Assembly: GCF_002530675.1 (NCBI RefSeq)
Contig: NZ_PCMX01000053.1
Coordinates: 1 to 64,000, forward strand
DNA from: Flavobacterium columnare NBRC 100251 = ATCC 23463
GTDB taxonomy: Bacteria; Bacteroidota; Bacteroidia; Flavobacteriales; Flavobacteriaceae
Length of the DNA: 64,000 nt
Direction: 5' to 3'
Under the pieces are notes generated by a model that was given only the letters and a program-made list of their open reading frames with translations, did no database searches and was not told the origin of the DNA. Both the position numbers and the translations under genes were made by a program. The stretch's first letter is position 1; the number at the start of each line of letters is the position of its first letter. Positions 1 through 64,000 of the stretch are shown here, piece by piece.

Positions 1-2
1 TA

Positions 3-362
3 GATGATAAATTTCCTAAAAACTTTATAAACTTTACCATTGATCAAGTTTCAATAAATTATGATCTTTCAAGATTAAATGCAGAATTTCCTTCTGCGAT
101 TGATATTGATGAAAATATATTGACAGCGAAAATTAATGAGTTCCAAGATTGTGATAAGTTAAAGGTATTTAGAGGGAAATATGAAATGGAATTTCTAATA
201 AAATTTATTGATATGATGATATTAGAAGAAAAAACAAATAATAAAAAATTAAAATTTTCATTTGCTGGTGCTCTAAATAATGAGAGAGCTATCGCGATTT
301 TTAGTAATTATGCAGAAACCCCAGAAAGTTTGAATCTTTACATTCAGAAGGTGATTAATTAA
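3..362 (+). CDS. C-terminal part of an unrecognised protein (cut by window start)
   Basis: The frame is open from base 3 to a TAA at 360-362, so this is the end of a gene that begins before the window. A TTG at 120 could be taken as a start, but the frame upstream is open and reads like normal protein, so I treat it as internal. About 119 residues are visible: charged, AT-rich coding, no membrane segment. It ends 10 bases before the DUF1016 gene and may share its transcript. The stretch FRGKYEMEFLIKF recalls C-terminal parts of DUF4435-type (TOPRIM-like) proteins, but this is a weak impression and I name no function. Confidence 0.6.
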   Translation, partial: DDKFPKNFINFTIDQVSINYDLSRLNAEFPSAIDIDENILTAKINEFQDCDKLKVFRGKYEMEFLIKFIDMMILEEKTNNKKLKFSFAGALNNERAIAIFSNYAETPESLNLYIQKVIN

Positions 363-372
363 CTAGATTTTA

Positions 373-1458
373 ATGGAACAAAACAACAACAATAAAACAC
401 CCCTCAATCCTGAAAATAATTTCTTTCAGGAGGTGATTACTATTGTTAAAAGTTCACATCAGCAGTTAGTAAGTACTGTAAATCAAACACTGGTTACTAC
501 TTACTATGAAATTGGTCGGAAAATAGTTGAAGAAGAACAAAAGGGCAATGAACGCGCAGAATATGGCAAATATTTAATCCAATTACTATCTAACAGACTC
601 ACACAAGAATTTGGCAAAGGATTTAGTATTCGTAATCTTGAGCAAATGCGCAGATTTTATCAAGTATTTACAATTCCGCAGACACTGTCTGCGGAATTAG
701 AAAACTCAAAATCCGAATCACTGTCTCGGATTTTTGATATAAAACAAAAAACGCAGACACTGACTGCGCAATTCAAACTTTCTTGGTCACATTATATATT
801 TCTTAGTTCGATGGATGATAAACTAGAACGCAATTTCTATGAAATAGAATCTATCAAACACAATTGGAGTGTTCGAGAATTAAAGCGTCAATACAATTCG
901 GCATTATTTGCAAGATTATCATTAAGCAGAGATAAAGAAGAAGTTTTTAAACTTGCCCAAGAAGGTCAAATTATTGAAAAACCAAAAGATTTAATAAAAG
1001 ACCCGTATATATTAGAGTTTTTAGGATTAGCTGAAAAAGTACAATATTCGGAAGAAGAACTTGAAACTGAAATCATAGATAAATTAGAAGCCTTTTTGAT
1101 GGAATTAGGGCACGGTTTTACCTTTGTGGCGCGTCAAAAAAGAATTTCATTTGATGAAAAACATTTTTATATTGACTTAGTATTTTATAACCGAATTTTA
1201 AAATGTTTTGTACTTATTGATTTGAAAATAGGCGAACTCAAACATCAAGATTTAGGACAAATGCAGATGTATCTCAATTATTATGATAAGGAAATGCGTT
1301 TGGAAGACGAAAACAAAACCATTGGAATAATATTGTGTCAAAATAAAAGCAATTTACTGGTTGAATATTCTTTACCAGAAGAAAATGACCAAATATTCGC
1401 TAGTAAATACAAAACGGTTTTACCAACAGTAGAAGAATTTAAAAAGATAATTTCGTAA
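373..1458 (+). CDS. DUF1016 (YhcG-type) PDDEXK nuclease domain protein
   Basis: 361 residues. The N-terminal half (about 15-180) is the helical DUF1016 N domain ending in the typical SWSHY and HNWSVREL motifs. The C-terminal half (about 205-355) is the PD-(D/E)xK nuclease-like domain, with FVARQKR, YIDLVFYNR (Asp268) and LIDLKIG (Asp283, Lys285), so the usual ExK appears as DxK. Family members sit in defence and mobile regions; their exact role is not settled. Odd feature: residues 100-132 form an extended linker encoded by three palindromic DNA units and absent from the paralogue at 13367-14368. It lies between an unknown gene and a broken GxxExxY gene. Confidence 0.88.
   Translation: MEQNNNNKTPLNPENNFFQEVITIVKSSHQQLVSTVNQTLVTTYYEIGRKIVEEEQKGNERAEYGKYLIQLLSNRLTQEFGKGFSIRNLEQMRRFYQVFTIPQTLSAELENSKSESLSRIFDIKQKTQTLTAQFKLSWSHYIFLSSMDDKLERNFYEIESIKHNWSVRELKRQYNSALFARLSLSRDKEEVFKLAQEGQIIEKPKDLIKDPYILEFLGLAEKVQYSEEELETEIIDKLEAFLMELGHGFTFVARQKRISFDEKHFYIDLVFYNRILKCFVLIDLKIGELKHQDLGQMQMYLNYYDKEMRLEDENKTIGIILCQNKSNLLVEYSLPEENDQIFASKYKTVLPTVEEFKKIIS
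672..768. repeat. Three in-frame palindromic units inside the DUF1016 gene
   Basis: Unit 1 (672-698) is a perfect 27-base palindrome: 13-base arms around a single C. Unit 2 (708-734) has perfect 9-base arms (AAAATCCGA / TCGGATTTT) around a 9-base loop. Unit 3 (752-768) has 8-base arms with one mismatch. All three share a core close to CACTGTCT, and their centres are about 36-40 bases apart. They encode QTLSAE, ESLSRI and QTLTAQ in the linker between the two DUF1016 halves, without breaking the frame. Confidence 0.8.
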
Positions 1459-1464
1459 GAAAGC

Positions 1465-1550
1465 TACACAAAGTCACCCTAAGTTTAGCACAAAGTCAAA
1501 GAAGTTAAAAAAACTTTGTGAAACATTGTGAAGTACTTTGTGTAACAAAA
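1465..1550. repeat. Degenerate CTTTGTG-type short repeats, left flank
   Basis: This non-coding stretch is built from variants of a short word (CACAAAGTC, ACTTTGTG, AACATTGTG, ACTTTGTGT). The same words, such as TTGTGAAAC and ACATTGTGA, recur on the far side of the GxxExxY gene at 1933-1984. Origin and function are unknown. Confidence 0.55.
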
Positions 1551-1552
1551 AT

Positions 1553-1932
1553 ATGATTATGCAAGAAGAAAACGATATCAGTAAAATAATCTTAGACTGT
1601 GCCTATAAAGTGCATACAAAATTGGGCTCAGGATTATTGGAAAAGTATATCGCGAGTGTTTGGTTTTTGAATTAGAAAAATGTGGATTGAATGTTAAACA
1701 AGAAAAAGGATTTCCAGTCGTTTATGAAGATATCAAATTTGATTGCGGATATAGAGTAGATATAATAGTAAATGATAAAGTTATTATTGAGTTAAAAGTA
1801 CTTGAAGAATTTAGAATCGAACATATTGCACAATGTTTAACATATATGCGGTTAACAGATTGTAGATTGGGTTTACTTTTAAGTTTTTATAAAAAATCAT
1901 TAAAAGACGGAATAAAAAGATTAGTAATTTAA
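1553..1932 (+). pseudogene. GxxExxY family protein, frameshifted
   Basis: Reading from ATG 1553 gives a GxxExxY-type N-terminus (DCAYKVHTKLGSGLLE) that then runs off into a TAG at about 1674. The rest of the family sequence (VFELEKCGLNVKQEK..., YRVDIIVNDKVIIELK, IEHIAQCLTYMRLT) continues in another frame to 1932. One extra A in the GGAAAAG run at 1639-1645 would restore LLEKVYRECLVFELE. The full protein would be about 126 residues, the normal family length. The family is PD-(D/E)xK-like (IELK motif) and of uncertain function. A sequencing error in the short A-run is the main alternative to a real mutation. Confidence 0.8.
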
Positions 1933-1984
1933 AAGCCTTGTGAAACTTAGTGTTTGACTTAGTGGAACATTGTGACCCTAAATT
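1933..1984. repeat. Degenerate CTTTGTG-type short repeats, right flank
   Basis: TTGTGAAACTTAGTG, GACTTAGTGG and ACATTGTGA resemble the words at 1465-1550 and lie directly before the topoisomerase start. The two stretches bracket the broken GxxExxY gene. Confidence 0.5.
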
Positions 1985-4690
1985 ATGAGTGAAGAAAACG
2001 AAAATATAGAAGACGATTTAACCCTAGAAAGCAAAAACCAATCTGAAGAAAACACTTCTGAGGAAGGATATTTTTTGGGAGAACATTTTTATGAAAATAA
2101 TGAAGAAAATCCTGATGCTACGATTACCAAAGTAACGGGTATGTATAAGGATTGGTTCTTGGATTATGCTTCTTATGTAATCCTTGAGCGTGCTGTACCA
2201 GCTATTGAGGACGGTTTTAAACCCGTACAACGTCGTATTATGCACTCCATGAAAGAGTTGGACGATGGACGTTATAACAAGGTAGCAAATGTAGTAGGGC
2301 ATACCATGCAGTACCATCCACACGGTGATGCCAGTATTGGTGATGCCATGGTGCAAATTGGACAAAAAGATTTATTAATTGATACCCAAGGAAACTGGGG
2401 AAATATACTAACGGGAGACGGTGCTGCGGCATCCCGTTACATCGAGGCACGTTTAAGTAAGTTTGCCTTAGAGGTGTTATATTCTCCTAAAATTACAGAA
2501 TGGGGATTGTCTTATGATGGTCGTCGTGCGGAGCCTATTAACTTACCTGTAAAATTTCCACTACTCTTAGCTCAAGGAGGAGAAGGTATTGCGGTAGGTT
2601 TATCAACTAAAATTTTACCCCATAATTTTAATGAGTTAATTGATGCTTCTATTAAAATTTTAAAAGGAAAATCATTTACACTTTATCCTGATTTTCCAAC
2701 AGCTGGTATTGCAGATGTTTCTAACTATAATGATGGTTTGCGAGGCGGACGTGTGCGAGTACGTGCAAAAGTATCGCAATTAGATAAACAGACCCTTGTT
2801 ATTACTCAAATTCCATTTTCTACTAATACGACTTCTTTAATTGATAGTATTTTAAAGGCAAACGATAAAGGGAAAATAAAAATCAAGAAAATTGAAGACA
2901 ATACGGCAGCGGAAGTTGAAATATTGATTCATTTGCCACCTGGTGTTTCTCCTGATAAGACAATTGATGCTCTTTATGCCTTCACAGCTTGCGAAACGTC
3001 TATTTCTCCTTTAGGCTGCGTGATTGAAGATAATAAACCATTGTTCATAGGGGTATCGGAAATGTTACGTATTTCTACACACCGTACACTTGATTTATTA
3101 CGTCAAGAACTAGAAGTACAATTGGCAGAACTAGAAAATAAATGGCATTTCTCAACTTTAGAGAAAATATTTATACGAGAGGAAATGTACATCGATTTTA
3201 AATTGTATGCCAATAGAGAATCGTTGTATGAATATATGTACAAACGTTTTAAACCCTTTAGAAAGTTATTAGTACGTGATATTATAGATGAAGATTTGCA
3301 AAAATTAACGCAGATTCCTATGATTCGTATAACCCGATTTGACTCTGATAAGGCAGATGAATTGATAGCTAAATTAGAGGATGAAATAGCAGAAATTAAA
3401 CATCATTTGGATAATTTAATTGATTTTGCAATTGCTTATTTCGCTAGGTTAAAAGAAAAATATGGTAAAGGTCGTGAGCGTCAAACTGAAATACGAAATT
3501 TTGAAAATATAGAAGCTACTAAAGTGGTTCTAAGAAACACAAAATTGTATGTAAATCGTGAAGAAGGTTTTGTAGGAACATCCCTCAAAAAAGACGAATA
3601 TGTGGCCGATTGTAGTGATATTGATGATGTTATTTGTTTTTTACGTAATGGTAAGATGATTGTTACAAAAGTAGATGAAAAGAAATTTGTAGGTAAGGAG
3701 ATCATTCATATAGCTGTATTTGATAAAAACGACAAGCGTACCATTTATAATATGATTTATCGCGATGGTAAATCAGGTCCCTCATTTATCAAACGTTTTA
3801 GTGTTTCAGGTGTAACTAGAGATAAAGAATATGATTTAACTCAGGAAAAAACAGGTTCGCAAGTCTTGTATTTTTCGGCTAATCCAAATGGTGAAGCAGA
3901 AACAGTAACTATTTTACTGCGTCAAGTTGGAAGTGTCAAAAAATTAAAATGGGACATAGATTTTGCTGATATTATGATCAAAGGAAGAGCTTCTAAAGGG
4001 AATACAGTGGCTAAATATCCGATTAAAAAAATTGAGTTAAAAGAAAGAGGCATTTCTACCTTGCGCCCAAGAAAAGTATGGTTTGACGATACCGTACAAC
4101 GTTTGAATGTTGATGGAAGAGGGGAATTATTAGGGGAATTTAAACCGAATGACCGTTTGCTAATCATTCATCAATCAGGTAAAATTAAAACAGTAATTCC
4201 TGAGCTAACCACGCACTTTGAAGACGATATGATTGTATTGGAAAAATGGCATCCTCAAAAACCTATTTCGGCTATTTATTATGATGGTGAAAAAGAGCGT
4301 TATTTTATAAAACGTTTTTTAGTTGAACATGAAAATAAAGAAGAGCTTTTTATCTCTGAACATGAAAAATCCCAATTAGAAATTGTTTCTACGGATTGGC
4401 GACCTATGGCAGAGGTTATTTTTGCTAAAAAAGGTGGGGTTCAAAAAGAAAATTTAATAGTTAATTTAGAGGAGTTTATTGCTGTAAAGGGAATAAAAGC
4501 ATTAGGAAACCAATTAACAGCAGATAAAATTAAACAAATTAATATGTTGGAATCGCTTTTATATGAGGAACCAAAAGAACTTTCTGAAGAAAATTTTAAA
4601 AAGGATACAGAATTAGAAGAAGGAACTGATATCAAAGATTATGATATTACCCTAGAAGATGATGGGCAAATAACGTTGAGTTTGGATTAA
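1985..4690 (+). CDS. parC: DNA topoisomerase IV subunit A (DNA gyrase/topo IV A family)
   Basis: 901 residues. This is the DNA breakage-reunion subunit of type IIA topoisomerase, working with ParE to unlink replicated chromosomes. After an acidic N-terminal tail (1-45) come DGFKPVQRRI (77-85), HPHGDASIGDAM (111-122) and AASRYIEARL with the active-site Tyr152. Then follow the tower and coiled-coil regions and a C-terminal beta-propeller-like part with degenerate repeats (about 520-850). The acidic C-tail is typical of Bacteroidota. A parE gene would be expected next to it; here the genes just upstream are accessory, so parE must lie further upstream or elsewhere. ParC rather than GyrA is inferred from family resemblance. 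Confidence 0.9.
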   Translation: MSEENENIEDDLTLESKNQSEENTSEEGYFLGEHFYENNEENPDATITKVTGMYKDWFLDYASYVILERAVPAIEDGFKPVQRRIMHSMKELDDGRYNKVANVVGHTMQYHPHGDASIGDAMVQIGQKDLLIDTQGNWGNILTGDGAAASRYIEARLSKFALEVLYSPKITEWGLSYDGRRAEPINLPVKFPLLLAQGGEGIAVGLSTKILPHNFNELIDASIKILKGKSFTLYPDFPTAGIADVSNYNDGLRGGRVRVRAKVSQLDKQTLVITQIPFSTNTTSLIDSILKANDKGKIKIKKIEDNTAAEVEILIHLPPGVSPDKTIDALYAFTACETSISPLGCVIEDNKPLFIGVSEMLRISTHRTLDLLRQELEVQLAELENKWHFSTLEKIFIREEMYIDFKLYANRESLYEYMYKRFKPFRKLLVRDIIDEDLQKLTQIPMIRITRFDSDKADELIAKLEDEIAEIKHHLDNLIDFAIAYFARLKEKYGKGRERQTEIRNFENIEATKVVLRNTKLYVNREEGFVGTSLKKDEYVADCSDIDDVICFLRNGKMIVTKVDEKKFVGKEIIHIAVFDKNDKRTIYNMIYRDGKSGPSFIKRFSVSGVTRDKEYDLTQEKTGSQVLYFSANPNGEAETVTILLRQVGSVKKLKWDIDFADIMIKGRASKGNTVAKYPIKKIELKERGISTLRPRKVWFDDTVQRLNVDGRGELLGEFKPNDRLLIIHQSGKIKTVIPELTTHFEDDMIVLEKWHPQKPISAIYYDGEKERYFIKRFLVEHENKEELFISEHEKSQLEIVSTDWRPMAEVIFAKKGGVQKENLIVNLEEFIAVKGIKALGNQLTADKIKQINMLESLLYEEPKELSEENFKKDTELEEGTDIKDYDITLEDDGQITLSLD

Positions 4691-4701
4691 TACCACCATA
4701 A

Positions 4702-4855
4702 AAAGAGACTTTTTAAGGAGGATAATCTCATTTATAAGCTTCTGTTCTAGTTGACCTAAAAGAGAAATCACATAACGTTGATAATGTGGTTTCTCTTATT
4801 GAAGGTTTTGGACTAGACGTTGAAAGGAGGCTTTCTCCTAAACAGTCCTTGTTTT
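4702..4855. repeat. Intergenic inverted-repeat element, degenerate copy 1
   Basis: The gap after parC contains AAATCACATAACGTTGATAA and later GACTAGACGTTG, both closely matched in the element at 22794-22957. Imperfect outer arms can be drawn. Inside, AGAGAAATCACAT and ATGTGGTTTCTCT (about 4760-4797) form a near-perfect hairpin that could end parC transcription. No open frame. Confidence 0.5.
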
Positions 4856-4857
4856 AT

Positions 4858-5598
4858 TTATACTTTTAAATGGAGTGCTAAAGCATAGCAAGTTTTATTA
4901 TTTTTTGTTATCGTGAACGTAGTAGTTTCTTTGTCTTCTTTACAATTTACTTCAATTTTATCGCGAAGATTTATTTCCTTTAAAAAATTAATTGTAAAGG
5001 ATTTTATTTTTTGTTCCAGAATAATTTTCGGATCCATTTCATCTAATGACCATTCTAAATATTTTACATTATTGGCATGATTCACTATATCAATATCTGA
5101 AAGTTTTACAATTTTATCGGTTAATTTTATCGGATCTTCAGGAATATTAATTTTATGAGTTCTAGTCTTAGTAGCATCATTAGGAAAAAAAGTAAAAGGA
5201 TCATAAGAAAGAGCAAAGTTTTCTGGTCTTCGAGTATGGGTATTAATTACTACCCAAAAAGTTTCGCAACCAATAATCTTTTCTCCTTTTAGATACATTT
5301 CTAGACATCGAACAGATTGATACCCATTTAAGGATTTAATCCAAGTTTTGATTGTTATTTCGTCTTGCCATTTAGGTAAATCTATGATTTCAACCACCAT
5401 TCTACTTAAAACCCAAGCTTGGTTAAAGATTTGCATATCAGAATGGCTAAACCCTCCTTGTTCCGCATGAGAACTGGCTGTTAATTGAAAAAGATTGCAT
5501 AAATCCGTATATTTAAGGATACCATTAGGAGTACAATGTAAAAAATTAATTTTATGATTTTCTTCAAAGATTGATGAAAAATCGGGTGAAATAGGCAT
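4858..5598 (-). CDS. Acyl-ACP thioesterase
   Basis: 246 residues, the usual length for bacterial acyl-ACP thioesterases (FatA/FatB-like). It would hydrolyse acyl-ACP to free fatty acid in the cytoplasm. Two hotdog domains are visible: the first around SHAEQGGFSHSDM and WVLSRMVVEI, the second around DIVNHANNVKYLEW, which carries the Asn/His pattern of the family. It begins 2 bases after the end of miaA, so the two are probably cotranscribed. Confidence 0.85.
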   Translation of the reverse strand: MPISPDFSSIFEENHKINFLHCTPNGILKYTDLCNLFQLTASSHAEQGGFSHSDMQIFNQAWVLSRMVVEIIDLPKWQDEITIKTWIKSLNGYQSVRCLEMYLKGEKIIGCETFWVVINTHTRRPENFALSYDPFTFFPNDATKTRTHKINIPEDPIKLTDKIVKLSDIDIVNHANNVKYLEWSLDEMDPKIILEQKIKSFTINFLKEINLRDKIEVNCKEDKETTTFTITKNNKTCYALALHLKV

Positions 5599-5600
5599 TT

Positions 5601-6536
5601 TTATATGAATTTTGAATTAATAAAAGTAATGATTGTATTATAATTTATTTGATAATCAAACCATTGTGTGTTATCTGTACGCTTGAACCAGGTCATTTGA
5701 CGTTTGGCAAAGCGACGGGTATTCATTTTAATTTGTTCAATGGCTTCATCTAAAGAGGTTTCTCCTTTAAAATAATCAAATAGTTCGCGATAGCCTACAG
5801 TTTGTAAGGCGTTGAGTTCTTTGTGCGGTAAAAGTGTTTTAACTTCTTTTAATAATCCTTGTTGCATCATCAAGTCAACTCTAAGGTTGATACGTTCATA
5901 CATCAGCGTACGGTCAGCTTCTAAACCTATAATTATAGGCGTGAAGTTGCGCTGGTTTTTGCGTTTGCCTAAAAAACTAGAGTAGGGCTGTCCTGAACCG
6001 ATACAGACTTCTACAAAACGTTTCATGCGTTGTGGGTTCTGAAGGGTTTGTGGATTTTCGTTCGTAATTTTTTGATAATAATCAGGGTCTAAATTTTTTA
6101 AATTATCTTGAAGATAGGAGATACCTAATTCATCATATTTGCTGTTAACGGTTTCACGTACGGAAGCATCAATATCAGGAAATTCATCAAATCCTTTTAA
6201 AACAGCATCTACATACAAACCACTACCGCCCACAAGTACTTGGATGTTATTTTTCTGAAATAATTCGTCTAATTTCTGTAAGGCTTCAATTTCATAATCG
6301 CCTACCGAATAACTCTCAAAAATGGATTTGTTTTGGATAAAATGATGCGGTGCTTGTGCTAATTCTTCCTGTGAAGGTACAGCTGTTCCGATATACATTT
6401 CTTTAAAAAACTGTCGACTATCACAGGAAATGATTTCGCATCCAAAATGATTAGCTAATTGGATAGCTAAAGCGGTTTTACCAATAGCTGTGGGACCTAT
6501 AATGGTAATTAAATAATTTGGTTTATTCAAAATCAA
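5601..6536 (-). CDS. miaA: tRNA dimethylallyltransferase
   Basis: 311 residues, normal length. Transfers a dimethylallyl group to N6 of A37 in tRNAs reading U-starting codons. The P-loop GPTAIGKTA (about 14-22), the SCDSRQF motif, GGSGLYVDA and the C-terminal TRRFAKRQMTWFKR motif are all present. The start is TTG: either 6536, overlapping the upstream stop as TTGA, or the TTG two codons in (6530), which gives the more usual MNKPNYL N-terminus. Confidence 0.93.
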   Translation of the reverse strand: MILNKPNYLITIIGPTAIGKTALAIQLANHFGCEIISCDSRQFFKEMYIGTAVPSQEELAQAPHHFIQNKSIFESYSVGDYEIEALQKLDELFQKNNIQVLVGGSGLYVDAVLKGFDEFPDIDASVRETVNSKYDELGISYLQDNLKNLDPDYYQKITNENPQTLQNPQRMKRFVEVCIGSGQPYSSFLGKRKNQRNFTPIIIGLEADRTLMYERINLRVDLMMQQGLLKEVKTLLPHKELNALQTVGYRELFDYFKGETSLDEAIEQIKMNTRRFAKRQMTWFKRTDNTQWFDYQINYNTIITFINSKFI

Positions 6537-7894
6537 AATTTTATTATTTTTAAAACTTTTCTTTTATTGATGAAATTCTGAATAATGTTTCGACTATCCC
6601 TATTGTTTTCCATGGGGATAATAATTTTTTTTAGAATTTCTATAGTATGTATTTGATGATTTAAATTATAAAAACAATAGCCTTTATACTCCCCATTTTC
6701 AATAAGAACTGCACTTCTTTCTTCCAACGTTCTACCTTTGTCTACAATAACCATGGTTTGGTTTTGGAATTGGTGATTACGTATAAATTCTAATACTCTT
6801 GTATTGTAATCTTTTGGTTTTTCTTGATTGATACAAGCTCCCAAACATTGTTTAATTTCGTATTGAAAACAACTGTTTTTAGAATCGTATAAACCATTGA
6901 TTTTTTGACACAATTGGTATTTTTCTGTAATTAGGAACAAGGCATTTTTCCCTTCTTCTTGGCTACTAAAAGAGATGATTTCTTTTTTTCGACCATCGGC
7001 TTTTAGAACTTTTAGGATCAAATAACCATGAATGTCTTTTTCTGTATAAAGTGCCCATGGAAAAAGGGTTTTACGTAGAGACTTGTTATAAATAGGTTTG
7101 TTTATTTTTATTTCTTCGCTTTCTTTTAAGAGAGCAATCAACTCACTACCTGTTTCTTCAAAAGTAACTGTAAAGACTTCTTTTTGTATTTTTTTACTTT
7201 TTTTAGAAAGTCCAGTAAAATGCTGATTGATTCGTTTTTTTATATTTTTACTTTTTCCAATATAAATGATTTCACCTTGTTCATTATGAATGTAGTAAAT
7301 ACCTGTTTTACTGGGTACATGGTCTAAAATGTCTAACAATTTAGGGGTTACACCCGATTTTATCTCTGTTTTTATAAAACTTTTAACAATCGTTTTTTCT
7401 ATATCTTTTGAAAGAAGTAACTTAAAAAGTTTAACGGTTGCCATGGCATCACCATTTGCACGATGTCTATCGGTTACAGGAATTCCTAAACTTCGTACTA
7501 GTTTTCCTAAACTATAAGAGGTCTGATCGGGAATTAATTTTTTAGATAATTCAACGGTACAAAGTGTTTGTTTTTTATAATCATATCCCAAACGCTTAAA
7601 TTCGGTTTTGATGACTCTATAGTCAAAAGAAGCATTGTGAGCTACAATTATACAATTTTCTGTAATTTCTATAATTCGTTTGGCTATTTCATAAAATTTA
7701 GGAGCACTACGAAGCATGGCATTATTAATACCTGTTAGTTTTACTACAAATGGTTGAATGGGAATTTCAGGATTAACCAAACTGATAAATTGGTCTAGGA
7801 TCTCATGACCATCAAATTTATAGATGGCTATTTCGGTAATACCTTCTTCGTTGTATTGACCGCCTGTGGTTTCTATGTCGAGTATTGCGTACAT
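6533..7894 (-). CDS. DnaQ-like exonuclease with GIY-YIG nuclease domain
   Basis: 453 residues from the ATG at 7894. The frame is open further upstream, but MYAILDIETTGG is the standard N-terminus of DEDDh exonucleases, so I start there. Residues 1-165 are the exonuclease (DIETTG, HNASFDYRV, HRANGDA with the catalytic His/Asp). Residues about 190-270 are a GIY-YIG domain (TGIYYIHNEQGEIIYIGKSKNI). A Cys-containing UvrC/Cho-like part follows. This is the architecture of Cho-type or PolIII epsilon-like repair proteins. Its stop overlaps the miaA start. The substrate is not known. Confidence 0.85.
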   Translation of the reverse strand: MYAILDIETTGGQYNEEGITEIAIYKFDGHEILDQFISLVNPEIPIQPFVVKLTGINNAMLRSAPKFYEIAKRIIEITENCIIVAHNASFDYRVIKTEFKRLGYDYKKQTLCTVELSKKLIPDQTSYSLGKLVRSLGIPVTDRHRANGDAMATVKLFKLLLSKDIEKTIVKSFIKTEIKSGVTPKLLDILDHVPSKTGIYYIHNEQGEIIYIGKSKNIKKRINQHFTGLSKKSKKIQKEVFTVTFEETGSELIALLKESEEIKINKPIYNKSLRKTLFPWALYTEKDIHGYLILKVLKADGRKKEIISFSSQEEGKNALFLITEKYQLCQKINGLYDSKNSCFQYEIKQCLGACINQEKPKDYNTRVLEFIRNHQFQNQTMVIVDKGRTLEERSAVLIENGEYKGYCFYNLNHQIHTIEILKKIIIPMENNRDSRNIIQNFINKRKVLKIIKF

Positions 7895-7979
7895 ATTCAA
7901 TGTCAATGTCAAAAAAAAAACAACTTCAAAAATCAACTTCAAGTTTTAGTTTTAAAAATGATTTTGATATTGTATTGAA

Positions 7980-8340
7980 TTACTTTTTATTGTTAATCAT
8001 TCTTGAAGCTATAGCTATTAATTCTTTCTCCTTCATTTAATAACCATTTCCTTTTTCAAGGTTGCCAGCAGGAATATAATCTAATGTTTTTCAGGATTTT
8101 CTTGACTCTTTTAATTCTTTTAGAGATAAAGAAACTTTAAAAATAAAATCTTTATTGGTTATAGTTCCTTGTGTTTCACCATAATTGAAACAAACACTTC
8201 CTAATTAACTGATTTGTGTAATAATCTAATTCATATAATTTTTCAAATTGACGAACAAAGAGAATTATTTCTCGAGCAAATCCTATAAGTCTATCCTTGA
8301 AATTATAGATTTTGTTAAAATTTGGTTTGTTAATTTCCAT
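7980..8340 (-). pseudogene. Four-helix bundle protein (23S rRNA IVP-like), decayed
   Basis: On the minus strand from ATG 8340 the reading begins MEINKPNFNKIYNFKDRL, with AREIILFV, YYTNQL and RKC, like the S23/four-helix-bundle family. It then shifts frame: NYGETQGTITNKDFIFKV and SLSLKELKES follow in the next frame. There is an in-frame TGA, another shift, and a tail KEKELIAIASRMI that ends at TAA 7980. An intact member is about 115-120 residues, matching this span. At least two frameshifts and one stop show it is dead. Intact relatives are found free-standing and as 23S rRNA intervening proteins. Confidence 0.7.
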
Positions 8341-8507
8341 TATAATGGTTTTGTCGGAGCTAAGATAATTTAAATTTAAAAGTTAAACTAATTCGCAATT
8401 TTTTTATTAATGAGAACATACGTTTTGCAGAAATGACCTGATTTTAAATATGAAGTTTTTATTAAAAATTGAATGGATTATTGTCATTGAAATTACTACT
8501 GTTTAAT

Positions 8508-9170
8508 TTATCTCGAGCCAAAAATACTACTTCCAATACGAACCATCGTACTTCCACAGTCAACAGCAAGTTGATAATCACTACTCATTCCCATAGAGAG
8601 CGTTTGAAATTTCAGGTTTGAAGTTTCAATAGGTTTGTATTTATCAAATATAGATTTTAAATGTAAAAACTCCTTTTTGATTTGATTTTTATTTTCAGTA
8701 AAAGTAGCCATCCCCATCAAACCAACGATTTTGATATTTTGTAAAGGATTATCTTTTTGGATAAATTGAAGAATTTCTTCTAATTCGTTTTCGTCTAAAC
8801 CAAATTTGCTTTCTTCCTCGGCGATATAGATTTGTAACAAACAATCAATTACACGGTTGTTTTTTTGCGCTTGTTTATTGATTTCTTGCAATAATTTTAA
8901 GCTATCTACACCATGAATCAAACTCACGAAAGGCGCCATATACTTCACCTTGTTAGTTTGTACGTGACCTATCATGTGCCACTGGATATCTTTTGGCATT
9001 TGTTCCCATTTTTCCGTCATTTCTTGGATTTTGTTTTCTCCAAAAATGCGTTGCCCTGTTTGGTAAGCTTCCATTAAGTCACTCACGGGTTTGGTTTTTG
9101 AAACCGCTACTAGAGTAACATGCGGAGGAAGAGATGATTTTATATTATTGAGGTTTTGAGCTATTGACAT
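8508..9170 (-). CDS. YggS family pyridoxal-phosphate homeostasis protein
   Basis: 220 residues, usual length. It binds PLP and buffers its level in the cytoplasm; no enzymatic reaction is firmly assigned. AVSKTKP carries the PLP-binding Lys25; FGENKIQE, WHMIGHVQTNK, LLQIYIAEEESKFGL, GLMGMATF and LSMGMSSDYQLAV are all family signatures. It ends about 170 bases before the four-helix-bundle remnant, and its start lies one base from the end of the acyltransferase gene. Confidence 0.93.
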   Translation of the reverse strand: MSIAQNLNNIKSSLPPHVTLVAVSKTKPVSDLMEAYQTGQRIFGENKIQEMTEKWEQMPKDIQWHMIGHVQTNKVKYMAPFVSLIHGVDSLKLLQEINKQAQKNNRVIDCLLQIYIAEEESKFGLDENELEEILQFIQKDNPLQNIKIVGLMGMATFTENKNQIKKEFLHLKSIFDKYKPIETSNLKFQTLSMGMSSDYQLAVDCGSTMVRIGSSIFGSR

Positions 9171-9171
9171 G

Positions 9172-10230
9172 TTAATATTTTTTGAGAGTTAAAAATTTTT
9201 TTTCAAAAAAATGATATGAAAAGTACGATATACATATAGTAAGAAAAAATACAGATAGATTAAACAATATAATTGAAAAAAAATTATCAAGTAGCAAATA
9301 CAACTTCATTTTAAGAAATAAATAACCAATGAATTGAAAGGTTATGGCATGGTACATATAGATACCGTATGATATTTCGCCCAATGTAACAAAAAATTTG
9401 TTTTCTAAAAAACCTATTGGTTTTTGTGATAAAAAATAAATAGTTAGCGAAAAGCTAAACATACAGAGTAAATGATATGTTTCGTTATTCAGAGAATTTT
9501 TGAATATATTGGTAAAAAAAATAAAAAAACTAATTAAGCTAGACACAAAAGTTAGGGGAATAGGTGTTTTAAAAAGATTGTTTGAAAGGTTAAAAGTGTA
9601 AGCAACTATTCCGCTAAAAGAAAAGTAAAAAAAAGCCATCCCATACTCATTTAATAACTCGTTTAGATAACTAAAATTAAATATATAGAAATACAGTATT
9701 GTAAAAAATATCAAAAAAAGAAAGGCTTTTAAAGGTTTTAAAAAGTAAATTACAGGTGCAATAAATACATAAAATTGTTCTTCTATGCCTATAGACCATA
9801 ATATTTCAATAATACCTCCAGGGCCATATTTTGCTAAAATGTTAGGAAAAAAAGTAAGGCCTAATGCTAAAGCTAAGAAGATATTGTATTCAGAGGTATG
9901 TGTAAAACCAAAAAGAGGAGCTATTAAATGATAAAATGTTAATCCTATAAAAAAAACAAGATAGTATAACGGTAAAATTCTTAAAGCTCTTCTTACAAAG
10001 AAATTTTTTAAATGAATTGTACCTTTGCTTTTTTCAATAAATAAATTTCTAATGATTAAAAAACCACTTAGTGAAAAGAAAAAATAGACAGCTTCTGTAC
10101 CTTTATTTAAAATAGGTAAGGCATCATAATAAGGCAAACCTCTATTTTTACAATAGGAAGGAATATGAAAAACAACCACAATTGAAGCTAAAAAGAAACG
10201 AATAGAGGTTAAATTAGGTAATTTTTTCAT
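9172..10230 (-). CDS. Acyltransferase 3 family membrane protein (OafA-like)
   Basis: 352 residues with about ten hydrophobic segments: an integral membrane O-acyltransferase. Such proteins typically acetylate surface sugars such as O-antigen or capsule. The catalytic-type His22 lies in VVVFHIPSY in the first membrane segment, followed by SGFLI, FFVRRALRILPLYY, WSIGIEEQFY and SYGIYMYHA, all hallmarks of the family. The substrate cannot be told from sequence. It is strikingly AT-rich, lies beside a decayed gene, and separates yggS from the DUF1015 gene, so it may be an acquired surface-modification gene. Confidence 0.85.
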   Translation of the reverse strand: MKKLPNLTSIRFFLASIVVVFHIPSYCKNRGLPYYDALPILNKGTEAVYFFFSLSGFLIIRNLFIEKSKGTIHLKNFFVRRALRILPLYYLVFFIGLTFYHLIAPLFGFTHTSEYNIFLALALGLTFFPNILAKYGPGGIIEILWSIGIEEQFYVFIAPVIYFLKPLKAFLFLIFFTILYFYIFNFSYLNELLNEYGMAFFYFSFSGIVAYTFNLSNNLFKTPIPLTFVSSLISFFIFFTNIFKNSLNNETYHLLCMFSFSLTIYFLSQKPIGFLENKFFVTLGEISYGIYMYHAITFQFIGYLFLKMKLYLLLDNFFSIILFNLSVFFLTICISYFSYHFFEKKFLTLKKY

Positions 10231-10323
10231 TTGATAATAATAAGAGTTACTTAGGTAAGTAGAAGTATCAATTGTTGTGGTTTTGTGCTGTTAATAGTCT
10301 ATTTTTTTAGAATTTACAATACT

Positions 10324-11079
10324 TTATGGATTGTATAAATTCAATTTTGCATTCCATTTAATATCTTCAAAAATTTCTTTATCGGCTAAAGTAAATAATA
10401 GCAATTCTAACTCAAATGGTTTTGAATTTACCCCACAAATTGTTAAATGATTTTGTTTGATAAAGTTACAATATTTATGATGCCTCTTGATGATTATAAA
10501 ATATTTTTTTATTGCTTATATATTCAGATAAGTGAGAAAGATTTAAAATTGTATTCATGTCAAAATCAGAAATTATTTTATTTCTTCCAGTAGGAATGGG
10601 GAAATACGGTACTTTAAAAATTTTTTGATTTTCAGAAGTTAATATAAGCCAATTCAAACTATAAATTACCTTAGAGTCATAAATTACAAACTCATTTGGA
10701 TTTATAAATGAAGCAACTTTAGAAAGAGATGAAATTGTGCTAAAAGTATCTAAAGTGAGTTTTGTAGTTAAAATTTGGTTTTTAAATTTACTAAGTTTAG
10801 CTATATTTTGTCCCGTTTTTTTAAAACCTCTTATACCTCCCCAATTGTTGATTATCCAAAAATCTAAGTCATTATTTTTTTTGTTTTCATTATACTTTTT
10901 ATATAGAATTTCTTTTAGAAGAATGTTTTTTTTTTTTAAGAATTTTCACCTTTTGATAATCGCTCTTTTTCTGAAAAATTAAAAATCTCATCAGTAATAT
11001 CAAATCTACTTGACTCAAACCTTTCTGAAAGGTTTATTTTAGAATTATATTGTTTTAATTTTTTGATGACATTTTTCAT
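10324..11079 (-). pseudogene. Unknown protein, broken by two frameshifts
   Basis: From ATG 11079 the minus strand reads MKNVIKKLKQYNSKINLSER and FESSRFDITDEIFNFSEKER to a stop in a 12-base A-run (complement of 10928-10939). The next frame continues through NNDLDFWIINNWGGIRGF, SLSKVASFINPNEFVIYDSK and SLNWLILTSENQ to a stop at 10475. A third frame then reads HHKYCNFIKQNHLTICGVNS and LELLLFTLADKEIFEDIKWN to TAA 10324. Together about 250 residues. The NPNEFVIYDSKVIYSLNWL part resembles proteins with a helix-hairpin-helix glycosylase-like fold, but that is only an impression. A homopolymer sequencing error could explain the first shift, not the second. Confidence 0.65.
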
Positions 11080-11111
11080 CTTTAGCTTATTCTCTTACTT
11101 CTTTTCTTTAC

Positions 11112-12344
11112 TTATAATTCATACACCAACAACCCACTTCTAAACTTCGGTTCGATATAGGTGGATTTTGGAGGCATAATCAGATTATTGTCGGCTAATA
11201 ATTTTATTTCACTAATATCAGATGGATACAACATAAAACCTACTTCAAACTCGCCCTCATCAATTAATTCTTTCATGTGTAAAATGGCTTGTTTTCCAGG
11301 AATGTAATCAATACGTTCATCATTGCGAAGGTCGCCAATACCTAAAATAGGTTGAAGGACATAATCGTATAAAATTTGCGCATCTAGGTTTTTTAAAATT
11401 TGATTAGTTCCATTTTCATTACTATTTCCATTTCTCATATATTCTAAAGCATAAAAACGACCATCCAAATACATCCCAAATTCATATTTGCGTTGGGGTT
11501 GGTATAACTCACTTTTTTTATCTTTAATGATGAAATTTTCTGCCAAAAGCTTAATAAATCCTTCCTTAGTATGTCCGTTGAGGTCGTGAATTACACGATT
11601 AAATTCATAAATTTTTACATTACTTTCCGCAATTAAAAAACTCATAAAATAATTCAAATTTGGATTGCCTGTTGCTTTGTCTTGCTCATACAACATTTCT
11701 GCCGATGCTGAACGATGGTGCCCGTCGGCTATGTATAGATTAGGGATCGACTCGAAATGTTCTATTAATAGGTTAATTTCCATTTCGGTATCAATTTTCC
11801 AAAGGATGTGTTTTTCTTTATTAGTGGTTGAAAATTCGTAAATAGGTTTGTTTTTTTTATGGATAGCAATAAAATTGTTGATTTCAGTACTATCAGGATA
11901 GGTAATCAATACAGGTTCAGTATTAAATCCTGTTTGATGTAAATATTCTTTAAATAATTCTACACGATATTGCAGGGTGTCTTCATGTTTTTTGATACGA
12001 TTGTTTTGATAATCCTCTATAGAAGTACCCGCAACAATACCTGTAAAAGAATTTGATTTTGTTTGGATTTCATAAAGGTAAAAAACAGGTTTATCTTCCT
12101 GAATGAAAATATTTTCCTTTTTAAAATCGTTGTATTTATGAGTTACCCCTCTAAAACGTTTATCGGCTGTAATTTTTTGCGAATGTGTATAGGCAGGATT
12201 AATAATATGCAAGAAAGAATAAGGATTAAAATCCAACCAAGCGGCTAATTCAGCTGCGGAATATTCATCATAGGTTCTACACGTCACTAGCGCTACTTTA
12301 TCATGTGTGGGGCGAACTGCTTTAAAAGGGATTATTTTTGCCAT
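11112..12344 (-). CDS. DUF1015 family protein (SerK/SbnI-like ParB fold)
   Basis: 410 residues, normal for the family. DUF1015 proteins share a fold with SbnI and archaeal ADP-dependent serine kinase; the reaction of this bacterial member is unproven. Signatures: IIPFKAVRPTHDKVALV at the N-terminus, NPYSFLHIINP, YADGHHR-type motif IADGHHRSASAEM near residue 210, SFLIAESNVKIYEFNRVI, and the C-terminal IEPKFRSGLLVYEL. It lies downstream of the dehydrogenase gene on the same strand, separated by a strong hairpin. Confidence 0.88.
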   Translation of the reverse strand: MAKIIPFKAVRPTHDKVALVTCRTYDEYSAAELAAWLDFNPYSFLHIINPAYTHSQKITADKRFRGVTHKYNDFKKENIFIQEDKPVFYLYEIQTKSNSFTGIVAGTSIEDYQNNRIKKHEDTLQYRVELFKEYLHQTGFNTEPVLITYPDSTEINNFIAIHKKNKPIYEFSTTNKEKHILWKIDTEMEINLLIEHFESIPNLYIADGHHRSASAEMLYEQDKATGNPNLNYFMSFLIAESNVKIYEFNRVIHDLNGHTKEGFIKLLAENFIIKDKKSELYQPQRKYEFGMYLDGRFYALEYMRNGNSNENGTNQILKNLDAQILYDYVLQPILGIGDLRNDERIDYIPGKQAILHMKELIDEGEFEVGFMLYPSDISEIKLLADNNLIMPPKSTYIEPKFRSGLLVYEL

Positions 12345-12360
12345 TTTTTCTTGAATGAAA

Positions 12361-12410
12361 AGTGATAAGTAAAAAGTAATTAGTTCTTTAACGACTTTTT
12401 ACTTATCACT
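12361..12410 (-). terminator. Strong hairpin between hbd-like and DUF1015 genes
   Basis: AGTGATAAGTAAAAAGT (12361-12377) and its exact complement (12394-12410) form a perfect 17-base stem with a 16-base loop. Part of the word repeats again just after (AAACACTTTTTACTTTTTAC). It could be a terminator or processing site for the dehydrogenase mRNA. The repeated word looks like a scattered short repeat rather than a dedicated terminator. Confidence 0.55.
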
Positions 12411-12419
12411 AAACACTTT

Positions 12420-13313
12420 TTACTTTTTACTAAATTGAGATGAAACTTTCTCTGCTTTTTTACTTTCTGAGTAATCATAGAAACCTTCCCCAGATTTCAC
12501 TCCTAATTTACCTGCCATAACCATATTGACCAATAAAGGACATGGAGCATATTTCGGGTTTTTGAAACCATCGTACATGACGTTTAAGATAGACAAACAT
12601 ACATCAAGACCAATAAAATCGGCTAATTGTAAAGGTCCCATTGGGTGTGCCATACCTAATTTCATAACTGTGTCAATTTCATACACACCACCTACACCGT
12701 TGTATAAAGTTTCGATAGCTTCGTTAATCATAGGCATTAAGATACGATTCGCTACAAATCCAGGATAATCGTTTACTTCGGTAGGTATTTTACCTAATTT
12801 AACCGATAAATCCATGATGATTTTAGTTACTTCGTCAGATGTGTTGTAACCACGAATAATTTCAACTAATTTCATGATAGGCACTGGATTCATAAAGTGC
12901 ATACCTATCACACGTTCAGGATGTACTACGTTGGCCGCAATTTGTGTAATAGAAATAGAAGAAGTGTTTGTTGCTAAAATGGTGTTATGGTCGCAAACTT
13001 CGCTTAGTTGCTTGAAAATATTGAATTTTAACTGAACATTTTCAGTGGCTGCTTCTACAACTAAATCGCATCCTACTACACCGTCTTTAATATCAGTATA
13101 AGTGATGATATTACCAATGGTTTTGTGCTTGTCTTCTTCTGTAATAGAACCTTTAGAAACCATACGGTCTAGGTTGTTAGCAATAGTAGCCATCCCTTTT
13201 TCTAAAGATTTTTCAGAAATATCAATTAATTTTACGGTAAATCCACTTTGTGCAAACGTATGAGCAATTCCGTTGCCCATAGTACCCGCGCCTATAACTG
13301 CAATTGTTTTCAT
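12420..13313 (-). CDS. 3-hydroxybutyryl-CoA (3-hydroxyacyl-CoA) dehydrogenase
   Basis: 297 residues, single-domain length of the short-chain type (Hbd/FadB2). Oxidises 3-hydroxyacyl-CoA to 3-ketoacyl-CoA with NAD. The Rossmann motif GAGTMGNGIA is at 8-17; IGMHFMNPVPIM carries the catalytic His, and EVNDYPGFVANRILMPMINEA is the dimerisation signature. Chain-length preference is not visible. Its upstream neighbour is the restriction-modification pocket; from memory of Flavobacterium gene order, the MocA-type gene now at 16340 usually lies close by. Confidence 0.92.
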   Translation of the reverse strand: MKTIAVIGAGTMGNGIAHTFAQSGFTVKLIDISEKSLEKGMATIANNLDRMVSKGSITEEDKHKTIGNIITYTDIKDGVVGCDLVVEAATENVQLKFNIFKQLSEVCDHNTILATNTSSISITQIAANVVHPERVIGMHFMNPVPIMKLVEIIRGYNTSDEVTKIIMDLSVKLGKIPTEVNDYPGFVANRILMPMINEAIETLYNGVGGVYEIDTVMKLGMAHPMGPLQLADFIGLDVCLSILNVMYDGFKNPKYAPCPLLVNMVMAGKLGVKSGEGFYDYSESKKAEKVSSQFSKK

Positions 13314-13366
13314 TGTATGATGCCCCTATTTCTTAAATAATTTTTCCTACTAGGGGTGCGTAGGGA

Positions 13367-14368
13367 TTAATGGTTTGGTTTATTATTGAATTCTTTTTTT
13401 ATTTCATTTAACAACTGCTCTTCCGAAGGTAAAATCAACTCATATTGACTAGCAAGTATTGTTTTGTTTTCTTCGGGTAAAGAAAATTTTACGACGGCAT
13501 TGTTTTTATCGGCACACAAAAGTACACCAATTGTTGGTTTTTCATGAGGTAATTTTTCTACTCGGTCAAAATAGTTGACATACATTTGCAGTTGCCCTAG
13601 GTCTTCGTGGGTAAGTTTGTGTGTCTTGATTTCGAAGATGACAAAACTCTGCAACATACGATTATAGAAAACTAAATCCACAAAAAAATCATCGCCTTCT
13701 AAATGAATTCTTTTTTGTCGCGCCACAAATGAAAAACCGTTGCCTAATTCCAATAAGAAATCTTGAAGATGTGTAATAATGGCTTGTTCTAAATCTTTCT
13801 CATAATAAGCACTTTCTCTTTTTAATCCTAAAAACTCTAGTACCATGGGGTCTTTGATAATTTCATTAGGATGGGTAGGAAGTACTTCGTTGCGAGCTAC
13901 GGCCAATACACTTTCTTTGTCATTACTTAAGAGTAGCCGTTCGTACAATTGGCTATTGATTTGACGCTCCATTTGTCTTACAGACCAATTGTCTTTAGCA
14001 GTTTCGGCTATGTAATATTCTCTTTTGTCTTCATTATCAATGCGAATTAGCGTTCGATAATGCGTCCAACTCAATTGTGTACGCAGTGAGTCCACAATTG
14101 GGAAAGTTCTGTAAAATTGACGATAGCGATGTAGTTCCCTATACGAAAACCCGCTTCCAAACTCAGGTTGTAATTGTTCCGAAAGATATTTTATCAAATA
14201 TTCTCCGTAATCAGCTCTATCTTTTCCTTGTTGTTCTTCGTTGAAAATCCGCTCGCCAATGTGCCAATATAATAAAGTGCGCTGATAATCTACAGCCTTT
14301 ATGGCTGAGGTTCGCGCATTTGATATTAAAGATTTAATATCGGTTATTATTGTTGGATTGGAGAGCAT
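13367..14368 (-). CDS. DUF1016 (YhcG-type) PDDEXK nuclease domain protein, second copy
   Basis: 333 residues. N-terminal DUF1016 helical domain (LLYWHIGERIFNEEQQGKDR, FSYRELHRYRQFY, LSWTHYRTL, NWSVRQMERQ) and C-terminal nuclease-like domain with FVARQKRIHLEGDDFFVDLV, VIFEIK (intact ExK) and LGQLQMYVNYFDR. The linker between the halves is short, unlike the copy at 373. It starts 8 bases after the restriction endonuclease stop, so it probably shares the restriction-modification transcript. Members often lie next to restriction systems; a contribution to defence is inferred. Confidence 0.9.
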   Translation of the reverse strand: MLSNPTIITDIKSLISNARTSAIKAVDYQRTLLYWHIGERIFNEEQQGKDRADYGEYLIKYLSEQLQPEFGSGFSYRELHRYRQFYRTFPIVDSLRTQLSWTHYRTLIRIDNEDKREYYIAETAKDNWSVRQMERQINSQLYERLLLSNDKESVLAVARNEVLPTHPNEIIKDPMVLEFLGLKRESAYYEKDLEQAIITHLQDFLLELGNGFSFVARQKRIHLEGDDFFVDLVFYNRMLQSFVIFEIKTHKLTHEDLGQLQMYVNYFDRVEKLPHEKPTIGVLLCADKNNAVVKFSLPEENKTILASQYELILPSEEQLLNEIKKEFNNKPNH

Positions 14369-14376
14369 TATATTTA

Positions 14377-15222
14377 TTAGAATCTATATGTAATTAATTT
14401 TGTTTCAATCAAATTGACTGGATTGTTAGGGTTTTTAACTTTTATGTTTTCAATTTTGATATTATTAGAATTTTCTACCTTACTTCTACTTTCAATAGGA
14501 AATGAAATATATTTATCATTTGGAATAAATGCAAAACATTGGAAGTTAGATTCTTTTTTGTATTCATAATAATCTTTAAAAACTTTGAATGGAGGCTGTA
14601 ATAACCACATACCTCTAATTCTTAAATTAGTTATTTTTAGAGGGTCGACAAAGTTTAATCTTCCAATTTCGTTCGTTACTGAAAAATGTAAATTTTGGTT
14701 TTCTTCAAGACTTTTAGCTAGTTCATTTTTAATTGATAGATAAATTTCTTCATCAGCTGAATAGATTGAGCCATAAACAAACCAAAGTGAAGATAGTTTT
14801 TTTGTACCGTTAGGTATATGACCAATAGTATAGATGAAATCTTTCTCATCCCATATTTCACAGTTTTTGCAATGTTTATTTATTAGTGGACTAGAAGAGT
14901 ATAATTTAGATTTTGGATGAGAACTATTTAATTGTAATTCAGAAGTTAAAGATTCGACTTTTTTTATTTCCAGTGCGTCTCCATTTTTTATCATCAAATC
15001 AGGAGGGTTGTTTTTAGAGCCTTCGTATGAAAAAAATGCAGAATATTTTTCAGATAGTATTCTATTATTATCTTCATTAAATGTATTGGCAAATGAATCT
15101 TTAATAAAAGATTCAAGCCCTTCCCCCATATTATTTGCTTTATTATTTCCGAAAATAATCTCATCAATGCTTAGGTCTTGAATTAATGAGATGTTATAAA
15201 TAGCATCTAAAATATTAGTCAT
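14377..15222 (-). CDS. Type II restriction endonuclease, NgoPII-like
   Basis: 281 residues. It resembles the RE_NgoPII family, whose characterised member cuts GGCC. The PD-(D/E)xK core is visible as [16 protein letters not shown]: Asp75, Glu85, Lys87. Other family features are [10 protein letters not shown], a Cys-rich [28 protein letters not shown] and [13 protein letters not shown]. Its start overlaps the methyltransferase end by 8 bases, the tight coupling common in restriction-modification pairs and consistent with methylase being made first. The GGCC specificity is inferred from family only. Confidence 0.85.
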
Positions 15223-16264
15223 TTAGTATAGATAATGTTTGTTTAGTTAGAAAGAGATTTTCTATTAAAATTTCATTTTTTATGATTTGTTCCTTTATAC
15301 TTTCTGCTAGGTGAAAAGCTAAGTTAACAGGAACAGCATTACCAATCATCTTATAACCTGCAGAAATAGAATTATAATGAAATATAAAATTATCTGGAAA
15401 TGTTTGAATTCTGGCACATTCTCTTACGCTTAATCTTCTATATAGATGTTCTTTTCCTGGTTCAAATATTCTTATATTTTGTTCTATAAATTTCATTTTA
15501 GGCGCTTGTGGATGGATTGGTGCATGTCTTCCACCAGCTTGAATTGTAAATGATTGTTCATCCCAAGACCTTACACGATTACGAGACATAAATATAGTTG
15601 AAAAATCACCAGTCATATATTCATGATTTGGATATTTACAATCGCAACTATTGGTTTTATTTCCTTGTTTAGCAGGAATTGCAGTGTCTTTTAAATCGAA
15701 TATAGCGTTTTCTAGAGTGCATTTTTTAAAATAAGATTTCGGAAAAATAAATTTAAATTTTAAATCCTTTCTTATTCCAATAAAAAAAACTCTCTTTCTA
15801 TCTTGAGGTACATCATAATCAGATGCATTTAGCATTTCAAAAGATAATTCATAACCAATACCAGCGTTTCTAAACAATTCTTGAATATTTTTAAGTGCTT
15901 CTGAATGTCTTCCTAAAAGCATTCCGCTTACATTCTCTGCTAAGAAAAATTTAGGTTGTTTAGCTTCTAATATCCTTATAAAATCGAAAAAAAGTTGACC
16001 TCTTTTGTCGTTGATACCTTTTAAAGCACCTGCCTCGCTCCAACTTTGACATGGTGGTCCTCCGATAATTCCGTCACAATCAGGAACTTCGTCGGCAGGG
16101 ATATTTACTATACTTCTTCTATCTAGTTTTGTATGTGGATGATTTTTTTCGTAAGTTTCCCATATTTCTTTATCGTATTCATTTGCCCAAATTACATTAA
16201 AACCTGCTTTTTGAAATCCTAAATCCAAACCTCCGGCACCAGCAAAAAAAGAAACTATTTTCAT
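15215..16264 (-). CDS. DNA (cytosine-5) methyltransferase, partner of the NgoPII-like nuclease
   Basis: 349 residues, typical of single-domain m5C methylases. Motif I is [11 protein letters not shown] (7-17); motif IV is [12 protein letters not shown] with catalytic Cys72; motif VI is AENVSGML; motif VIII is [15 protein letters not shown]; motif IX is [13 protein letters not shown]; motif X is [10 protein letters not shown]. The target recognition domain lies at about 185-270 and contains a CDCKYPNH segment. It would protect host DNA from the partner nuclease, probably at the inner C of GGCC. The gene is AT-rich relative to its core neighbours, as expected for an acquired pair. Confidence 0.93.
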
Positions 16265-16339
16265 TTTTTTATAAGTTTTTGAATTAACTACTCTTTGAGT
16301 AATAAATTTATTTTAAAAATTTTGAACATTGAATAAGTA

Positions 16340-17305
16340 TTACTTTTCAATACACTCAATAATCTGATACGCCACACGTAAGGCTTCCGTGCCATCTTCA
16401 AGTGTAACCACAGGTGTTGCATCTTGATTAATAGCATCGGCAAAAGACTCTAATTCATCTAAAATGGCATTATTTGGATGAATACCTGGGTTGTCAAAAT
16501 AAATTTGTTTTTTTACCCCTTCAGCATTTTGAAGTATCATGTCAAAATCACCTGGTGTTTCTGGAGCATCTTTCATGCGAACTACTTCACATACTTTGTC
16601 TAAATAATCCACCGAGATATAAGCATCTTTTTGGAAAAATCGTGATTTGCGCATGTTTTTCATAGAGATGCGACTGGATGTGATGTTAGCCACGCAACCG
16701 TTTTCAAATTCAATACGAGCGTTGGTAATATCGGGCGAATCAGAAATAACCGCTACGCTACTGGCGTTAATCGACTTTACTTTTGATTTTACAACGCTTA
16801 AAATCGCATCTATATCGTGAATCATCAAGTCTAAAACCACAGGGACATCTGTACCGCGAGGGTTAAATTCAGCCAAACGATGAGTTTCTATAAACATCGG
16901 GTTGCTGATTTTGTCCTTAACCGCCATAAAAGCTGGATTAAAACGCTCCACGTGTCCTACTTGCCCTTTTACGTTGTGTTTTTTTGCTAGAGCCATAATG
17001 GCTTCAGCTTCCGCGACGGTTTTAGCTATTGGTTTTTCAATAAAAATATGTTTACCCGCTTCGATAGCTTGTTGGGCACATTCAAAATGTTGTAGGGTAG
17101 GAGTAACAATGTCTACTACATCTACTGCCTTGATTAATTCAGTAATGGTGTCAAATTTTTTATAACCAAACTCGGTCGCTACTTTGTTAGCATTGTCTTC
17201 ATAAGGGTCGAAGAAGCCTATTAGTTCGTATTTTTTAGATTGATTAAGTAATCGTAAATGTATTTTTCCAAGGTGACCTGCACCTAAAACGCCTACTTTT
17301 AGCAT
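16340..17305 (-). CDS. Gfo/Idh/MocA family oxidoreductase
   Basis: 321 residues from ATG 17305. Another ATG lies six codons upstream at 17323, but a promoter -7 box (CAAATGTA at 17321-17328 on this strand map) covers it and MLKVGVLGAGHLG is the usual family start. N-terminal Rossmann domain with GVLGAGHLGKIHL, EKPIAKT with the conserved Lys, GQVGHVERFNP; C-terminal domain with DLMIHDIDAILSV. NAD(P)-dependent sugar or cyclitol dehydrogenase family; substrate unknown. Confidence 0.88.
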   Translation of the reverse strand: MLKVGVLGAGHLGKIHLRLLNQSKKYELIGFFDPYEDNANKVATEFGYKKFDTITELIKAVDVVDIVTPTLQHFECAQQAIEAGKHIFIEKPIAKTVAEAEAIMALAKKHNVKGQVGHVERFNPAFMAVKDKISNPMFIETHRLAEFNPRGTDVPVVLDLMIHDIDAILSVVKSKVKSINASSVAVISDSPDITNARIEFENGCVANITSSRISMKNMRKSRFFQKDAYISVDYLDKVCEVVRMKDAPETPGDFDMILQNAEGVKKQIYFDNPGIHPNNAILDELESFADAINQDATPVVTLEDGTEALRVAYQIIECIEK

Positions 17306-17320
17306 AATTAAGAATTTGAA

Positions 17321-17328
17321 CAAATGTA
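17321..17328 (-). promoter_or_regulatory. Likely -7 box of the MocA-family gene
   Basis: On the minus strand this reads TACATTTG, a full match to the Bacteroidota -7 consensus TANNTTTG, 16 bases before the chosen start codon. It argues against the upstream ATG at 17323. Confidence 0.5.
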
Positions 17329-17354
17329 AATCTTTTATTCGATTTATTCAAAAA

Positions 17355-18929
17355 TCAATGCAAATCTAAGTTGTAAAAAGCACCTTTGTTTTTACGACTT
17401 TCCAGCGAATGTTTTACAATTAAATAAGCGGTAGTATTAATGTTTCGTAATTCACAAATTTGAGGCGAAAGGGTTACTTTTTTAAACAAATTCTCAGTGT
17501 CTTCGTATAAGTAATTCAAGTGATCCAAAGCCCGCTCTAAACGTTGGTTTGAACGTACAATGCCTACTAGATCGTTCATAATATTCTGAACCGACTTTTT
17601 GTTATGTGAAATAAGAATTAGTTCTTTGGGTTCTACAGTTCCTTTGGAGTTCCATTGCGGTATTTTAGGAAAAAACGCTTTTAAACTGTTGCTATTTTTT
17701 ATAATATCTTTTGCAATGATATGTCCGAAAACCAAAGCTTCTAAAAGCGAGTTAGAGGCGAGTCTATTAGCTCCGTGAAGACCTGTTTTTGCTACTTCTC
17801 CATTAGCATATAAATTAGGAATAGACGTTTGTCCTAGCTTATTTACCTTTACACCACCACACATATAGTGCATAGCCGGTAGTACAGGTATGTAGTTTTT
17901 AGAAATATCTATACCTATGCTTTGACATTTTTCAACAATATTAGGGAAATGATTATAGAAATCCTCTTGATTTAAATGAGTACAATCTAGATACACACAT
18001 TCGTTTCCTGAGGTGTTAATTTCCATGTTGATAGCGCGGGATACAATGTCACGAGAGGCTAGTTCGGCTCTTTGATCATAACGAAGCATAAAGCGTTCGC
18101 CAGATTGATTGCGTAAATAAGCCCCAAAGCCTCGTACGGCTTCAGATATTAAGAAGGCAGGGCTCTTACCTGGTTCATACAACGCTGTAGGATGAAATTG
18201 TATGTATTGCATGTCTTCAATAACGGCTTTGGCTCTAAATGCCATACCTATTCCATCACCTGTTGCAATGATAGGATTTGTAGTTGTGGCATAAGTTTGT
18301 CCTGATCCTCCTGTGGCTAAAATGGTTTTATGGGCTAAATAAGTGTGAATGGCGTTTGTTTTTTCGTTTAAAATGTAGGCACCATAGCAGTGAATGTCTT
18401 TTTGTCCTATTTCTATTTTTATATTTGTAAAATGATGTTCGGTAATTAATTCGATAGCAAAATGGTGGGGGATAAATTCAATATTTGACAAGTTTTCAAT
18501 TTGCCTTAATAATGTTATTTGAATTTCATATCCTGTTATGTCTTTATGGTGTAAAATTCTATTGGCAGAATGACCTCCTTCTTTACCTAAATCATATTGA
18601 TTGTTTCTGTTTAAATCAAATTCGGCTCCCCATTGTATTAGTTCTTGTAAGCGAGTAGGGGCATTTTCTATTACAAGTTTTACGGTATTTAAATCGTTTT
18701 CGTAATCGCCTGCTTTTAAAGTATCTTCTATATGACTCTCAAAAGTGTCTTTTTCGTCCCAAACAGCTGCTATACCGCCTTGTGCATACTTAGTATTCGA
18801 CTCTTCTTTATTATCTTTAGTAACTACAGTTATTTTTTTATTGGGTAACGCTTTTGCTAACTTAATAGCTGTGGAGAGACCTGCTACTCCTGAACCTAAA
18901 ATTAAAAAATCGGTTTTAAAAATACTCAT
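17355..18929 (-). CDS. nadB: L-aspartate oxidase
   Basis: 524 residues, normal length. First step of de novo NAD synthesis: oxidises L-aspartate to iminoaspartate with FAD. The dinucleotide motif GSGVAGLSTA is at 12-21; NTKYAQGGIAAV, EGGHSANRILHHKDITG, ATGGSGQTYATTTNP, FHPTALY and the signature GLHGANRLASNSLLEALVFG are present, with a C-terminal helical domain from about 430. Its ATG overlaps the last base of nadA, so the pair is translationally coupled. Confidence 0.96.
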   Translation of the reverse strand: MSIFKTDFLILGSGVAGLSTAIKLAKALPNKKITVVTKDNKEESNTKYAQGGIAAVWDEKDTFESHIEDTLKAGDYENDLNTVKLVIENAPTRLQELIQWGAEFDLNRNNQYDLGKEGGHSANRILHHKDITGYEIQITLLRQIENLSNIEFIPHHFAIELITEHHFTNIKIEIGQKDIHCYGAYILNEKTNAIHTYLAHKTILATGGSGQTYATTTNPIIATGDGIGMAFRAKAVIEDMQYIQFHPTALYEPGKSPAFLISEAVRGFGAYLRNQSGERFMLRYDQRAELASRDIVSRAINMEINTSGNECVYLDCTHLNQEDFYNHFPNIVEKCQSIGIDISKNYIPVLPAMHYMCGGVKVNKLGQTSIPNLYANGEVAKTGLHGANRLASNSLLEALVFGHIIAKDIIKNSNSLKAFFPKIPQWNSKGTVEPKELILISHNKKSVQNIMNDLVGIVRSNQRLERALDHLNYLYEDTENLFKKVTLSPQICELRNINTTAYLIVKHSLESRKNKGAFYNLDLH

Positions 18930-19921
18930 TATTTAGAAATTTCTAACATGGCATTAATTGATTTTACGGCTTTTTTTCGTAAAATTTCATCTATTTCTAT
19001 GTTTGGTAATTCATACTTCATACATAAATAGAGCTTTTCTAGGGTGTTTAGTTTCATAAAAGCACATTCGCTACAATTACAATTCGCTTCATTAGCAGGA
19101 GCGGCAATAAACGTTTTGTTGGGAACTTCTTGTTTCATTTTATGAAGAATGCCTACTTCGGTAGCCACAATAAATGTATGGGCATTAGATGTTTTAACGT
19201 AATTTAATAAACCAGCAGTAGAGCCAATGTATTTTGCTACTTTTAATACATGAGCTTGTGATTCAGGATGAGCAATAATTTCTGCCTCTGGATTTTCTTT
19301 ATATAATTCTAAAATTTTGCCAATAGAAAAAGCTTCGTGTACTAAACAAGCGCCATCCCAAAGGAGCATATCGCGTCCTGTTTTTTTTATTAAATAAGCT
19401 CCTAAATTTTTATCGGGGGCAAAAATTATAGGCTTATCAAGAGGGATGGCGTTAATTATTTTTTCAGCATTTGATGAGGTACATACAATATCTGTTAAAG
19501 CTTTAATGCTTGCCGAAGTGTTTACATAGGAAATCACAATGTGATTAGGGTGTTGTTTTACAAACGGCTCAAAATCAGCAGTAGGACAAGAATCAGCTAA
19601 AGAACAGCCTGCTTTTAAATCGGGTAAAACTACTTTTTTGGTAGGATTTAAAATTTTAGCTGTTTCAGCCATGAAATGAACTCCAGCAAAAACAATTAAA
19701 TCAGCTGTTGTTTCCGCTGCTTGTTGCGCTAATGCAAGACTATCTCCTACAAAATCAGCTATATCTTGAATTTCTGGGCGTTGATAATAATGGGCTAAAA
19801 TGACAGCATTTTTTTCTTTGCGTAATGTGTTGATTTCTTCGATATAATTAATATCTTGTTTTCCTAGTTTTAAATAACCATTATCAATTAAATTTTTTTT
19901 GGCAATTTCTAAATCGTTCAT
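18929..19921 (-). CDS. nadA: Quinolinate synthase A
   Basis: 330 residues. Condenses iminoaspartate with dihydroxyacetone phosphate to quinolinate on a 4Fe-4S cluster. Conserved pieces: [35 protein letters not shown], the cluster cysteines in [12 protein letters not shown] and near [14 protein letters not shown], and HPESQAHV. Lies directly upstream of nadB in a two-gene NAD operon; nadC is not in the window. TAGCTTTG on the minus strand (19938-19945) is a good -7 box about 16 bases from the start. Confidence 0.96.
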
Positions 19922-20041
19922 ACCTAAAAAGTTTGGACAAAGCTAGGGAGTAGATTAAAATAAAAATATGATAATTGTTAGTTTTATCAGAAAAAGAGGT
20001 TTTGTTAAGTGTGATTTTTGTCTTAATTTTACCCAAGAATT

Positions 20042-20683
20042 ATGAGAGATTTACCCAAACATCAAGGACTTAGAAATCAGTTAGTAAGCCTTTTGGAACA
20101 AAAAGGAATTACTGATAAAAATGTATTAGAGGCTATTAGGAAAATTCCAAGACATTTGTTTTTGAATTCTAGTTTTGAAGATTTTGCTTATCAAGATAAG
20201 GCCTTTCCTATTGGGGCAGGTCAAACTATTTCGCAACCTTATACTGTAGCTTTTCAATCAGAACTTTTACGGGTAAAAAAACATGATAAAATATTAGAAA
20301 TAGGTACAGGGAGTGGTTATCAAACTGCTGTGTTGTGTGCTATGGGGGCTAAAGTATATTCCGTAGAAAGGCAAAATGAATTGTATAGAACAACTTCTTT
20401 GTTGTTGCCTAAATTAGGAATATTGCCTAAGCATTTAACATTTGGCGATGGTTATAAGGGATTGCCTAATTTTGCTCCTTTTGATGGAATTATAGTTACG
20501 GCAGGGGCTCCATATATCCCTCAGCCTCTGATGGCGCAATTAAAAATTGGAGGGAGGTTAATCATACCTGTAGGAGAAAATGTTCAAATTATGACTATGC
20601 TAATTCGTAAAAATGAAACCCAGTTTGAAAAGCATGAATTTGGAGATTTTAGATTTGTACCACTTTTAGAGGATAAAAATTAA
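20042..20683 (+). CDS. pcm: Protein-L-isoaspartate O-methyltransferase
   Basis: 213 residues, normal. Methylates isoaspartyl residues in damaged proteins using S-adenosylmethionine. IPRHLFL, AFPIGAGQTISQPYTVAF, the SAM motif LEIGTGSGYQTAVL, and FDGIIVTAGAP are all family signatures. It is convergent with smpB, and its stop codon forms part of the shared terminator hairpin. Confidence 0.95.
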   Translation: MRDLPKHQGLRNQLVSLLEQKGITDKNVLEAIRKIPRHLFLNSSFEDFAYQDKAFPIGAGQTISQPYTVAFQSELLRVKKHDKILEIGTGSGYQTAVLCAMGAKVYSVERQNELYRTTSLLLPKLGILPKHLTFGDGYKGLPNFAPFDGIIVTAGAPYIPQPLMAQLKIGGRLIIPVGENVQIMTMLIRKNETQFEKHEFGDFRFVPLLEDKN

Positions 20684-20706
20684 GCCTATAAATTATTTAT
20701 AGGCTT
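20682..20706. terminator. Bidirectional terminator between pcm and smpB
   Basis: AAGCCTATAAA / TTTATAGGCTT make a perfect 11-base stem with a 3-base loop (20693-20695), T-rich on both strands. The pcm stop enters the left arm and the smpB stop codon is exactly the loop, so both genes end within the hairpin. Confidence 0.85.
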
Positions 20707-21148
20707 TTTTAATTCTGTCTAAATCACGCTTGTTATCACGGTCTTTTATGGTTTCTCGTTTGTCATAATTCTTCTTACCTCTACATAAGGCAATATCTAA
20801 TTTTGCGAGGCCTTTTTCACTCGTAAATAAGCGCAAAGGAATAATGGTTAAGCCTTTGTTTTGAACATCCTTTAAAAGTCCTCTTAATTCTTTTTTGTTT
20901 AAAAGAAGTTTTCGTTCGCTTTTAGCTCTATGGTTATAATGCGTTCCAAAAGCATATTCTTCTATCGTAGAATTAATAACAAATAACTCACTTCCATTAA
21001 ACTCACAAAAGCTTTCAGCAATTGAAGCTTTTCCTAATCGGATGGATTTAATTTCAGTACCGGTTAATACTATTCCAGCCGTGTACTTGTCAATTATTTC
21101 GTAATCAAACCTGGCTCTTTTGTTTAGTATGTTGACTGTTTTTTGCAT
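20693..21148 (-). CDS. smpB: SsrA-binding protein
   Basis: 151 residues. Binds tmRNA and carries it to stalled ribosomes for trans-translation. ILNKRARFDYEIIDKYTAGI, LTGTEIKSIRLGKASIAESF, HYNHRAKSERKLLL and the basic C-terminal tail (KNYDKRETIKDRDNKRDLDR) that enters the decoding site are all present. No tmRNA gene is recognisable in the window. Confidence 0.96.
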   Translation of the reverse strand: MQKTVNILNKRARFDYEIIDKYTAGIVLTGTEIKSIRLGKASIAESFCEFNGSELFVINSTIEEYAFGTHYNHRAKSERKLLLNKKELRGLLKDVQNKGLTIIPLRLFTSEKGLAKLDIALCRGKKNYDKRETIKDRDNKRDLDRIKKAYK

Positions 21149-21267
21149 AGGATTGCAAATTTATAAAAATTATTATGGATTAAAATTAATTTATAAGAAT
21201 GAGTAATTAGTTTTTTTAATTTTTTAATTATTATATTCGTAATTCAAACCAAAAAAAAATACTAAAA

Positions 21268-22779
21268 ATGAAAAAAAAGTTAATTAAAATTTGTTTTTTA
21301 TCTGTTATAGCTTTTACTTCTTGTGTTAATGATGATTCTTCCTCTCAAGAAGAGAATGTTGTAATTGCTGAAAATCAAAAAGAACCTTTGTCAAATAAAG
21401 AAATAAATGATAAGCTTCTTTTCCGTGTAAAAACGGGCGAACAGTTTAACTGGAATATGGCTACGGCACATGAAGTTTGGAGTGCAATTCAAAATGGAAA
21501 CAAAATTTGTACTATAGGTTTTGGAAATAATAAAAATGAATTTGATAGAAAAAAAACAACAAATCAAGCAGAACTACAAAATCAATTGCTTAAAATTATA
21601 GCTAAGTATGAAGAAAAAGAAATAGGAAAAATATTACTAAAAGAAGATCCTTACCTTAATCTTGTAGATGTTTATATTGAAAAACAAGAAACCATCATAG
21701 CCCTAAAAAGATTGGGGTACGTACGTTATGTTGAACCAGGAGATTTTAGAATAGAACCAGGATCAGATCCTACAAGTAAAGATTCTTCATCTTCGTCTGG
21801 ATGTGGGCTAGAAAGCGAAACAATTAGTTCAGGAGATTTTACAACAATTACACCTAATGCCAAAGTTCCTTGGGCATTTTATAATCACAATATACCTTCT
21901 GCATGGGGACACTCTACAGGTAGAGGAATTACGTTAGCTATTGTAGATACAGGAGCTTCTACTGTTAATTCATTACTAAATGCAAATTTTAACAATGGCG
22001 ATTCTTCAGGAAGAACAATTCAAAAATATGGCGTTTATGTAGATTCTATTTGGCCTTGGTCCACAGGATATGACGGAGCAAACGATAAATGTGGGCATGG
22101 TACAAGTATGTCCTCCGTGGCGGCCTCTCCTAGAAATGATAAAGGACAGCCCGTAGGAGTAGCATATAACTGTAACTTAATTACCTATAGAGCTGCTTCA
22201 AATGTTGTACTAGACGGTTACCAAGAGTTAGAAGCTGTTAAAAAAGCGTTTACAGATTTAGGAAACAACTCTTCTGTTCGTGTTATATCTATGTCAATGG
22301 GAAATATTATTTCTTCCAGTAAAATTGAAGACGGTATAAAATATGCTTATAGTAAAGGAAAATTAATTTTTTGTGCAGCTGGAACCTCTACCAATTTTAC
22401 CTCATCAGTTGGGGTTATCTTTCCAGCATGGATGCCTGAAACCGTTGCTGTTACTGGTTTAAGAGAGGCAAATGGTTATGAAGCATGTGATATTTGTCAT
22501 ACAGGAAATAAAGTTGAATTTGCTATTATGATGCAAAGAAGCAATACAGGAAATAAAATACCTGTAAATAGTTATTATGAAGGGCAAAGTGATTATGTAG
22601 GAGGTTCTTCTGTAGCTACGGCAACAACAGCTGGTATAGCAACCTTAATATGGGCTAAAAATCCTACTTGGACGAGAGATCAGGTTTTAAATAAGTTACG
22701 CCAATCTTCTGAATTTTATGGTAAGAAACATCCTGAATTTGGTTATGGTATGCCAGATGCTTTGAAAGCAGTTCAATAA
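21268..22779 (+). CDS. S8 (subtilisin-like) serine peptidase, lipoprotein
   Basis: 503 residues. Signal peptide with lipobox FTSC (Cys19), followed by a Ser/Asp/Glu-rich tether, a propeptide-like part to about 185 and the protease domain from about 200. Triad: Asp227 (AIVDTGAS), His277 (CGHGTSMSSVAA), Ser448 (GGSSVATA). The usual oxyanion-hole Asn (AGN) is replaced: the motif reads CAAGTST with Thr373. Likely anchored in the outer membrane or exposed outside. A diverged, broken relative lies at 29149-29958 and shares the same Thr. Substrate unknown. Confidence 0.88.
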   Translation: MKKKLIKICFLSVIAFTSCVNDDSSSQEENVVIAENQKEPLSNKEINDKLLFRVKTGEQFNWNMATAHEVWSAIQNGNKICTIGFGNNKNEFDRKKTTNQAELQNQLLKIIAKYEEKEIGKILLKEDPYLNLVDVYIEKQETIIALKRLGYVRYVEPGDFRIEPGSDPTSKDSSSSSGCGLESETISSGDFTTITPNAKVPWAFYNHNIPSAWGHSTGRGITLAIVDTGASTVNSLLNANFNNGDSSGRTIQKYGVYVDSIWPWSTGYDGANDKCGHGTSMSSVAASPRNDKGQPVGVAYNCNLITYRAASNVVLDGYQELEAVKKAFTDLGNNSSVRVISMSMGNIISSSKIEDGIKYAYSKGKLIFCAAGTSTNFTSSVGVIFPAWMPETVAVTGLREANGYEACDICHTGNKVEFAIMMQRSNTGNKIPVNSYYEGQSDYVGGSSVATATTAGIATLIWAKNPTWTRDQVLNKLRQSSEFYGKKHPEFGYGMPDALKAVQ

Positions 22780-22793
22780 TAAATAGTACTTAT

Positions 22794-22957
22794 CAAAGAG
22801 GTTGTCCGAAAAGGGAGCAATCTTTCGTTTCGACCAAAGGGAGGCTCGAATGAAGTGAGCAGGTGGAGCAAATCACATAACGCTGATAACGTCACTTCGA
22901 CGATAGGAAAAGTGACAGGCTAGACGTTGTGTTTTGACTTTTCAGACACCCTCTTTG
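22794..22957. repeat. Intergenic inverted-repeat (MITE-like) element, copy 2
   Basis: The 20-base ends (CAAAGAGGTTGTCCGAAAAG and CTTTTCAGACACCCTCTTTG) are inverted copies with three mismatches. Inside lie GACCAAAGGGA, AAATCACATAACGCTGATAA and GTCACTTCGAC...GTGAC hairpin parts, and GGCTAGACGTTG. No open frame and no clear target-site duplication. Parts match elements at 4702-4855 and 56379-56520. Confidence 0.65.
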
Positions 22958-23036
22958 TTTGTATAAGTATTAATAAAATTGGTTCTCCTAAAAGTAAAAA
23001 CAGTAACTTCGCAAGTTCTATTTTTATTGTAAGAAA

Positions 23037-23594
23037 ATGGCAAAAATTATTATACTCACTCCAATGGAGATTGAAAAGAAGAAAGTAGAAACGGCATTAT
23101 CGCAATTCTCTAACTTAACACATTCTTATCACATTGTTGTTTCTGGAATAGGGAGAGAAAGTACCGCAAAGACCCTAATGAATTTACCAGCCCATGATCT
23201 TTGTGTATTAATGGGCTTTGCAGCGATAGTAGGAAAAGAAAGCGAACTGCCTCCTTATCTAGCTCTGGGGAAACCTATCGAAATTACTAATGCCTCTTTG
23301 TATGGATACGAAGGAGGATTGTTTGAAAATGGAAAACCCATAGCGGTCAATCCTCAAACAAATTTACCGTGTTTGCATTCACTAACTTCAGATAAATTTG
23401 TTAGAACGACTAATCTAGCCGTTCAAACAGTGGTAAATATGGAGGATTACACTTTTATGTATTTAAAAAAGCCGCAGGATTTTATCATTCGAATTATCTC
23501 AGATTTTTTACCTCACGAAACCGAAATCGATTTTTTTGAAGAAGTAAAAGGAATACAATTTCTAGAAGCTGTAATAGAATTAGAAAAAATATGA
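23037..23594 (+). CDS. Nucleoside phosphorylase / nucleosidase-like protein
   Basis: 185 residues, shorter than usual MTA/SAH nucleosidases. It has the fold's opening strand (KIIILTPMEIEKKKVE), a VVSGIGRESTAKTL glycine loop, LMGFAAIV, and a VVNMEDYTFMYL segment placed like the substrate-binding Met-Glu of the family. This suggests a hydrolase of a nucleoside such as futalosine or methylthioadenosine, but the substrate is not decided. It stands alone between an intergenic repeat and a convergent permease gene. Confidence 0.6.
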   Translation: MAKIIILTPMEIEKKKVETALSQFSNLTHSYHIVVSGIGRESTAKTLMNLPAHDLCVLMGFAAIVGKESELPPYLALGKPIEITNASLYGYEGGLFENGKPIAVNPQTNLPCLHSLTSDKFVRTTNLAVQTVVNMEDYTFMYLKKPQDFIIRIISDFLPHETEIDFFEEVKGIQFLEAVIELEKI

Positions 23595-23654
23595 TAGTTA
23601 CCTAAGGTCAAAATCATCAGGTAAAATCAAATATATATTTTCTCATTAAAATTG

Positions 23655-23704
23655 AAAAGGCTCGTTTTTTATCCTAATAAAGGAGTATAAAAAACGAACC
23701 TTTT
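23655..23704. terminator. Bidirectional terminator
   Basis: AAAAGGCTCGTTTTTTAT and ATAAAAAACGAACCTTTT pair over 18 bases with one mismatch around a 14-base loop, between two convergent genes. Confidence 0.75.
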
Positions 23705-23727
23705 GTTATGTTTTAGAAAGCAGAAAA

Positions 23728-25179
23728 TTAATTGCTCGATGTTTTATCGTTTCGCAGCTTACTGTTTTTCTTGCCGTAAAAGAAATAAATTAATATGCCT
23801 ATTGCCAGCCATGCAAAGAGCCTAATCCAAGTACCTAGAGGTAAAGAAAACATCATTAACAAACAAGTAGCTATACCTAAAATAGGCACAAGAGGAACTA
23901 ACGGCGTCTTAAATGGTCTAGGTAAATTAGGTTCTTTTTTTCGTAAGATTAAAATACCTATACATACCATTACAAAAGCCAATAAAGTACCTATACTAGT
24001 CATTTCACCCACCACATGAATAGGAACTAATCCAGCAAACAAACTAATAAATACACATAACAAGATGTTTGATTTATAAGGAGTATGAAACTTAGGGTGC
24101 AATTGCGAAAACACCTTGGGTAACAAACCATCATTACTCATAGCATAAAAAACGCGTGATTGTCCTAATAAGTCGACTAAAATAACAGAAGTATATCCAA
24201 TTAGAATAGCCATAATTACGGCAGTAGCTAGCCATATATAAGGCGTTTTAGCAATGGCAATAGCCACAGGTGCGGCACTGTTTTTAAATTCTGTATAGTG
24301 GGCTAATCCAGTCATTACATAACCAAAAGCAATGAATAAAAGCGTACATACAATTAATGACCCTAAAATCCCAATTGGCATATTTTTTTGTGGGTTTTTA
24401 GTTTCTTGAGCCATCGTAGCAACGATGTCAAAACCTATAAAAACAAAGAAAATGACCCCAGCACCACGAAGTATTCCAGAAACACCAAATTCTCCAAAAG
24501 TCCCCGTATTAGCAGGGATAAACGGACTGTAGTTTGCTGGATTTATATATTGCCAACCTAAGCCAATAAATAACAATACGACACCTACTTTAAGGGTTAC
24601 AACAATAGCGTTAAATACCGCAGATCCTTTGGTTCCTCTGATAATAACAGCTGTAATCAATGCAATGATTAATACGGCCGGAAGGTTAATAAAACCGCGA
24701 ACAATTTCTCCATTTTGTCCTGTTGCAGTTTCAAATGGTGACATAATTAATTGGGGCGGGAGGTATATCCCAAATTTCTCTAAAAATTTGACCAAATATT
24801 GAGACCAACTAATACCTACTGTAGCTGCGCCTACAGAATATTCTAAGATCAAATCCCAACCAATTATCCAAGCAAATAACTCTCCTATGGTAGCATAAGC
24901 GTAAGTATAAGCACTACCAGAAACAGGCACCATCGAAGCAAATTCAGCATAACATAAGGCACTAAAAGCGCAACCTACCGCGGCAACAATAAAGGATAGG
25001 ATAACTGCGGGGCCTGTATTGTTAGCTGCGGCAATTCCAGTTAAAGAAAATAGACCAGCACCAATAATAACACCTATTCCAATCATGATTAAATTGAAAC
25101 CACCTAAGCTTCTTTTCAAACTATGGGTTCCCGTTGTGGCAGCCTCTTTTTGTAAGGCTTCTATAGATTTTTTTAGCAT
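23728..25179 (-). CDS. Amino acid permease (APC superfamily, cationic-type)
   Basis: 483 residues from ATG 25179; the frame is open 21 codons further but that leader is not family-like, and MLKKSIEALQKEA is a typical cytoplasmic N-terminus. About 12 membrane helices. IGVIIGAGLFSLTGIAAANNTGPAVILSF is split across the first helices; FVFIGFDIVATMAQETKNPQ and MPIGI are the signatures of the CAT/YfnA group. Imports an amino acid with protons; the exact substrate is unknown. Confidence 0.88.
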   Translation of the reverse strand: MLKKSIEALQKEAATTGTHSLKRSLGGFNLIMIGIGVIIGAGLFSLTGIAAANNTGPAVILSFIVAAVGCAFSALCYAEFASMVPVSGSAYTYAYATIGELFAWIIGWDLILEYSVGAATVGISWSQYLVKFLEKFGIYLPPQLIMSPFETATGQNGEIVRGFINLPAVLIIALITAVIIRGTKGSAVFNAIVVTLKVGVVLLFIGLGWQYINPANYSPFIPANTGTFGEFGVSGILRGAGVIFFVFIGFDIVATMAQETKNPQKNMPIGILGSLIVCTLLFIAFGYVMTGLAHYTEFKNSAAPVAIAIAKTPYIWLATAVIMAILIGYTSVILVDLLGQSRVFYAMSNDGLLPKVFSQLHPKFHTPYKSNILLCVFISLFAGLVPIHVVGEMTSIGTLLAFVMVCIGILILRKKEPNLPRPFKTPLVPLVPILGIATCLLMMFSLPLGTWIRLFAWLAIGILIYFFYGKKNSKLRNDKTSSN

Positions 25180-25456
25180 AAAAGTATATTTATAACAGCC
25201 CTTTGGACTGGATTTTTTTAAAACGAGGCAAAGGTAAGCCAACTAATTTTGAGTGCTTTAGAAACCAACTGATGAATATTCTGGAGTAAAGTGCTATAGG
25301 TTAGTGTTTTTCTTATGACTCGCTCATTAGTTGATAATAAGTTTGTAAATACCCCGCAACGTAATTTTTTTTACTAAAATGATGGTATGAACAAGATCAA
25401 AAAAATCAATACAATTGTATAGACTTCTTTAGACTGAATAAAAATTTTAAAAATCA

Positions 25457-25489
25457 TTTGGAAATTAAAAAAAATAATTACAAAATTTG
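25457..25489 (+). promoter_or_regulatory. Likely promoter of the short transcript before rtcB
   Basis: TTTG (25457-25460), 21 bases, then AAAATTTG (25482-25489), one base off the Bacteroidota -7 consensus TANNTTTG. Transcription would begin near 25496, about 30 bases before the small reading frame. Confidence 0.45.
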
Positions 25490-25526
25490 CGTCAGAAAAT
25501 TAGTAACAATTAAAAACGAAGAAAAA

Positions 25527-25610
25527 ATGTTTGTATTCAATGTAACACTTTTAGGTTATCAATCAGCGGGAGCTGGTGTAACTGCGCTTCGTGGTTTTAC
25601 TTTAAGTTAG
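25527..25610 (+). CDS. 27-residue small ORF in a short terminated transcript
   Basis: ATG 25527 to TAG 25610 encodes MFVFNVTLLGYQSAGAGVTA followed by LRGFTLS. It follows a purine-rich stretch (GAAGAAAAA), sits behind a plausible promoter, and is followed after 24 bases by a strong terminator, giving a predicted RNA of about 170 bases. It could be a small protein, a leader peptide controlling rtcB read-through, or a non-coding RNA with a chance frame. The composition, rich in Gly, Ala, Thr and Val, does not match a leader peptide family I know. Confidence 0.4.
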   Translation: MFVFNVTLLGYQSAGAGVTALRGFTLS

Positions 25611-25634
25611 ATTCAAAAAACTTCACTATATGTT

Positions 25635-25667
25635 AAAACCCGAAGACCTTTAGTTTCGGGTTTTTTT
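25635..25667 (+). terminator. Rho-independent terminator or attenuator before rtcB
   Basis: AAAACCCGAA (25635-25644) and TTCGGGTTTT (25655-25664) pair fully around a 10-base loop and run into a T-tract. It lies about 95 bases before the rtcB start, so it either ends a separate small gene or attenuates rtcB. Confidence 0.8.
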
Positions 25668-25759
25668 ATGCCTTAAAATTTCCCGATAACTTCAAAGTTT
25701 GATTTCAACCAAGTGCTCTAGCATTTGGAAGAGCAGTCTATTATTCAAAATTTAAATTT

Positions 25760-27151
25760 ATGGGAAATAAATTATCAGGGAGAGACCTAATCAAGATAGG
25801 GTTCCCTAAAAATAATGCCATCAATATAACCTTAGGGCAAATTAACAGATATCGCAAAAGAGAAAAAAAAGAAAGTATACTCACCGAAGCCAAAGAGGTT
25901 TTACTACACCCTGAAAAGTTCAAAAGTCATGGAACTTGGGGCAAAGTAGCCGAGGGATTAGTGAATCCAGTACAAGTAAAGTTCAACGAATTACGGAACA
26001 CACGAGCGCCATTTTCGATTTTTGGTGAAAACGAAATCGAAGAGCAAGCCAAGTTTCAATTGTATGATGCTTTGAAATTACCTGTTGCTGTACAAGGAGC
26101 CTTGATGCCAGATGCACATTCTGGTTACGGATTGCCTATAGGCGGTGTGTTAGCCACAGATAATGCAGTGATACCGTATGGGGTAGGAGTAGATATAGGT
26201 TGCCGAATGAGCTTGTCTATATTCGATTTACCCGCTTCGTATCTCAAAGGAAAAGAACATCAATGGCGAAAAATGCTGTTGGATAACACCAAGTTTGGAA
26301 TGTACGAAACACACAAAATCAAATCCGATCACGAAGTGTTTTCTCATCCTGCTTTTTCAAATATTCCTTTGGTAAAACAATTGTTAGATAAAGCATACAA
26401 GCAATTGGGTACTTCGGGTGGAGGAAACCATTTTGTCGAAATAGGAATCGTAAAAATCGACACCCCTATGAACGAATGGAAATTAGACGTAGGCGAATAT
26501 GTAGCGGTTTTATCGCACAGTGGTTCCAGAGGTTTGGGGGCCAATATCGCAAAACATTATACCTATTTGGCTACTAAACAATGTCCGTTACCTAAAAATG
26601 TACAGCATTTGGCTTGGTTAGATATGAACACACACGACGGACAAGAATACTGGATGGCAATGAATTTAGCGGGCGAATATGCTAAGGCATGTCACGAAGA
26701 TATTCACAAACGTATTGCGAAAGCCATCGGGAAACGAGTGTTAGTAACCATCGAAAACCATCACAATTTTGCTTGGAAAGAAATGGTAAACGGACAAGAA
26801 TGTATTGTACATCGCAAAGGCGCAACACCTGCAGCCAAGGGCGAACTAGGAATTATTCCGGGTTCGATGACAGCACCTGGTTTTATTGTACGAGGCAAAG
26901 GAAATGAAAGTAGCCTGAATTCTGCTTCGCACGGTGCAGGACGATTGCATTCTAGAGCCAAGTGTAAAGTCAAGTTCACCCAAAGCGATATCAAAAAAGT
27001 TTTAAAAGACAAGGAAGTCGATTTGATTGGTGGTAGTATCGATGAAGCACCTATGGCGTATAAAGACATCCATAAAGTAATGGCGCTTCAAGAAGAATTA
27101 GTAGAAGTATTGGGAACATTCACCCCAAAATTTGTGAGAATGGATAAATAA
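25760..27151 (+). CDS. rtcB: RtcB family RNA-splicing ligase
   Basis: 463 residues. Joins RNA ends bearing 2',3'-cyclic phosphate or 3'-phosphate to 5'-OH, using GTP and Mn. Metal and guanylylation residues are in place: MPDAHSGYG (Asp118, His120), GVDIGCRM (Asp145, Cys148), GGGNHFVE (His224), LSHSGSRG (His253), ENHHNFA (His334), and SASHGAGR with His391 as the expected GMP-accepting histidine. An N-terminal extension (about 1-90, LSGRDLIKIGFPKNNA) precedes the core. First gene of a cluster with a zinc-ribbon protein and prfH; this pairing points to repair of cleaved ribosomal RNA rather than tRNA splicing. Confidence 0.94.
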   Translation: MGNKLSGRDLIKIGFPKNNAINITLGQINRYRKREKKESILTEAKEVLLHPEKFKSHGTWGKVAEGLVNPVQVKFNELRNTRAPFSIFGENEIEEQAKFQLYDALKLPVAVQGALMPDAHSGYGLPIGGVLATDNAVIPYGVGVDIGCRMSLSIFDLPASYLKGKEHQWRKMLLDNTKFGMYETHKIKSDHEVFSHPAFSNIPLVKQLLDKAYKQLGTSGGGNHFVEIGIVKIDTPMNEWKLDVGEYVAVLSHSGSRGLGANIAKHYTYLATKQCPLPKNVQHLAWLDMNTHDGQEYWMAMNLAGEYAKACHEDIHKRIAKAIGKRVLVTIENHHNFAWKEMVNGQECIVHRKGATPAAKGELGIIPGSMTAPGFIVRGKGNESSLNSASHGAGRLHSRAKCKVKFTQSDIKKVLKDKEVDLIGGSIDEAPMAYKDIHKVMALQEELVEVLGTFTPKFVRMDK

Positions 27152-27159
27152 GCTTTGTT

Positions 27160-27789
27160 ATGGAAAGGTTTGAGGATAAAAATATAAGATTAGGTAAATT
27201 CAATGATTTCATTGATGTCGTTTGTCCAAATTGCAATCAGAAAGCAGCTGTAAAAATCAAGAATGAATTAGAATCTTGTCCTAATTGTGGAAAACACAAT
27301 TGCGAAAGCAAAAGGGTTTTTGAATGTAAACATTGTTATTACAGTTTCTCTAAAAAGAAAACAATTTTTGAGCCCTACGCTAAGGTATATTGTTCAAATT
27401 GTTCTGAAAAGTACGAAGTAAAAGGAGTTCAAACGACTAAACAGGTAAGCGAAATAAAAGTTAAATGTCCACATTGTAATCATAGCGAAACTGTGAAAGC
27501 AAAACTTAAAGAAGTAGAGTTTGAATTTAAATTCGATATTGAAGGAGTAAGAGACCCTTTTTATAATTGCAGCTTATGGTACCAACAAGAATTTAAACAG
27601 AATGTTTTTTGGGCTTTAAATAATGATCACATTAATTACTTAGAAAGATATATTGAGGCTGATTTAAGAGAGCGCAACTCAAAATACAATGGAGGTCAAA
27701 CGTTAGTAGCGCGATTACCAAAGTTTGTCAAAGAAGCAAAGAATAGAGACAAACTTTTAAAAATTATAGAAAAATGGAAACAAAAATAA
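27160..27789 (+). CDS. Multi-zinc-ribbon protein between rtcB and prfH
   Basis: 209 residues. Five Cys pairs are spaced as zinc knuckles: 22/25, 40/43 (with 48), 56/59, 78/81 and 103/106, giving about two to three zinc ribbons. A C-terminal domain (about 125-209) carries [31 protein letters not shown] and [20 protein letters not shown], as in TFIIB-type zinc ribbon proteins of unknown function in many bacteria. It starts 8 bases after rtcB and overlaps prfH by 16 bases, so it is translated with both. Binding RNA or the ribosome is a reasonable guess from the zinc ribbons and the neighbours, not shown. Confidence 0.75.
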
Positions 27790-28523
27790 AATCAAATCAA
27801 GTCTCTAATAGCCCCTCCTTTGGAGGGGTTGGAGAGGCTATCATACAAATCACCTCAGGAAGAGGACCAGCCGAATGCGATTGGGTAGTGGCGCAAGTGC
27901 TCAAAAGAGTATTAGTCGAAGCCGAAGAAATGAAGCTGAAAGTGGAAGTAATTAATAGAGAGCCTGGACCCGAAAACGGTACCGTAGTTTCGGCATTAGT
28001 AGCGATAAAAGGTGTCAATACCAACGAATTTGTGCGTAGTTGGGTGGGTACCATTCAATGGATTGGGAAAAGTACGTTTCGAAAGTTTCACAAACGTAAA
28101 AATTGGTTTATCGGAATTTTTGAAGTGCCTCCAATCCTCTTGCCTACGTTTTCAGAAAAAGATTTTCAATATCAAGCAATGCGCAGTTCAGGAGCAGGGG
28201 GACAACACGTAAACAAAGTGAGTTCTGCCATTCGTGCCACACATCTTCCTACTGGAATAAGTGTAGTGAGTATGGATTCTCGTTCGCAGCACCAAAATAA
28301 AAAATTGGCAACCGAACGATTACTAGCCAAACTGAAAGAGACGCAGTACGACCAACTCCAACAGCAAGTGCAAAACCAGTGGACCAATCAAATGGCAGTG
28401 CAAAGAGGAAACCCAATTCGCACTTTTGAAGGTTCCGATTTTAAAAAAGAAAAGAAAAGTAAAAACAACAAAAAAGAACGACAAGAAGGAAAGAAGATGA
28501 TAAACGATAGTTTATATGATTAG
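27774..28523 (+). CDS. prfH: Peptide chain release factor-like protein PrfH
   Basis: 249 residues. PrfH releases peptides on ribosomes whose decoding centre is damaged; it keeps the GGQ domain but lacks the stop-codon recognition part of RF1/RF2. Here [16 protein letters not shown] is the N-terminal PrfH signature (from about 26), TIQWIGKS and KRKNWFIGI follow, and the catalytic loop [11 protein letters not shown] has GGQ at 142-144. The C-tail (215-249) is Lys-rich. The only ATG that fits is 27774. It adds about 20 residues ([11 protein letters not shown]) encoded by a short GC-rich hairpin repeat that normal PrfH proteins lack. Together with rtcB, this forms a release-and-repair pair. Confidence 0.9.
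27812..27828. repeat. GC-rich hairpin repeat in the prfH start region
   Basis: CCCCTCC TTT GGAGGGG is a perfect 7-base stem with a 3-base loop, in an otherwise AT-rich gene, followed by TTGGAGAGGC. It looks like a short intergenic repeat that has become the coding sequence for the PrfH N-terminal tail ([10 protein letters not shown]). Confidence 0.6.
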
Positions 28524-28571
28524 TAGTATCACCTATCATCGAACATCCATCACCCAACAAATTCAAAAAAA

Positions 28572-29102
28572 ATGCAATCAATAGATAAATATGTAGTACA
28601 AGCCTTGGATAATTATCCCTATTGACTTGAAGGAACCTTAGAGTCATTAGGATATGCCTTGGTGTATGATAACAAAAACGCTATGGCATTAGGATTGTAC
28701 GGACGCTTGTATGCCGAACAAATGCAAGATTATGAATCGGCAAAACAATATTATGCAGAAGCTTTGGCTGCTGATATTCACGCTTTGGAGATATATCCAC
28801 ATTATGCTGAGGTTTTATTATTGAATGAAGATTACGAAGAAGCGGCAAAGCTAATCGATTTCTCATTGACAATAAAAGGAATTAACAAAGTTTAAATGTG
28901 GATAAAGAAAATCCAATTGCTAGAAAGGCAATAGAAAATTAAAGCCGCTTTGAAAATGATTAAAGAAGTAAAATTAATTTCCTTTACCAACGATTCTTAT
29001 GAAATTGACCAAATAGAAAAACGTTTGAAAAATAAAAAAGAATTGCTCAAACTTAAAAAGTCGAAGAAAAAGAAAGCAGAGAAGAAGAAAAGTAAGAAGT
29101 GA
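28572..29102 (+). pseudogene. TPR protein, broken by a stop and frameshift
   Basis: From ATG 28572 the frame reads MQSIDKYVVQALDNYPY, a TGA, then LEGTLESLGYALVYDNKNAM, LYGRLYAEQMQDYESAKQYY and YAEVLLLNEDYEEAAKLIDF: TPR-like helix pairs. A TAA at about 28893 ends this frame; the continuation (VDKENP, ARKAIE, AALKMIKEVKLIS, then a Lys-rich tail) is in other frames and runs to TGA 29100-29102. About 175 residues if repaired. At least one nonsense codon and one frameshift. It follows prfH by about 48 bases and may once have been part of that transcript. Confidence 0.75.
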
Positions 29103-29148
29103 TTAGTTATAATAGTTAATATTTAATCTGACAGTTACCAATTAAAGC

Positions 29149-29958
29149 ATTAATTTTAATGGAAGTTTTAATAATGGGCTTTCCTCGGGTAGAGTGGTGC
29201 AAAAATATGGCGTCTATGTAGATTCTATTTGGCCTTGGTCTTCGGGCTATGATGGCGCTAACGATAAATGTGGGCACGGTACCAGTATGGCATCTGTGGC
29301 TGCTGCACCTCGTAACGACAAAGGGCAACCTGTGGGAGTGGCCTATAATTGTAATTTGGTAACCTATCGCGCGGCTTCAAATGTGGTGCTAGACGGCTAC
29401 CATGAATTAGAAGGCGTAAAAACAGCCTATATTAATTTGGCTAATAATGTTAATGTTCGCGTGATTTCCATGTCGATGGGGAATATTATCTCCTCAGGAA
29501 AAATTGAAGATGCGATTAAATATGCTTATAGTAAAGGGAAACTAATGTTTTGTGCTGCGGGAACCTCTACGAGTTTTACCACTTTTGCGGGGGTTATATT
29601 TCCTGCTTGGATGCCTGAAGTGGTTGCTGTAACAGGAATTAAAGATGCCAGTACCTACCAAGCCTGAGATGTATGTCATACAGGAAGTAAAGTAGAATTT
29701 ACCATTATGATGCAACGAGTAACCAGCGGAAATAAAATTCCGGTGAACAGTTATTATGATGGACAAGGCGATTATTCTGGAGGATCCTCAGTGGCTACGG
29801 CTACGACTTCAGGGATTGCTACTTTAGTTTGGGCTAAAAATCCTAGTTGGACCCGCGACCAAGTTTTACAAAAACTGCGTCAGTCCGCTCAGTTTTATAC
29901 CAATCGCCATTCTGAATTTGGCTATGGGATGCCCGATGCTTTGAAAGCGATGCAATAA
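29149..29958 (+). pseudogene. S8 (subtilisin-like) peptidase remnant
   Basis: Homologous to the C-terminal 265 residues of the lipoprotein protease at 21268-22779, from about NFNNGDSSGR onward. The 5' half, including signal peptide, propeptide and the Asp motif, is missing. His motif (CGHGTSMASVAA) and Ser motif (GGSSVATATTSG) remain. An in-frame TGA at 29666-29668 replaces the Cys of CDIC (TGT to TGA). Synonymous positions differ widely from the intact copy and are more GC-rich, so it is an old or separately acquired relative, not a recent duplication. Confidence 0.85.
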
Positions 29959-29964
29959 AATAGG

Positions 29965-29988
29965 AACTGCCCGTGAGGGCAGTTTTTT
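29965..29988 (+). terminator. Rho-independent terminator
   Basis: AACTGCCC GTGA GGGCAGTT followed by a T-tract, a perfect 8-base stem directly after the subtilase remnant. It has outlived the gene it served. Confidence 0.85.
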
Positions 29989-30116
29989 TGTGGAGAGCTT
30001 TTCATTTATATTGATAGAAAGGTAAAAAAACACTAAAAAAAGTGCTGTTTTTCAATACAATGTCATAGTTTATCACAATGCTTTTTTTTTAAAAGTTCGT
30101 TAATTTAGAGTCTACT

Positions 30117-32600
30117 TTATATCTTAATAATATTTTTTGTCAAGATTTGATTAGCAATTTCTGTATAAATATCAGGAGTGTTTTCAGGGGTTTCAATTGA
30201 GACTATTAGAGAATATCGTAACTGAGAGTCATATTTCTTTTGTTTCTCTAATTGTTTCCACCAGCCTGAAGCAAGGGGAAATATTGCTAGTTTATTACAA
30301 ACTGCTATATCGGCTGCTGAACCATTCCAAAAATTACTATGTATGGATCCTTTGAAAACTGTATCAGCACCTAAAAACCACCTTTTTTCTTGTTTTTTTT
30401 CATAATCAACTTCAGATAATTTTTCAACCCCTTGTTCATCTTTTAGATTTTTAATATTAATTTTGTTGGTTCTAACTTTAAAATTTTCAAAAGTTTCGGT
30501 TGGATTAATAAGTGAAAATTTTAATGCTGTGGATTGATATGAATATTTAGTTGAATATCCTTTGTCTCCAGGATTAGGTTCGATATAATATGAAAGAGTA
30601 ACTCTCAAAGTTACATTTGTTTCTCCAAGATTTGCTAATATTTCTGATGGCCATGGAAATTCATAATAATGTATTTCATTTGTTTTTACAGTACCATCAA
30701 TTTTATAAGGTGTAATTACTTCTTCAGAAATAAATGTCAGGTAGTTAGATTTACATTCTATCGCTTTTTTTAAATTAGGTATTCCATAGCCAACTATTCT
30801 TAATAATTTCTTTTTATCTCCGACTTTAGTAATGTCAATTTTAAATTGATTTATTAACTCTTCAGTCCAAGATGAAGAGTGAATCATTAATGCTCTTAAT
30901 GTTTCAGGCCAAGCATTGGGATAAATATTTCTTAACTTTGCTAAAAAGTTTGATGCAGTTGCAGTTGCTGCACTTGTAGCATTAAAAGTAGTAAAAGCGT
31001 TTACAATTCCCATAGTCGAGGTAGTCAAAATTTCTAAGTCTTCATGTCTTTCAATGTTTCCATCCTCACGTTTTTTTAAGTTTCCTCCTTCAAAAACAAC
31101 TTCTGGTTTTATAGGCCAAAAAGATTCCCATGAACTAGAAGTTCTACTAAAAGGTGACAATTCGAACTTTTTTGCTACTGTGTTAGTATTAGGTAATATT
31201 TTTTGAGTAAATGCACCAATAGTTATTGCATTCCATGATTGTGCTGGGCTTTCTACAGAAAGATTTAGATTACTTTCGGGATAACTAAGTAATTCAATAT
31301 CTTCTCGAACATTCCCTGCACTGATAACAAAAATTTTTTTATCATTTTCAAAATCACCAAAGATAATTTTATCCAAATAAGCTGACCAAGTTGAAGGTTT
31401 TCCAAAATCATTTTGATTTTTACCTGTAACTGCCATACAAAAGATCCTTTTATAATCAGGATTATTAATCACTGATATGTTAATAGCGTTTTGGGTAATA
31501 AAATGGCATTTGTTTAATTCAGTTGTTTCTCCATCTGGTGGTAGAATTTTAACTGATTCTAATCGGTGGTTTACTTGTAAAGGATTGTTGTATTCTAATA
31601 TTTTATTTAAATTATCATATAGAGCAATACCTGCCATAGCAGTGCCATGTCCATTATGACCAGCATCATTTATACCCCAGTTAGAATCAGCAGTTAGACA
31701 GTCGTTTCTATTTATTGCATTTTTTAATAACTTATGACCAATATTGACTCCTGAGTCTAATATTGTAATGTAATTATTTGATTGATTAAATGTTATATTG
31801 TTTATTGCTGATTCAATCCAATTCTCTCTGTTAATTATTGTTTGATCTAACCAAAAACTATTTAATTCTTCAGCTCTACGAACTTCTGCAATATATCCGA
31901 ACGACATTGATAATTCAACTAGTTGTTGGTAATTTAATTTCGTATAAACTATTATTCTTTCTGGAAAAAAAGTAAATTCTTCGGAAATAGTGATGTTAAA
32001 AAAATCAGAAATACCTTTCAGAGTTTGAAACTTTTTATCTATTTCAGATTTATCTATGGCTAACCATAATTCACACCAAACAGCTTCTTCTTTCGGTATA
32101 TAATCATTTGAGCTATTCCAGATAAAATCTATATTAGTTCTTTGAATTTTATCTATTTTTTCGACAAGTTTTTGGCTAACAGGAAGACCTTTTTTTGTGT
32201 CTTCAAAAATATACTTTTGTATTTTTCCAATTAACTTTTCTTTTTTATTGTCAGGGATGTAAATAGTAGCTATTTGTAATTTGTTTTCCTGATTGCTTTT
32301 AACATTTAGTAATTTGGCTCCATCAGAACTCAAAGAACTTAATTCTAATAATTGTTTTTCAGCACCAATAAATGTAATGTATTCACCATCTTTAACAGGT
32401 AAACTTTTCTTTGTTCTATCGACAACCTCTTGAATATGTGTGTTCCAAATCTCATTTAAAGATGAAAGTAAAAAATTTCCGTGAACTTTACGATCTCTTT
32501 GAGGTAATATTGTTTTAATCGGCGGACTTGGAGGCGTGGTGTAAGCTTGTGAAGAGTGAACATTTTTTACAAAAAGATGTGGTTTGAAATCTTCGTTCAT
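30117..32600 (-). CDS. IetS-like subtilisin family protease of an antiphage system
   Basis: 827 residues, no signal peptide, so cytoplasmic. An N-terminal region (1-270) with no clear enzyme motif precedes the S8 domain: Asp282 (TILDSGVN), His318 (GHGTAMAGIA), oxyanion Asn430 (VISAGN), Ser543 (FNATSAATATAS). A C-terminal beta-rich part (about 640-827) follows. It starts 7 bases after the AAA-ATPase gene. An AAA-ATPase followed by a large subtilase is the layout of IetAS, first seen as a plasmid incompatibility (toxin/antitoxin-like) pair and later shown to give phage resistance. The protease would be the effector held or triggered by the ATPase. Confidence 0.85.
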   Translation of the reverse strand: MNEDFKPHLFVKNVHSSQAYTTPPSPPIKTILPQRDRKVHGNFLLSSLNEIWNTHIQEVVDRTKKSLPVKDGEYITFIGAEKQLLELSSLSSDGAKLLNVKSNQENKLQIATIYIPDNKKEKLIGKIQKYIFEDTKKGLPVSQKLVEKIDKIQRTNIDFIWNSSNDYIPKEEAVWCELWLAIDKSEIDKKFQTLKGISDFFNITISEEFTFFPERIIVYTKLNYQQLVELSMSFGYIAEVRRAEELNSFWLDQTIINRENWIESAINNITFNQSNNYITILDSGVNIGHKLLKNAINRNDCLTADSNWGINDAGHNGHGTAMAGIALYDNLNKILEYNNPLQVNHRLESVKILPPDGETTELNKCHFITQNAINISVINNPDYKRIFCMAVTGKNQNDFGKPSTWSAYLDKIIFGDFENDKKIFVISAGNVREDIELLSYPESNLNLSVESPAQSWNAITIGAFTQKILPNTNTVAKKFELSPFSRTSSSWESFWPIKPEVVFEGGNLKKREDGNIERHEDLEILTTSTMGIVNAFTTFNATSAATATASNFLAKLRNIYPNAWPETLRALMIHSSSWTEELINQFKIDITKVGDKKKLLRIVGYGIPNLKKAIECKSNYLTFISEEVITPYKIDGTVKTNEIHYYEFPWPSEILANLGETNVTLRVTLSYYIEPNPGDKGYSTKYSYQSTALKFSLINPTETFENFKVRTNKINIKNLKDEQGVEKLSEVDYEKKQEKRWFLGADTVFKGSIHSNFWNGSAADIAVCNKLAIFPLASGWWKQLEKQKKYDSQLRYSLIVSIETPENTPDIYTEIANQILTKNIIKI

Positions 32601-32607
32601 TTTTTAT

Positions 32608-33561
32608 CTATATCAAATGATTAGTTTTTCGGTCTTTTATCATCTGAACCAATAATTTTTGTGTTATTGTATTTTTATCGGTTAAAATAATTTCTTTCAA
32701 AGCGTCATTACAAGCATTTGTTATTTCAGCATGACTTAATCCGTATGCAACTTCAATTAGCGATTTAAGAGAATAGTCTCCAAGAAATTTATGTAGTTTT
32801 AGTTTTATTAATTCTTCTATGTCTTCTTTATTTGGTAAAGAATATGTTATGATGTCATCAAAACGTCTAAATAACGCAGAATCTAATATTTTTATATTGT
32901 TAGTAGCTCCAAAAATTATACTTTCTGATGAGTCTTGTTCGATAAATTGAAGAAATGAATTTAATATTCTTCGCATTTCTCCTACTTCGTTGTCTCTTCC
33001 TCTTTCTGCTCCAATGGCATCAAATTCATCAAACAAATAAACTCCTCTATTTGAAATCATCATGTCGAAAATCTGTCTCAATTTAGAGGCAGTTTCTCCC
33101 ATGTATTTAGTCATTAATTTGTCCATCATCACTACGTATAATGGTAATTTCAACTCTCCTGAAATGGCTGAAGCTGTGGCGGTTTTACCTGTTCCTGGCA
33201 AACCTGATAGTAAAACTTTTCTACGGTTTTGCAAACCAAATTTTAATATTTTATCTCTTTCTCTATACTCTCTAATTATCCTATTCAATTTATTTGAAAC
33301 TTCATTTGAAAGTATTAATTCATTTAATTTGTTCTCAGGATAATATACTAATACTAAGTCGCTTAAATCAGGATTGATTTTGATGATTTTAAAACCATCT
33401 GTTTTTGATTTATCGACTAAATCTTTTATTTCTTTTGCAATAGCCATATGTCCTTGCCGTGCTTCATGAGCTGCCATTTGAAGGGCAATAGAAGTAAACC
33501 TTTCATTGTCATTTTTATAATGAGAAAGTAATAAAGATTTTATTTGTTCAGCTGTTGCCAT
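32608..33561 (-). CDS. IetA-like AAA+ ATPase of an antiphage system
   Basis: 317 residues. Single AAA+ module related to FtsH/spastin-type ATPases. Walker A is GLPGTGKT (120-127), Walker B is VYLFDEFD (Asp178, Glu179), sensor 1 is FGATNN, and arginine-finger-type residues are in ALFRRFDD. The N-terminal 90 residues are a helical domain (HYKNDNERFTSIALQMAAHEA), probably for binding partners. Forms a two-gene operon with the subtilase. CAAATTTA at 33566-33573 (TAAATTTG on the minus strand) matches the -7 box but lies only 5 bases from the ATG, which would make the mRNA nearly leaderless if used. Confidence 0.85.
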   Translation of the reverse strand: MATAEQIKSLLLSHYKNDNERFTSIALQMAAHEARQGHMAIAKEIKDLVDKSKTDGFKIIKINPDLSDLVLVYYPENKLNELILSNEVSNKLNRIIREYRERDKILKFGLQNRRKVLLSGLPGTGKTATASAISGELKLPLYVVMMDKLMTKYMGETASKLRQIFDMMISNRGVYLFDEFDAIGAERGRDNEVGEMRRILNSFLQFIEQDSSESIIFGATNNIKILDSALFRRFDDIITYSLPNKEDIEELIKLKLHKFLGDYSLKSLIEVAYGLSHAEITNACNDALKEIILTDKNTITQKLLVQMIKDRKTNHLI

Positions 33562-33587
33562 AAAACAAATTTATATTTTTTTAATAA

Positions 33588-35711
33588 TTATTCCGCTATT
33601 AAAACCTCCAATATTGTAATTGCCGCATCACTAATTTTAGTTCCAGGACCAAAAACAGCCACAGCACCTGCCTCAAATAAGAATTCATAATCCTGTGCAG
33701 GAATTACTCCACCTACAATGACCATAATATCTTCGCGACCGTATTTTTTCAATTCTTCAATTACTTGAGGGACTAAGGTTTTGTGTCCTGCCGCTAAAGA
33801 AGAAACGCCTAAAATGTGTACGTCGTTTTCTACCGCTTGTTTGGCTGCTTCTTGCGGGGTTTGAAATAGTGGTCCAATGTCTACGTCAAAACCTACATCG
33901 GCGTACCCTGTGGCGACTACTTTAGCACCACGGTCGTGTCCGTCTTGCCCCATTTTAGCAATCATAATACGCGGTCGACGTCCTTCTTGTTTGGCAAAGG
34001 CATCTGCGAGTTGACGGGCTTTTTCAAAGCTTTCGTCATTTTTTATTTCTTTACTATACACCCCACTAAAACTTCTAATTTGTGCTTTGTATCTTCCAAA
34101 AACGCTTTCTAAAGCGTCGCTTATTTCTCCTAAAGTCGCTCGGTTACGTGCGGCAGCTACAGCTAAATCTAATAAGTTGCCGTTTCCTGTTTGTGCACAC
34201 TCCGTCAGTTTGGCTAAACAGTCAGTTACTTTTGCCGTATCGCGAGTGGCTTTTATTTGTTCCAAACGCTCGATTTGTTGCTTACGAACGGTTTGGTTAT
34301 CGACCTCTAAAATATGTAACGGGTCTTCTTTTTCCAGTCGGTATTTGTTAACCCCCACAATAATGTCTTGCCCGCTGTCAATACGCGCTTGTTTACGCGC
34401 TGCAGCTTCTTCAATACGAAGTTTCGGGATACCTGCTTCAATAGCTTTGGTCATGCCACCTAGTGCTTCCACTTCCTCAATCAAAGTCCACGCTTTTTCA
34501 GCGATTTCAGCCGTTAGACTTTCTACATAATAACTTCCCGCCCAAGGGTCTACCGTTTTGCAAATTTTGGTTTCTTCTTGCAAGTAAATTTGGGTATTAC
34601 GGGCAATACGTGCCGAGAAATCGGTAGGTAATGCAATAGCTTCGTCTAAGGCATTGGTATGTAACGATTGGGTGCCTCCAAAGGCAGCCGCAGCCGCTTC
34701 AATAGCCGTTCGAGCCACATTGTTAAAAGGGTCTTGTTCGGTTAAACTCCAGCCTGAGGTTTGACAGTGCGTACGTAAAGCAAGTGATTTTTCGTCTTTA
34801 GGTTCAAATTGTTTTAAGAGTTTTGCCCATAGCATACGACCAGCACGCATTTTGGCAATTTCCATAAAATGGTTCATTCCAATAGCCCAGAAAAACGAAA
34901 GGCGTGGAGCGAACTCATCAATATTCATTCCTGCGGCTAAGCCCGTGCGTATGTATTCTAGACCATCGGCTAAAGTATAAGCTAATTCAATATCTGCAGT
35001 AGCTCCCGCTTCTTGCATGTGGTAGCCTGAAATAGAAATCGAATTGAACTTTGGCATATTTTTACTGGTATAGTCAAAAATATCGGCAATGATTTTCATC
35101 GATGGGGTAGGTGGGTAAATGTAAGTATTACGAACCATAAATTCTTTTAGGATATCATTTTGAATGGTTCCTGAAAGTAGGTTAGTGGCTACGCCTTGTT
35201 CTTCGGCAGCCACTATATAAAACGCCATAATAGGTAAAACAGCACCATTCATGGTCATAGAAACCGACATTTCGCCCAATGGAATTTGGTCGAAAAGGAC
35301 TTTCATATCCTCCACCGAGTCGATGGCTACACCAGCTTTTCCAACGTCTCCCACTACGCGCTCATGGTCTGAATCGTAGCCTCGATGCGTAGCCAAGTCA
35401 AATGCTACAGATAAACCTTTTTGCCCAGCGGCTAAGTTTCTTCTGTAAAAAGCATTACTTTCTTCGGCAGTAGAAAATCCTGCATACTGACGTATGGTCC
35501 ACGGACGACGTACGTACATGGTAGCATACGGTCCGCGCAAGTTGGGAGCAAAACCTGCTCCAAATTCTAAATGTTCTAGTCCTTTTATATCTGATTCGGA
35601 ATAGGTAGATTTTACCTCAATGCCTTCAGCAGTTGTAAATGAGCTATCAGCAGTAGGTTTTTCTTTTTCGGCTAATGGCTTTAACGTAATATTTTGTATG
35701 TTTTTTCTCAT
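33588..35711 (-). CDS. scpA: Methylmalonyl-CoA mutase, large (catalytic) subunit
   Basis: 707 residues, normal. B12-dependent interconversion of succinyl-CoA and methylmalonyl-CoA. The barrel domain carries [20 protein letters not shown] in parts and [24 protein letters not shown]. The C-terminal cobalamin domain has the DxHxxG motif in [15 protein letters not shown] near residue 590. Lies 5 bases after the small-subunit gene; the two form the usual heterodimer operon. Confidence 0.95.
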
Positions 35712-35716
35712 AATTA

Positions 35717-37045
35717 TTATTCTTGAGATAAACGTTCTTGTTCTAGTTTTTCAGCCAAACGTTTTTCGATAATGGGTGTAATTAGTGTTTTTCTAACGTT
35801 TTGTTTTATAAATGGGTACAATTCTAAATCGTTTTTCATACGGTCATTTTTATTAGGGTATTTATTAGTTCCTAATAAAATTTCTTTCCCCTTGTTAAAA
35901 AAATCCTGTTCTTTTTCAGCGCTTTCTTTTATTTTTCGTTGGATTGTTCCCTCTATTAGTTGAGTGATGAATCCGCCACCATTTTCGATATCTTTGAATA
36001 AAGTTAAAGCTTTTTCCGCTAATTGTTGGGTTAATTCTTCTATGTAATAAGAACCGTCAGAAGGATTTTTTACTTTGTCAAAATAACTTTCATGTTTTAA
36101 GACCAATAATTGATTGCGTGAAATTCGATCTCCAAATTCATTGTCTTTATGATAAATAGCGTCATACGCTAAATTAGCAACTGCGTCAGCACCCCCTAAA
36201 ATTGCACTCATACACTCAGTTGTGGTACGAAGCATATTGACATTGTAGTCATATAAAGTTTTGTTACGTTTGGTTGGTGTAGCCATAATATGGCAATCGG
36301 AAGTATAATTGTATTCTTTCGCTAGAGTATTGAATAATAGACGTAAGGCGCGGATTTTTGCAATTTCAAAGAAGTAATTGCTTCCAACTGCTACGTTGAT
36401 TATGATGTTGGAAGTTAAGTTTTTAACTCTATTAAAATATTCATTGCAATGTGCTAAAGTGTAAGCTAATTGTTGAATAATGTTGGCTCCAGCATTTTGA
36501 TATATTTCAGTATTAATACTTAAAGAGGTTTTAGACTGATTTAAAATTAAAAAATCGCTTTCTAAATTACTAAACCAATTGCCATCTTTTGTTAGTTGGC
36601 CAATCGGATCAATTTCTAAAAAGGTTGAAGGTCTAAGTGTTTGTACTTTTTTTATGAAATCGGGACTAAGAAAAAGAGGTTTTACATATACTTGAATTTC
36701 TTGTGGAATTGTATGTAGTAGTTTTTCTAAATCTAAGGATTCGTTTTCTAATGTAAAACGAATGCTTTCGGCTCCTCTTGACAAGGTTTCTTTGGCTCTA
36801 TTGATAGATTTTTCTAAATCGTATACAAAAATATTTTGAACGATCTTAAAACTATTTTTGTTAGAAGTTATTTCTAAAGGCGTATTGGTTTCATCTATAT
36901 GATAAAACGGCTTAACTTTTATTCCTTCAGGACTTTCCCAAACAAGTGTTTCGTTATAATCAGCGCCTTTTAGTTCATATTGAATTTGTTGCTTCCATTG
37001 TTTGGAAGTAACTGAGTTGAATTCATTGAATAGTTTTTCTTTCAT
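35717..37045 (-). CDS. mutA: Methylmalonyl-CoA mutase, small subunit
   Basis: 442 residues from ATG 37045. The frame is open another 48 codons, but that leader (MALKLSPFLFLQQ) does not resemble the family, while [20 protein letters not shown] does. Barrel fold like the large subunit, with [32 protein letters not shown], and [17 protein letters not shown], but no cobalamin domain or DxHxxG motif, as expected for the non-catalytic partner. Confidence 0.9.
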
Positions 37046-37219
37046 GTTGTGTGTAAACAAACTATTTTTAGATGAAATAGTTGATTGATTTTTCACAAAT
37101 TTAAAAAAATAACGTTTAAGAATAGAATCTTGCTTTAAAATGATTATAATTTGTTGTAAAAAAAGAAAAGGAGATAGTTTTAAAGCCATCCCCTTGTTGT
37201 TTTATCGAATTAAATTCAA

Positions 37220-39175
37220 TTACCAAATGATTTTTTTGGTTTCGTAATCTCCGTTTGAATAAGTTACTCTGGTAATAATTACGTTATTTGTTTTAGGTAC
37301 GTTTTTAGTAAAACTTTGAACATTAGGTACTGTTTGTTGTAAAAGGATTTTACCTTGTGCATCAGTTATTAAAATAGCACTAAATTCTTTGTTGGATTTT
37401 AGGTTAATTTGATCTTCTTCTGTTGCTATTATTAATTGATTTTCTATCTCCATTGATTTACGTAATACTTCTGTGTTTAAAGAAACAGTAGGCGTTACTA
37501 ATTCTAAAGTATATTGATCTGTATTAAGTTTAGAGTAATCAATTGTTATATTCTCATTTTTACTAAAATTATGAGTTTGAATTAAATTGTTTTTTTGATC
37601 AAAAAGGTAGATTGTTATGTCTTCGTTTTCAAATCCTTTTCTATTGATAGTCCAAAGTCCTTCTTTGTTTTCGGTTACTAATTCTTTAGTAGCTACTTTT
37701 ATAGAATTTTCTTTTGCATAAGCAACTTTGTACGTTTGATTGTTATGTTTCATTTCTACAATGTATGCGCCTTCTTTTAAATCCTCTAGTTTTTTGCTGA
37801 TCATTTTATTACTAGCTGAATTTGCGTCAAAACCATAAATATTTGTGATTTCGAAGTTACCATTCTTGTTTTGAGTTGGGATAAGTGGGTGTAACTGGGA
37901 TTTGTTAAATTCTATGATAGGTTCTTTAGAAGTTCTGTCTGAATACATAGCGTTCCAATTGAGTAAGCCTCCTGTTCTATGCCAGTTGAATTTAGCAATA
38001 GAAGCTATTAGCCAAGGGAAAACACCTCCTGCATGTCCTAAAGGGCCTAAGTTGGTAGCGTTAATTTTGTATTTAGATAAATCAAAAAGTGAATAATAGT
38101 TTCTTTGTACTTTTTCTGTTTTTAAAGCATTTTGAAAAGGTATTTCAGCATCTGCAGTAGTGTATGACATCGTTGTAGGTGTTGTGTTATGAAAATCATA
38201 TACATCACTTTTTTTTAAGAAATCTCTTAAAGGATTACTAGGACCAGATGCGGTTTTAATATATTCTTTAGTGAATAGAGTTTTCCATTTTAGAGGCCCC
38301 CAATCAAGTCCTCCTTCTTCCTTAAGAACGTGTTTTTTGTAAGTTTCTTGAAACTCTGGAGAAATCATTTCTGTAAAGCTTTTCTGATATTGTTTGTATC
38401 CTAAACTGTGTGCACCGTTTACGATATAAGCAATAAAAGCAGATGAAGGGTAATCTTCATTAGCTAGTACGCGATCTTCATAAGTCGTTTTAGATAAATC
38501 GTATGGACCTGCTCCAGCATATACTTGTTTGAAGTTAAAACGTTTGTATTTTTCTGTATTGTATTTTAATACAGCCATAGTCGAGTGACCTCCTTGGGAG
38601 TAACCAGATAGGAAATATTCGTTATATCTTTTTACTCCTTTTTGGTTCAAGAATGTATCTGCTGCTGTAAGCATATCTATACTAGCAGAAGCTTCTGTTT
38701 TTGCATCAGCATATGGGTGTACGCCTTCTGAATCACCTAGTCCTAGGTAATCAGGTGATACAACATAGTAGCCATTAAGTGCATATAGCATATCAAGAAT
38801 AAATCCGCCTTCACGGGTGCTTTTAAGATTAGAAGGAACATTTGCTCTTTTGTCTGCTGTAGGGTGTTCTAATAAAACGGTTGAAAGAGGATAATCAACT
38901 TTAGGGAACATTACTAGACCATGTGCCTTTACAAGTTTGTCGTGGTGGTCTGTAGTCCAGTAAGTTAGTTTGTATCCTTCTAAGCCTTTAACAAGAAATT
39001 GAAAAAGTTTAGCTACACCTGTGGGTAATTTAATGTTTCCAAAACCAGCCATTCTTTGAAGTACTTGGTGGGCAGAATCGTCCATTTTTTTTTCAACACT
39101 AATCAAATCACCTGGTTGCTGGGCAAAGGTTGATAGTGAAATAAATAATGATAATACGAGTAAAGTTTTTCTCAT
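37220..39175 (-). CDS. Secreted alpha/beta-hydrolase (lipase-like) with T9SS sorting tail
   Basis: 651 residues. Signal peptide (MRKTLLVLSLFISLSTFAQ). The hydrolase domain (about 40-410) has the nucleophile elbow GYSQGGHST, an Asp in YTTADAEIPFQNA, and a His in GPLGHAGGVFPW. A linker and beta-rich domain (430-560) lead to a type A C-terminal sorting domain ending ITDAQGKILLQQTV...VTYSNGDYETKKIIW. Such tails direct export by the type IX system across the outer membrane. Substrate probably an ester or lipid; not decided. Confidence 0.85.
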   Translation of the reverse strand: MRKTLLVLSLFISLSTFAQQPGDLISVEKKMDDSAHQVLQRMAGFGNIKLPTGVAKLFQFLVKGLEGYKLTYWTTDHHDKLVKAHGLVMFPKVDYPLSTVLLEHPTADKRANVPSNLKSTREGGFILDMLYALNGYYVVSPDYLGLGDSEGVHPYADAKTEASASIDMLTAADTFLNQKGVKRYNEYFLSGYSQGGHSTMAVLKYNTEKYKRFNFKQVYAGAGPYDLSKTTYEDRVLANEDYPSSAFIAYIVNGAHSLGYKQYQKSFTEMISPEFQETYKKHVLKEEGGLDWGPLKWKTLFTKEYIKTASGPSNPLRDFLKKSDVYDFHNTTPTTMSYTTADAEIPFQNALKTEKVQRNYYSLFDLSKYKINATNLGPLGHAGGVFPWLIASIAKFNWHRTGGLLNWNAMYSDRTSKEPIIEFNKSQLHPLIPTQNKNGNFEITNIYGFDANSASNKMISKKLEDLKEGAYIVEMKHNNQTYKVAYAKENSIKVATKELVTENKEGLWTINRKGFENEDITIYLFDQKNNLIQTHNFSKNENITIDYSKLNTDQYTLELVTPTVSLNTEVLRKSMEIENQLIIATEEDQINLKSNKEFSAILITDAQGKILLQQTVPNVQSFTKNVPKTNNVIITRVTYSNGDYETKKIIW

Positions 39176-39263
39176 AAAAAAAAAGATTAAATTATTGTTA
39201 ATAAAAACGCAAATTTAATCTTTTTTCAAAATACTGTGATGGTATTTTTTGTTTTGATGTTTT

Positions 39264-39593
39264 TTACTCTAATGTATCGTTTTCAAATTCTATAATATAT
39301 ATATCTTCGTTTTCACGTTTCATATAGTATTTTTCACGAGCATATTTTTCAATTTCATTGGAACTTTTTAACTTTTTGATTTGTTCAAGGTCTTTTGAAA
39401 TTTCCTCTTTGTAATATTTTTTATTATCTTCTAGTTCTTCAATTTCTTTGTTTAAGACTTGATGATCTAAATAAGAATAGTTGTCTAGAAAAAGCATCCA
39501 GATTAAAAAGAAAGCACTGACTAAAAAGTATTTGTTACTGATTATTTTAAACCAATATTTTCTTTTTAAGAAGTTTTTTAAAGATTGAAACAT
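39264..39593 (-). CDS. FtsB/DivIC-like septum formation initiator protein
   Basis: 109 residues: short basic N-terminus, one membrane helix (about 20-38, YFLVSAFFLIWMLFL), then a coiled coil (LNKEIEELEDNKKYYKEEI) and the short motif IEKYAREKYYMKRENEDIYII typical of DivIC/FtsB. Acts with FtsL in the divisome. It follows udk on the same strand, a common Bacteroidota arrangement. Confidence 0.88.
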   Translation of the reverse strand: MFQSLKNFLKRKYWFKIISNKYFLVSAFFLIWMLFLDNYSYLDHQVLNKEIEELEDNKKYYKEEISKDLEQIKKLKSSNEIEKYAREKYYMKRENEDIYIIEFENDTLE

Positions 39594-39635
39594 ATTCTAA
39601 TACAAATTCTTTTGATAATAAATAAAAAAGCAAAT

Positions 39636-40244
39636 TTAAGAAATCCGTTGATTAATAACAGCTCTTACTACATCAATGGCAACCGTGTTGTATTTGTCAT
39701 TTGGTATAATGATGTCAGCAAAAGCTTTAGTAGGTTCTATAAATTGTTCGTGCATTGGTTTTAGTGTGGTTTGATAACGATTTAGAACTTCTTCCATATC
39801 TCGACCTCTTTCAGCAATGTCGCGTTTTAATCGTCTGATTAATCGTTCGTCTGAATCTGCATGAACAAAAATTTTAATATCAAACATATCTCGGAGTTCA
39901 GGGTTGGTTAGGATTAAAATACCTTCAACAATCATTACTTTTCGGGGTAAGGTATGAATGGTGTCTCCAGTGCGATTATGTTTAACAAACGAATATACCG
40001 GTTGATCGATTGCTTTTCCTTCTTTAAGATCTTTTAGGTGTTCGACTAACAAAGTAAAGTCAATTGAACGAGGGTGGTCAAAATTAATTTTTGTTCTTTC
40101 TTCTAAGCTTAAATCGCTTGTTTCTTTGTAATAATGATCTTGTGAAATAATACCTACCTCTGTTTCAGGTAGTTCATTCATGATTTGATGAACTACAGTT
40201 GTTTTTCCTGAGCCTGTGCCGCCTGCAATACCTATAATTAACAT
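39636..40244 (-). CDS. udk: Uridine kinase
   Basis: 202 residues, normal. Phosphorylates uridine and cytidine in pyrimidine salvage. P-loop GIAGGTGSGKTTV (6-18), SQDHYYK, NFDHPRSIDF, VEGILIL and RRLKRDIAERGRD are family signatures. Its promoter is one of the clearest in the window. Confidence 0.95.
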   Translation of the reverse strand: MLIIGIAGGTGSGKTTVVHQIMNELPETEVGIISQDHYYKETSDLSLEERTKINFDHPRSIDFTLLVEHLKDLKEGKAIDQPVYSFVKHNRTGDTIHTLPRKVMIVEGILILTNPELRDMFDIKIFVHADSDERLIRRLKRDIAERGRDMEEVLNRYQTTLKPMHEQFIEPTKAFADIIIPNDKYNTVAIDVVRAVINQRIS

Positions 40245-40266
40245 ACTTTTTTGGAATTTTAAAATG

Positions 40267-40297
40267 CAAAAGTAGTTTTTTTTGAAGTTCTATCAAA
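40267..40297 (-). promoter_or_regulatory. Consensus Bacteroidota promoter of udk
   Basis: Read on the minus strand: TTTG (complement of 40294-40297), 19 bases, TACTTTTG (complement of 40267-40274). Both boxes match the TTTG / TANNTTTG consensus with the expected spacing, and the -7 box lies 23 bases before the udk ATG. Confidence 0.75.
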
Positions 40298-40319
40298 TTT
40301 AGTTAGTAGAGATAATAAA

Positions 40320-40347
40320 AAAAACCTTTCGATAAAGAAAGGTTTTT
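40320..40347 (-). terminator. Terminator after the tRNA-Pro pair
   Basis: AAAACCTTTC GATAAA GAAAGGTTTT: a perfect 10-base stem with a T-run on the minus strand, directly downstream of the second tRNA. Confidence 0.8.
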
Positions 40348-40348
40348 G

Positions 40349-40423
40349 TCGGGGTGGCAGGATTCGAACCTGCGACCTCCTGGTCCCAAACCAGGCGCGA
40401 TGACCGGGCTACGCTACACCCCG
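40349..40423 (-). tRNA. tRNA-Pro(UGG), downstream copy
   Basis: Minus-strand cloverleaf: acceptor CGGGGTG / CACCCCG with discriminator A, D-arm GCGTAGCCCGG, anticodon stem CCTGG / CCAGG with loop TTTGGGA (anticodon TGG), T-arm GCAGG TTCGAAT CCTGC. CCA is not encoded. Identical to the upstream copy over all 75 bases. Confidence 0.97.
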
Positions 40424-40450
40424 TGGTGTTCTTGGGTTTATAAGCTTTCG

Positions 40451-40525
40451 TCGGGGTGGCAGGATTCGAACCTGCGACCTCCTGGTCCCAAACCAGGCGC
40501 GATGACCGGGCTACGCTACACCCCG
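40451..40525 (-). tRNA. tRNA-Pro(UGG), upstream copy
   Basis: Same cloverleaf and anticodon as the copy at 40349-40423, separated from it by 27 bases. The two are surely cotranscribed and processed apart, doubling the dose of this tRNA. Confidence 0.97.
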
Positions 40526-40904
40526 AAAGCGGGTGCAAATATAAAGATATTTGTTTGTAATATGCAAGTGTTTTTTAGAATATTTATTGTTTAGGATTGA
40601 TTTTTTTAGTAAAATGGTTGAATATTGGTTTTTTGTGTTTAGATGAATCGTTTTAAGGTTGAAATTGTTGTTTTGAATTATATTTATGATTTGTATATGA
40701 AAGAGTTTTATACAACAAAATAAAAGAGGTTTGGAAAAAGTAAAAAAAAGAACTTCTTTTTTACTTTTTTAGAAGGGTTAAAGAAAAATAGAGGGATTGG
40801 GTTTTATTGAGTTTCTCTTTTTTAAGTTTGTTGTAGAAAAAGAATGGGTTTGATCGTTTATAACCACTTCAAAAAACTCCGTTCTTTGAAGTGGTATTGT
40901 TAAC
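40526..40904. other. Non-coding region: tRNA promoter and hairpins
   Basis: Holds the tRNA-Pro promoter: on the minus strand TATATTTG (complement of 40536-40543) as -7, with a partial -33 near 40565. At 40735-40769 AAAAAGTAAAAAA and its exact complement form a 13-base hairpin of unknown role. The tpiA terminator is at 40863-40895. The remainder is AT-rich with no supported gene. Confidence 0.6.
40863..40895 (-). terminator. Terminator of tpiA
   Basis: ACCACTTCAAA / TTTGAAGTGGT, a perfect 11-base stem with an 11-base loop, just downstream of the tpiA stop. Confidence 0.75.
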
Positions 40905-41654
40905 TTATATTCCTTTTATAATATTTATAAAATCATTTGTGGTTAAAGAGGCTCCTCCTATTAAACCTCCATCAACGTCAGGTTGAGAAAAAATTTCTTT
41001 GGCATTTTCTGGTTTAACGCTTCCTCCGTATAAAATGGAAACATTTTCTGCAATCTCATTTCCGTAACGTTCTAGAATTGTTTGTCGGATGAATTTATGC
41101 ATTTCTTGTGCTTGTTCAGGAGAAGCTGTTTCTCCTGTGCCAATGGCCCAAACGGGTTCGTAAGCTAAAATTATATTTTTCCAATCAGAAGCATTTAAAT
41201 GGAATAGAGCGTCTTTTAATTGGTATTCTACTATATTAAAATGTTGTGTGTTTTGACGGTGTTTTAATTCTTCCCCAAAGCAGAAAATAATTTTCATTTC
41301 GTGCTTTAGTGCTGTGTTTACTTTATTGGCTAATAAAGCATCGGTTTCATGAAAATAAGCACGACGTTCAGAATGTCCTAAAATAACGGTTTGAATCCCA
41401 ATATTTGTTAGCATATCAGCGGATATTTCTCCCGTAAAAGCACCGCCTTCTGCTTGGTGCATATTTTGAGCAACAACTTCTATAGAAGTCCCTTTAGTTT
41501 GTTCTACAGCTTGAGTTAAGTTAATAAAAGTAGGGGCTATGATGATTTTAGCGTCTGTTTTTGGAAGATTTATAATTAAGTCCGCTATCAATTCTTGTGT
41601 TTGTTTAGCATTTTTATTCATTTTCCAATTACCAGCTACTATTTTTTGTCTCAT
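40905..41654 (-). CDS. tpiA: Triosephosphate isomerase
   Basis: 249 residues. Interconverts dihydroxyacetone phosphate and glyceraldehyde 3-phosphate. GNWKMNK (Lys11), LGHSERRAYF (His94), LAYEPVWAIGTG (Glu166), and YGGSVKPENA with GGLIGGASL are all present. TATCTTTG on the minus strand (complement of 41682-41689) is a good -7 box about 28 bases before the start. Confidence 0.97.
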   Translation of the reverse strand: MRQKIVAGNWKMNKNAKQTQELIADLIINLPKTDAKIIIAPTFINLTQAVEQTKGTSIEVVAQNMHQAEGGAFTGEISADMLTNIGIQTVILGHSERRAYFHETDALLANKVNTALKHEMKIIFCFGEELKHRQNTQHFNIVEYQLKDALFHLNASDWKNIILAYEPVWAIGTGETASPEQAQEMHKFIRQTILERYGNEIAENVSILYGGSVKPENAKEIFSQPDVDGGLIGGASLTTNDFINIIKGI

Positions 41655-41739
41655 ATTATAAATAATTAGGATTTAAGAGTGCAAAGATATGTCTTTTAAC
41701 AAGTTAAAATATCTTTTAATTCGATATGATTTTGTTTGT

Positions 41740-42234
41740 TTACAAAGTTTTTAAAAGGGTGTTTATTTTTTCAGTATCTTTTTCGATGGCTCTGAATAGA
41801 ACCACTTTCCCTTTTTTATCTAAAATAATGTATCTGGGTATCCAGTCTAAATTTACTGATTTTCCGAAATTGCCTTTCATGGTTTCTCCTACATACAAAT
41901 GGTCTCCTATTAGTTCGTGTTTTTCAATTCCTATTTTCCACGTTTCTGGAGTTTTGTCAAAAGAAATGAAAACAAATTTAGTATCTGGATTTTCTATTTG
42001 TAATTTTTTTAGGTTGGGCATATTTTTAATGCAATCGCCACACCACGAAGCCCAAAATTCTAGAACAATACTTTTTTCTGTATTTTGAGATATTATTTCT
42101 TTTAATGTAATTTTTTGACCGTTAATGTCAGTCAAAGAATAATTTAAGGTTTCATTATTGAGTTGTGTATCCTGTGCTTTTGAGCATGAGATGTTAAGTA
42201 TTATTGTGAGTATTAATGTTATTATTTTTTTCAT
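41740..42234 (-). CDS. TlpA-like thioredoxin-fold lipoprotein
   Basis: 164 residues. Lipoprotein signal MKKIITLILTIILNISC with Cys17. The thioredoxin-like domain has EFWASWCGDCIKNMPNLKK (CGDC redox pair), a cis-Pro-type segment VNLDWIPRYIILDKKGKV, and a C-terminal helix. A periplasmic thiol reductase or oxidant. Its start is one base after the stop of the DoxX/thioredoxin gene, so the two act in one operon, probably passing electrons to periplasmic thiols. Confidence 0.85.
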   Translation of the reverse strand: MKKIITLILTIILNISCSKAQDTQLNNETLNYSLTDINGQKITLKEIISQNTEKSIVLEFWASWCGDCIKNMPNLKKLQIENPDTKFVFISFDKTPETWKIGIEKHELIGDHLYVGETMKGNFGKSVNLDWIPRYIILDKKGKVVLFRAIEKDTEKINTLLKTL

Positions 42235-42235
42235 T

Positions 42236-43324
42236 TTATTTTAATTGAGTAAAGGGTTTATTAATTAATTCTTGATAATTCTTAGGATTGAATTGATTTT
42301 CATTAATGCCAAAATAATATTTGTATTCATGTCCATTCCATAAGTATTTTACACCAGGAGTATCTTTTCCCGTTCCCAATAATTTCCAGAAGGGAATGAT
42401 TTCAATTATTTTGTAAGGGTATTCAGCACCTGTTTCTTGAAAGAAATCGGGTATTTTTTCGGGTTCTTCGTTCATAAAAAGAACTAGTATTTCAGGAAAA
42501 TTTTTATTTGTACGTTTTAACTCTGTTAGTTCTTTTGCTGCTTGACGGCAATGATCACAACCAGGAACAAAGAAGCATAAGGTTTTACGGCCATTATCAA
42601 TGTTAGAAAAGAACTGGGCGTAACCTGATTTCTTTTTGGAAGGTTCATTAATTGTTTTTTCTTCTTTTATTTTTTCTAATGGTTGTTTTATGGAGTCTTT
42701 AATGACTGTTTTTTGTATAACAGAATCTTTTTGAATCATTGAAGAATCAATGTTAGTTGTGTTTGTCGAATCTATCGTGATCTCGGTTGGTAAGTCTAAT
42801 TCACTTGCTGATTTGATAGGAGCTAATATGAAAATTATAAGGATAGAGATTAATGTAATTAGATTTATTGGCCAAATTTTATGGATTTCTGTATTGTCTT
42901 TTGGTAACATAAAAAGAATTAAGCCAAGAAGGATAATAGCAACTACGTTTTTGATGATGGCTTCTATGGGAGTCATAGGTATTAATTCTCCAAAACAACC
43001 GCAGTTGCCTGAATTACCACCATTAATGAACGTTTCGTAAGATAAATGAATTACAAAAACAATAAGTAGCGTAATGGTTGCAGGGATGATTATTTTTTTT
43101 AGATAGTTATTTTGTAGAATGAGTATCCCTAACGCCATTTCGATACCTATTAAAATTCTTGAAAACCAAGGGGCTATACTTTCAGAAAATCCTAAAGGAT
43201 ACAATTGTTTTACTTCAAAAGTTGAGATTGCAAAATAGGGGGACGGGTACATTTTTGCAATAGCTGATATGATGAACAGCAATGCTATTATGATTCGGAA
43301 TAGGATCGTTAGGTTTTTTTTCAT
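42236..43324 (-). CDS. DoxX/MauE-like membrane protein fused to a thioredoxin-like domain
   Basis: 362 residues. The N-terminal 150 residues form four to five membrane helices of the MauE/DoxX type with a conserved NCGCFGELIPMTP loop. After a membrane helix (about 153-170) and a charged linker comes a thioredoxin-like domain from about 240 with FVPGCDHCRQAAKEL (CDHC pair). Such fusions in Bacteroidota probably feed reducing power across the membrane in cysteine redox pathways; the partner substrates are unknown. Cotranscribed with the TlpA-like lipoprotein. Confidence 0.8.
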   Translation of the reverse strand: MKKNLTILFRIIIALLFIISAIAKMYPSPYFAISTFEVKQLYPLGFSESIAPWFSRILIGIEMALGILILQNNYLKKIIIPATITLLIVFVIHLSYETFINGGNSGNCGCFGELIPMTPIEAIIKNVVAIILLGLILFMLPKDNTEIHKIWPINLITLISILIIFILAPIKSASELDLPTEITIDSTNTTNIDSSMIQKDSVIQKTVIKDSIKQPLEKIKEEKTINEPSKKKSGYAQFFSNIDNGRKTLCFFVPGCDHCRQAAKELTELKRTNKNFPEILVLFMNEEPEKIPDFFQETGAEYPYKIIEIIPFWKLLGTGKDTPGVKYLWNGHEYKYYFGINENQFNPKNYQELINKPFTQLK

Positions 43325-43381
43325 TTTTTTTCATTTTTAAAACATATAAGCTCTATAGATTTAGGTCTTATGTGATTGAAA

Positions 43382-43924
43382 TTATTTTATGTTTTCTAAT
43401 AAAATTAGGGCAAAAACGGAATAATTAATCATGTCTTGGTAATTCGCGTCAATGCCTTCACTTACTAAAGTTTTTCCTTTGTTATCTTCGATTTGTTTTA
43501 CTCGTAAAATTTTTTGTAAAATAAGATCGGTTAATGAACTTACTCGCATATCGCGCCAAGCTTCGCCATAATCATGGTTTTTAGCTTCCATAAGCTGTTT
43601 GGTAATTAGTATTTTTTCGTCATATAATTTTATGGCTTCCTCTACATTTAGATCGGGTTGTGTTGCAACCCCTTTATCTAACTGGATCAGAGCCATGATG
43701 GAGTAGTTTATGATACCTATAAATTCAGAAGTTTCGTCCTCGTTTATTTTTTTTACTTCGTTTTCTTGTAAGGAACGGATGCGTTGAGCTTTTATGAAAA
43801 TTTGATCTGTCAGAGAAGGTAAGCGTAAAATGCGCCAAGCACTGCCATAATCTTTCATTTTTTTAGTGTATAAATCACGACAGTTGTTTATTATTGTATC
43901 GTATTGTTGAGATGTATTACTCAT
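43382..43924 (-). CDS. DUF1599 family protein
   Basis: 180 residues made of two similar halves: KMKDYGSAWRILRLPSLTDQ and AKNHDYGEAWRDMRVSSLTD, each followed by ILxKxxRxxQ-like helices and an INYSxxALI segment. This internal duplication is the DUF1599 hallmark. The family is linked to nucleotide metabolism or modification by comparative studies, without a proven reaction. Divergently transcribed from folP; the shared spacer holds a -7 box for each direction (TATATTTG 43933-43940 plus; complement of CAAAAATA 43954-43961 minus). Confidence 0.88.
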   Translation of the reverse strand: MSNTSQQYDTIINNCRDLYTKKMKDYGSAWRILRLPSLTDQIFIKAQRIRSLQENEVKKINEDETSEFIGIINYSIMALIQLDKGVATQPDLNVEEAIKLYDEKILITKQLMEAKNHDYGEAWRDMRVSSLTDLILQKILRVKQIEDNKGKTLVSEGIDANYQDMINYSVFALILLENIK

Positions 43925-43991
43925 TTGTATGTTATATTTGCGTCAAATTTTTTCAAAAATAGGGATTTTTAAATAAAATGCTGTTAATAAA

Positions 43992-44819
43992 ATGCAAATG
44001 GCTACGATAAACTGTAAAGGAAAACTGGTTGATTTAAGGAAGCCCAAAGTAATGGGAATTTTAAATATAACGCCTGATTCTTTTTATGATGGAGGAAAGT
44101 TAAAAACGGATCTTTTCGTTTTAGAACAAGCTGAAAAAATGGTACTTGATGGTGCTTTTTTTTTAGATGTAGGAGGGCAATCAACAAGACCTAATGCTCC
44201 GTTTTTGTCCGCAGATGAAGAATTGGGTAGGATAGAGGAAATCGTTTTGCTTTTGATAGCTAAGTTTCCAGATGTATTAGTGTCTATTGATACCTTTCAT
44301 AGTAAAGTAGCTGATGAGTGTTTGCAAATAGGGGCTTCTTTGATTAATGATATTTCAGCCGGTGGATTAGATGCGAATATGTTTCGTGTTATTGCTAAAC
44401 ATAATGTGCCATTTGTTATGATGCATTTGAAAGGGACTCCTAAGACAATGCAGCAAATGGTGGATTATGATGATTTGCTTAAGGAAATTTTGTTTTATTT
44501 TTCGGAAAAAATAGCAAAGGCAAGGAGTTATGGTATTAACGATTTGATTCTTGATCCTGGTTTTGGGTTTTCTAAAACCTTCGAGCAAAATTTTGAATTA
44601 TTATCTAAAATGGAACTTCTATCTATAGCTGAATTACCTATTCTTGTAGGGATGTCTAGAAAATCAATGATTTATAAAACATTAGATCTTACAGCACAAG
44701 AAGCATTAAATGGGACTACTGTTTTAAATACGATTGCAATAACTAAAGGGGCTTCTATTTTGCGGGTACATGATGTGAAGGAAGCGGTGGAGGCTATTAG
44801 ACTTTGTGAAATGATATGA
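43992..44819 (+). CDS. folP: Dihydropteroate synthase
   Basis: 275 residues. Joins p-aminobenzoate to hydroxymethyl-dihydropterin pyrophosphate in folate synthesis; the sulfonamide target. MGILNITPDSFYDGGK, DVGGQSTRPNA, SIDTFHSKVA, LINDISAGG, MHLKGTPKTMQ, LDPGFGFSKT and GMSRKSM are the family signatures in order. A second ATG two codons in (43998) is an equally good start. Confidence 0.96.
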   Translation: MQMATINCKGKLVDLRKPKVMGILNITPDSFYDGGKLKTDLFVLEQAEKMVLDGAFFLDVGGQSTRPNAPFLSADEELGRIEEIVLLLIAKFPDVLVSIDTFHSKVADECLQIGASLINDISAGGLDANMFRVIAKHNVPFVMMHLKGTPKTMQQMVDYDDLLKEILFYFSEKIAKARSYGINDLILDPGFGFSKTFEQNFELLSKMELLSIAELPILVGMSRKSMIYKTLDLTAQEALNGTTVLNTIAITKGASILRVHDVKEAVEAIRLCEMI

Positions 44820-44832
44820 GGCAATGGAAATA

Positions 44833-44879
44833 AAAAAAGGATGTTCAAGAATGAATATAGAATATGAACATCCTTTTTT
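44833..44879 (+). terminator. Terminator of folP
   Basis: AAAAAAGGATGTTCA (44833-44847) and TGAACATCCTTTTTT (44865-44879) form a perfect 15-base stem with a T-tract. Confidence 0.85.
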
Positions 44880-44964
44880 CGTGTAGGTATTTTGAACCTT
44901 TTTGGATAAAATTTCTTATATCCGATTTTTTTTCTAAAGGGAATATTGTTAAGAAAGGCTTTTC

Positions 44965-45381
44965 TTAGTTACAATATTTTAATAATTCTTTTTCTTGAGT
45001 GCCTGATTTTTTTAAATCGTTGCATACTGAATCGGTTTTCCCTAATTCAATATTAGCCTTAGCTCTATAATAATTTAATAAATTTTCTTTTGGACCAATA
45101 GCTAAACCTTTAGTGCAAATTTCAACACATTCTGAATATTGTTTGTTTTCAAAATAGGCTTGTGTTAAGTAAAAATAAGGTGATTTATGCTCTTTATTAG
45201 ATGAAATTAATTTGTTTAGCATCTCTATAGCATCAGGGTATTTTTTAGAATTTAATTTTTCTAGTGCTTTAGAAAAAAGCGTATTTTCTTCAGGTGTAAA
45301 AGGATTATCAACTATTTCTTCATTTTGAGCAAATGTGATAAGACTTGATAATAAAGTAATAAAGAAGATTATTTTTTTCAT
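44965..45381 (-). CDS. Small secreted TPR protein
   Basis: 138 residues. Signal peptide MKKIIFFITLLSSLITFAQ, then about three TPR-like helix pairs (ALEKLNSKKYPDAIEMLNKL, SPYFYLTQAYFENKQYSECV, NLLNYYRAKANIELGKTDSV) and a C-terminal C-N-D-L-K-K...YC pattern. Periplasmic scaffold-type protein; function unknown. It stands alone between folP and the thioesterase. Confidence 0.75.
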   Translation of the reverse strand: MKKIIFFITLLSSLITFAQNEEIVDNPFTPEENTLFSKALEKLNSKKYPDAIEMLNKLISSNKEHKSPYFYLTQAYFENKQYSECVEICTKGLAIGPKENLLNYYRAKANIELGKTDSVCNDLKKSGTQEKELLKYCN

Positions 45382-45449
45382 ATTAGTAGGTTTTAAAAAT
45401 CAAATTTAATCAAATTTAATCACTTGGTTATTTGTTTTAGAAAAAAGTT

Positions 45450-45866
45450 TTATGATTCAATAACTGCTGTTGTAAATAATTGTGCTATTTGTGGGATGGT
45501 GTCTGGAGCGACAGGGCGACCATCTTTTATAGCTACACCTGTTACTTTAGCAGACACCATTAGTTTGTTGTCGGATAGGCGAATGATGTTTTGATGGAAG
45601 ATTACTTTTAGATTTCCTTCTTTTTCAGCACGTACTTCTACTTTAAAATGGTCTCGGCTAATAAGTGAATTTTTAAAATTGATTTCAATGCTTTTTACGA
45701 CTAATAAGATATTTTTTTGAGCAAATTCAACAAAGTCTACTCCATGGTGGTGTAAAAACTGATGTCGAGCGTGCTCGAGGTAATTTTGATAAACGGAATT
45801 GTTCACGATTCCTTGTACGTCTAATTCGTAATTGCGAACAGACATTTCAATAAAAAAATTTTCCAT
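45450..45866 (-). CDS. Acyl-CoA thioesterase, hotdog fold (YbgC/4HBT-like)
   Basis: 138 residues, single hotdog domain. YELDVQGIVNNSVYQNYLEHARHQFL matches the 4HBT active-site helix (given here in pieces: YELDVQGIVNN, YQNYLEHAR). It would hydrolyse acyl-CoA esters; chain length is unknown. It follows the ABC exporter gene on the same strand by 7 bases, suggesting a shared transcript. Confidence 0.85.
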   Translation of the reverse strand: MENFFIEMSVRNYELDVQGIVNNSVYQNYLEHARHQFLHHHGVDFVEFAQKNILLVVKSIEINFKNSLISRDHFKVEVRAEKEGNLKVIFHQNIIRLSDNKLMVSAKVTGVAIKDGRPVAPDTIPQIAQLFTTAVIES

Positions 45867-45873
45867 TGTAGAT

Positions 45874-47625
45874 TTATTTGATATGATTAATAAATTGTGC
45901 TTCGTATAATTTTCGATAGGCTCCTTTTTCCTTTTTTAATAAAGAGGTATGGGTGCCTTCTTCTATGACTATTCCTTTGTCTAGCACTATGATTCTATCT
46001 GCATTTATAATTGTTGCTAAACGATGCGCAATAATAATAGAAGTTCTATTTTTTGTTAAAGTTTCTGTGGCTTTTTGGATCTTTTCTTCTAAATAAGTAT
46101 CTATAGAAGAAGTGGCTTCATCTAAGATTAGGATGCTAGGATTACTTAAGTAGGCTCTTAAAAAAGCAATTAACTGTCTTTGACCTGATGAAAGTGATGC
46201 TCCACGTTCTTTTACATCATATTCATAGTTATTGGGTAGAGCCATGATAAAATCATGTGCCCCAATGGCTTTGGCCGCTTTTATTACCTGATCCTTAGTT
46301 ATAAAAGGATTTTTTAAAGTTATATTATGGTAGATGCTGTCTGCAAATAAGAACACATCTTGGAGAACAATAGCTATTTGAGTTCTTAAACTTTCTATGG
46401 TGAAATCTTTTATGTTTTGATTGTCTATAGAAATAGATCCTGATTGAATATCGTAAAATCTATTGAGTAAATTAATAATGGTTGTTTTGCCAGCTCCAGT
46501 GGCTCCTACTATGGCAACGGTTTGACCAGGGTTTAAACTTAAATTAAGATTCTTGAGTATATATTCATCAGATTTATAACCAAAAGATACGTTTTTGAAC
46601 TCTATTTTGCCTATAAATTTAGGAGCTTTAATACTTCCATTGTTTTCTATTTCTTCTTTAAAATCAAGAACTTCAAATACTCGTTGAGCAGCAATCATCC
46701 CCATTTGCATTTCATTAAATTTATCGGCTATTTGTCTTAAAGGGGTAAAGAAGATAGTGATGTACATAGTATAGGCAAAAAGATGGCCTACATTGGTAAA
46801 CGGATCGTGTTGTAATAACAAAATACAGCCAAACCAAATGATTAGACTTAAGGTTAAATAGGTTATAATGTCAGCAATTGGAAAGAAAATAGAGTTGTAC
46901 CAAACGTTTTTTACCCAAGCTTTACGATGTAAATGGTTTATTTTTTTAAAATTTTTATATTCAATTTCTTCTCGTGTGAAAAGTTGAACGATTTTCATTC
47001 CTGTTAGTCGTTCCTGAATAAAAGTGTTCATGTTAGCAATTTGAGTTCGAACATCTTCAAACGCGCTTTTCATTTTTATCTGAAATATCCGAATAGCATA
47101 TAGGAGTATTGGCATGGTAGCTACGACAATCAGAGTTAGTTTCCAATTCATGTATAGCATGAAAAAGAAGATAGTAGTCATTTTCATTAAATCACTCATA
47201 ATCATGAATAATCCTTGACTAAAAATACGGGCTATGGATTCTATGTCTGAGACGGAACGGGTGATTAGTTTTCCTACAGGCTCTTTGTCAAAATATTGTA
47301 TTTTAAAACAGCTTAAGTGGTTAAATAATTTTATACGAATATCCTTGACTATATCTTGTCCGAGTACGTTTGCCCAATAGACAAAGTAAAATTGGGCTAA
47401 TACTTCAAGTACTAATGTCAAGGCCATGATGCCTAGCATAACTAAAAAACCTGTTAGTTTTTTAGGAATTACGTAAAGATCTATAATGTTTTGTAACAAG
47501 TAGGGGCGGAGTGCAGCAAAAATAGATAACAGAACAGCCCATAAAATAACGCTGTAATATCGCCATTTGTAGGGTTTTGTATAAGTGAGTATTCTTTTGA
47601 ATAATGTACTATCAAATGCTTTCAT
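45874..47625 (-). CDS. ABC exporter, fused permease and ATPase (MsbA-like)
   Basis: 583 residues. Six membrane helices in residues 1-320, then the ATPase domain: Walker A GATGAGKTTIINLLNRF, Q-loop VLQDVFLFAD, signature LSSGQRQLIAF, Walker B ILILDEATSSID, and the H-loop IIAHRLATI. Works as a homodimer or heterodimer exporting lipids or drugs. The start overlaps the end of truA by 14 bases. Confidence 0.9.
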   Translation of the reverse strand: MKAFDSTLFKRILTYTKPYKWRYYSVILWAVLLSIFAALRPYLLQNIIDLYVIPKKLTGFLVMLGIMALTLVLEVLAQFYFVYWANVLGQDIVKDIRIKLFNHLSCFKIQYFDKEPVGKLITRSVSDIESIARIFSQGLFMIMSDLMKMTTIFFFMLYMNWKLTLIVVATMPILLYAIRIFQIKMKSAFEDVRTQIANMNTFIQERLTGMKIVQLFTREEIEYKNFKKINHLHRKAWVKNVWYNSIFFPIADIITYLTLSLIIWFGCILLLQHDPFTNVGHLFAYTMYITIFFTPLRQIADKFNEMQMGMIAAQRVFEVLDFKEEIENNGSIKAPKFIGKIEFKNVSFGYKSDEYILKNLNLSLNPGQTVAIVGATGAGKTTIINLLNRFYDIQSGSISIDNQNIKDFTIESLRTQIAIVLQDVFLFADSIYHNITLKNPFITKDQVIKAAKAIGAHDFIMALPNNYEYDVKERGASLSSGQRQLIAFLRAYLSNPSILILDEATSSIDTYLEEKIQKATETLTKNRTSIIIAHRLATIINADRIIVLDKGIVIEEGTHTSLLKKEKGAYRKLYEAQFINHIK

Positions 47626-48358
47626 TTATGTAAGGGTAGGTTACTTTGCTTAAAAATAATCCTTGTGCAGGAACCGAAAAACCTGCTTTTTTTCGGTCTT
47701 TACTTTCAATAATAGATACTAGATCTTCTTTTGTGATTTTATGGGTACCAATGTTTACCATAGTTCCCACAATAGCTCTTACCATATTCCGTAAGAAACG
47801 ATCGGCAGTGATGGTGAAAACTAAATTTTGGTTTTCTTTACGCCAGTAGGCTTCTGTTATTTTGCAGTTAAAAGTGTGTACGTCTGTATGTGTTTTTGAA
47901 AAGCACTCGAAGTCTATGTATTCAAAAAGAATTTTACAGGCTTCATTCATCGTGTTTATATCTAAAATATGATGATTATACCAAGCAAGTTCTGTATTGA
48001 AGGCATTTTTTTGAGTACTGATGTAATAATGGTAGGTTCTAGAAGTAGCGTCAAAACGAGCATGCGCTTCATCATGTACTGGAATAATACGAAATAGAGC
48101 AATATCTTTTGGTAAAAAGGAATTAGCTCTTTGTTTTAGTTTTGCTAGATCTAGTTCTTTTTGAGTATCAAAATGCCCATACATTTGTGAAGCATGTACT
48201 CCTGTATCAGTTCTACCAGCACCTACAATTTCTATACTTTCTTGTAAAAGTGTAGAAAATACTTTATTTAAAGTTTCTTGTACTGAAATGGCATTGGGTT
48301 GGTATTGCCAACCATGATAATGGGTGCCTTTATATGCAAATTCAATAAAATATCTCAA
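47612..48358 (-). CDS. truA: tRNA pseudouridine(38-40) synthase
   Basis: 248 residues from a TTG start at 48358. Modifies U38-U40 in the anticodon stem. An open TTG also exists at 48379, but the -7 box TATCTTTG (complement of 48377-48384) overlaps it, and MRYFIEFAYKGTHYHGWQYQ in pieces (RYFIEFAYKGT, GWQYQP) is the usual family start. GAGRTDTGVHA carries the catalytic Asp; RFLRNMVRAIVGTM is conserved. Confidence 0.93.
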   Translation of the reverse strand: MRYFIEFAYKGTHYHGWQYQPNAISVQETLNKVFSTLLQESIEIVGAGRTDTGVHASQMYGHFDTQKELDLAKLKQRANSFLPKDIALFRIIPVHDEAHARFDATSRTYHYYISTQKNAFNTELAWYNHHILDINTMNEACKILFEYIDFECFSKTHTDVHTFNCKITEAYWRKENQNLVFTITADRFLRNMVRAIVGTMVNIGTHKITKEDLVSIIESKDRKKAGFSVPAQGLFLSKVTYPYINESI

Positions 48359-48376
48359 GGTGTAAAAATTTGTGAG

Positions 48377-48384
48377 CAAAGATA
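48377..48384 (-). promoter_or_regulatory. Likely -7 box of truA
   Basis: Minus-strand TATCTTTG, a full match to TANNTTTG, 18 bases before the TTG at 48358. It decides between the two possible starts. Confidence 0.5.
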
Positions 48385-48423
48385 AAAGAAATGAAACAGA
48401 TTTTGAATAATATGATAGGACTA

Positions 48424-48472
48424 TAAGATCTAAAAAAAGCAGTGTATTACCTCACTGCTTTTTTAGATCTTA
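48424..48472 (-). terminator. Terminator of the Tyr/Arg-rich protein gene
   Basis: TAAGATCTAAAAAAAGCAGTG and CACTGCTTTTTTAGATCTTA pair over 20 bases with a single bulged A around an 8-base loop. One of the strongest hairpins in the window. Confidence 0.85.
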
Positions 48473-48482
48473 TTAGGCTGTT

Positions 48483-49052
48483 TTAAAATCGTCTACCATG
48501 AGCGCGATTTTCTCCTTGTTCGTAACTTCTTTCGTTATTTTTATATTCTTGTTGATCTCTATAATAATCACGGTTTTCTACTCTGTTTTCGTAACGATCT
48601 TCATTTTTTCTGTAGTATTGGTTATCTCTATTTACGTAAGCGATGTGATTTCCTCTTCGTGAATAAGCAGGGCCATAATATTCGCTATGATAGTTTCGGT
48701 AATTATTTTTCCAATGGCTTTTTCTGTGATCATTAAAAGAAGTCCAAGGGCAGTTTCCTCTATAATCTATGATGACTCTAGGTGCCCTTTGAATATCATA
48801 TCCTCTACAATAGTCTGGTAGATGACTTGATCGACACCAGCCTCTTGGTCCTGAATAAATGTACACTTGGTTAAAGTTATCATAGTAACATTCTAGTTCA
48901 GGTAAGTATACATATTGTACTCTTTCTTCTGAATAATTTGCACACCTGTTGGGATGTTGTTCGCCTATATTTAAACTTACTGAAACTTGTGCCAAAGTTT
49001 GAAAGTTTAGTATCATTAAAAAGGCTCCGATTATAAATGATAGTTTTTTCAT
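48483..49052 (-). CDS. Secreted Tyr/Arg/Asn-rich protein of unknown function
   Basis: 189 residues. Signal peptide MKKLSFIIGAFLMILNFQTLA. A Cys-containing middle part (ECYYDNFNQVYIYSGPRGWCR, in pieces ECYYDN and PRGWCR) resembles short domains of secreted Bacteroidota proteins. The C-terminal third is low-complexity: repeated NRDYYRDQQ, YENRVENRD, RYE-type words rich in Tyr, Arg, Asn and Glu. Probably periplasmic or surface; no function assigned. Confidence 0.7.
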   Translation of the reverse strand: MKKLSFIIGAFLMILNFQTLAQVSVSLNIGEQHPNRCANYSEERVQYVYLPELECYYDNFNQVYIYSGPRGWCRSSHLPDYCRGYDIQRAPRVIIDYRGNCPWTSFNDHRKSHWKNNYRNYHSEYYGPAYSRRGNHIAYVNRDNQYYRKNEDRYENRVENRDYYRDQQEYKNNERSYEQGENRAHGRRF

Positions 49053-49133
49053 ATTCTATGGTTTTGTTGCTATTGTTAATTTCTTAGTAAAGTATCCAAT
49101 TACTATGCCAAAAAAATATGAAGAATGAATCAT

Positions 49134-49715
49134 TTAAAAATTCACTAAATATTGATAGACTTTTTCTGTTGGTAACCCCACTACGTTGGTATAAGAACCT
49201 TCGATTTTTGAAATACCAATTAAACCTATCCAGTCTTGAATGCCGTAACTTCCCGCTTTGTCAAAAGGTTTGTAGTTTTTTAAGTAATAATGTATTGTTT
49301 GGTCTGTTAGTACTCCAAATGTTACTTTTGTGATTTCATTAATAAGGTCTTCTTTTTCTGTGGTTTTAAAACAAACAGAGGTAATGACTTCATGAGTGCT
49401 ATCAGATAAACTTTTAAGCATTGCAAATGCGTTGTCATAGTCTGTAGGTTTTCCTAAAGCTTTGTTGTTATGCCACACTAAGGTGTCGCTTGTAATAAGC
49501 AATTCGTGGGTTTGTAATTCACCATCAAAAGCAGAAGCTTTTAGCTTTGCTAAGTAATCGGTAATCTCTAAAAATTTTAATGTTTCGGGATAATTTTCTT
49601 CAATTTCTTTTAGTTTAATACTGAAATCAATATCAAAATCTTTGAAAAATTGTTGACGACGAGGCGAGCCAGAGGCTAGTATTATCTGATGTTTTTTAAA
49701 TTTAGTGCGTAGCAT
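49134..49715 (-). CDS. maf: Maf-like nucleoside triphosphate pyrophosphatase
   Basis: 193 residues, normal. Hydrolyses non-canonical or m-type nucleotides; linked to septum formation. ASGSPRRQQFF (substrate loop), LITSDTLVWHNNKALGKP, SDSTHEV and the GSYGIQDWIGLIGISKIEGSYTNVVGLP signature (in pieces AGSYGIQ, EGSYTNVVGLP) are present. Overlaps the prenyltransferase gene by 14 bases. Confidence 0.92.
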   Translation of the reverse strand: MLRTKFKKHQIILASGSPRRQQFFKDFDIDFSIKLKEIEENYPETLKFLEITDYLAKLKASAFDGELQTHELLITSDTLVWHNNKALGKPTDYDNAFAMLKSLSDSTHEVITSVCFKTTEKEDLINEITKVTFGVLTDQTIHYYLKNYKPFDKAGSYGIQDWIGLIGISKIEGSYTNVVGLPTEKVYQYLVNF

Positions 49716-50628
49716 AATAATTCATGTTTAAACCAATAACTCCTATGGAAAGACTGCCTAATACTATGATTAGTTTTAAAACACTACTCAGATGTCTATA
49801 GTCCTTTTGAGATTGAGCATTCCATACTTTTATAGCAAAATACAAAAGGGGACCAACAATAAAGAAGAGAATATATAAAGTAGCGTATAGTAATTCAAAA
49901 AGGTTACTATATACATAAGATAAAATCAAAGTAATAGGTATGAAAGTCAGACCAAAAACAAGTTTTAAAGTTCTGTTAGTTCCTAAAATAATGGGTAAAG
50001 TACGGATATCTTCGCTATAATCGCCTTTTATATCTTCAATGTCTTTTATAATTTCTCGTAAGAAATTAATCATAAACGCCATTATTGAAAAATCAATTAA
50101 TACGGAAAACAAAAAGAGTAAATGTCCTTTATCCCCCAAGGGAAGTACAGGGAAGAGTGTAAATAAGCCAATAATAATAACGCTAAAGGCTAATAATAGA
50201 GAGACAATGATGTTTTTAACGAGTACTATTTTTTTTAGATTGGTAGCATATAAATATAATAGAGAGGCACATAGAATGAAGACAATTACAAAGTTAGGGT
50301 GCTTAATTACGTGTGATAAATAATAGCCTATAAGAACCCCTACGGAAGTGAAAGCTGTATAGAGGTTGTAGGCAACCGATTCGTCAATGGTATTGCCTAT
50401 AAGGTTTTTGTTGGGTTTGTTAATAGCATCAGTACCTTGATCAAATAGATCATTTATAATATAACCACCTGCTGTAATAAAAAGAGTAGCGAGAACTAGA
50501 AGTATATATTGCCAATTGGGAATAGCTAAAAGAGTAGGTTGAAGTTTTAAAAAACCAAAATAACAGACTAATTGCATTAATGCAATTAGTAGTAAGTTTT
50601 TGTATCGGATTAGATGTAGGAATTTCAT
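49702..50628 (-). CDS. UbiA-family prenyltransferase (GGGP synthase-type in Bacteroidota)
   Basis: 308 residues, about eight to nine membrane helices. The first Asp-rich motif is YIINDLFDQGTDAINKPNK (NDxxDxxxD), the second is IIKDIEDIKGDYSEDIRTLP. Transfers a prenyl chain to an acceptor in the membrane. Bacteroidota members in this gene order are usually named geranylgeranylglycerol-phosphate geranylgeranyltransferase, but the acceptor here is not proven. Confidence 0.85.
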   Translation of the reverse strand: MKFLHLIRYKNLLLIALMQLVCYFGFLKLQPTLLAIPNWQYILLVLATLFITAGGYIINDLFDQGTDAINKPNKNLIGNTIDESVAYNLYTAFTSVGVLIGYYLSHVIKHPNFVIVFILCASLLYLYATNLKKIVLVKNIIVSLLLAFSVIIIGLFTLFPVLPLGDKGHLLFLFSVLIDFSIMAFMINFLREIIKDIEDIKGDYSEDIRTLPIILGTNRTLKLVFGLTFIPITLILSYVYSNLFELLYATLYILFFIVGPLLYFAIKVWNAQSQKDYRHLSSVLKLIIVLGSLSIGVIGLNMNYYATH

Positions 50629-50653
50629 GTTTTTTAAAATTTATATTGAATGT

Positions 50654-51187
50654 TTAAAAAAACTTTCCATCAAAATAGGTATTCCATTTTTCTTGGACTT
50701 TCATAACTTGTTCAATGACATCTCTAACGGCTCCTTTACCTCCATTTATATGTGAAATATACTTAGAAATTGTTTTTATTTCGGGACTTGCATCTTGTGG
50801 ACAAGTAGGAAGGCCTACTAATTGCATAACCTGATAATCAGGAATATCATCGCCCATATATAATACGTTTTGGGGATGGATGTTATAAATGTCGCAATAT
50901 TCTTTAAATGTTTCGACTTTGTTAGATGATCCAAGATAGATGTCTGTTATACCCAAGTTTCGTAATCGGATTCGAACCCCTTCATTACTTCCTCCGGAAA
51001 TAACACATACATTGTAGCCGCTTTCTATGGCTGCTTTTATAGCAAATCCGTCACGTATGTTCATTTCGCGTAGCATTTCACCTGTAGGCGTTACGTGTAC
51101 AGTTCCATCGGTTAGAACGCCATCTACATCCAATACAAATGTATTGATTAGGTTCATTATTTCTTTATAACTTTTAGACATTGTCAA
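50654..51187 (-). CDS. kdsC: KdsC-like HAD phosphatase (3-deoxy-D-manno-octulosonate 8-phosphatase type)
   Basis: 177 residues. HAD motif I LDVDGVLTDG with nucleophile Asp, motif II VISGGSNEGV, motif III in GDDIPDYQVM. Removes phosphate from KDO-8-P for lipopolysaccharide core. An ATG at 51187 and one two codons in (51181) are both possible. Its start overlaps the upstream DUF2520 gene by 14 bases, so the cluster down to maf is translated as a unit. Confidence 0.85.
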   Translation of the reverse strand: MTMSKSYKEIMNLINTFVLDVDGVLTDGTVHVTPTGEMLREMNIRDGFAIKAAIESGYNVCVISGGSNEGVRIRLRNLGITDIYLGSSNKVETFKEYCDIYNIHPQNVLYMGDDIPDYQVMQLVGLPTCPQDASPEIKTISKYISHINGGKGAVRDVIEQVMKVQEKWNTYFDGKFF

Positions 51188-51926
51188 TAATAGATTTTGT
51201 TAGCAATTTATAGATTTCTTTATGGGTATCGTTTTGTAAAAAATAAAGGTGCTCATTAATTGTAATGGAGTCTTTTCTTTTTGCAGGGCCAGTTTGTGCA
51301 TCTTTGGGATTAAGTTGTTTTATTTTATTAGCAGTTTCTTCTATAAGGGGATGAAGGATTTCAAAAGGAACTTCGTGCTCTGTACAAATTTCATGTCCGA
51401 TTTGATATAGGTGATTTACAAAATTGCAAACAAAAACGGCTGATACGTGTAATGATTTTCGTTGATCTGAATTTATTTTAAGTACTTGATTACTAATTGA
51501 TTGTGCTATTTTTTCTAGTAATAAATAATCTTGATCGGATTCTGCTTCAATACAAATAGGAATTTTATTGAAGTTAATGGCTTTGTTTTTAGAAAAGGTT
51601 TGCAATGGATAAAAAACACCTTTTCTTGAGGTTGCAGGTAGCGCTTGTATGTTGACGGTTCCTGATGTGTGAATAATTAATTTATTTTGAAAAGGAATTT
51701 TTTCTGCTAATGAGGGTATTGCTGCGTCAGTTACAGATAGTATATAAACATCGGCTTCTTTTAATTCCTCTAAAGTATGAACTATATTTTCTTTTTTAAA
51801 ATTAGGTATTTCAATGGTAGTGTTTCTTGTATACACTTGAGATATTTTTACCTCTTCTGTTCGTTGAAAAGCATTTATAAGATGAGAGGCTACATTTCCT
51901 GAGCCTAAAATTACTACTGTTGTCAT
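51174..51926 (-). CDS. Rossmann-fold protein with DUF2520 domain
   Basis: 250 residues. N-terminal NAD(P)-binding motif VILGSGNVASHL and strands to about 120; C-terminal DUF2520 helical domain from about 125 (LHVSAVFVCNFVNHLYQI, TGPAKRKD, RKDSITINEHLYFL). Related to 6-phosphogluconate-type dehydrogenases; the substrate is unknown. It heads the minus-strand run DUF2520-kdsC-UbiA-maf. Confidence 0.85.
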   Translation of the reverse strand: MTTVVILGSGNVASHLINAFQRTEEVKISQVYTRNTTIEIPNFKKENIVHTLEELKEADVYILSVTDAAIPSLAEKIPFQNKLIIHTSGTVNIQALPATSRKGVFYPLQTFSKNKAINFNKIPICIEAESDQDYLLLEKIAQSISNQVLKINSDQRKSLHVSAVFVCNFVNHLYQIGHEICTEHEVPFEILHPLIEETANKIKQLNPKDAQTGPAKRKDSITINEHLYFLQNDTHKEIYKLLTKSIIDNV

Positions 51927-52088
51927 AAGGCGAAGTTACTAAAAAAGAATTTTTACCCAAAATTTTCAGGCACAATGCGTAGGTAAGCACTTTTTAATAA
52001 AAAAAAGTTAATATATTTTTAATAGAATCGATAAACGAAAAGAAAAAAGTTTTATTTTGCAAATATTCAATTTGTAAATTAATATTTT

Positions 52089-52532
52089 ATGAGAAAGTTA
52101 TTAAGCTTATCCCTATTTTTTATTTGTTCTTACTCTGGTTTTAGCCAGATAAAAGTAATTCCTACGACTCCTATAGAGCGTTTAGGAAGGGTAGGGAACA
52201 ATAGTATATATGTGCATAAAGAAGGAAATATTTATACCTTTTTTTATAAAGATATAGAAAATCCAGAAGAATCGCCTATACGTAATTTTTCTTTTAAAAA
52301 TTTAGAGAATGATTATGAGAATCTTTTTAAAATTATAGTAGATGGTTTTAGTGCTTCACCTATATATGATATTAAATTAGAATTACCAAATGATTTTATT
52401 TGGTTGCATTATGCTAAGTCTACCGCTAAGACAACCGTACAGTTTATGACTACTAATAAAGCCACAGCTACTACAGGTATTTCAGAAGCAATGACGTTAG
52501 ATGACGTTAAAAAATTATTTGAGAAATCTTAA
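52089..52532 (+). CDS. Small secreted protein of unknown function
   Basis: 147 residues. Signal peptide MRKLLSLSLFFICSYSGFSQ. The mature part has KVIPTTPIERLGRVGNNSIY, YTFFYKDIENPEES, RNFSFKNLENDY and a C-terminal KATATTGISEAMTLDDVKKL. No recognised domain. The signal peptide, even codon use and a following terminator make it a real gene. Confidence 0.75.
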   Translation: MRKLLSLSLFFICSYSGFSQIKVIPTTPIERLGRVGNNSIYVHKEGNIYTFFYKDIENPEESPIRNFSFKNLENDYENLFKIIVDGFSASPIYDIKLELPNDFIWLHYAKSTAKTTVQFMTTNKATATTGISEAMTLDDVKKLFEKS

Positions 52533-52557
52533 TTTTTTTGAAAAATTATTTGTATGA

Positions 52558-52590
52558 CGAGATCTTTTATCATAAGGTCTCGTTTTTTAT
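52558..52590 (+). terminator. Terminator after the small secreted protein gene
   Basis: ACGAGATCTT / AAGGTCTCGT, a 10-base stem with one G-U pair and a 7-base loop, then a T-tract. Confidence 0.75.
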
Positions 52591-52645
52591 TTATAAAAAA
52601 ATCTTAAAAAAAACAAAGATAAAAGTATTAACGGAACAAAATAAG

Positions 52646-52653
52646 TATTTTTG
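52646..52653 (+). promoter_or_regulatory. Likely -7 box of the resB-ccsA gene
   Basis: TATTTTTG matches TANNTTTG fully, 29 bases before ATG 52683. No clear -33 box. Confidence 0.5.
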
Positions 52654-52682
52654 TACAGCTTAAAAATTTGAATTTCCCAATC

Positions 52683-55600
52683 ATGGATAAAAAGATCTTT
52701 TCCTTTCTATTTTCAACTCGATTGATGGCTATTTTATTTCTAGTTTTTGCAGCGGCTATGGCGGCAGGAACTTTTATAGAAGATGCGTATAATACAGATA
52801 CTGCACGTATTATTATTTATAATGCTTGGTGGTTTGAGGTGATAATGGTATTTTTTGTTATCAATTTCTTAGGAAATATAAAACGGTATGAATTATATAA
52901 AAAAGAAAAATGGGCAACCCTTATGCTTCACCTTTCCTTTTTGTTTATTATACTAGGAGCTTTTATTACCCGTTATATTAGTTATGAAGGGATAATGCCT
53001 ATTCGAGAAGGAGCTACTGAAAATCAATTTTATTCAGATCGTACCTATTTGACTTATTTTGTGGATGGTATGCACCAAAATGAGTTTAAAAGAAGAGTTT
53101 TTGAAAAACCTCTATTAGTATCAGCCGCTGTTAATAATCATTTTGTTGATGAAGAACAATTTGATAAAATTCCATTCAAAGTAGAGTTGGTAGATTTTAT
53201 AATGGGGGCAAAGGAAACTGTAAAAGAAGATCCAAAAGGTAAATTGTATCTTAAAATGGTAGAAGCAGGAGGAGGACAGCGTCATGAGCATTATCTAAAA
53301 GAAGGAGAAGTTGTCAGCATACACAATATTTTGTTTTCACTCAATCAACATACTAAAGGAGCTGTTAATATTACAATTAATGATAAGGAATCCACAATCG
53401 AATCGCCTTTTGATGGTAATTTTATGAGAATGGCAGATCAGTTAAAAGGAGTTGTTGTAAAAAACAATAAATCAGCTTTGATGTATCGTTCCTTATATAA
53501 CGTGGGGGGTGCGCAATTTGTGTTTCCTGAAACGGCAATAAAAGGAGTAAAAGAGTATCAGTCTAATGGAAACTATAAAGACAAAGAAAGCAATGATGCT
53601 TTGATCCTTAAAATAACAAATGAAGGAAAGGAAAAAAGGATAACGTTATTAGGACAAAAAGGAAGTCCTGGCGAGCCAGTGGCCTTTAAACAAGGAGGTT
53701 TAGAGTATACTTTTCAGTACGGTAGTAAAATTTATGAATTACCATTTAAAGTGCGTTTAAATAAATTTATTGCTTCTAAATATCCAGGTACCGAAAAAAG
53801 TTATTCCGCTTTTGAAAGCCAAGTAAGCATATTAGACGAAAAACCATTTGATGCACGTATTTATATGAATCATATTTTAGATCATAAAGGATACCGTTTT
53901 TTTCAATCAGGATTTGACCCTGATGAAAAAGGAACAAAATTATCCGTAAATCATGATTTTTGGGGAACTTGGATGACTTATCTAGGCTATACCTTATTAT
54001 ATATAGGATTAATAGCGATATTGTTTTTTGGAGATACTCGTTTTAATGATCTTAAAAAGAAATTAGAAAAAGTGCGTAATAAGAAGGCTAATATGATAAC
54101 TATTGTTATTTTATTTTTTGCACTCTCTTTAAATGCTCAAAAAAAACAGGCACACGCAATTCCTACAGAACAGCAGATTGATTCTATACTAAATCGTTAT
54201 AAAGTACCTGAAGAGCAAGCAGCCAAATTTGGTCGATTAGTAATTCAGGATCAAGGAGGACGTATGAAGCCAATTAATACTTTTTCATCCGAATTATTAC
54301 GGAAAGTCAGTAAAAAAGATACCTATAAAGAAATGAACTCTGACCAGGTTTTCTTGTCTATGACACAATTTCCACAAGTTTGGTATGAGATTCCTATTAT
54401 TTTTATGCAAAAAGACAACGATAGTATTCATAAGCTATTAGGTATTGAAAACAAAGCTAAATATGCCAAACTAATTGATTTTTTTGACGAAAGAGGGAAT
54501 TATAAATTATCTGAACAATTAGATAAAGCGTATAAAGCAACAGTTCCTAATCAATTTGAAAAAGATTTTATAGAAGCAGATAAAAAAGTAAACTTATTAT
54601 ATTCGGCTATTTCAGGACAAATTTTAAAGATATTTCCAGTACCCGCTGATAAAAATAATAAATGGGTTAGCTTTTTAGAAATTAGTCATTCTACAGGAAC
54701 TTCATTAGATACAATTAAAAACGTTTTGCCTTTTTATTTGAACTCTTTGGATAAAGCAACGGCTTCTAAAGACTATACATTAGCTAATAGTTTGATAACA
54801 GGATTAGAAAAATATCAAAAAAAATACGGATCAACCGTAAGACCTTCGGATAAAAAAATTGATGCAGAAATATTATATAATAAATATGATGTTTTCAAAA
54901 AATTGTACTCATGGTATATGTTAGCGGGACTATTAATGTTTGCTTTTGTAATTATGCAAATATTTAATAAGACAAAATGGGTTCATTTTTCAGTTAAAAC
55001 TTTTCATGTTCTTTTGGGAGTGTTTTTTTTAATCCATACATTAGGGCTTGTTGCCAGATGGTATATTTCAGGACATGCTCCTTGGAGTAACGCGTATGAA
55101 TCTATGATTTATGTAGGATGGTCTATTATGTTATTTGGGTTATTCTTTGGAAGAAAGTCTGATTTAACAGTAGCTTCGACAGCTTTTGTGGCTTCTATGA
55201 TCTTATGGGTGGCACATCAGAGTTGGTTAGACCCTCAGATAGCTAATCTTCAACCCGTATTAAACTCGTATTGGTTAATGATTCACGTAGCAGTCATTGT
55301 GGGAAGCTATGGCCCCTTTGCTTTGGGTGCCATTTTAGGATTAGTAGCTATGTTCTTGATGTTATTTACCAACAAAAAGAATCAAAAAGTAATGGACTTA
55401 AATATAAAAGAAATTACTTATATTAACGAAATGGCATTGACAGTAGGTTTAGTTATGTTAACAATAGGTAACTTTTTAGGAGGGCAATGGGCAAATGAAA
55501 GTTGGGGACGCTATTGGGGCTGGGATCCAAAAGAAACATGGGCCTTAATTAGTATCATGGTTTATGGCTTTGTTATTCACATGCGTTTTGTACCTGCTTT

Positions 55601-55814
55601 AAGAGGAAAATTTATTTATAATTTCTTTAGCGTTTTAGCTTTTGCATCTGTATTAATGACCTATTTTGGAGTTAATTTTCATTTAAGTGGACTTCATTCG
55701 TATGCTACAGGAGAACGACAAAATGTGGAAATCTATATAAAAGTTCTTGTAGGCTTTTTATTGTTTTCAATCGTAGTATATTATAAAATTTTAAAATCTA
55801 AAAAAAATGAGTAG
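52683..55814 (+). CDS. ccsA: Fused ResB-CcsA cytochrome c biogenesis protein
   Basis: 1043 residues from ATG 52683; an in-frame TTG at 52668 is less likely. System II cytochrome c assembly: brings haem across the membrane and attaches it to apocytochromes. The first half (1-470) is ResB/CcsB-like with four membrane helices and a large periplasmic domain. After a signal-like helix (about 474-490) and a periplasmic stretch, the C-terminal part (about 740-1040) is CcsA with the WWD motif WGRYWGWDPKETWALIS and conserved His residues (FHLSGLHSYATG). The fusion is common in Bacteroidota and epsilon-type bacteria. Overlaps the peroxidase gene by 8 bases. Confidence 0.93.
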   Translation: MDKKIFSFLFSTRLMAILFLVFAAAMAAGTFIEDAYNTDTARIIIYNAWWFEVIMVFFVINFLGNIKRYELYKKEKWATLMLHLSFLFIILGAFITRYISYEGIMPIREGATENQFYSDRTYLTYFVDGMHQNEFKRRVFEKPLLVSAAVNNHFVDEEQFDKIPFKVELVDFIMGAKETVKEDPKGKLYLKMVEAGGGQRHEHYLKEGEVVSIHNILFSLNQHTKGAVNITINDKESTIESPFDGNFMRMADQLKGVVVKNNKSALMYRSLYNVGGAQFVFPETAIKGVKEYQSNGNYKDKESNDALILKITNEGKEKRITLLGQKGSPGEPVAFKQGGLEYTFQYGSKIYELPFKVRLNKFIASKYPGTEKSYSAFESQVSILDEKPFDARIYMNHILDHKGYRFFQSGFDPDEKGTKLSVNHDFWGTWMTYLGYTLLYIGLIAILFFGDTRFNDLKKKLEKVRNKKANMITIVILFFALSLNAQKKQAHAIPTEQQIDSILNRYKVPEEQAAKFGRLVIQDQGGRMKPINTFSSELLRKVSKKDTYKEMNSDQVFLSMTQFPQVWYEIPIIFMQKDNDSIHKLLGIENKAKYAKLIDFFDERGNYKLSEQLDKAYKATVPNQFEKDFIEADKKVNLLYSAISGQILKIFPVPADKNNKWVSFLEISHSTGTSLDTIKNVLPFYLNSLDKATASKDYTLANSLITGLEKYQKKYGSTVRPSDKKIDAEILYNKYDVFKKLYSWYMLAGLLMFAFVIMQIFNKTKWVHFSVKTFHVLLGVFFLIHTLGLVARWYISGHAPWSNAYESMIYVGWSIMLFGLFFGRKSDLTVASTAFVASMILWVAHQSWLDPQIANLQPVLNSYWLMIHVAVIVGSYGPFALGAILGLVAMFLMLFTNKKNQKVMDLNIKEITYINEMALTVGLVMLTIGNFLGGQWANESWGRYWGWDPKETWALISIMVYGFVIHMRFVPALRGKFIYNFFSVLAFASVLMTYFGVNFHLSGLHSYATGERQNVEIYIKVLVGFLLFSIVVYYKILKSKKNE

Positions 55815-56367
55815 AATTATTGCAACTGTATGTATGCTTTTTTGCGCCATAACATGGGCCCAGAAAAGCCAGCCGAGTGATGAATATGTAAATACAATTT
55901 ACCAATTTAAAGTAAAAGATATAAACGGGAAAGAGTTTGATCTAGCGCAATTAAAAGGTAAAAAGATAATGATTGTAAATACAGCCTCAGAATGTGGATT
56001 AACGCCACAGTACGCTCAATTAGAAGAGTTATATAAAACTTTTAAAGAAAAAAACTTTGTCGTTGTAGGGTTTCCTGCCAATAATTTTGGAGAACAAGAA
56101 CCAGGAAATAATGAACAAATTGCTACTTTCTGTAAGAAGAACTATGGTGTTTCTTTTCCTGTAATGGAAAAGATATCAGTAAAAGGGGCTGATATACACC
56201 CTCTTTATTTGTTCTTAACTCAAAAAAAGCTAAATGGAGTATTAGATAGCGACGTGAAATGGAATTTTCAAAAATATCTGATTGATGAAAAAGGAAAATT
56301 AGTTCAGATGATAATGCCTAAAACATTACCTAACTCAGATGAAGTTATTAATTGGATAAAATCATAA
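55807..56367 (+). CDS. Glutathione peroxidase-like thiol peroxidase, exported
   Basis: 186 residues. Signal peptide MSRIIATVCMLFCAITWA. NTASECGLTPQYAQL carries the peroxidatic Cys, GFPANNFGEQEPGNNEQI is the second family motif, and WNFQKYLI the third. Most bacterial relatives use thioredoxin, not glutathione. Translational overlap with ResB-CcsA suggests it protects cytochrome assembly in the periplasm from peroxide. Confidence 0.9.
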   Translation: MSRIIATVCMLFCAITWAQKSQPSDEYVNTIYQFKVKDINGKEFDLAQLKGKKIMIVNTASECGLTPQYAQLEELYKTFKEKNFVVVGFPANNFGEQEPGNNEQIATFCKKNYGVSFPVMEKISVKGADIHPLYLFLTQKKLNGVLDSDVKWNFQKYLIDEKGKLVQMIMPKTLPNSDEVINWIKS

Positions 56368-56378
56368 AGAAAGTATCT

Positions 56379-56520
56379 TAACAACTGAAGAATCAATAGT
56401 ATGTGATTTGTTTCATCTGTTTCCTTTATTTTTTCCCTTTGGTCAGCCAAGGTAAGGAAACTAAACGAAGTTAATGGCAAGATTGTCGACTTTTTTGATA
56501 ACTTTATTCTTGAATTGTTA
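56379..56520. repeat. Intergenic inverted-repeat element, copy 3
   Basis: Ends TAACAACTGAAGAAT and ATTCTTGAATTGTTA are inverted copies with two mismatches in 15. On the minus strand the inside holds GACCAAAGGGA and AAATCACATA, also found in the element at 22794-22957, although the rest is diverged. No open frame. Confidence 0.5.
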
Positions 56521-56607
56521 TTTTTACATAAAAAATAGAGGTGTAGTTTTAACTTTTTTTTAAATTAGCTACATCCAAAAACAGCCAAATTAAAATAAGA
56601 CTAAAAA

Positions 56608-57225
56608 ATGAAAAAAGAAGTTTTATTATTAATGTCAATACTTGTATTTTCGTGTAAAAACCAAGAGGAGACTTTAAAAAATGATGATTCAGCAAAAGAA
56701 GCTTTTAAAGGGTTAGAAGAAGTTGTTATTGAAAAAAATTTAGAAGGGCAGACTATTTATCAATACCAAGTTGTAGATATAAATGGAAAGACTTTTGATT
56801 TCTCAAAATTAAGAGGAAAAAAAATCCTGATTGTTAATACAGCTACTGATTGCGGATTTACGGATCAGTTAGAGGCCTTACAACAAATCTATGCTAAGTA
56901 CAAAAGAAAAGGCTTAGAAATTGTTGCATTTCCTTCTAATGATTTTGGAAATTCTGAGCCTTTAGAAAATTCTGAGATTAATGCTTTTTGTAAAACCAAA
57001 TACGGTGTAACTTTTCCAATAATGGGAAAAGTGAATTTAAAAGGAAATAATAGACACCCTGTCTACCAATTTTTGATGAGTAAAAACAAGAATGGTTTAA
57101 AGGATAATGTTTTGCATTGGAATTTTCAAAAGTATTTAATTAATGAAAGTGGTCACGTTGATCAAGTTTTAGGACCTCATATAACACCCGACAATCCAGT
57201 TGTTTTAGAGTGGATTAAATCATAA
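56608..57225 (+). CDS. Glutathione peroxidase-like lipoprotein
   Basis: 205 residues. Lipoprotein signal MKKEVLLLMSILVFSC (Cys16) and a charged tether. Peroxidatic Cys in NTATDCGFTDQLEAL, then AFPSNDFGNSEPLENSEI and WNFQKYLI. Related to the gene just upstream (same motifs, similar C-terminus) but membrane-anchored. It lies beyond the repeat element with its own leader region, so expression may differ. Confidence 0.9.
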   Translation: MKKEVLLLMSILVFSCKNQEETLKNDDSAKEAFKGLEEVVIEKNLEGQTIYQYQVVDINGKTFDFSKLRGKKILIVNTATDCGFTDQLEALQQIYAKYKRKGLEIVAFPSNDFGNSEPLENSEINAFCKTKYGVTFPIMGKVNLKGNNRHPVYQFLMSKNKNGLKDNVLHWNFQKYLINESGHVDQVLGPHITPDNPVVLEWIKS

Positions 57226-57270
57226 AAATAAATGCGCTATATTAATTTAATTGATTAGCGCATTTATTTT
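57225..57270. terminator. Bidirectional terminator
   Basis: AAAATAAATGCGCTA and TAGCGCATTTATTTT form a perfect 15-base stem between the convergent peroxidase and beta-lactamase-fold genes; the stop of the latter lies in the hairpin. Confidence 0.85.
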
Positions 57271-58332
57271 TTTCCATAATTCATTGTCAAAACCAGATAA
57301 AGAAAAATTAGGACTATTAGGAGTACTAGATTCCCCCATTCTTATAACGACCATTTTTTTACTAGGAACGATATATATTCTTTGATCAGCAGCTCCCATA
57401 GCAGTATACATATCAGAGGGTGCGTTTGGAATTAATGAGCCTGCAAATACATTTTGTGAATTAGGCAGCATAAAAGAATCTTTTCCATTTAACCACCAAA
57501 AATACCCATAGGCTTGATTTATATTTTGAGAAGTTGAAATACTTTCATTAAAAAAAGCTTCATTTAGTATTTGTTCATTATTCCATTTTCCTTTATTGAG
57601 TGCTAGCAGGCCAAATCGTGCCATACTTCGGGTAGTGCTATAATAAATCCTATAAATAGGTCCCAAATACCACGAGCCATCCATTCCAATCTTATTCTTT
57701 AGTTTCAAATTATAATAATCTTCAAAAGGAGAGTTACTAGCATTTGCTATCACATCCATTTGTTTTTGAAAAATGTTATGATAAGCCCATCTATTACCAG
57801 CATCTGATTTATAGATAAGATCAGAAGGACTTGTTTTTTCTCCTTGTTCGTCATCAATACCTGAAGTCATCGTTAGGAGGTGTTTACACGTAATTAAATT
57901 TTCTTTTTCAATAGGAGTAGTAGTCCATCCTATTCCTAGGTACTTAGATACTTTATCGTTTATATTTAGTATTCCTTCTTGTTGTGCAATTCCTGTAAGA
58001 GTAGAGATAAGGGTTTTTCCTGCGCTATTCCATTGCCATACTTGAGATATTGAATGACCACTAAAATATTCTTCTACCACAATACGACCGTTAACTAAAA
58101 TCATAAATGATTTAGTATTGGTTTCCTTTAAATACATTTTTAATGGTTCAAAAGCAGTAGAATTCCAGTTAATACTATTCCTGTTTTTTGTTTCCCAAGT
58201 ACCTAAAGAGTTAGGAGGGAAATACATTTCTTCCGTTGTGGTGCTATTTTGAATGTTTTTTTCGGATTCGCAACTGATTATTCCTAAAAATATTAATAGG
58301 AATAAGTTAGCTATTAGAATATTTTTTTTCAT
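57247..58332 (-). CDS. Beta-lactamase-fold serine hydrolase, lipoprotein
   Basis: 361 residues. Lipobox IISC with Cys21. Class C beta-lactamase/penicillin-binding-like domain: SxxK in NSAGKTLIST (Ser103, Lys106), YxN-type motif near YHNIFQKQ, and a C-terminal VVIRMGES. These enzymes are often esterases or D-Ala peptidases rather than true beta-lactamases. Faces the periplasm or outside. Confidence 0.85.
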   Translation of the reverse strand: MKKNILIANLFLLIFLGIISCESEKNIQNSTTTEEMYFPPNSLGTWETKNRNSINWNSTAFEPLKMYLKETNTKSFMILVNGRIVVEEYFSGHSISQVWQWNSAGKTLISTLTGIAQQEGILNINDKVSKYLGIGWTTTPIEKENLITCKHLLTMTSGIDDEQGEKTSPSDLIYKSDAGNRWAYHNIFQKQMDVIANASNSPFEDYYNLKLKNKIGMDGSWYLGPIYRIYYSTTRSMARFGLLALNKGKWNNEQILNEAFFNESISTSQNINQAYGYFWWLNGKDSFMLPNSQNVFAGSLIPNAPSDMYTAMGAADQRIYIVPSKKMVVIRMGESSTPNSPNFSLSGFDNELWKKINALIN

Positions 58333-58376
58333 AAACTCCTTTAAATTTTTATAAGTAATGAAATAAAAATAAGATT

Positions 58377-59021
58377 TTAGATCAATTCATTAATTTGATC
58401 AATACTAGAATCTTTATGGTTGTGATATACATTAAAATGAAATTCATTTAGTTTTTTAAGTAGTGAAAGTAAATTCTTTTTTTCTTCCTCGTCTAATTTC
58501 GCTGAAAGTATTCTTGCTATTTGAGTTACATCTTCTACCGATTCGTTGAAAAAAGATTTTCCTTTTTGAGTGACTCGTAATCGCGTAATGCGTTTGTCTT
58601 TTTTGTCAGGAAATTCTTCTAATAAAAGATTTTTTACGAGGCGTTTTATTATTTCAATACCAGTTTGTTTTTCGTGGGCATTTCGTTCAATTAACTGCAT
58701 TTTTGTCAAGGATTCTTCATCTATGATGCGATACAAATAAGTAAATTCCTCGTTTGCTAATTGAGGGAAATCTTTTAATCCTCTACGAATCATTTGTTTG
58801 GAAAAACGACCTAATAAAATGACTTGTTTAGCAATTTCGTTTTCAATATCAAATACCGTCTTTTTTTTCTTTTTGAACAAAGCTGTAGGATTAGTGTTTT
58901 GATAAGCTTTTTCGTTCATCCATAACCTAAAGTCTTCAACACTTGCATTTGCTTTAATAGGTACTTCTTGTTCGAACTCTTTGACCTGTAGTAATAGTTG
59001 TATGAAAAAATCAGTATTCAT
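58377..59021 (-). CDS. MarR-type winged helix regulator
   Basis: 214 residues. The winged-helix core lies at about 75-170: FTYLYRIIDEESLTKMQLIE, TGIEIIKRLVKNLLLEEFPD, RITRLRVTQKGKSFFNES, with MarR-like wing. The first 65 residues are an unusual extension. It starts 5 bases after the SDR gene stop, so it probably controls that gene and itself, responding to an unknown small molecule. Confidence 0.75.
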   Translation of the reverse strand: MNTDFFIQLLLQVKEFEQEVPIKANASVEDFRLWMNEKAYQNTNPTALFKKKKKTVFDIENEIAKQVILLGRFSKQMIRRGLKDFPQLANEEFTYLYRIIDEESLTKMQLIERNAHEKQTGIEIIKRLVKNLLLEEFPDKKDKRITRLRVTQKGKSFFNESVEDVTQIARILSAKLDEEEKKNLLSLLKKLNEFHFNVYHNHKDSSIDQINELI

Positions 59022-59026
59022 GTTAA

Positions 59027-59734
59027 TTACAGTTTTATATTACTCATTCCGCCGTCTATGCTAATAATTTGTCCTGTTATCCAAGAGGAGAAATCGGAGA
59101 GCAAAAATACGATCATTTTTGCAATATCATTAGGATCGCCAATGTTCTGTAATGGATGTCTTTTTGCAGCGGCTTCTATTTTTTCAGGAGTAGATAGTAA
59201 TGAAGCGGATAGTTTTGTTGTAGTTAGCGATGGAGCTATTGCATTAATGCGGATATTATGTTGAGCAAATTCAGCGGCTAAACTCCGAACCAATCCTTCA
59301 ATTGCACTTTTACTAGTTGCAATAGAAGCATGAAAAGGCATGCCTATTTTTGCTGCTACACTACTAAAAAGGACTATACTGGCAGAATTGGATTTTTTTA
59401 AACGAGGTAATAATTGTTGAATTATTTTAACAGCACCTAATACATTTATTTCAAAATCTGCTCTAAAATCTTCTTCTGTAAAACGATGAAAAGGTTTTAA
59501 GTTAATGCTTCCTGGAGCATAAACAATTCCATCAATAATTTCCGGAAATACAATATCATCTAATTGATCAGTTATGATGTTTTTTTTATAAAACGGAATG
59601 TCTAAAGAATCAAACTCTGTAGAATACGTTTTTGAAATTCCTATGATATGATCAGTATTATGTAATGCTTTTAGGGTAGCAAGTCCTATACCACTTCCAC
59701 AACCTATGACAACTATATTTTTCATTTTTTTCAT
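59027..59734 (-). CDS. SDR family oxidoreductase, atypical active site
   Basis: 235 residues. NAD(P)-binding IGCGSGIGLATL, NVLGAVKIIQ, SIVLFSSVAAKIGMP and the C-terminal GQIISIDGGMSN are typical of classical SDRs. The catalytic YxxxK is not complete: the segment reads HASIATSKSAIEG, so Ile stands where Tyr is expected. The same change occurs in other flavobacterial members as far as I recall, so it is likely a subfamily trait. ATG at 59725 (MKNIVVIG) is an alternative start. Confidence 0.85.
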   Translation of the reverse strand: MKKMKNIVVIGCGSGIGLATLKALHNTDHIIGISKTYSTEFDSLDIPFYKKNIITDQLDDIVFPEIIDGIVYAPGSINLKPFHRFTEEDFRADFEINVLGAVKIIQQLLPRLKKSNSASIVLFSSVAAKIGMPFHASIATSKSAIEGLVRSLAAEFAQHNIRINAIAPSLTTTKLSASLLSTPEKIEAAAKRHPLQNIGDPNDIAKMIVFLLSDFSSWITGQIISIDGGMSNIKL

Positions 59735-60015
59735 GTTTATAAAATTCCTTGGTTAATCCTAAAATATTCTAGAGAATGACGCTATCTAACTCTTTTTGTA
59801 ATCAAAAAGTTTCACCAAACAAGGGCATTAAACCCAGATTGTGCATTAGTAGTTTATGACAGATAAAAAAGACTTTGAATTTAAAAAAGAAATCCTTTTT
59901 TTGCTTTCAATGCAGTCAAACCACATCTGCGGGAAAAAGCCTTGTATTTTTATCTTCGTTACTCTTTTCTTTTTTATCACAACGGCTAGATTCAAAAAAT
60001 ACGGTACTATTGATC

Positions 60016-61437
60016 CTAGTCTTTTTTTATTAAATGGTCAATCATCCCATTAAATACAAAAACATGAAACGGAGAGACAGCATACCAATAAATTCGACCA
60101 AGAACTCCTTTAGGTCTAAAAACAGCTCGTTGATACAATTTGTTTTTCTTGATAGAAAATTCCAACCAAGCTTCGCCAGGCAACTTCATTTCTGCGAATA
60201 ATAATAAACGTTTTTGTTGTTTATCAGCTAAAATAACTCGCCAAAAATCCAAAGAATCACCTGATTGAATTTCATTTTGATGTGTTCTGCCACGACGCAA
60301 TCCTACTCCTCCAAAAAATTTATCTACAATCCCTCTTAGTTCCCACATCCAGTTAAAAGCGTACCACCCGTTTTTTCCTCCTATAGACCAGATTTTTTCC
60401 AATGTTAATTTTTCATCAATTATATTTCTTACTCGTAAATCTTTAAAACAACCATAGGAAGGAACTTGTATATAATCATGTAATTGATTCTGAAAAAAAC
60501 CACTACTCATAGCATCTTTCCAACTAGAAATAACAGCATTTTGCTCTATTTTTTGAAAGGCTAAAGCAACGGATTCTTCATAAGGAATAGGAGTAATGTT
60601 TAGCAACTCATTTATAGTACTTGGTTTTCCTATGACTTCAACCTTTAAGCTATCAACTAAAGCTTTAGCTAAATTGAATGAAATAGAAGTAACAAAATAC
60701 AACCAATAAGAAGATAATTTTGGAGTCAAGATGGGTAGGGTAAAAATAGATCGTTTTAAGTTTCTAACAGCTCCAAATTTTAACAACATCTGTTTGTAAG
60801 TAAGTATTTCTGGACCAAAAATATCAAATGACTTATTATATGTTGCTTTTACTAAAATAGTTTTGGTAAGATAATTTAAAACATCTCTTATTGCTATAGA
60901 TTGAGTTTTTGTATTGAGCCATTTAGGAGTTATCATAAGAGGCAATTTTTCCACAATATCACGTATAATTTCAAAAGAAGCACTACCACTTCCAACGATG
61001 ATGCCTGCTCTAAAAGTTGTTAGAGCATATTTTTGTGATTGTAAGGTTTTTTCAACACATAGCCTAGATTGTAAATGTTTTGATAAAGTATTATTGTTTA
61101 CAATGCCACTTAAATATATAACTTGTATGCAATTTGTTTTTTCAATCAATGTTTTAAAGTTTTCAGCACAAATTTTTTCCATCTTTTCAAAATCTCCTCC
61201 AGAGGCAGACATAGAATGGATTAAATAGTAAGCAACATCAATATCCTGTGGTAACTGAATTGTTTCAATATTTAAAAAATCTATTTTTATAAAAGTAATG
61301 TTAGGATGGTTTTCATAGATATAAGGGGTTCGGTTAAAATCGCGAACGCAGCATACCAATTTATGATTTGCTTCTAACAACAAGGGGATTAAACGTTGTG
61401 CTATATATCCTGTAGTTCCTGTAATTAATATCTTCAT
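60016..61437 (-). CDS. NAD(P)-binding SDR-type protein with DUF2867 domain
   Basis: 473 residues. N-terminal extended-SDR/NmrA-like domain with ITGTTGYIAQRLIPLLL and VDVAYYLIHSMSASGGDFEK. The C-terminal DUF2867 domain (about 330-470) has GGVGLRRGRTHQNEIQSGDS (in pieces GGVGLRRGR, GDSLDFWRV), MKLPGEAWLEF and GRIYWYAVSPFHVFVF. A fused oxidoreductase-like protein common in Bacteroidota; reaction unknown. It is divergent from the carotenoid genes, with a 277-base spacer. Confidence 0.85.
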   Translation of the reverse strand: MKILITGTTGYIAQRLIPLLLEANHKLVCCVRDFNRTPYIYENHPNITFIKIDFLNIETIQLPQDIDVAYYLIHSMSASGGDFEKMEKICAENFKTLIEKTNCIQVIYLSGIVNNNTLSKHLQSRLCVEKTLQSQKYALTTFRAGIIVGSGSASFEIIRDIVEKLPLMITPKWLNTKTQSIAIRDVLNYLTKTILVKATYNKSFDIFGPEILTYKQMLLKFGAVRNLKRSIFTLPILTPKLSSYWLYFVTSISFNLAKALVDSLKVEVIGKPSTINELLNITPIPYEESVALAFQKIEQNAVISSWKDAMSSGFFQNQLHDYIQVPSYGCFKDLRVRNIIDEKLTLEKIWSIGGKNGWYAFNWMWELRGIVDKFFGGVGLRRGRTHQNEIQSGDSLDFWRVILADKQQKRLLLFAEMKLPGEAWLEFSIKKNKLYQRAVFRPKGVLGRIYWYAVSPFHVFVFNGMIDHLIKKD

Positions 61438-61686
61438 CTGTAAACATTTTAAAAGTTATTGGTTTTCTTTGAGATAAATCAATGGTGAATGTCTTTTTAT
61501 GAATTAATAAAATGTTTTTTTAATCCGTTTAAAAACAAAAGAACAACTGCGTGTTAATTATGTAAAAAAATGTTCTTAAGTAGGAAAATTACCTTATCTT
61601 TATGTAAATAACTGTATTTTAGTTTAATAACTTATTAGGTTGATTCAAATTTAGTAAAATATTTTTCTATTTACAATAAAATAGTA

Positions 61687-61694
61687 TAAATTTG
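61687..61694 (+). promoter_or_regulatory. Likely -7 box of the carotenoid operon
   Basis: TAAATTTG matches TANNTTTG, 20 bases before the crtI ATG at 61715. No good -33 box, which could mean an activator is needed. Confidence 0.5.
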
Positions 61695-61714
61695 TACTAA
61701 TTAAATTTTTCGAA

Positions 61715-63172
61715 ATGAAAAAAGCAGTTATCATAGGTTCAGGATTTTCATCATTAACAGCAGCCTGTTATATGGCAAAGGCGGGCTATAGTGTACAAGT
61801 TGTTGAAAAAAATGAACAGCTAGGAGGGAGAGCTTCCATGATGGAAATTGACGGTTTTAAATTTGATATGGGGCCCAGTTGGTACTGGATGCCCGATGTG
61901 TTTGAACGATTTTTTGCTGATTTTGGAAAAAAAGTAGAAGATTATTACTCGCTAGAAAAATTAACCCCTGCTTATCGAGTGTTTTTTGGCGAAAAGGATT
62001 CTATAGATATTGATGACAGCCTTGAAAAAATTGTAGACACATTTGAACATATAGAACAAGGAAGCGGAAAAATATTAAAACAATTTATAAAAAAAGCACA
62101 CGATAATTATCAAATAGCTATTCACGACCTAGTATACAATCCAGGAAGGTCAATAACGGAATTAATTTCAATACAAACAGCTAAAAGATTACATTTATTT
62201 ACTACAACCATAGCAAAGCAAGTACGCAGTAGAATAAAAGATACTAAACTGCGCAGTATTTTAGAATTTCCTGTTTTATTTTTAGGAGCTAAGCCTAGCA
62301 AGACTCCTGCTTTTTATAACTTTATGAACTATGCCGATTTTGGTTTAGGAACCTGGTACCCTAAAGGAGGTTTTAATGCTGTAGCATTAGGTATCGTACA
62401 GTTAGCTAAAGAACTGGGTGTTGTTTTTCATATAAATGAAGAAGTTCTATCTATTGAAAATATAAAACATAAAGTAACTAAAATACGTACCACAAATAAA
62501 GAGTTTGAAGCGGATGTATTTATTTCAGGTGCAGATTATGCGCATACCGAAAGTTTATTAAACAAAAATAGAAATTACACTCCTAATTATTGGTCAAATA
62601 AAACATTTGCCCCAAGTTCTTTTTTGTACTATGTGGCATTTAATAAAAAAGTAAAACATTTGTTACACCATAATTTATTTTTTGATACCGATTTTGAACA
62701 ACACGCAACAGAAATTTACGATACTTTTGAATACCCTAAAAAACCTTTATTTTATGCTAATTTTTCAAGTATAACAGATGATACCTTGGCTCCAGAAGGA
62801 AAAGAAATTGGGTTTTTCTTAATACCCGTAGCAGTGGACCTAAATGATAACCCAGCCATACATGAAAAATATTTTGATATCATTTTAGAAAGAATCAAAA
62901 AATGCACCGGCGAAGATTTAAAGGAAGCTATAATCTTTAAAAAATCTTTTGGAGTAAATGATTTTAAACAACGCTATCATTCTTGTAAAGGCAATGCCTA
63001 TGGACTGGCTAATACGCTATTACAAACCTCTGTTTTACGCCCTCGTATAAATAATAAAAAACTCAAAAATTTTTTCTATACAGGGCAACTTACCGTTCCA
63101 GGACCAGGAGTACCTCCTGCCTTAATTTCGGGTAAAGTAGTAACTGATTATATTCTAAAAAAACAATTATAA
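61715..63172 (+). CDS. crtI: Phytoene desaturase
   Basis: 485 residues, normal. Desaturates phytoene toward lycopene with FAD. FAD motif IIGSGFSSLTAACYMAKAGY (4-23), EKNEQLGGRA, FDMGPSWYWMPDVFERFF, and the C-terminal FYTGQLTVPGPGVPPALISG (in two pieces) are signatures of bacterial CrtI. Followed 18 bases later by crtB; together they make the coloured carotenoids typical of the family. Confidence 0.95.
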   Translation: MKKAVIIGSGFSSLTAACYMAKAGYSVQVVEKNEQLGGRASMMEIDGFKFDMGPSWYWMPDVFERFFADFGKKVEDYYSLEKLTPAYRVFFGEKDSIDIDDSLEKIVDTFEHIEQGSGKILKQFIKKAHDNYQIAIHDLVYNPGRSITELISIQTAKRLHLFTTTIAKQVRSRIKDTKLRSILEFPVLFLGAKPSKTPAFYNFMNYADFGLGTWYPKGGFNAVALGIVQLAKELGVVFHINEEVLSIENIKHKVTKIRTTNKEFEADVFISGADYAHTESLLNKNRNYTPNYWSNKTFAPSSFLYYVAFNKKVKHLLHHNLFFDTDFEQHATEIYDTFEYPKKPLFYANFSSITDDTLAPEGKEIGFFLIPVAVDLNDNPAIHEKYFDIILERIKKCTGEDLKEAIIFKKSFGVNDFKQRYHSCKGNAYGLANTLLQTSVLRPRINNKKLKNFFYTGQLTVPGPGVPPALISGKVVTDYILKKQL

Positions 63173-63190
63173 ATTTCTAAACTTTAGACT

Positions 63191-64000
63191 ATGAATAACG
63201 AGCAACTTTTTGATCATATTTCAGGGCTTACTTCAAAAATGGTAACCCAAAAATATAGCACTTCTTTTTCATGGGCATCTAAATTGTTTAAACCTGAAAT
63301 AAGACAGCATATTTATAACATTTACGGATTTGTTCGTTTTGCTGATGAAATTGTAGATACCTTTCATCAATACGATAAAGCTAAATTAATGATGCTTTTT
63401 GAAAACGAGTACCGTGCCTCTATTGAAAATGGTATTTCGCTTAATCCTATTATTAATTCGTTTTGTAAAACCCAGCGCGAAAAGAATATTCCACAACATT
63501 TAGTAGATTCTTTTTTGCATTCTATGAAAATGGATTTAGAAGAAATACAAAATCTAAACGATCAAAAATACAACGAATATATTTACGGAAGTGCAGAAGT
63601 AGTAGGATTAATGTGTTTAAAAGTATTTTTAAATGGAAATGTTCTTGAATATGAACAATTAAAACCTTATGCACAAAGTTTAGGAGCTGCTTTTCAAAAA
63701 ATTAATTTTTTAAGAGATATTAGTGCTGATTTTAACGATTTAGGGCGAACTTATTTTCCTCAGGTTAATTTTAAATGTTTTTCTACGCATGAAAAACTAA
63801 ATATTGAAAATGACATTGAAAATGATTTTCAAAACGCTTTAATAGGCATAAAACTATTGCCTATTTCTTCTAAAATAGCCGTTTATATGGCTTATAAGTA
63901 TTACTTAAGCCTATTTAAAAAAATTAAGAAGTGTAAACCCGAAGTTTTAATTACTCAAAGAATTAGGGTTTCTAATATAAGAAAAGTTTGCCTTTTTGGC
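63191..64000 (+). CDS. crtB: Phytoene synthase, 3' end beyond the window
   Basis: ATG 63191 opens a frame that runs to the window edge (270 residues seen). Joins two geranylgeranyl diphosphates to phytoene. MVTQKYSTSFSWASKLF, IYGFVRFADEIVDTF (first Asp-rich motif), YIYGSAEVVGLMCLKVF and AFQKINFLRDISADFNDLGR (second motif) are diagnostic. Runs in one transcript with crtI. Confidence 0.93.
   Translation, partial: MNNEQLFDHISGLTSKMVTQKYSTSFSWASKLFKPEIRQHIYNIYGFVRFADEIVDTFHQYDKAKLMMLFENEYRASIENGISLNPIINSFCKTQREKNIPQHLVDSFLHSMKMDLEEIQNLNDQKYNEYIYGSAEVVGLMCLKVFLNGNVLEYEQLKPYAQSLGAAFQKINFLRDISADFNDLGRTYFPQVNFKCFSTHEKLNIENDIENDFQNALIGIKLLPISSKIAVYMAYKYYLSLFKKIKKCKPEVLITQRIRVSNIRKVCLFG

Follow-up and report, generated by a model that had tools for sequence, protein, structure and literature searches.

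Between an RNA ligase gene and a release factor gene of Flavobacterium columnare lies a gene for a zinc-ribbon protein (ZnR). The locus raises the question of whether this protein is a third component of ribosome repair and how cells sense the damage to which such genes respond. The window that we analysed is the stretch of 64,000 nucleotides at positions 1-64,000 (forward strand) of contig NZ_PCMX01000053.1 of F. columnare NBRC 100251 = ATCC 23463 (GCF_002530675.1).

The rtcB-ZnR-prfH gene cluster

All three open reading frames were recovered at exactly the coordinates given by the first-pass annotation of this DNA: rtcB at 25760-27151, the ZnR gene at 27160-27789 and prfH at 27774-28523, each on the forward strand, with the gap of 8 bases (27152-27159) and the overlap of 16 bases (27774-27789) that it described. 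The RtcB protein matches PF01139 (3.8e-84) and contains the motifs that hold the catalytic cysteine, histidine and asparagine residues of RtcB; the ligase gene, with its active-site motifs retained, adjoins prfH on the same strand. PrfH scores 244.2 bits against TIGR03072 (cut-off 166.65), carries GGQ at residue 142 and is matched across residues 21-243 by the solved PrfH structure 9mor_A; a literature search found no paper for PDB 9mor or 9mq4. Within Flavobacterium the divergence of PrfH follows that of RtcB (rank correlation 0.77). RtcB, ZnR and PrfH had no PADLOC match at E<=0.1, and a search for a small palindrome in the 5' end of prfH led nowhere. Downstream on the same strand (28572-29102) is the remnant of a TPR gene with three in-frame stops; a TPR gene follows prfH in most relatives. 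The cluster is probably a ribosome-damage response operon.

Nature and linkage of the zinc-ribbon protein

ZnR has five CxxC pairs (residues 22, 40, 56, 78 and 103) and a basic C-terminal helix, which in the predicted structure (mean pLDDT 87) spans residues 193-208 in a lysine-rich stretch. Its zinc-ribbon matches in Pfam are sub-threshold only, a profile search of solved structures returned mostly generic zinc fingers, all weak, and PHROGs gave only weak matches, for four ZnR proteins. Weak or absent fold matches are uninformative either way for this protein: the full model is closest to the ZitP zinc finger (Z 4.0, rmsd 4.2, 45 residues), with no ribosomal zinc protein above Z 3.7 and no Foldseek match at E<=0.001 in the PDB or among viral models, and the C-terminal domain alone (pLDDT 77) has no structure match at E<=0.001 and a best Z of 2.0 (rmsd 6.0, 46 residues) among only 46 chains compared.

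The first-pass annotation took ZnR to lie outside the usual description of RtcB-PrfH pairs; it has in fact been in print since 2019 as an accessory of RFH-RtcB. Burroughs and Aravind (2019; PMC6514570) list four kinds of accessory: a TPR protein, a Pol-beta nucleotidyltransferase, a charged helical protein, and a ZnR that ends in a charged region. There the ZnR accessory has one or two ZnR domains and a positively charged C-terminal helical region, its function is given as not known, and contact with rRNA is offered as a guess (PMC6514570). The window protein fits this description in its CxxC zinc ribbons, its charged C-terminal helix and its position beside RFH/RtcB. The TPR, nucleotidyltransferase and ZnR kinds all occur in the loci studied here, the nucleotidyltransferase via sub-threshold matches only. 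The charged helical kind was made out by visual inspection, in genes that immediately precede rtcB and have no Pfam match.

Does ZnR travel with the pair, as had been suggested? The neighbourhood count proposed for deciding this finds ZnR between rtcB and prfH in 39 of 80 named loci, a recurrence of the gene order beyond chance, and away from both genes in the other 41. Among 66 prfH genomes it lies beside prfH in 11 and elsewhere in 3, and none was found in 52. The suggestion holds for part of the family, namely one clade of the ZnR tree that is linked in 40 of 40 rows and two further linked lineages, and fails for the wider family with its unlinked members. Chance adjacency is accordingly rejected for the linked lineages and kept for the wider family, while the 52 genomes rule out an obligate partner and, with the 41 unlinked relatives, speak against a core third component. 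The trees behind these statements are 'quick' ones with long-branch warnings; the G004 copy was left out of the ZnR tree as a duplicate of L114, and L114 and identical rows were omitted from the PrfH tree, where 98 remain. We also looked for a neighbourhood shared by the unlinked ZnR genes, and beyond near-syntenic relatives the sole neighbours in common, at 3 or 4 loci, were a few of secreted or regulator type. The unlinked gene at L154 adjoins an AAA/M41-protease gene and KptA, as in its sister L155, and KptA is also found near the ZnR locus in G311 and in both Dysgonomonas loci.

ZnR could be a mobile passenger that plays no part in ribosome repair and sits in a tolerant insertion slot between rtcB and prfH, although we consider this unlikely. 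A passenger would account for the many unlinked relatives, for the 12 changes in ZnR presence on the PrfH tree and for its weak co-divergence with PrfH in Flavobacterium (rank correlation 0.40 against 0.77 for PrfH-RtcB), but hardly for its having been acquired two or three times independently at the place immediately before prfH, or for the stop/start overlap with prfH in 38 of 39 linked loci. The slot upstream of prfH does accept another tenant: a nucleotidyltransferase-like gene replaces ZnR in 11 of 64 loci and accompanies it in a twelfth (n=64 because prfH genomes G138 and G412 yielded no locus); ZnR is nevertheless under purifying selection (dN/dS 0.06-0.23), and its linkage to prfH survives in G311, where rtcB has moved. 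That ZnR is instead a repressor or antiterminator of the operon, binding nucleic acid, is highly improbable: many transcription factors contain zinc ribbons, there are weak matches to such proteins and WYL-domain genes (a regulator class) lie near some loci, but ZnR has no helix-turn-helix family match, is a mid-operon gene overlapping prfH, and the leader described below is found in operons with ZnR (11 of 11 genomes) and without it (47 of 55). ZnR tracks prfH more closely than rtcB. Its linkage to and overlap with prfH, the purifying selection on it and the KptA genes nearby favour an optional helper, which would most likely act with PrfH in binding rRNA or damaged ribosomes.

The leader upstream of rtcB

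The more telling feature is upstream of rtcB, at 25516-25667, beyond the interval of the first-pass annotation: a 27-codon ORF, three mutually exclusive RNA pairings and, at the end, a terminator, all on the forward strand. Segment A (ACGAAGA, 25516-25522) sits just 5' of the start codon of the ORF (25527-25610), which is predicted to be translated. Segment B (25587-25599), formed by leader codons 21-25, can pair with A or with segment C (25634-25645), which builds either an antiterminator with B (12 bp, one bulge) or the 5' arm of an intrinsic terminator, the C:D hairpin with its T run (25635-25667). With an intrinsic terminator behind a short leader ORF, this is a putative ribosome-mediated transcription attenuator. 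In the window leader B:C (-12.2 kcal/mol) and C:D (-12.1) are in balance. Folding of the whole leader is no more stable than that of shuffles (z -0.72), and a generic terminator scan of the region reported a different hairpin and missed C:D. In Rfam, searched up to an E-value of 1 with window positions 25250-25800 and L125 3300-3900, no listed match reached the gathering score.

A covariance model of the leader (R1), trained on sequences from 12 of the 66 prfH genomes and lacking the A:B pairing in its structure, detects the leader ahead of prfH, and on its strand, in 58 of the 66; outside Flavobacterium and minus training genomes G176 and G255 the count is 32 of 40. Of the 54 matches at E<=1e-3, 53 fall in this position, and the genome of the window itself has a single match. 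Eight prfH genomes have no upstream match. Weak matches were seen in G203, G228 and G234. Among the named loci, the leader is present at 37 of 39 with linked ZnR (12 of these had been used for training) and at none of the 41 with unlinked ZnR. The leader stays at the operon start where an extra gene precedes rtcB, in G311 despite the move of rtcB, and in G095 and G252, where rtcB was not seen within 1.5 kb. It also precedes other genes, among them a PcfJ-like gene in two genomes. At 58 of 66 genomes, the leader is a far more constant companion than ZnR.

The pairings were compared with one genome per genus (57 of 58 leaders counted, G059 having been lost). Position pairs x2:y2, b3:x3 and A6:B-1 are paired in 27 of 27, 23 of 27 and 21 of 22 genera, against shuffle means of 21.5, 17.2 and 14.4, and n:b0 fails in 5 of 22; segments were picked by short patterns that prescribe some positions of A, B and C, which leaves the outer positions as the only free tests. 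Duplexes are more stable with a leader's own partner than with partners crossed between leaders, both for A:B (-11.1 against -8.6 kcal/mol) and for B:C (-14.5 against -11.6), neither difference being reached in any of 5000 permutations. Within A5 by itself, shuffles do as well on two of the five covariation measures, both for B:C and for C:D; many leaders have an antiterminator without the outer pairs, and 8 of 64 gave no segment A. The b2:x2 switch amounts to only 3 changes on the PrfH tree, with one pair in each direction (segment B of G507 was set by hand), and with so few independent events a formal test on 2 to 4 pairs is unable to reach significance. An alternative pairing that excludes the terminator is kept by covariation across genera, through few independent events.

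What does the leader peptide sense, then? Of 64 leaders, 62 have a short ATG ORF, and the peptides are variable except for Leu-Arg or Leu-Gln near the end (L133 entered the comparison of 54 leaders with the wrong ORF). Amino-acid operons of Flavobacterium psychrophilum are reported to be preceded by attenuators with leader peptides (PMC9723704), and the leader could be a standard one of that type, responding to a shortage of a single amino acid and placed before this operon by accident; we give that reading little chance, as no run of one residue stands out, the Leu-Arg/Leu-Gln part tracks the RNA pairing, and rescue and repair genes lie downstream in those 58 of 66 prfH genomes.

Proposed mechanism and known systems

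Ribosome-mediated attenuators of the trp type have four segments, three mutually exclusive pairings and a short leader ORF. The window leader shares all of these and looks like such an attenuator with an unconserved peptide, one that, unlike trp-type leader peptides, has no evident run of a regulating amino acid. This combination points to a sensor of stalled ribosomes. On a leader without a ribosome, A would pair with B, the terminator would form and the operon would be off. A healthy ribosome would reach the leader stop codon and cover B, so the terminator would again form. A ribosome that starts but stalls early would break A:B and free B for C; since B:C pairing leaves the terminator unable to form, the operon would be switched on and RtcB and PrfH made. 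On ribosomes with a cut decoding centre, PrfH would then release the peptide and RtcB would reseal the 16S rRNA.

We hold with good confidence that this is a ribosome-repair operon whose leader-peptide attenuator senses impaired ribosomes, with leader translation and the stall signal as predicted elements and ZnR as the optional helper. The genes, the leader, its covarying pairings and the operon link come from sequence, and rescue and repair by PrfH and RtcB from published work. More speculatively, and with somewhat less than even confidence, the damage that such operons mend may itself switch them on across Flavobacteriales, any early stall being reported by a leader peptide whose sequence is not fixed. 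A small regulon of rtcB, prfH, TPR and PcfJ-like genes would be marked by the motif. The rtcB-prfH slot, holding ZnR, a nucleotidyltransferase or nothing, would be a rapidly changing cassette that fits an otherwise constant core of ligase and release factor to differing rRNA damage. Our literature search found no report of such a leader in Bacteroidota. The model offers a directly testable answer to how cells sense cut decoding centres, a damaged ribosome failing on a short leader and so raising the enzymes that rescue and mend it, and the leader model is usable for finding more ribosome-damage genes.

How does this compare with known systems? The RtcB2-PrfH operon of E. coli ATCC25922 is reported to protect against colicin E3, which cuts the decoding centre of 16S rRNA; the part of that account considered here mentions neither accessory genes nor a leader of the window type (PMC9223846). 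Ligase and release factor genes are adjacent in the window too, but the window RtcB falls below the cut-off of TIGR03073, the family of the E. coli-type PrfH partner RtcB2 (141 bits against 271.8). Burroughs and Aravind (2019), in the text considered, give no counts, and their section 2.4 mentions no leader (PMC6514570). The known analogue comes from Pseudomonas aeruginosa, where, according to a review, the leader peptide PA5471.1 and predicted terminators lie upstream of armZ, an RtcB-like gene with prfH adjacent, encoding an anti-repressor of an efflux pump; the system is induced by ribosome-targeting antibiotics, and attenuation with impaired or stalled ribosomes is there proposed, not confirmed (PMC12057347). 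In the window, too, a leader ORF and a terminator precede rtcB in a prfH-linked operon, a likeness in gene layout. PA5471.1 belongs to a distant phylum, and together the two leaders suggest that, for RtcB-PrfH genes, attenuation of the stall-sensing kind may have evolved on more than one occasion.

The operon and its surroundings

ORF calls confirmed the coordinates in the first-pass annotation for rtcB (25760-27151), the zinc-ribbon gene ZnR (27160-27789) and prfH (27774-28523), as well as the 8-base gap after rtcB and the 16-base overlap of ZnR with prfH. RtcB and PrfH clearly belong to their families and keep their active-site motifs, including the residues that we take to be catalytic. The nearest solved structure to PrfH is 9mor_A (268.9 bits, residues 21-243), with 7sa4_8 less close (149.3 bits). 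ZnR has five CxxC pairs and a good predicted model (mean pLDDT 87), and the family databases gave no match to it above threshold. An N-terminal extension of PrfH (27774-27842) precedes the conserved family start and contains a 17-base palindrome (27812-27828); with a 21-base query that includes this palindrome, the genome yielded a single other near copy.

In 56 of 64 loci, the window among them, prfH is followed by a co-oriented TPR gene, which in the window survives as a remnant interrupted by three in-frame stops (28572-29102). In Flavobacterium davisii 90-106 the TPR gene is intact and rtcB is split, and from these two lesions the operon may be decaying in the F. columnare/F. davisii group. 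The operon lies between a subtilase gene (21268-22779) and a partial second copy of it (29158-29963; 76% DNA identity over 808 bases), and next door PADLOC identifies an IetA/IetS-type anti-phage pair (30117-33561, minus strand).

A candidate attenuator upstream of rtcB

Upstream of rtcB lies a leader (25516-25667) consisting of a 27-codon ORF and a terminator. Segment A (25516-25522, ACGAAGA) can pair with B (25587-25599, in codons 21-25 of the ORF), B with either A or C (25634-25645), and C with either B or D, the 3' arm of the terminator; this order of A:B, B:C and C:D pairing is that of trp-type attenuators. In the window B:C is a helix of 12 bp with one bulge (-12.2 kcal/mol), closely matched by C:D (-12.1 kcal/mol). 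The centroid of the full leader contains A:B and the terminator, the minimum-energy structure lacks A:B, and the leader stripped of A and D folds with B:C. The folding energy is not unusual compared to shuffles (z -0.72 and -0.26), a generic terminator scan of the window did not report the C:D hairpin, and an Rfam search of the leader gave no listed match at its threshold.

A pattern search found the ORF and terminator arrangement upstream of 54 of 60 rtcB-prfH loci, the other six being L122 (short), L226 and four non-Flavobacterium loci; a covariance model later recovered the leader in L142, L161, L164 and G423, the genome of L226. When another gene precedes rtcB, the leader is still at the operon start. 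In alignment A5 (24 leaders, 22 from Flavobacterium) 92.0% of B:C cells pair, versus 28-60% when slid, and 99.2% of C:D cells, although the window row supplied the structures, which favours them over slid versions, and for each helix two of five covariation measures were no better than shuffles.

The pairings were also analysed across genera, counting one of the 57 leaders per genus (27 genera). Position b2:x2 pairs in 22 of 27 genera (shuffle mean 17.7, 3/2000 as high), b3:x3 in 23 (17.2, 0/2000), and x2:y2 and x3:y3 in all 27 (21.5 and 20.8, 0/2000 each), while the uninformative b1:x1 pairs in 25/27, at shuffle level. A:B is not part of the structure in the search model; here n:b0 pairs in 17/22 genera (shuffle mean 10.4) and A6:B-1 in 21/22 (14.4), with 0/2000 shuffles as high for either. 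Segments form stronger duplexes with their own partners than with partners from other genera, in A:B as well as in B:C (0/5000 permutations), and in G109, G161 and G447 A reads TGAAG where B reads CTTCA (Leu-Gln). Against this, the PrfH tree requires no more than 3 changes for the b2:x2 switch, a formal test finds 2 to 4 independent pairs (for b2:x2 one pair each way), and segment A is missing in 8/64 leaders.

The covariance model, R1, was trained on A5 and hence on leaders known beforehand to lie upstream of rtcB; 12 of its training sequences come from the 66 prfH genomes. It matches at E<=0.1 in 60/66 of these genomes, and 58/66 have a match that precedes prfH in the same orientation at a distance of about 130-3751 bases (E between 1e-3 and 0.05 for five of the 58). 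The 58 include all 24 Flavobacterium prfH genomes, and among non-Flavobacterium ones that contributed no training sequence the proportion is 32/40; no upstream match was found in G053, G138, G215, G245, G412, G440, G471 and G567. At E<=1e-3, 53/54 matches are upstream of prfH. Across 189 family genomes R1 matches in 20, and 10 of the 14 matches at E<=1e-3 precede prfH. At this threshold the leader of G065 precedes a TPR gene of this operon type (likewise, more weakly, G216 and G104), those of G127 and G215 (loci L258, L262) precede PcfJ-like genes, and one match in G082 has a downstream context not assigned to any of these classes. The PcfJ-like gene is perhaps another ribosome- or RNA-damage gene. 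Among named loci R1 finds the leader in 37/39 with ZnR beside rtcB/prfH (12 of the 37 being training sequences, and L142 a weak match at E 0.008; the two without it are L122, with little upstream sequence, and the Dysgonomonas locus L155) and in 0/41 unlinked ones. L108 and L111 have additional weak matches on the opposite strand, and the genome of the window has one R1 match and one pattern match.

What would the leader sense? The 62 peptides have little in common besides Leu-Arg or Leu-Gln near the end, the next residue being mostly Gly (32) or, behind Leu-Arg, Asp (17). Leu-Arg is encoded as CTTCGT in 51 of 54 leaders and as CTTCGC in 2, and this conserved stretch is the one required to pair. 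Such a pattern suggests that the leader probably responds to stalling as such, for instance of damaged or drugged ribosomes.

Linkage and history of ZnR

The first-pass annotation raised the possibility that ZnR travels with the rtcB-prfH pair, and this holds for part of the family. Among the best 80 of 168 relatives, weighted to Flavobacterium, 39 are flanked by rtcB and prfH, with all three genes in the same orientation (35 Flavobacterium, two Aquimarina, one Bizionia, one Dysgonomonas; L132 has a split prfH and L103 a split rtcB), against 41 with neither gene in the examined stretch. Conversely, ZnR occupies the slot before prfH in 11 of the 66 prfH genomes (broken up in G236), is elsewhere in 3 (G032, G719, G567) and was not found in 52. 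In 397 family genomes, taken from their handles to be the same for both counts, prfH occurs in 32 and ZnR in 11 by profile (up to 8 candidates scored per genome). Both occur in four, with ZnR directly upstream of prfH in 4/4; ZnR is thus present in 4/32 prfH genomes versus 7/365 others (Fisher p 0.008, relatedness ignored).

A nucleotidyltransferase-like gene, so labelled from sub-threshold Pfam matches, lies upstream of prfH in 12/64 loci, one of these also with ZnR. In G379 the nucleotidyltransferase in the rtcB-prfH gap is preceded by a CxxC-bearing protein of different appearance, for which Pfam gave no match (L058:2740-3312, minus strand). L204 and L155 are larger RNA-repair islands with KptA, rtcB, ZnR and prfH, and the Dysgonomonas island also has an AAA/M41-protease gene.

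The ZnR tree (94 rows, quick method, long-branch warnings) contains a main clade of 40 rows, every one linked (SH-aLRT 96), a linked pair from two families (SH-aLRT 99) and one linked Dysgonomonas protein with an unlinked sister (SH-aLRT 99), L154, which adjoins an AAA/M41-protease gene and KptA like L155. The tree implies three changes of linkage, of which well-supported branches force two or more, and on the PrfH tree, whose rows over-represent linked loci, ZnR presence switches 12 times, with no fewer than 6 of these switches forced. With starts assigned mechanically, the end of ZnR runs into the start of prfH in 38/39 named linked loci, and G311 keeps this overlap although its rtcB now lies behind KptA, having moved. 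Median pairwise identity within Flavobacterium is 61% for ZnR, 87% for PrfH and 95% for RtcB, and comparing ZnR of the window with that of F. davisii gives a dN/dS of 0.10, with 0.06-0.23 for ten other pairs. Taken together, this history, the overlap, G311, the identities and dN/dS indicate that ZnR is likely a selected, fast-evolving, optional helper, tied more to prfH than to rtcB.

One ZnR clade (L109, L110, L112, L114, L115, L121, L126, L147) lacks both the extra and the next-to-last of the five CxxC pairs, and their joint absence hints that the two bind one zinc.

Relation to known systems

Operons of this kind are known, as is ZnR as their optional accessory, and the first-pass proposal of ZnR as a possible third component, recognising the damaged ribosome or cut RNA, is the same idea already in print (Burroughs and Aravind, 2019; PMC6514570). 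For the leader, the literature covered on rtcB/prfH or Flavobacterium leader peptides, which excludes most subscription papers, holds no report for Bacteroidota. In Flavobacterium psychrophilum, amino-acid operons are reportedly controlled by leader-peptide attenuation, in a paper whose text does not mention rtcB (PMC9723704). As far as the literature was searched, the leader is a new, well-conserved regulatory variant. In Pseudomonas aeruginosa, the PA5471.1 leader lies upstream of the RtcB-like armZ with prfH adjacent; attenuation has been proposed there, with induction by antibiotics that target the ribosome (PMC12057347), and PA5471.1-armZ is a precedent for a leader that responds to stalling.
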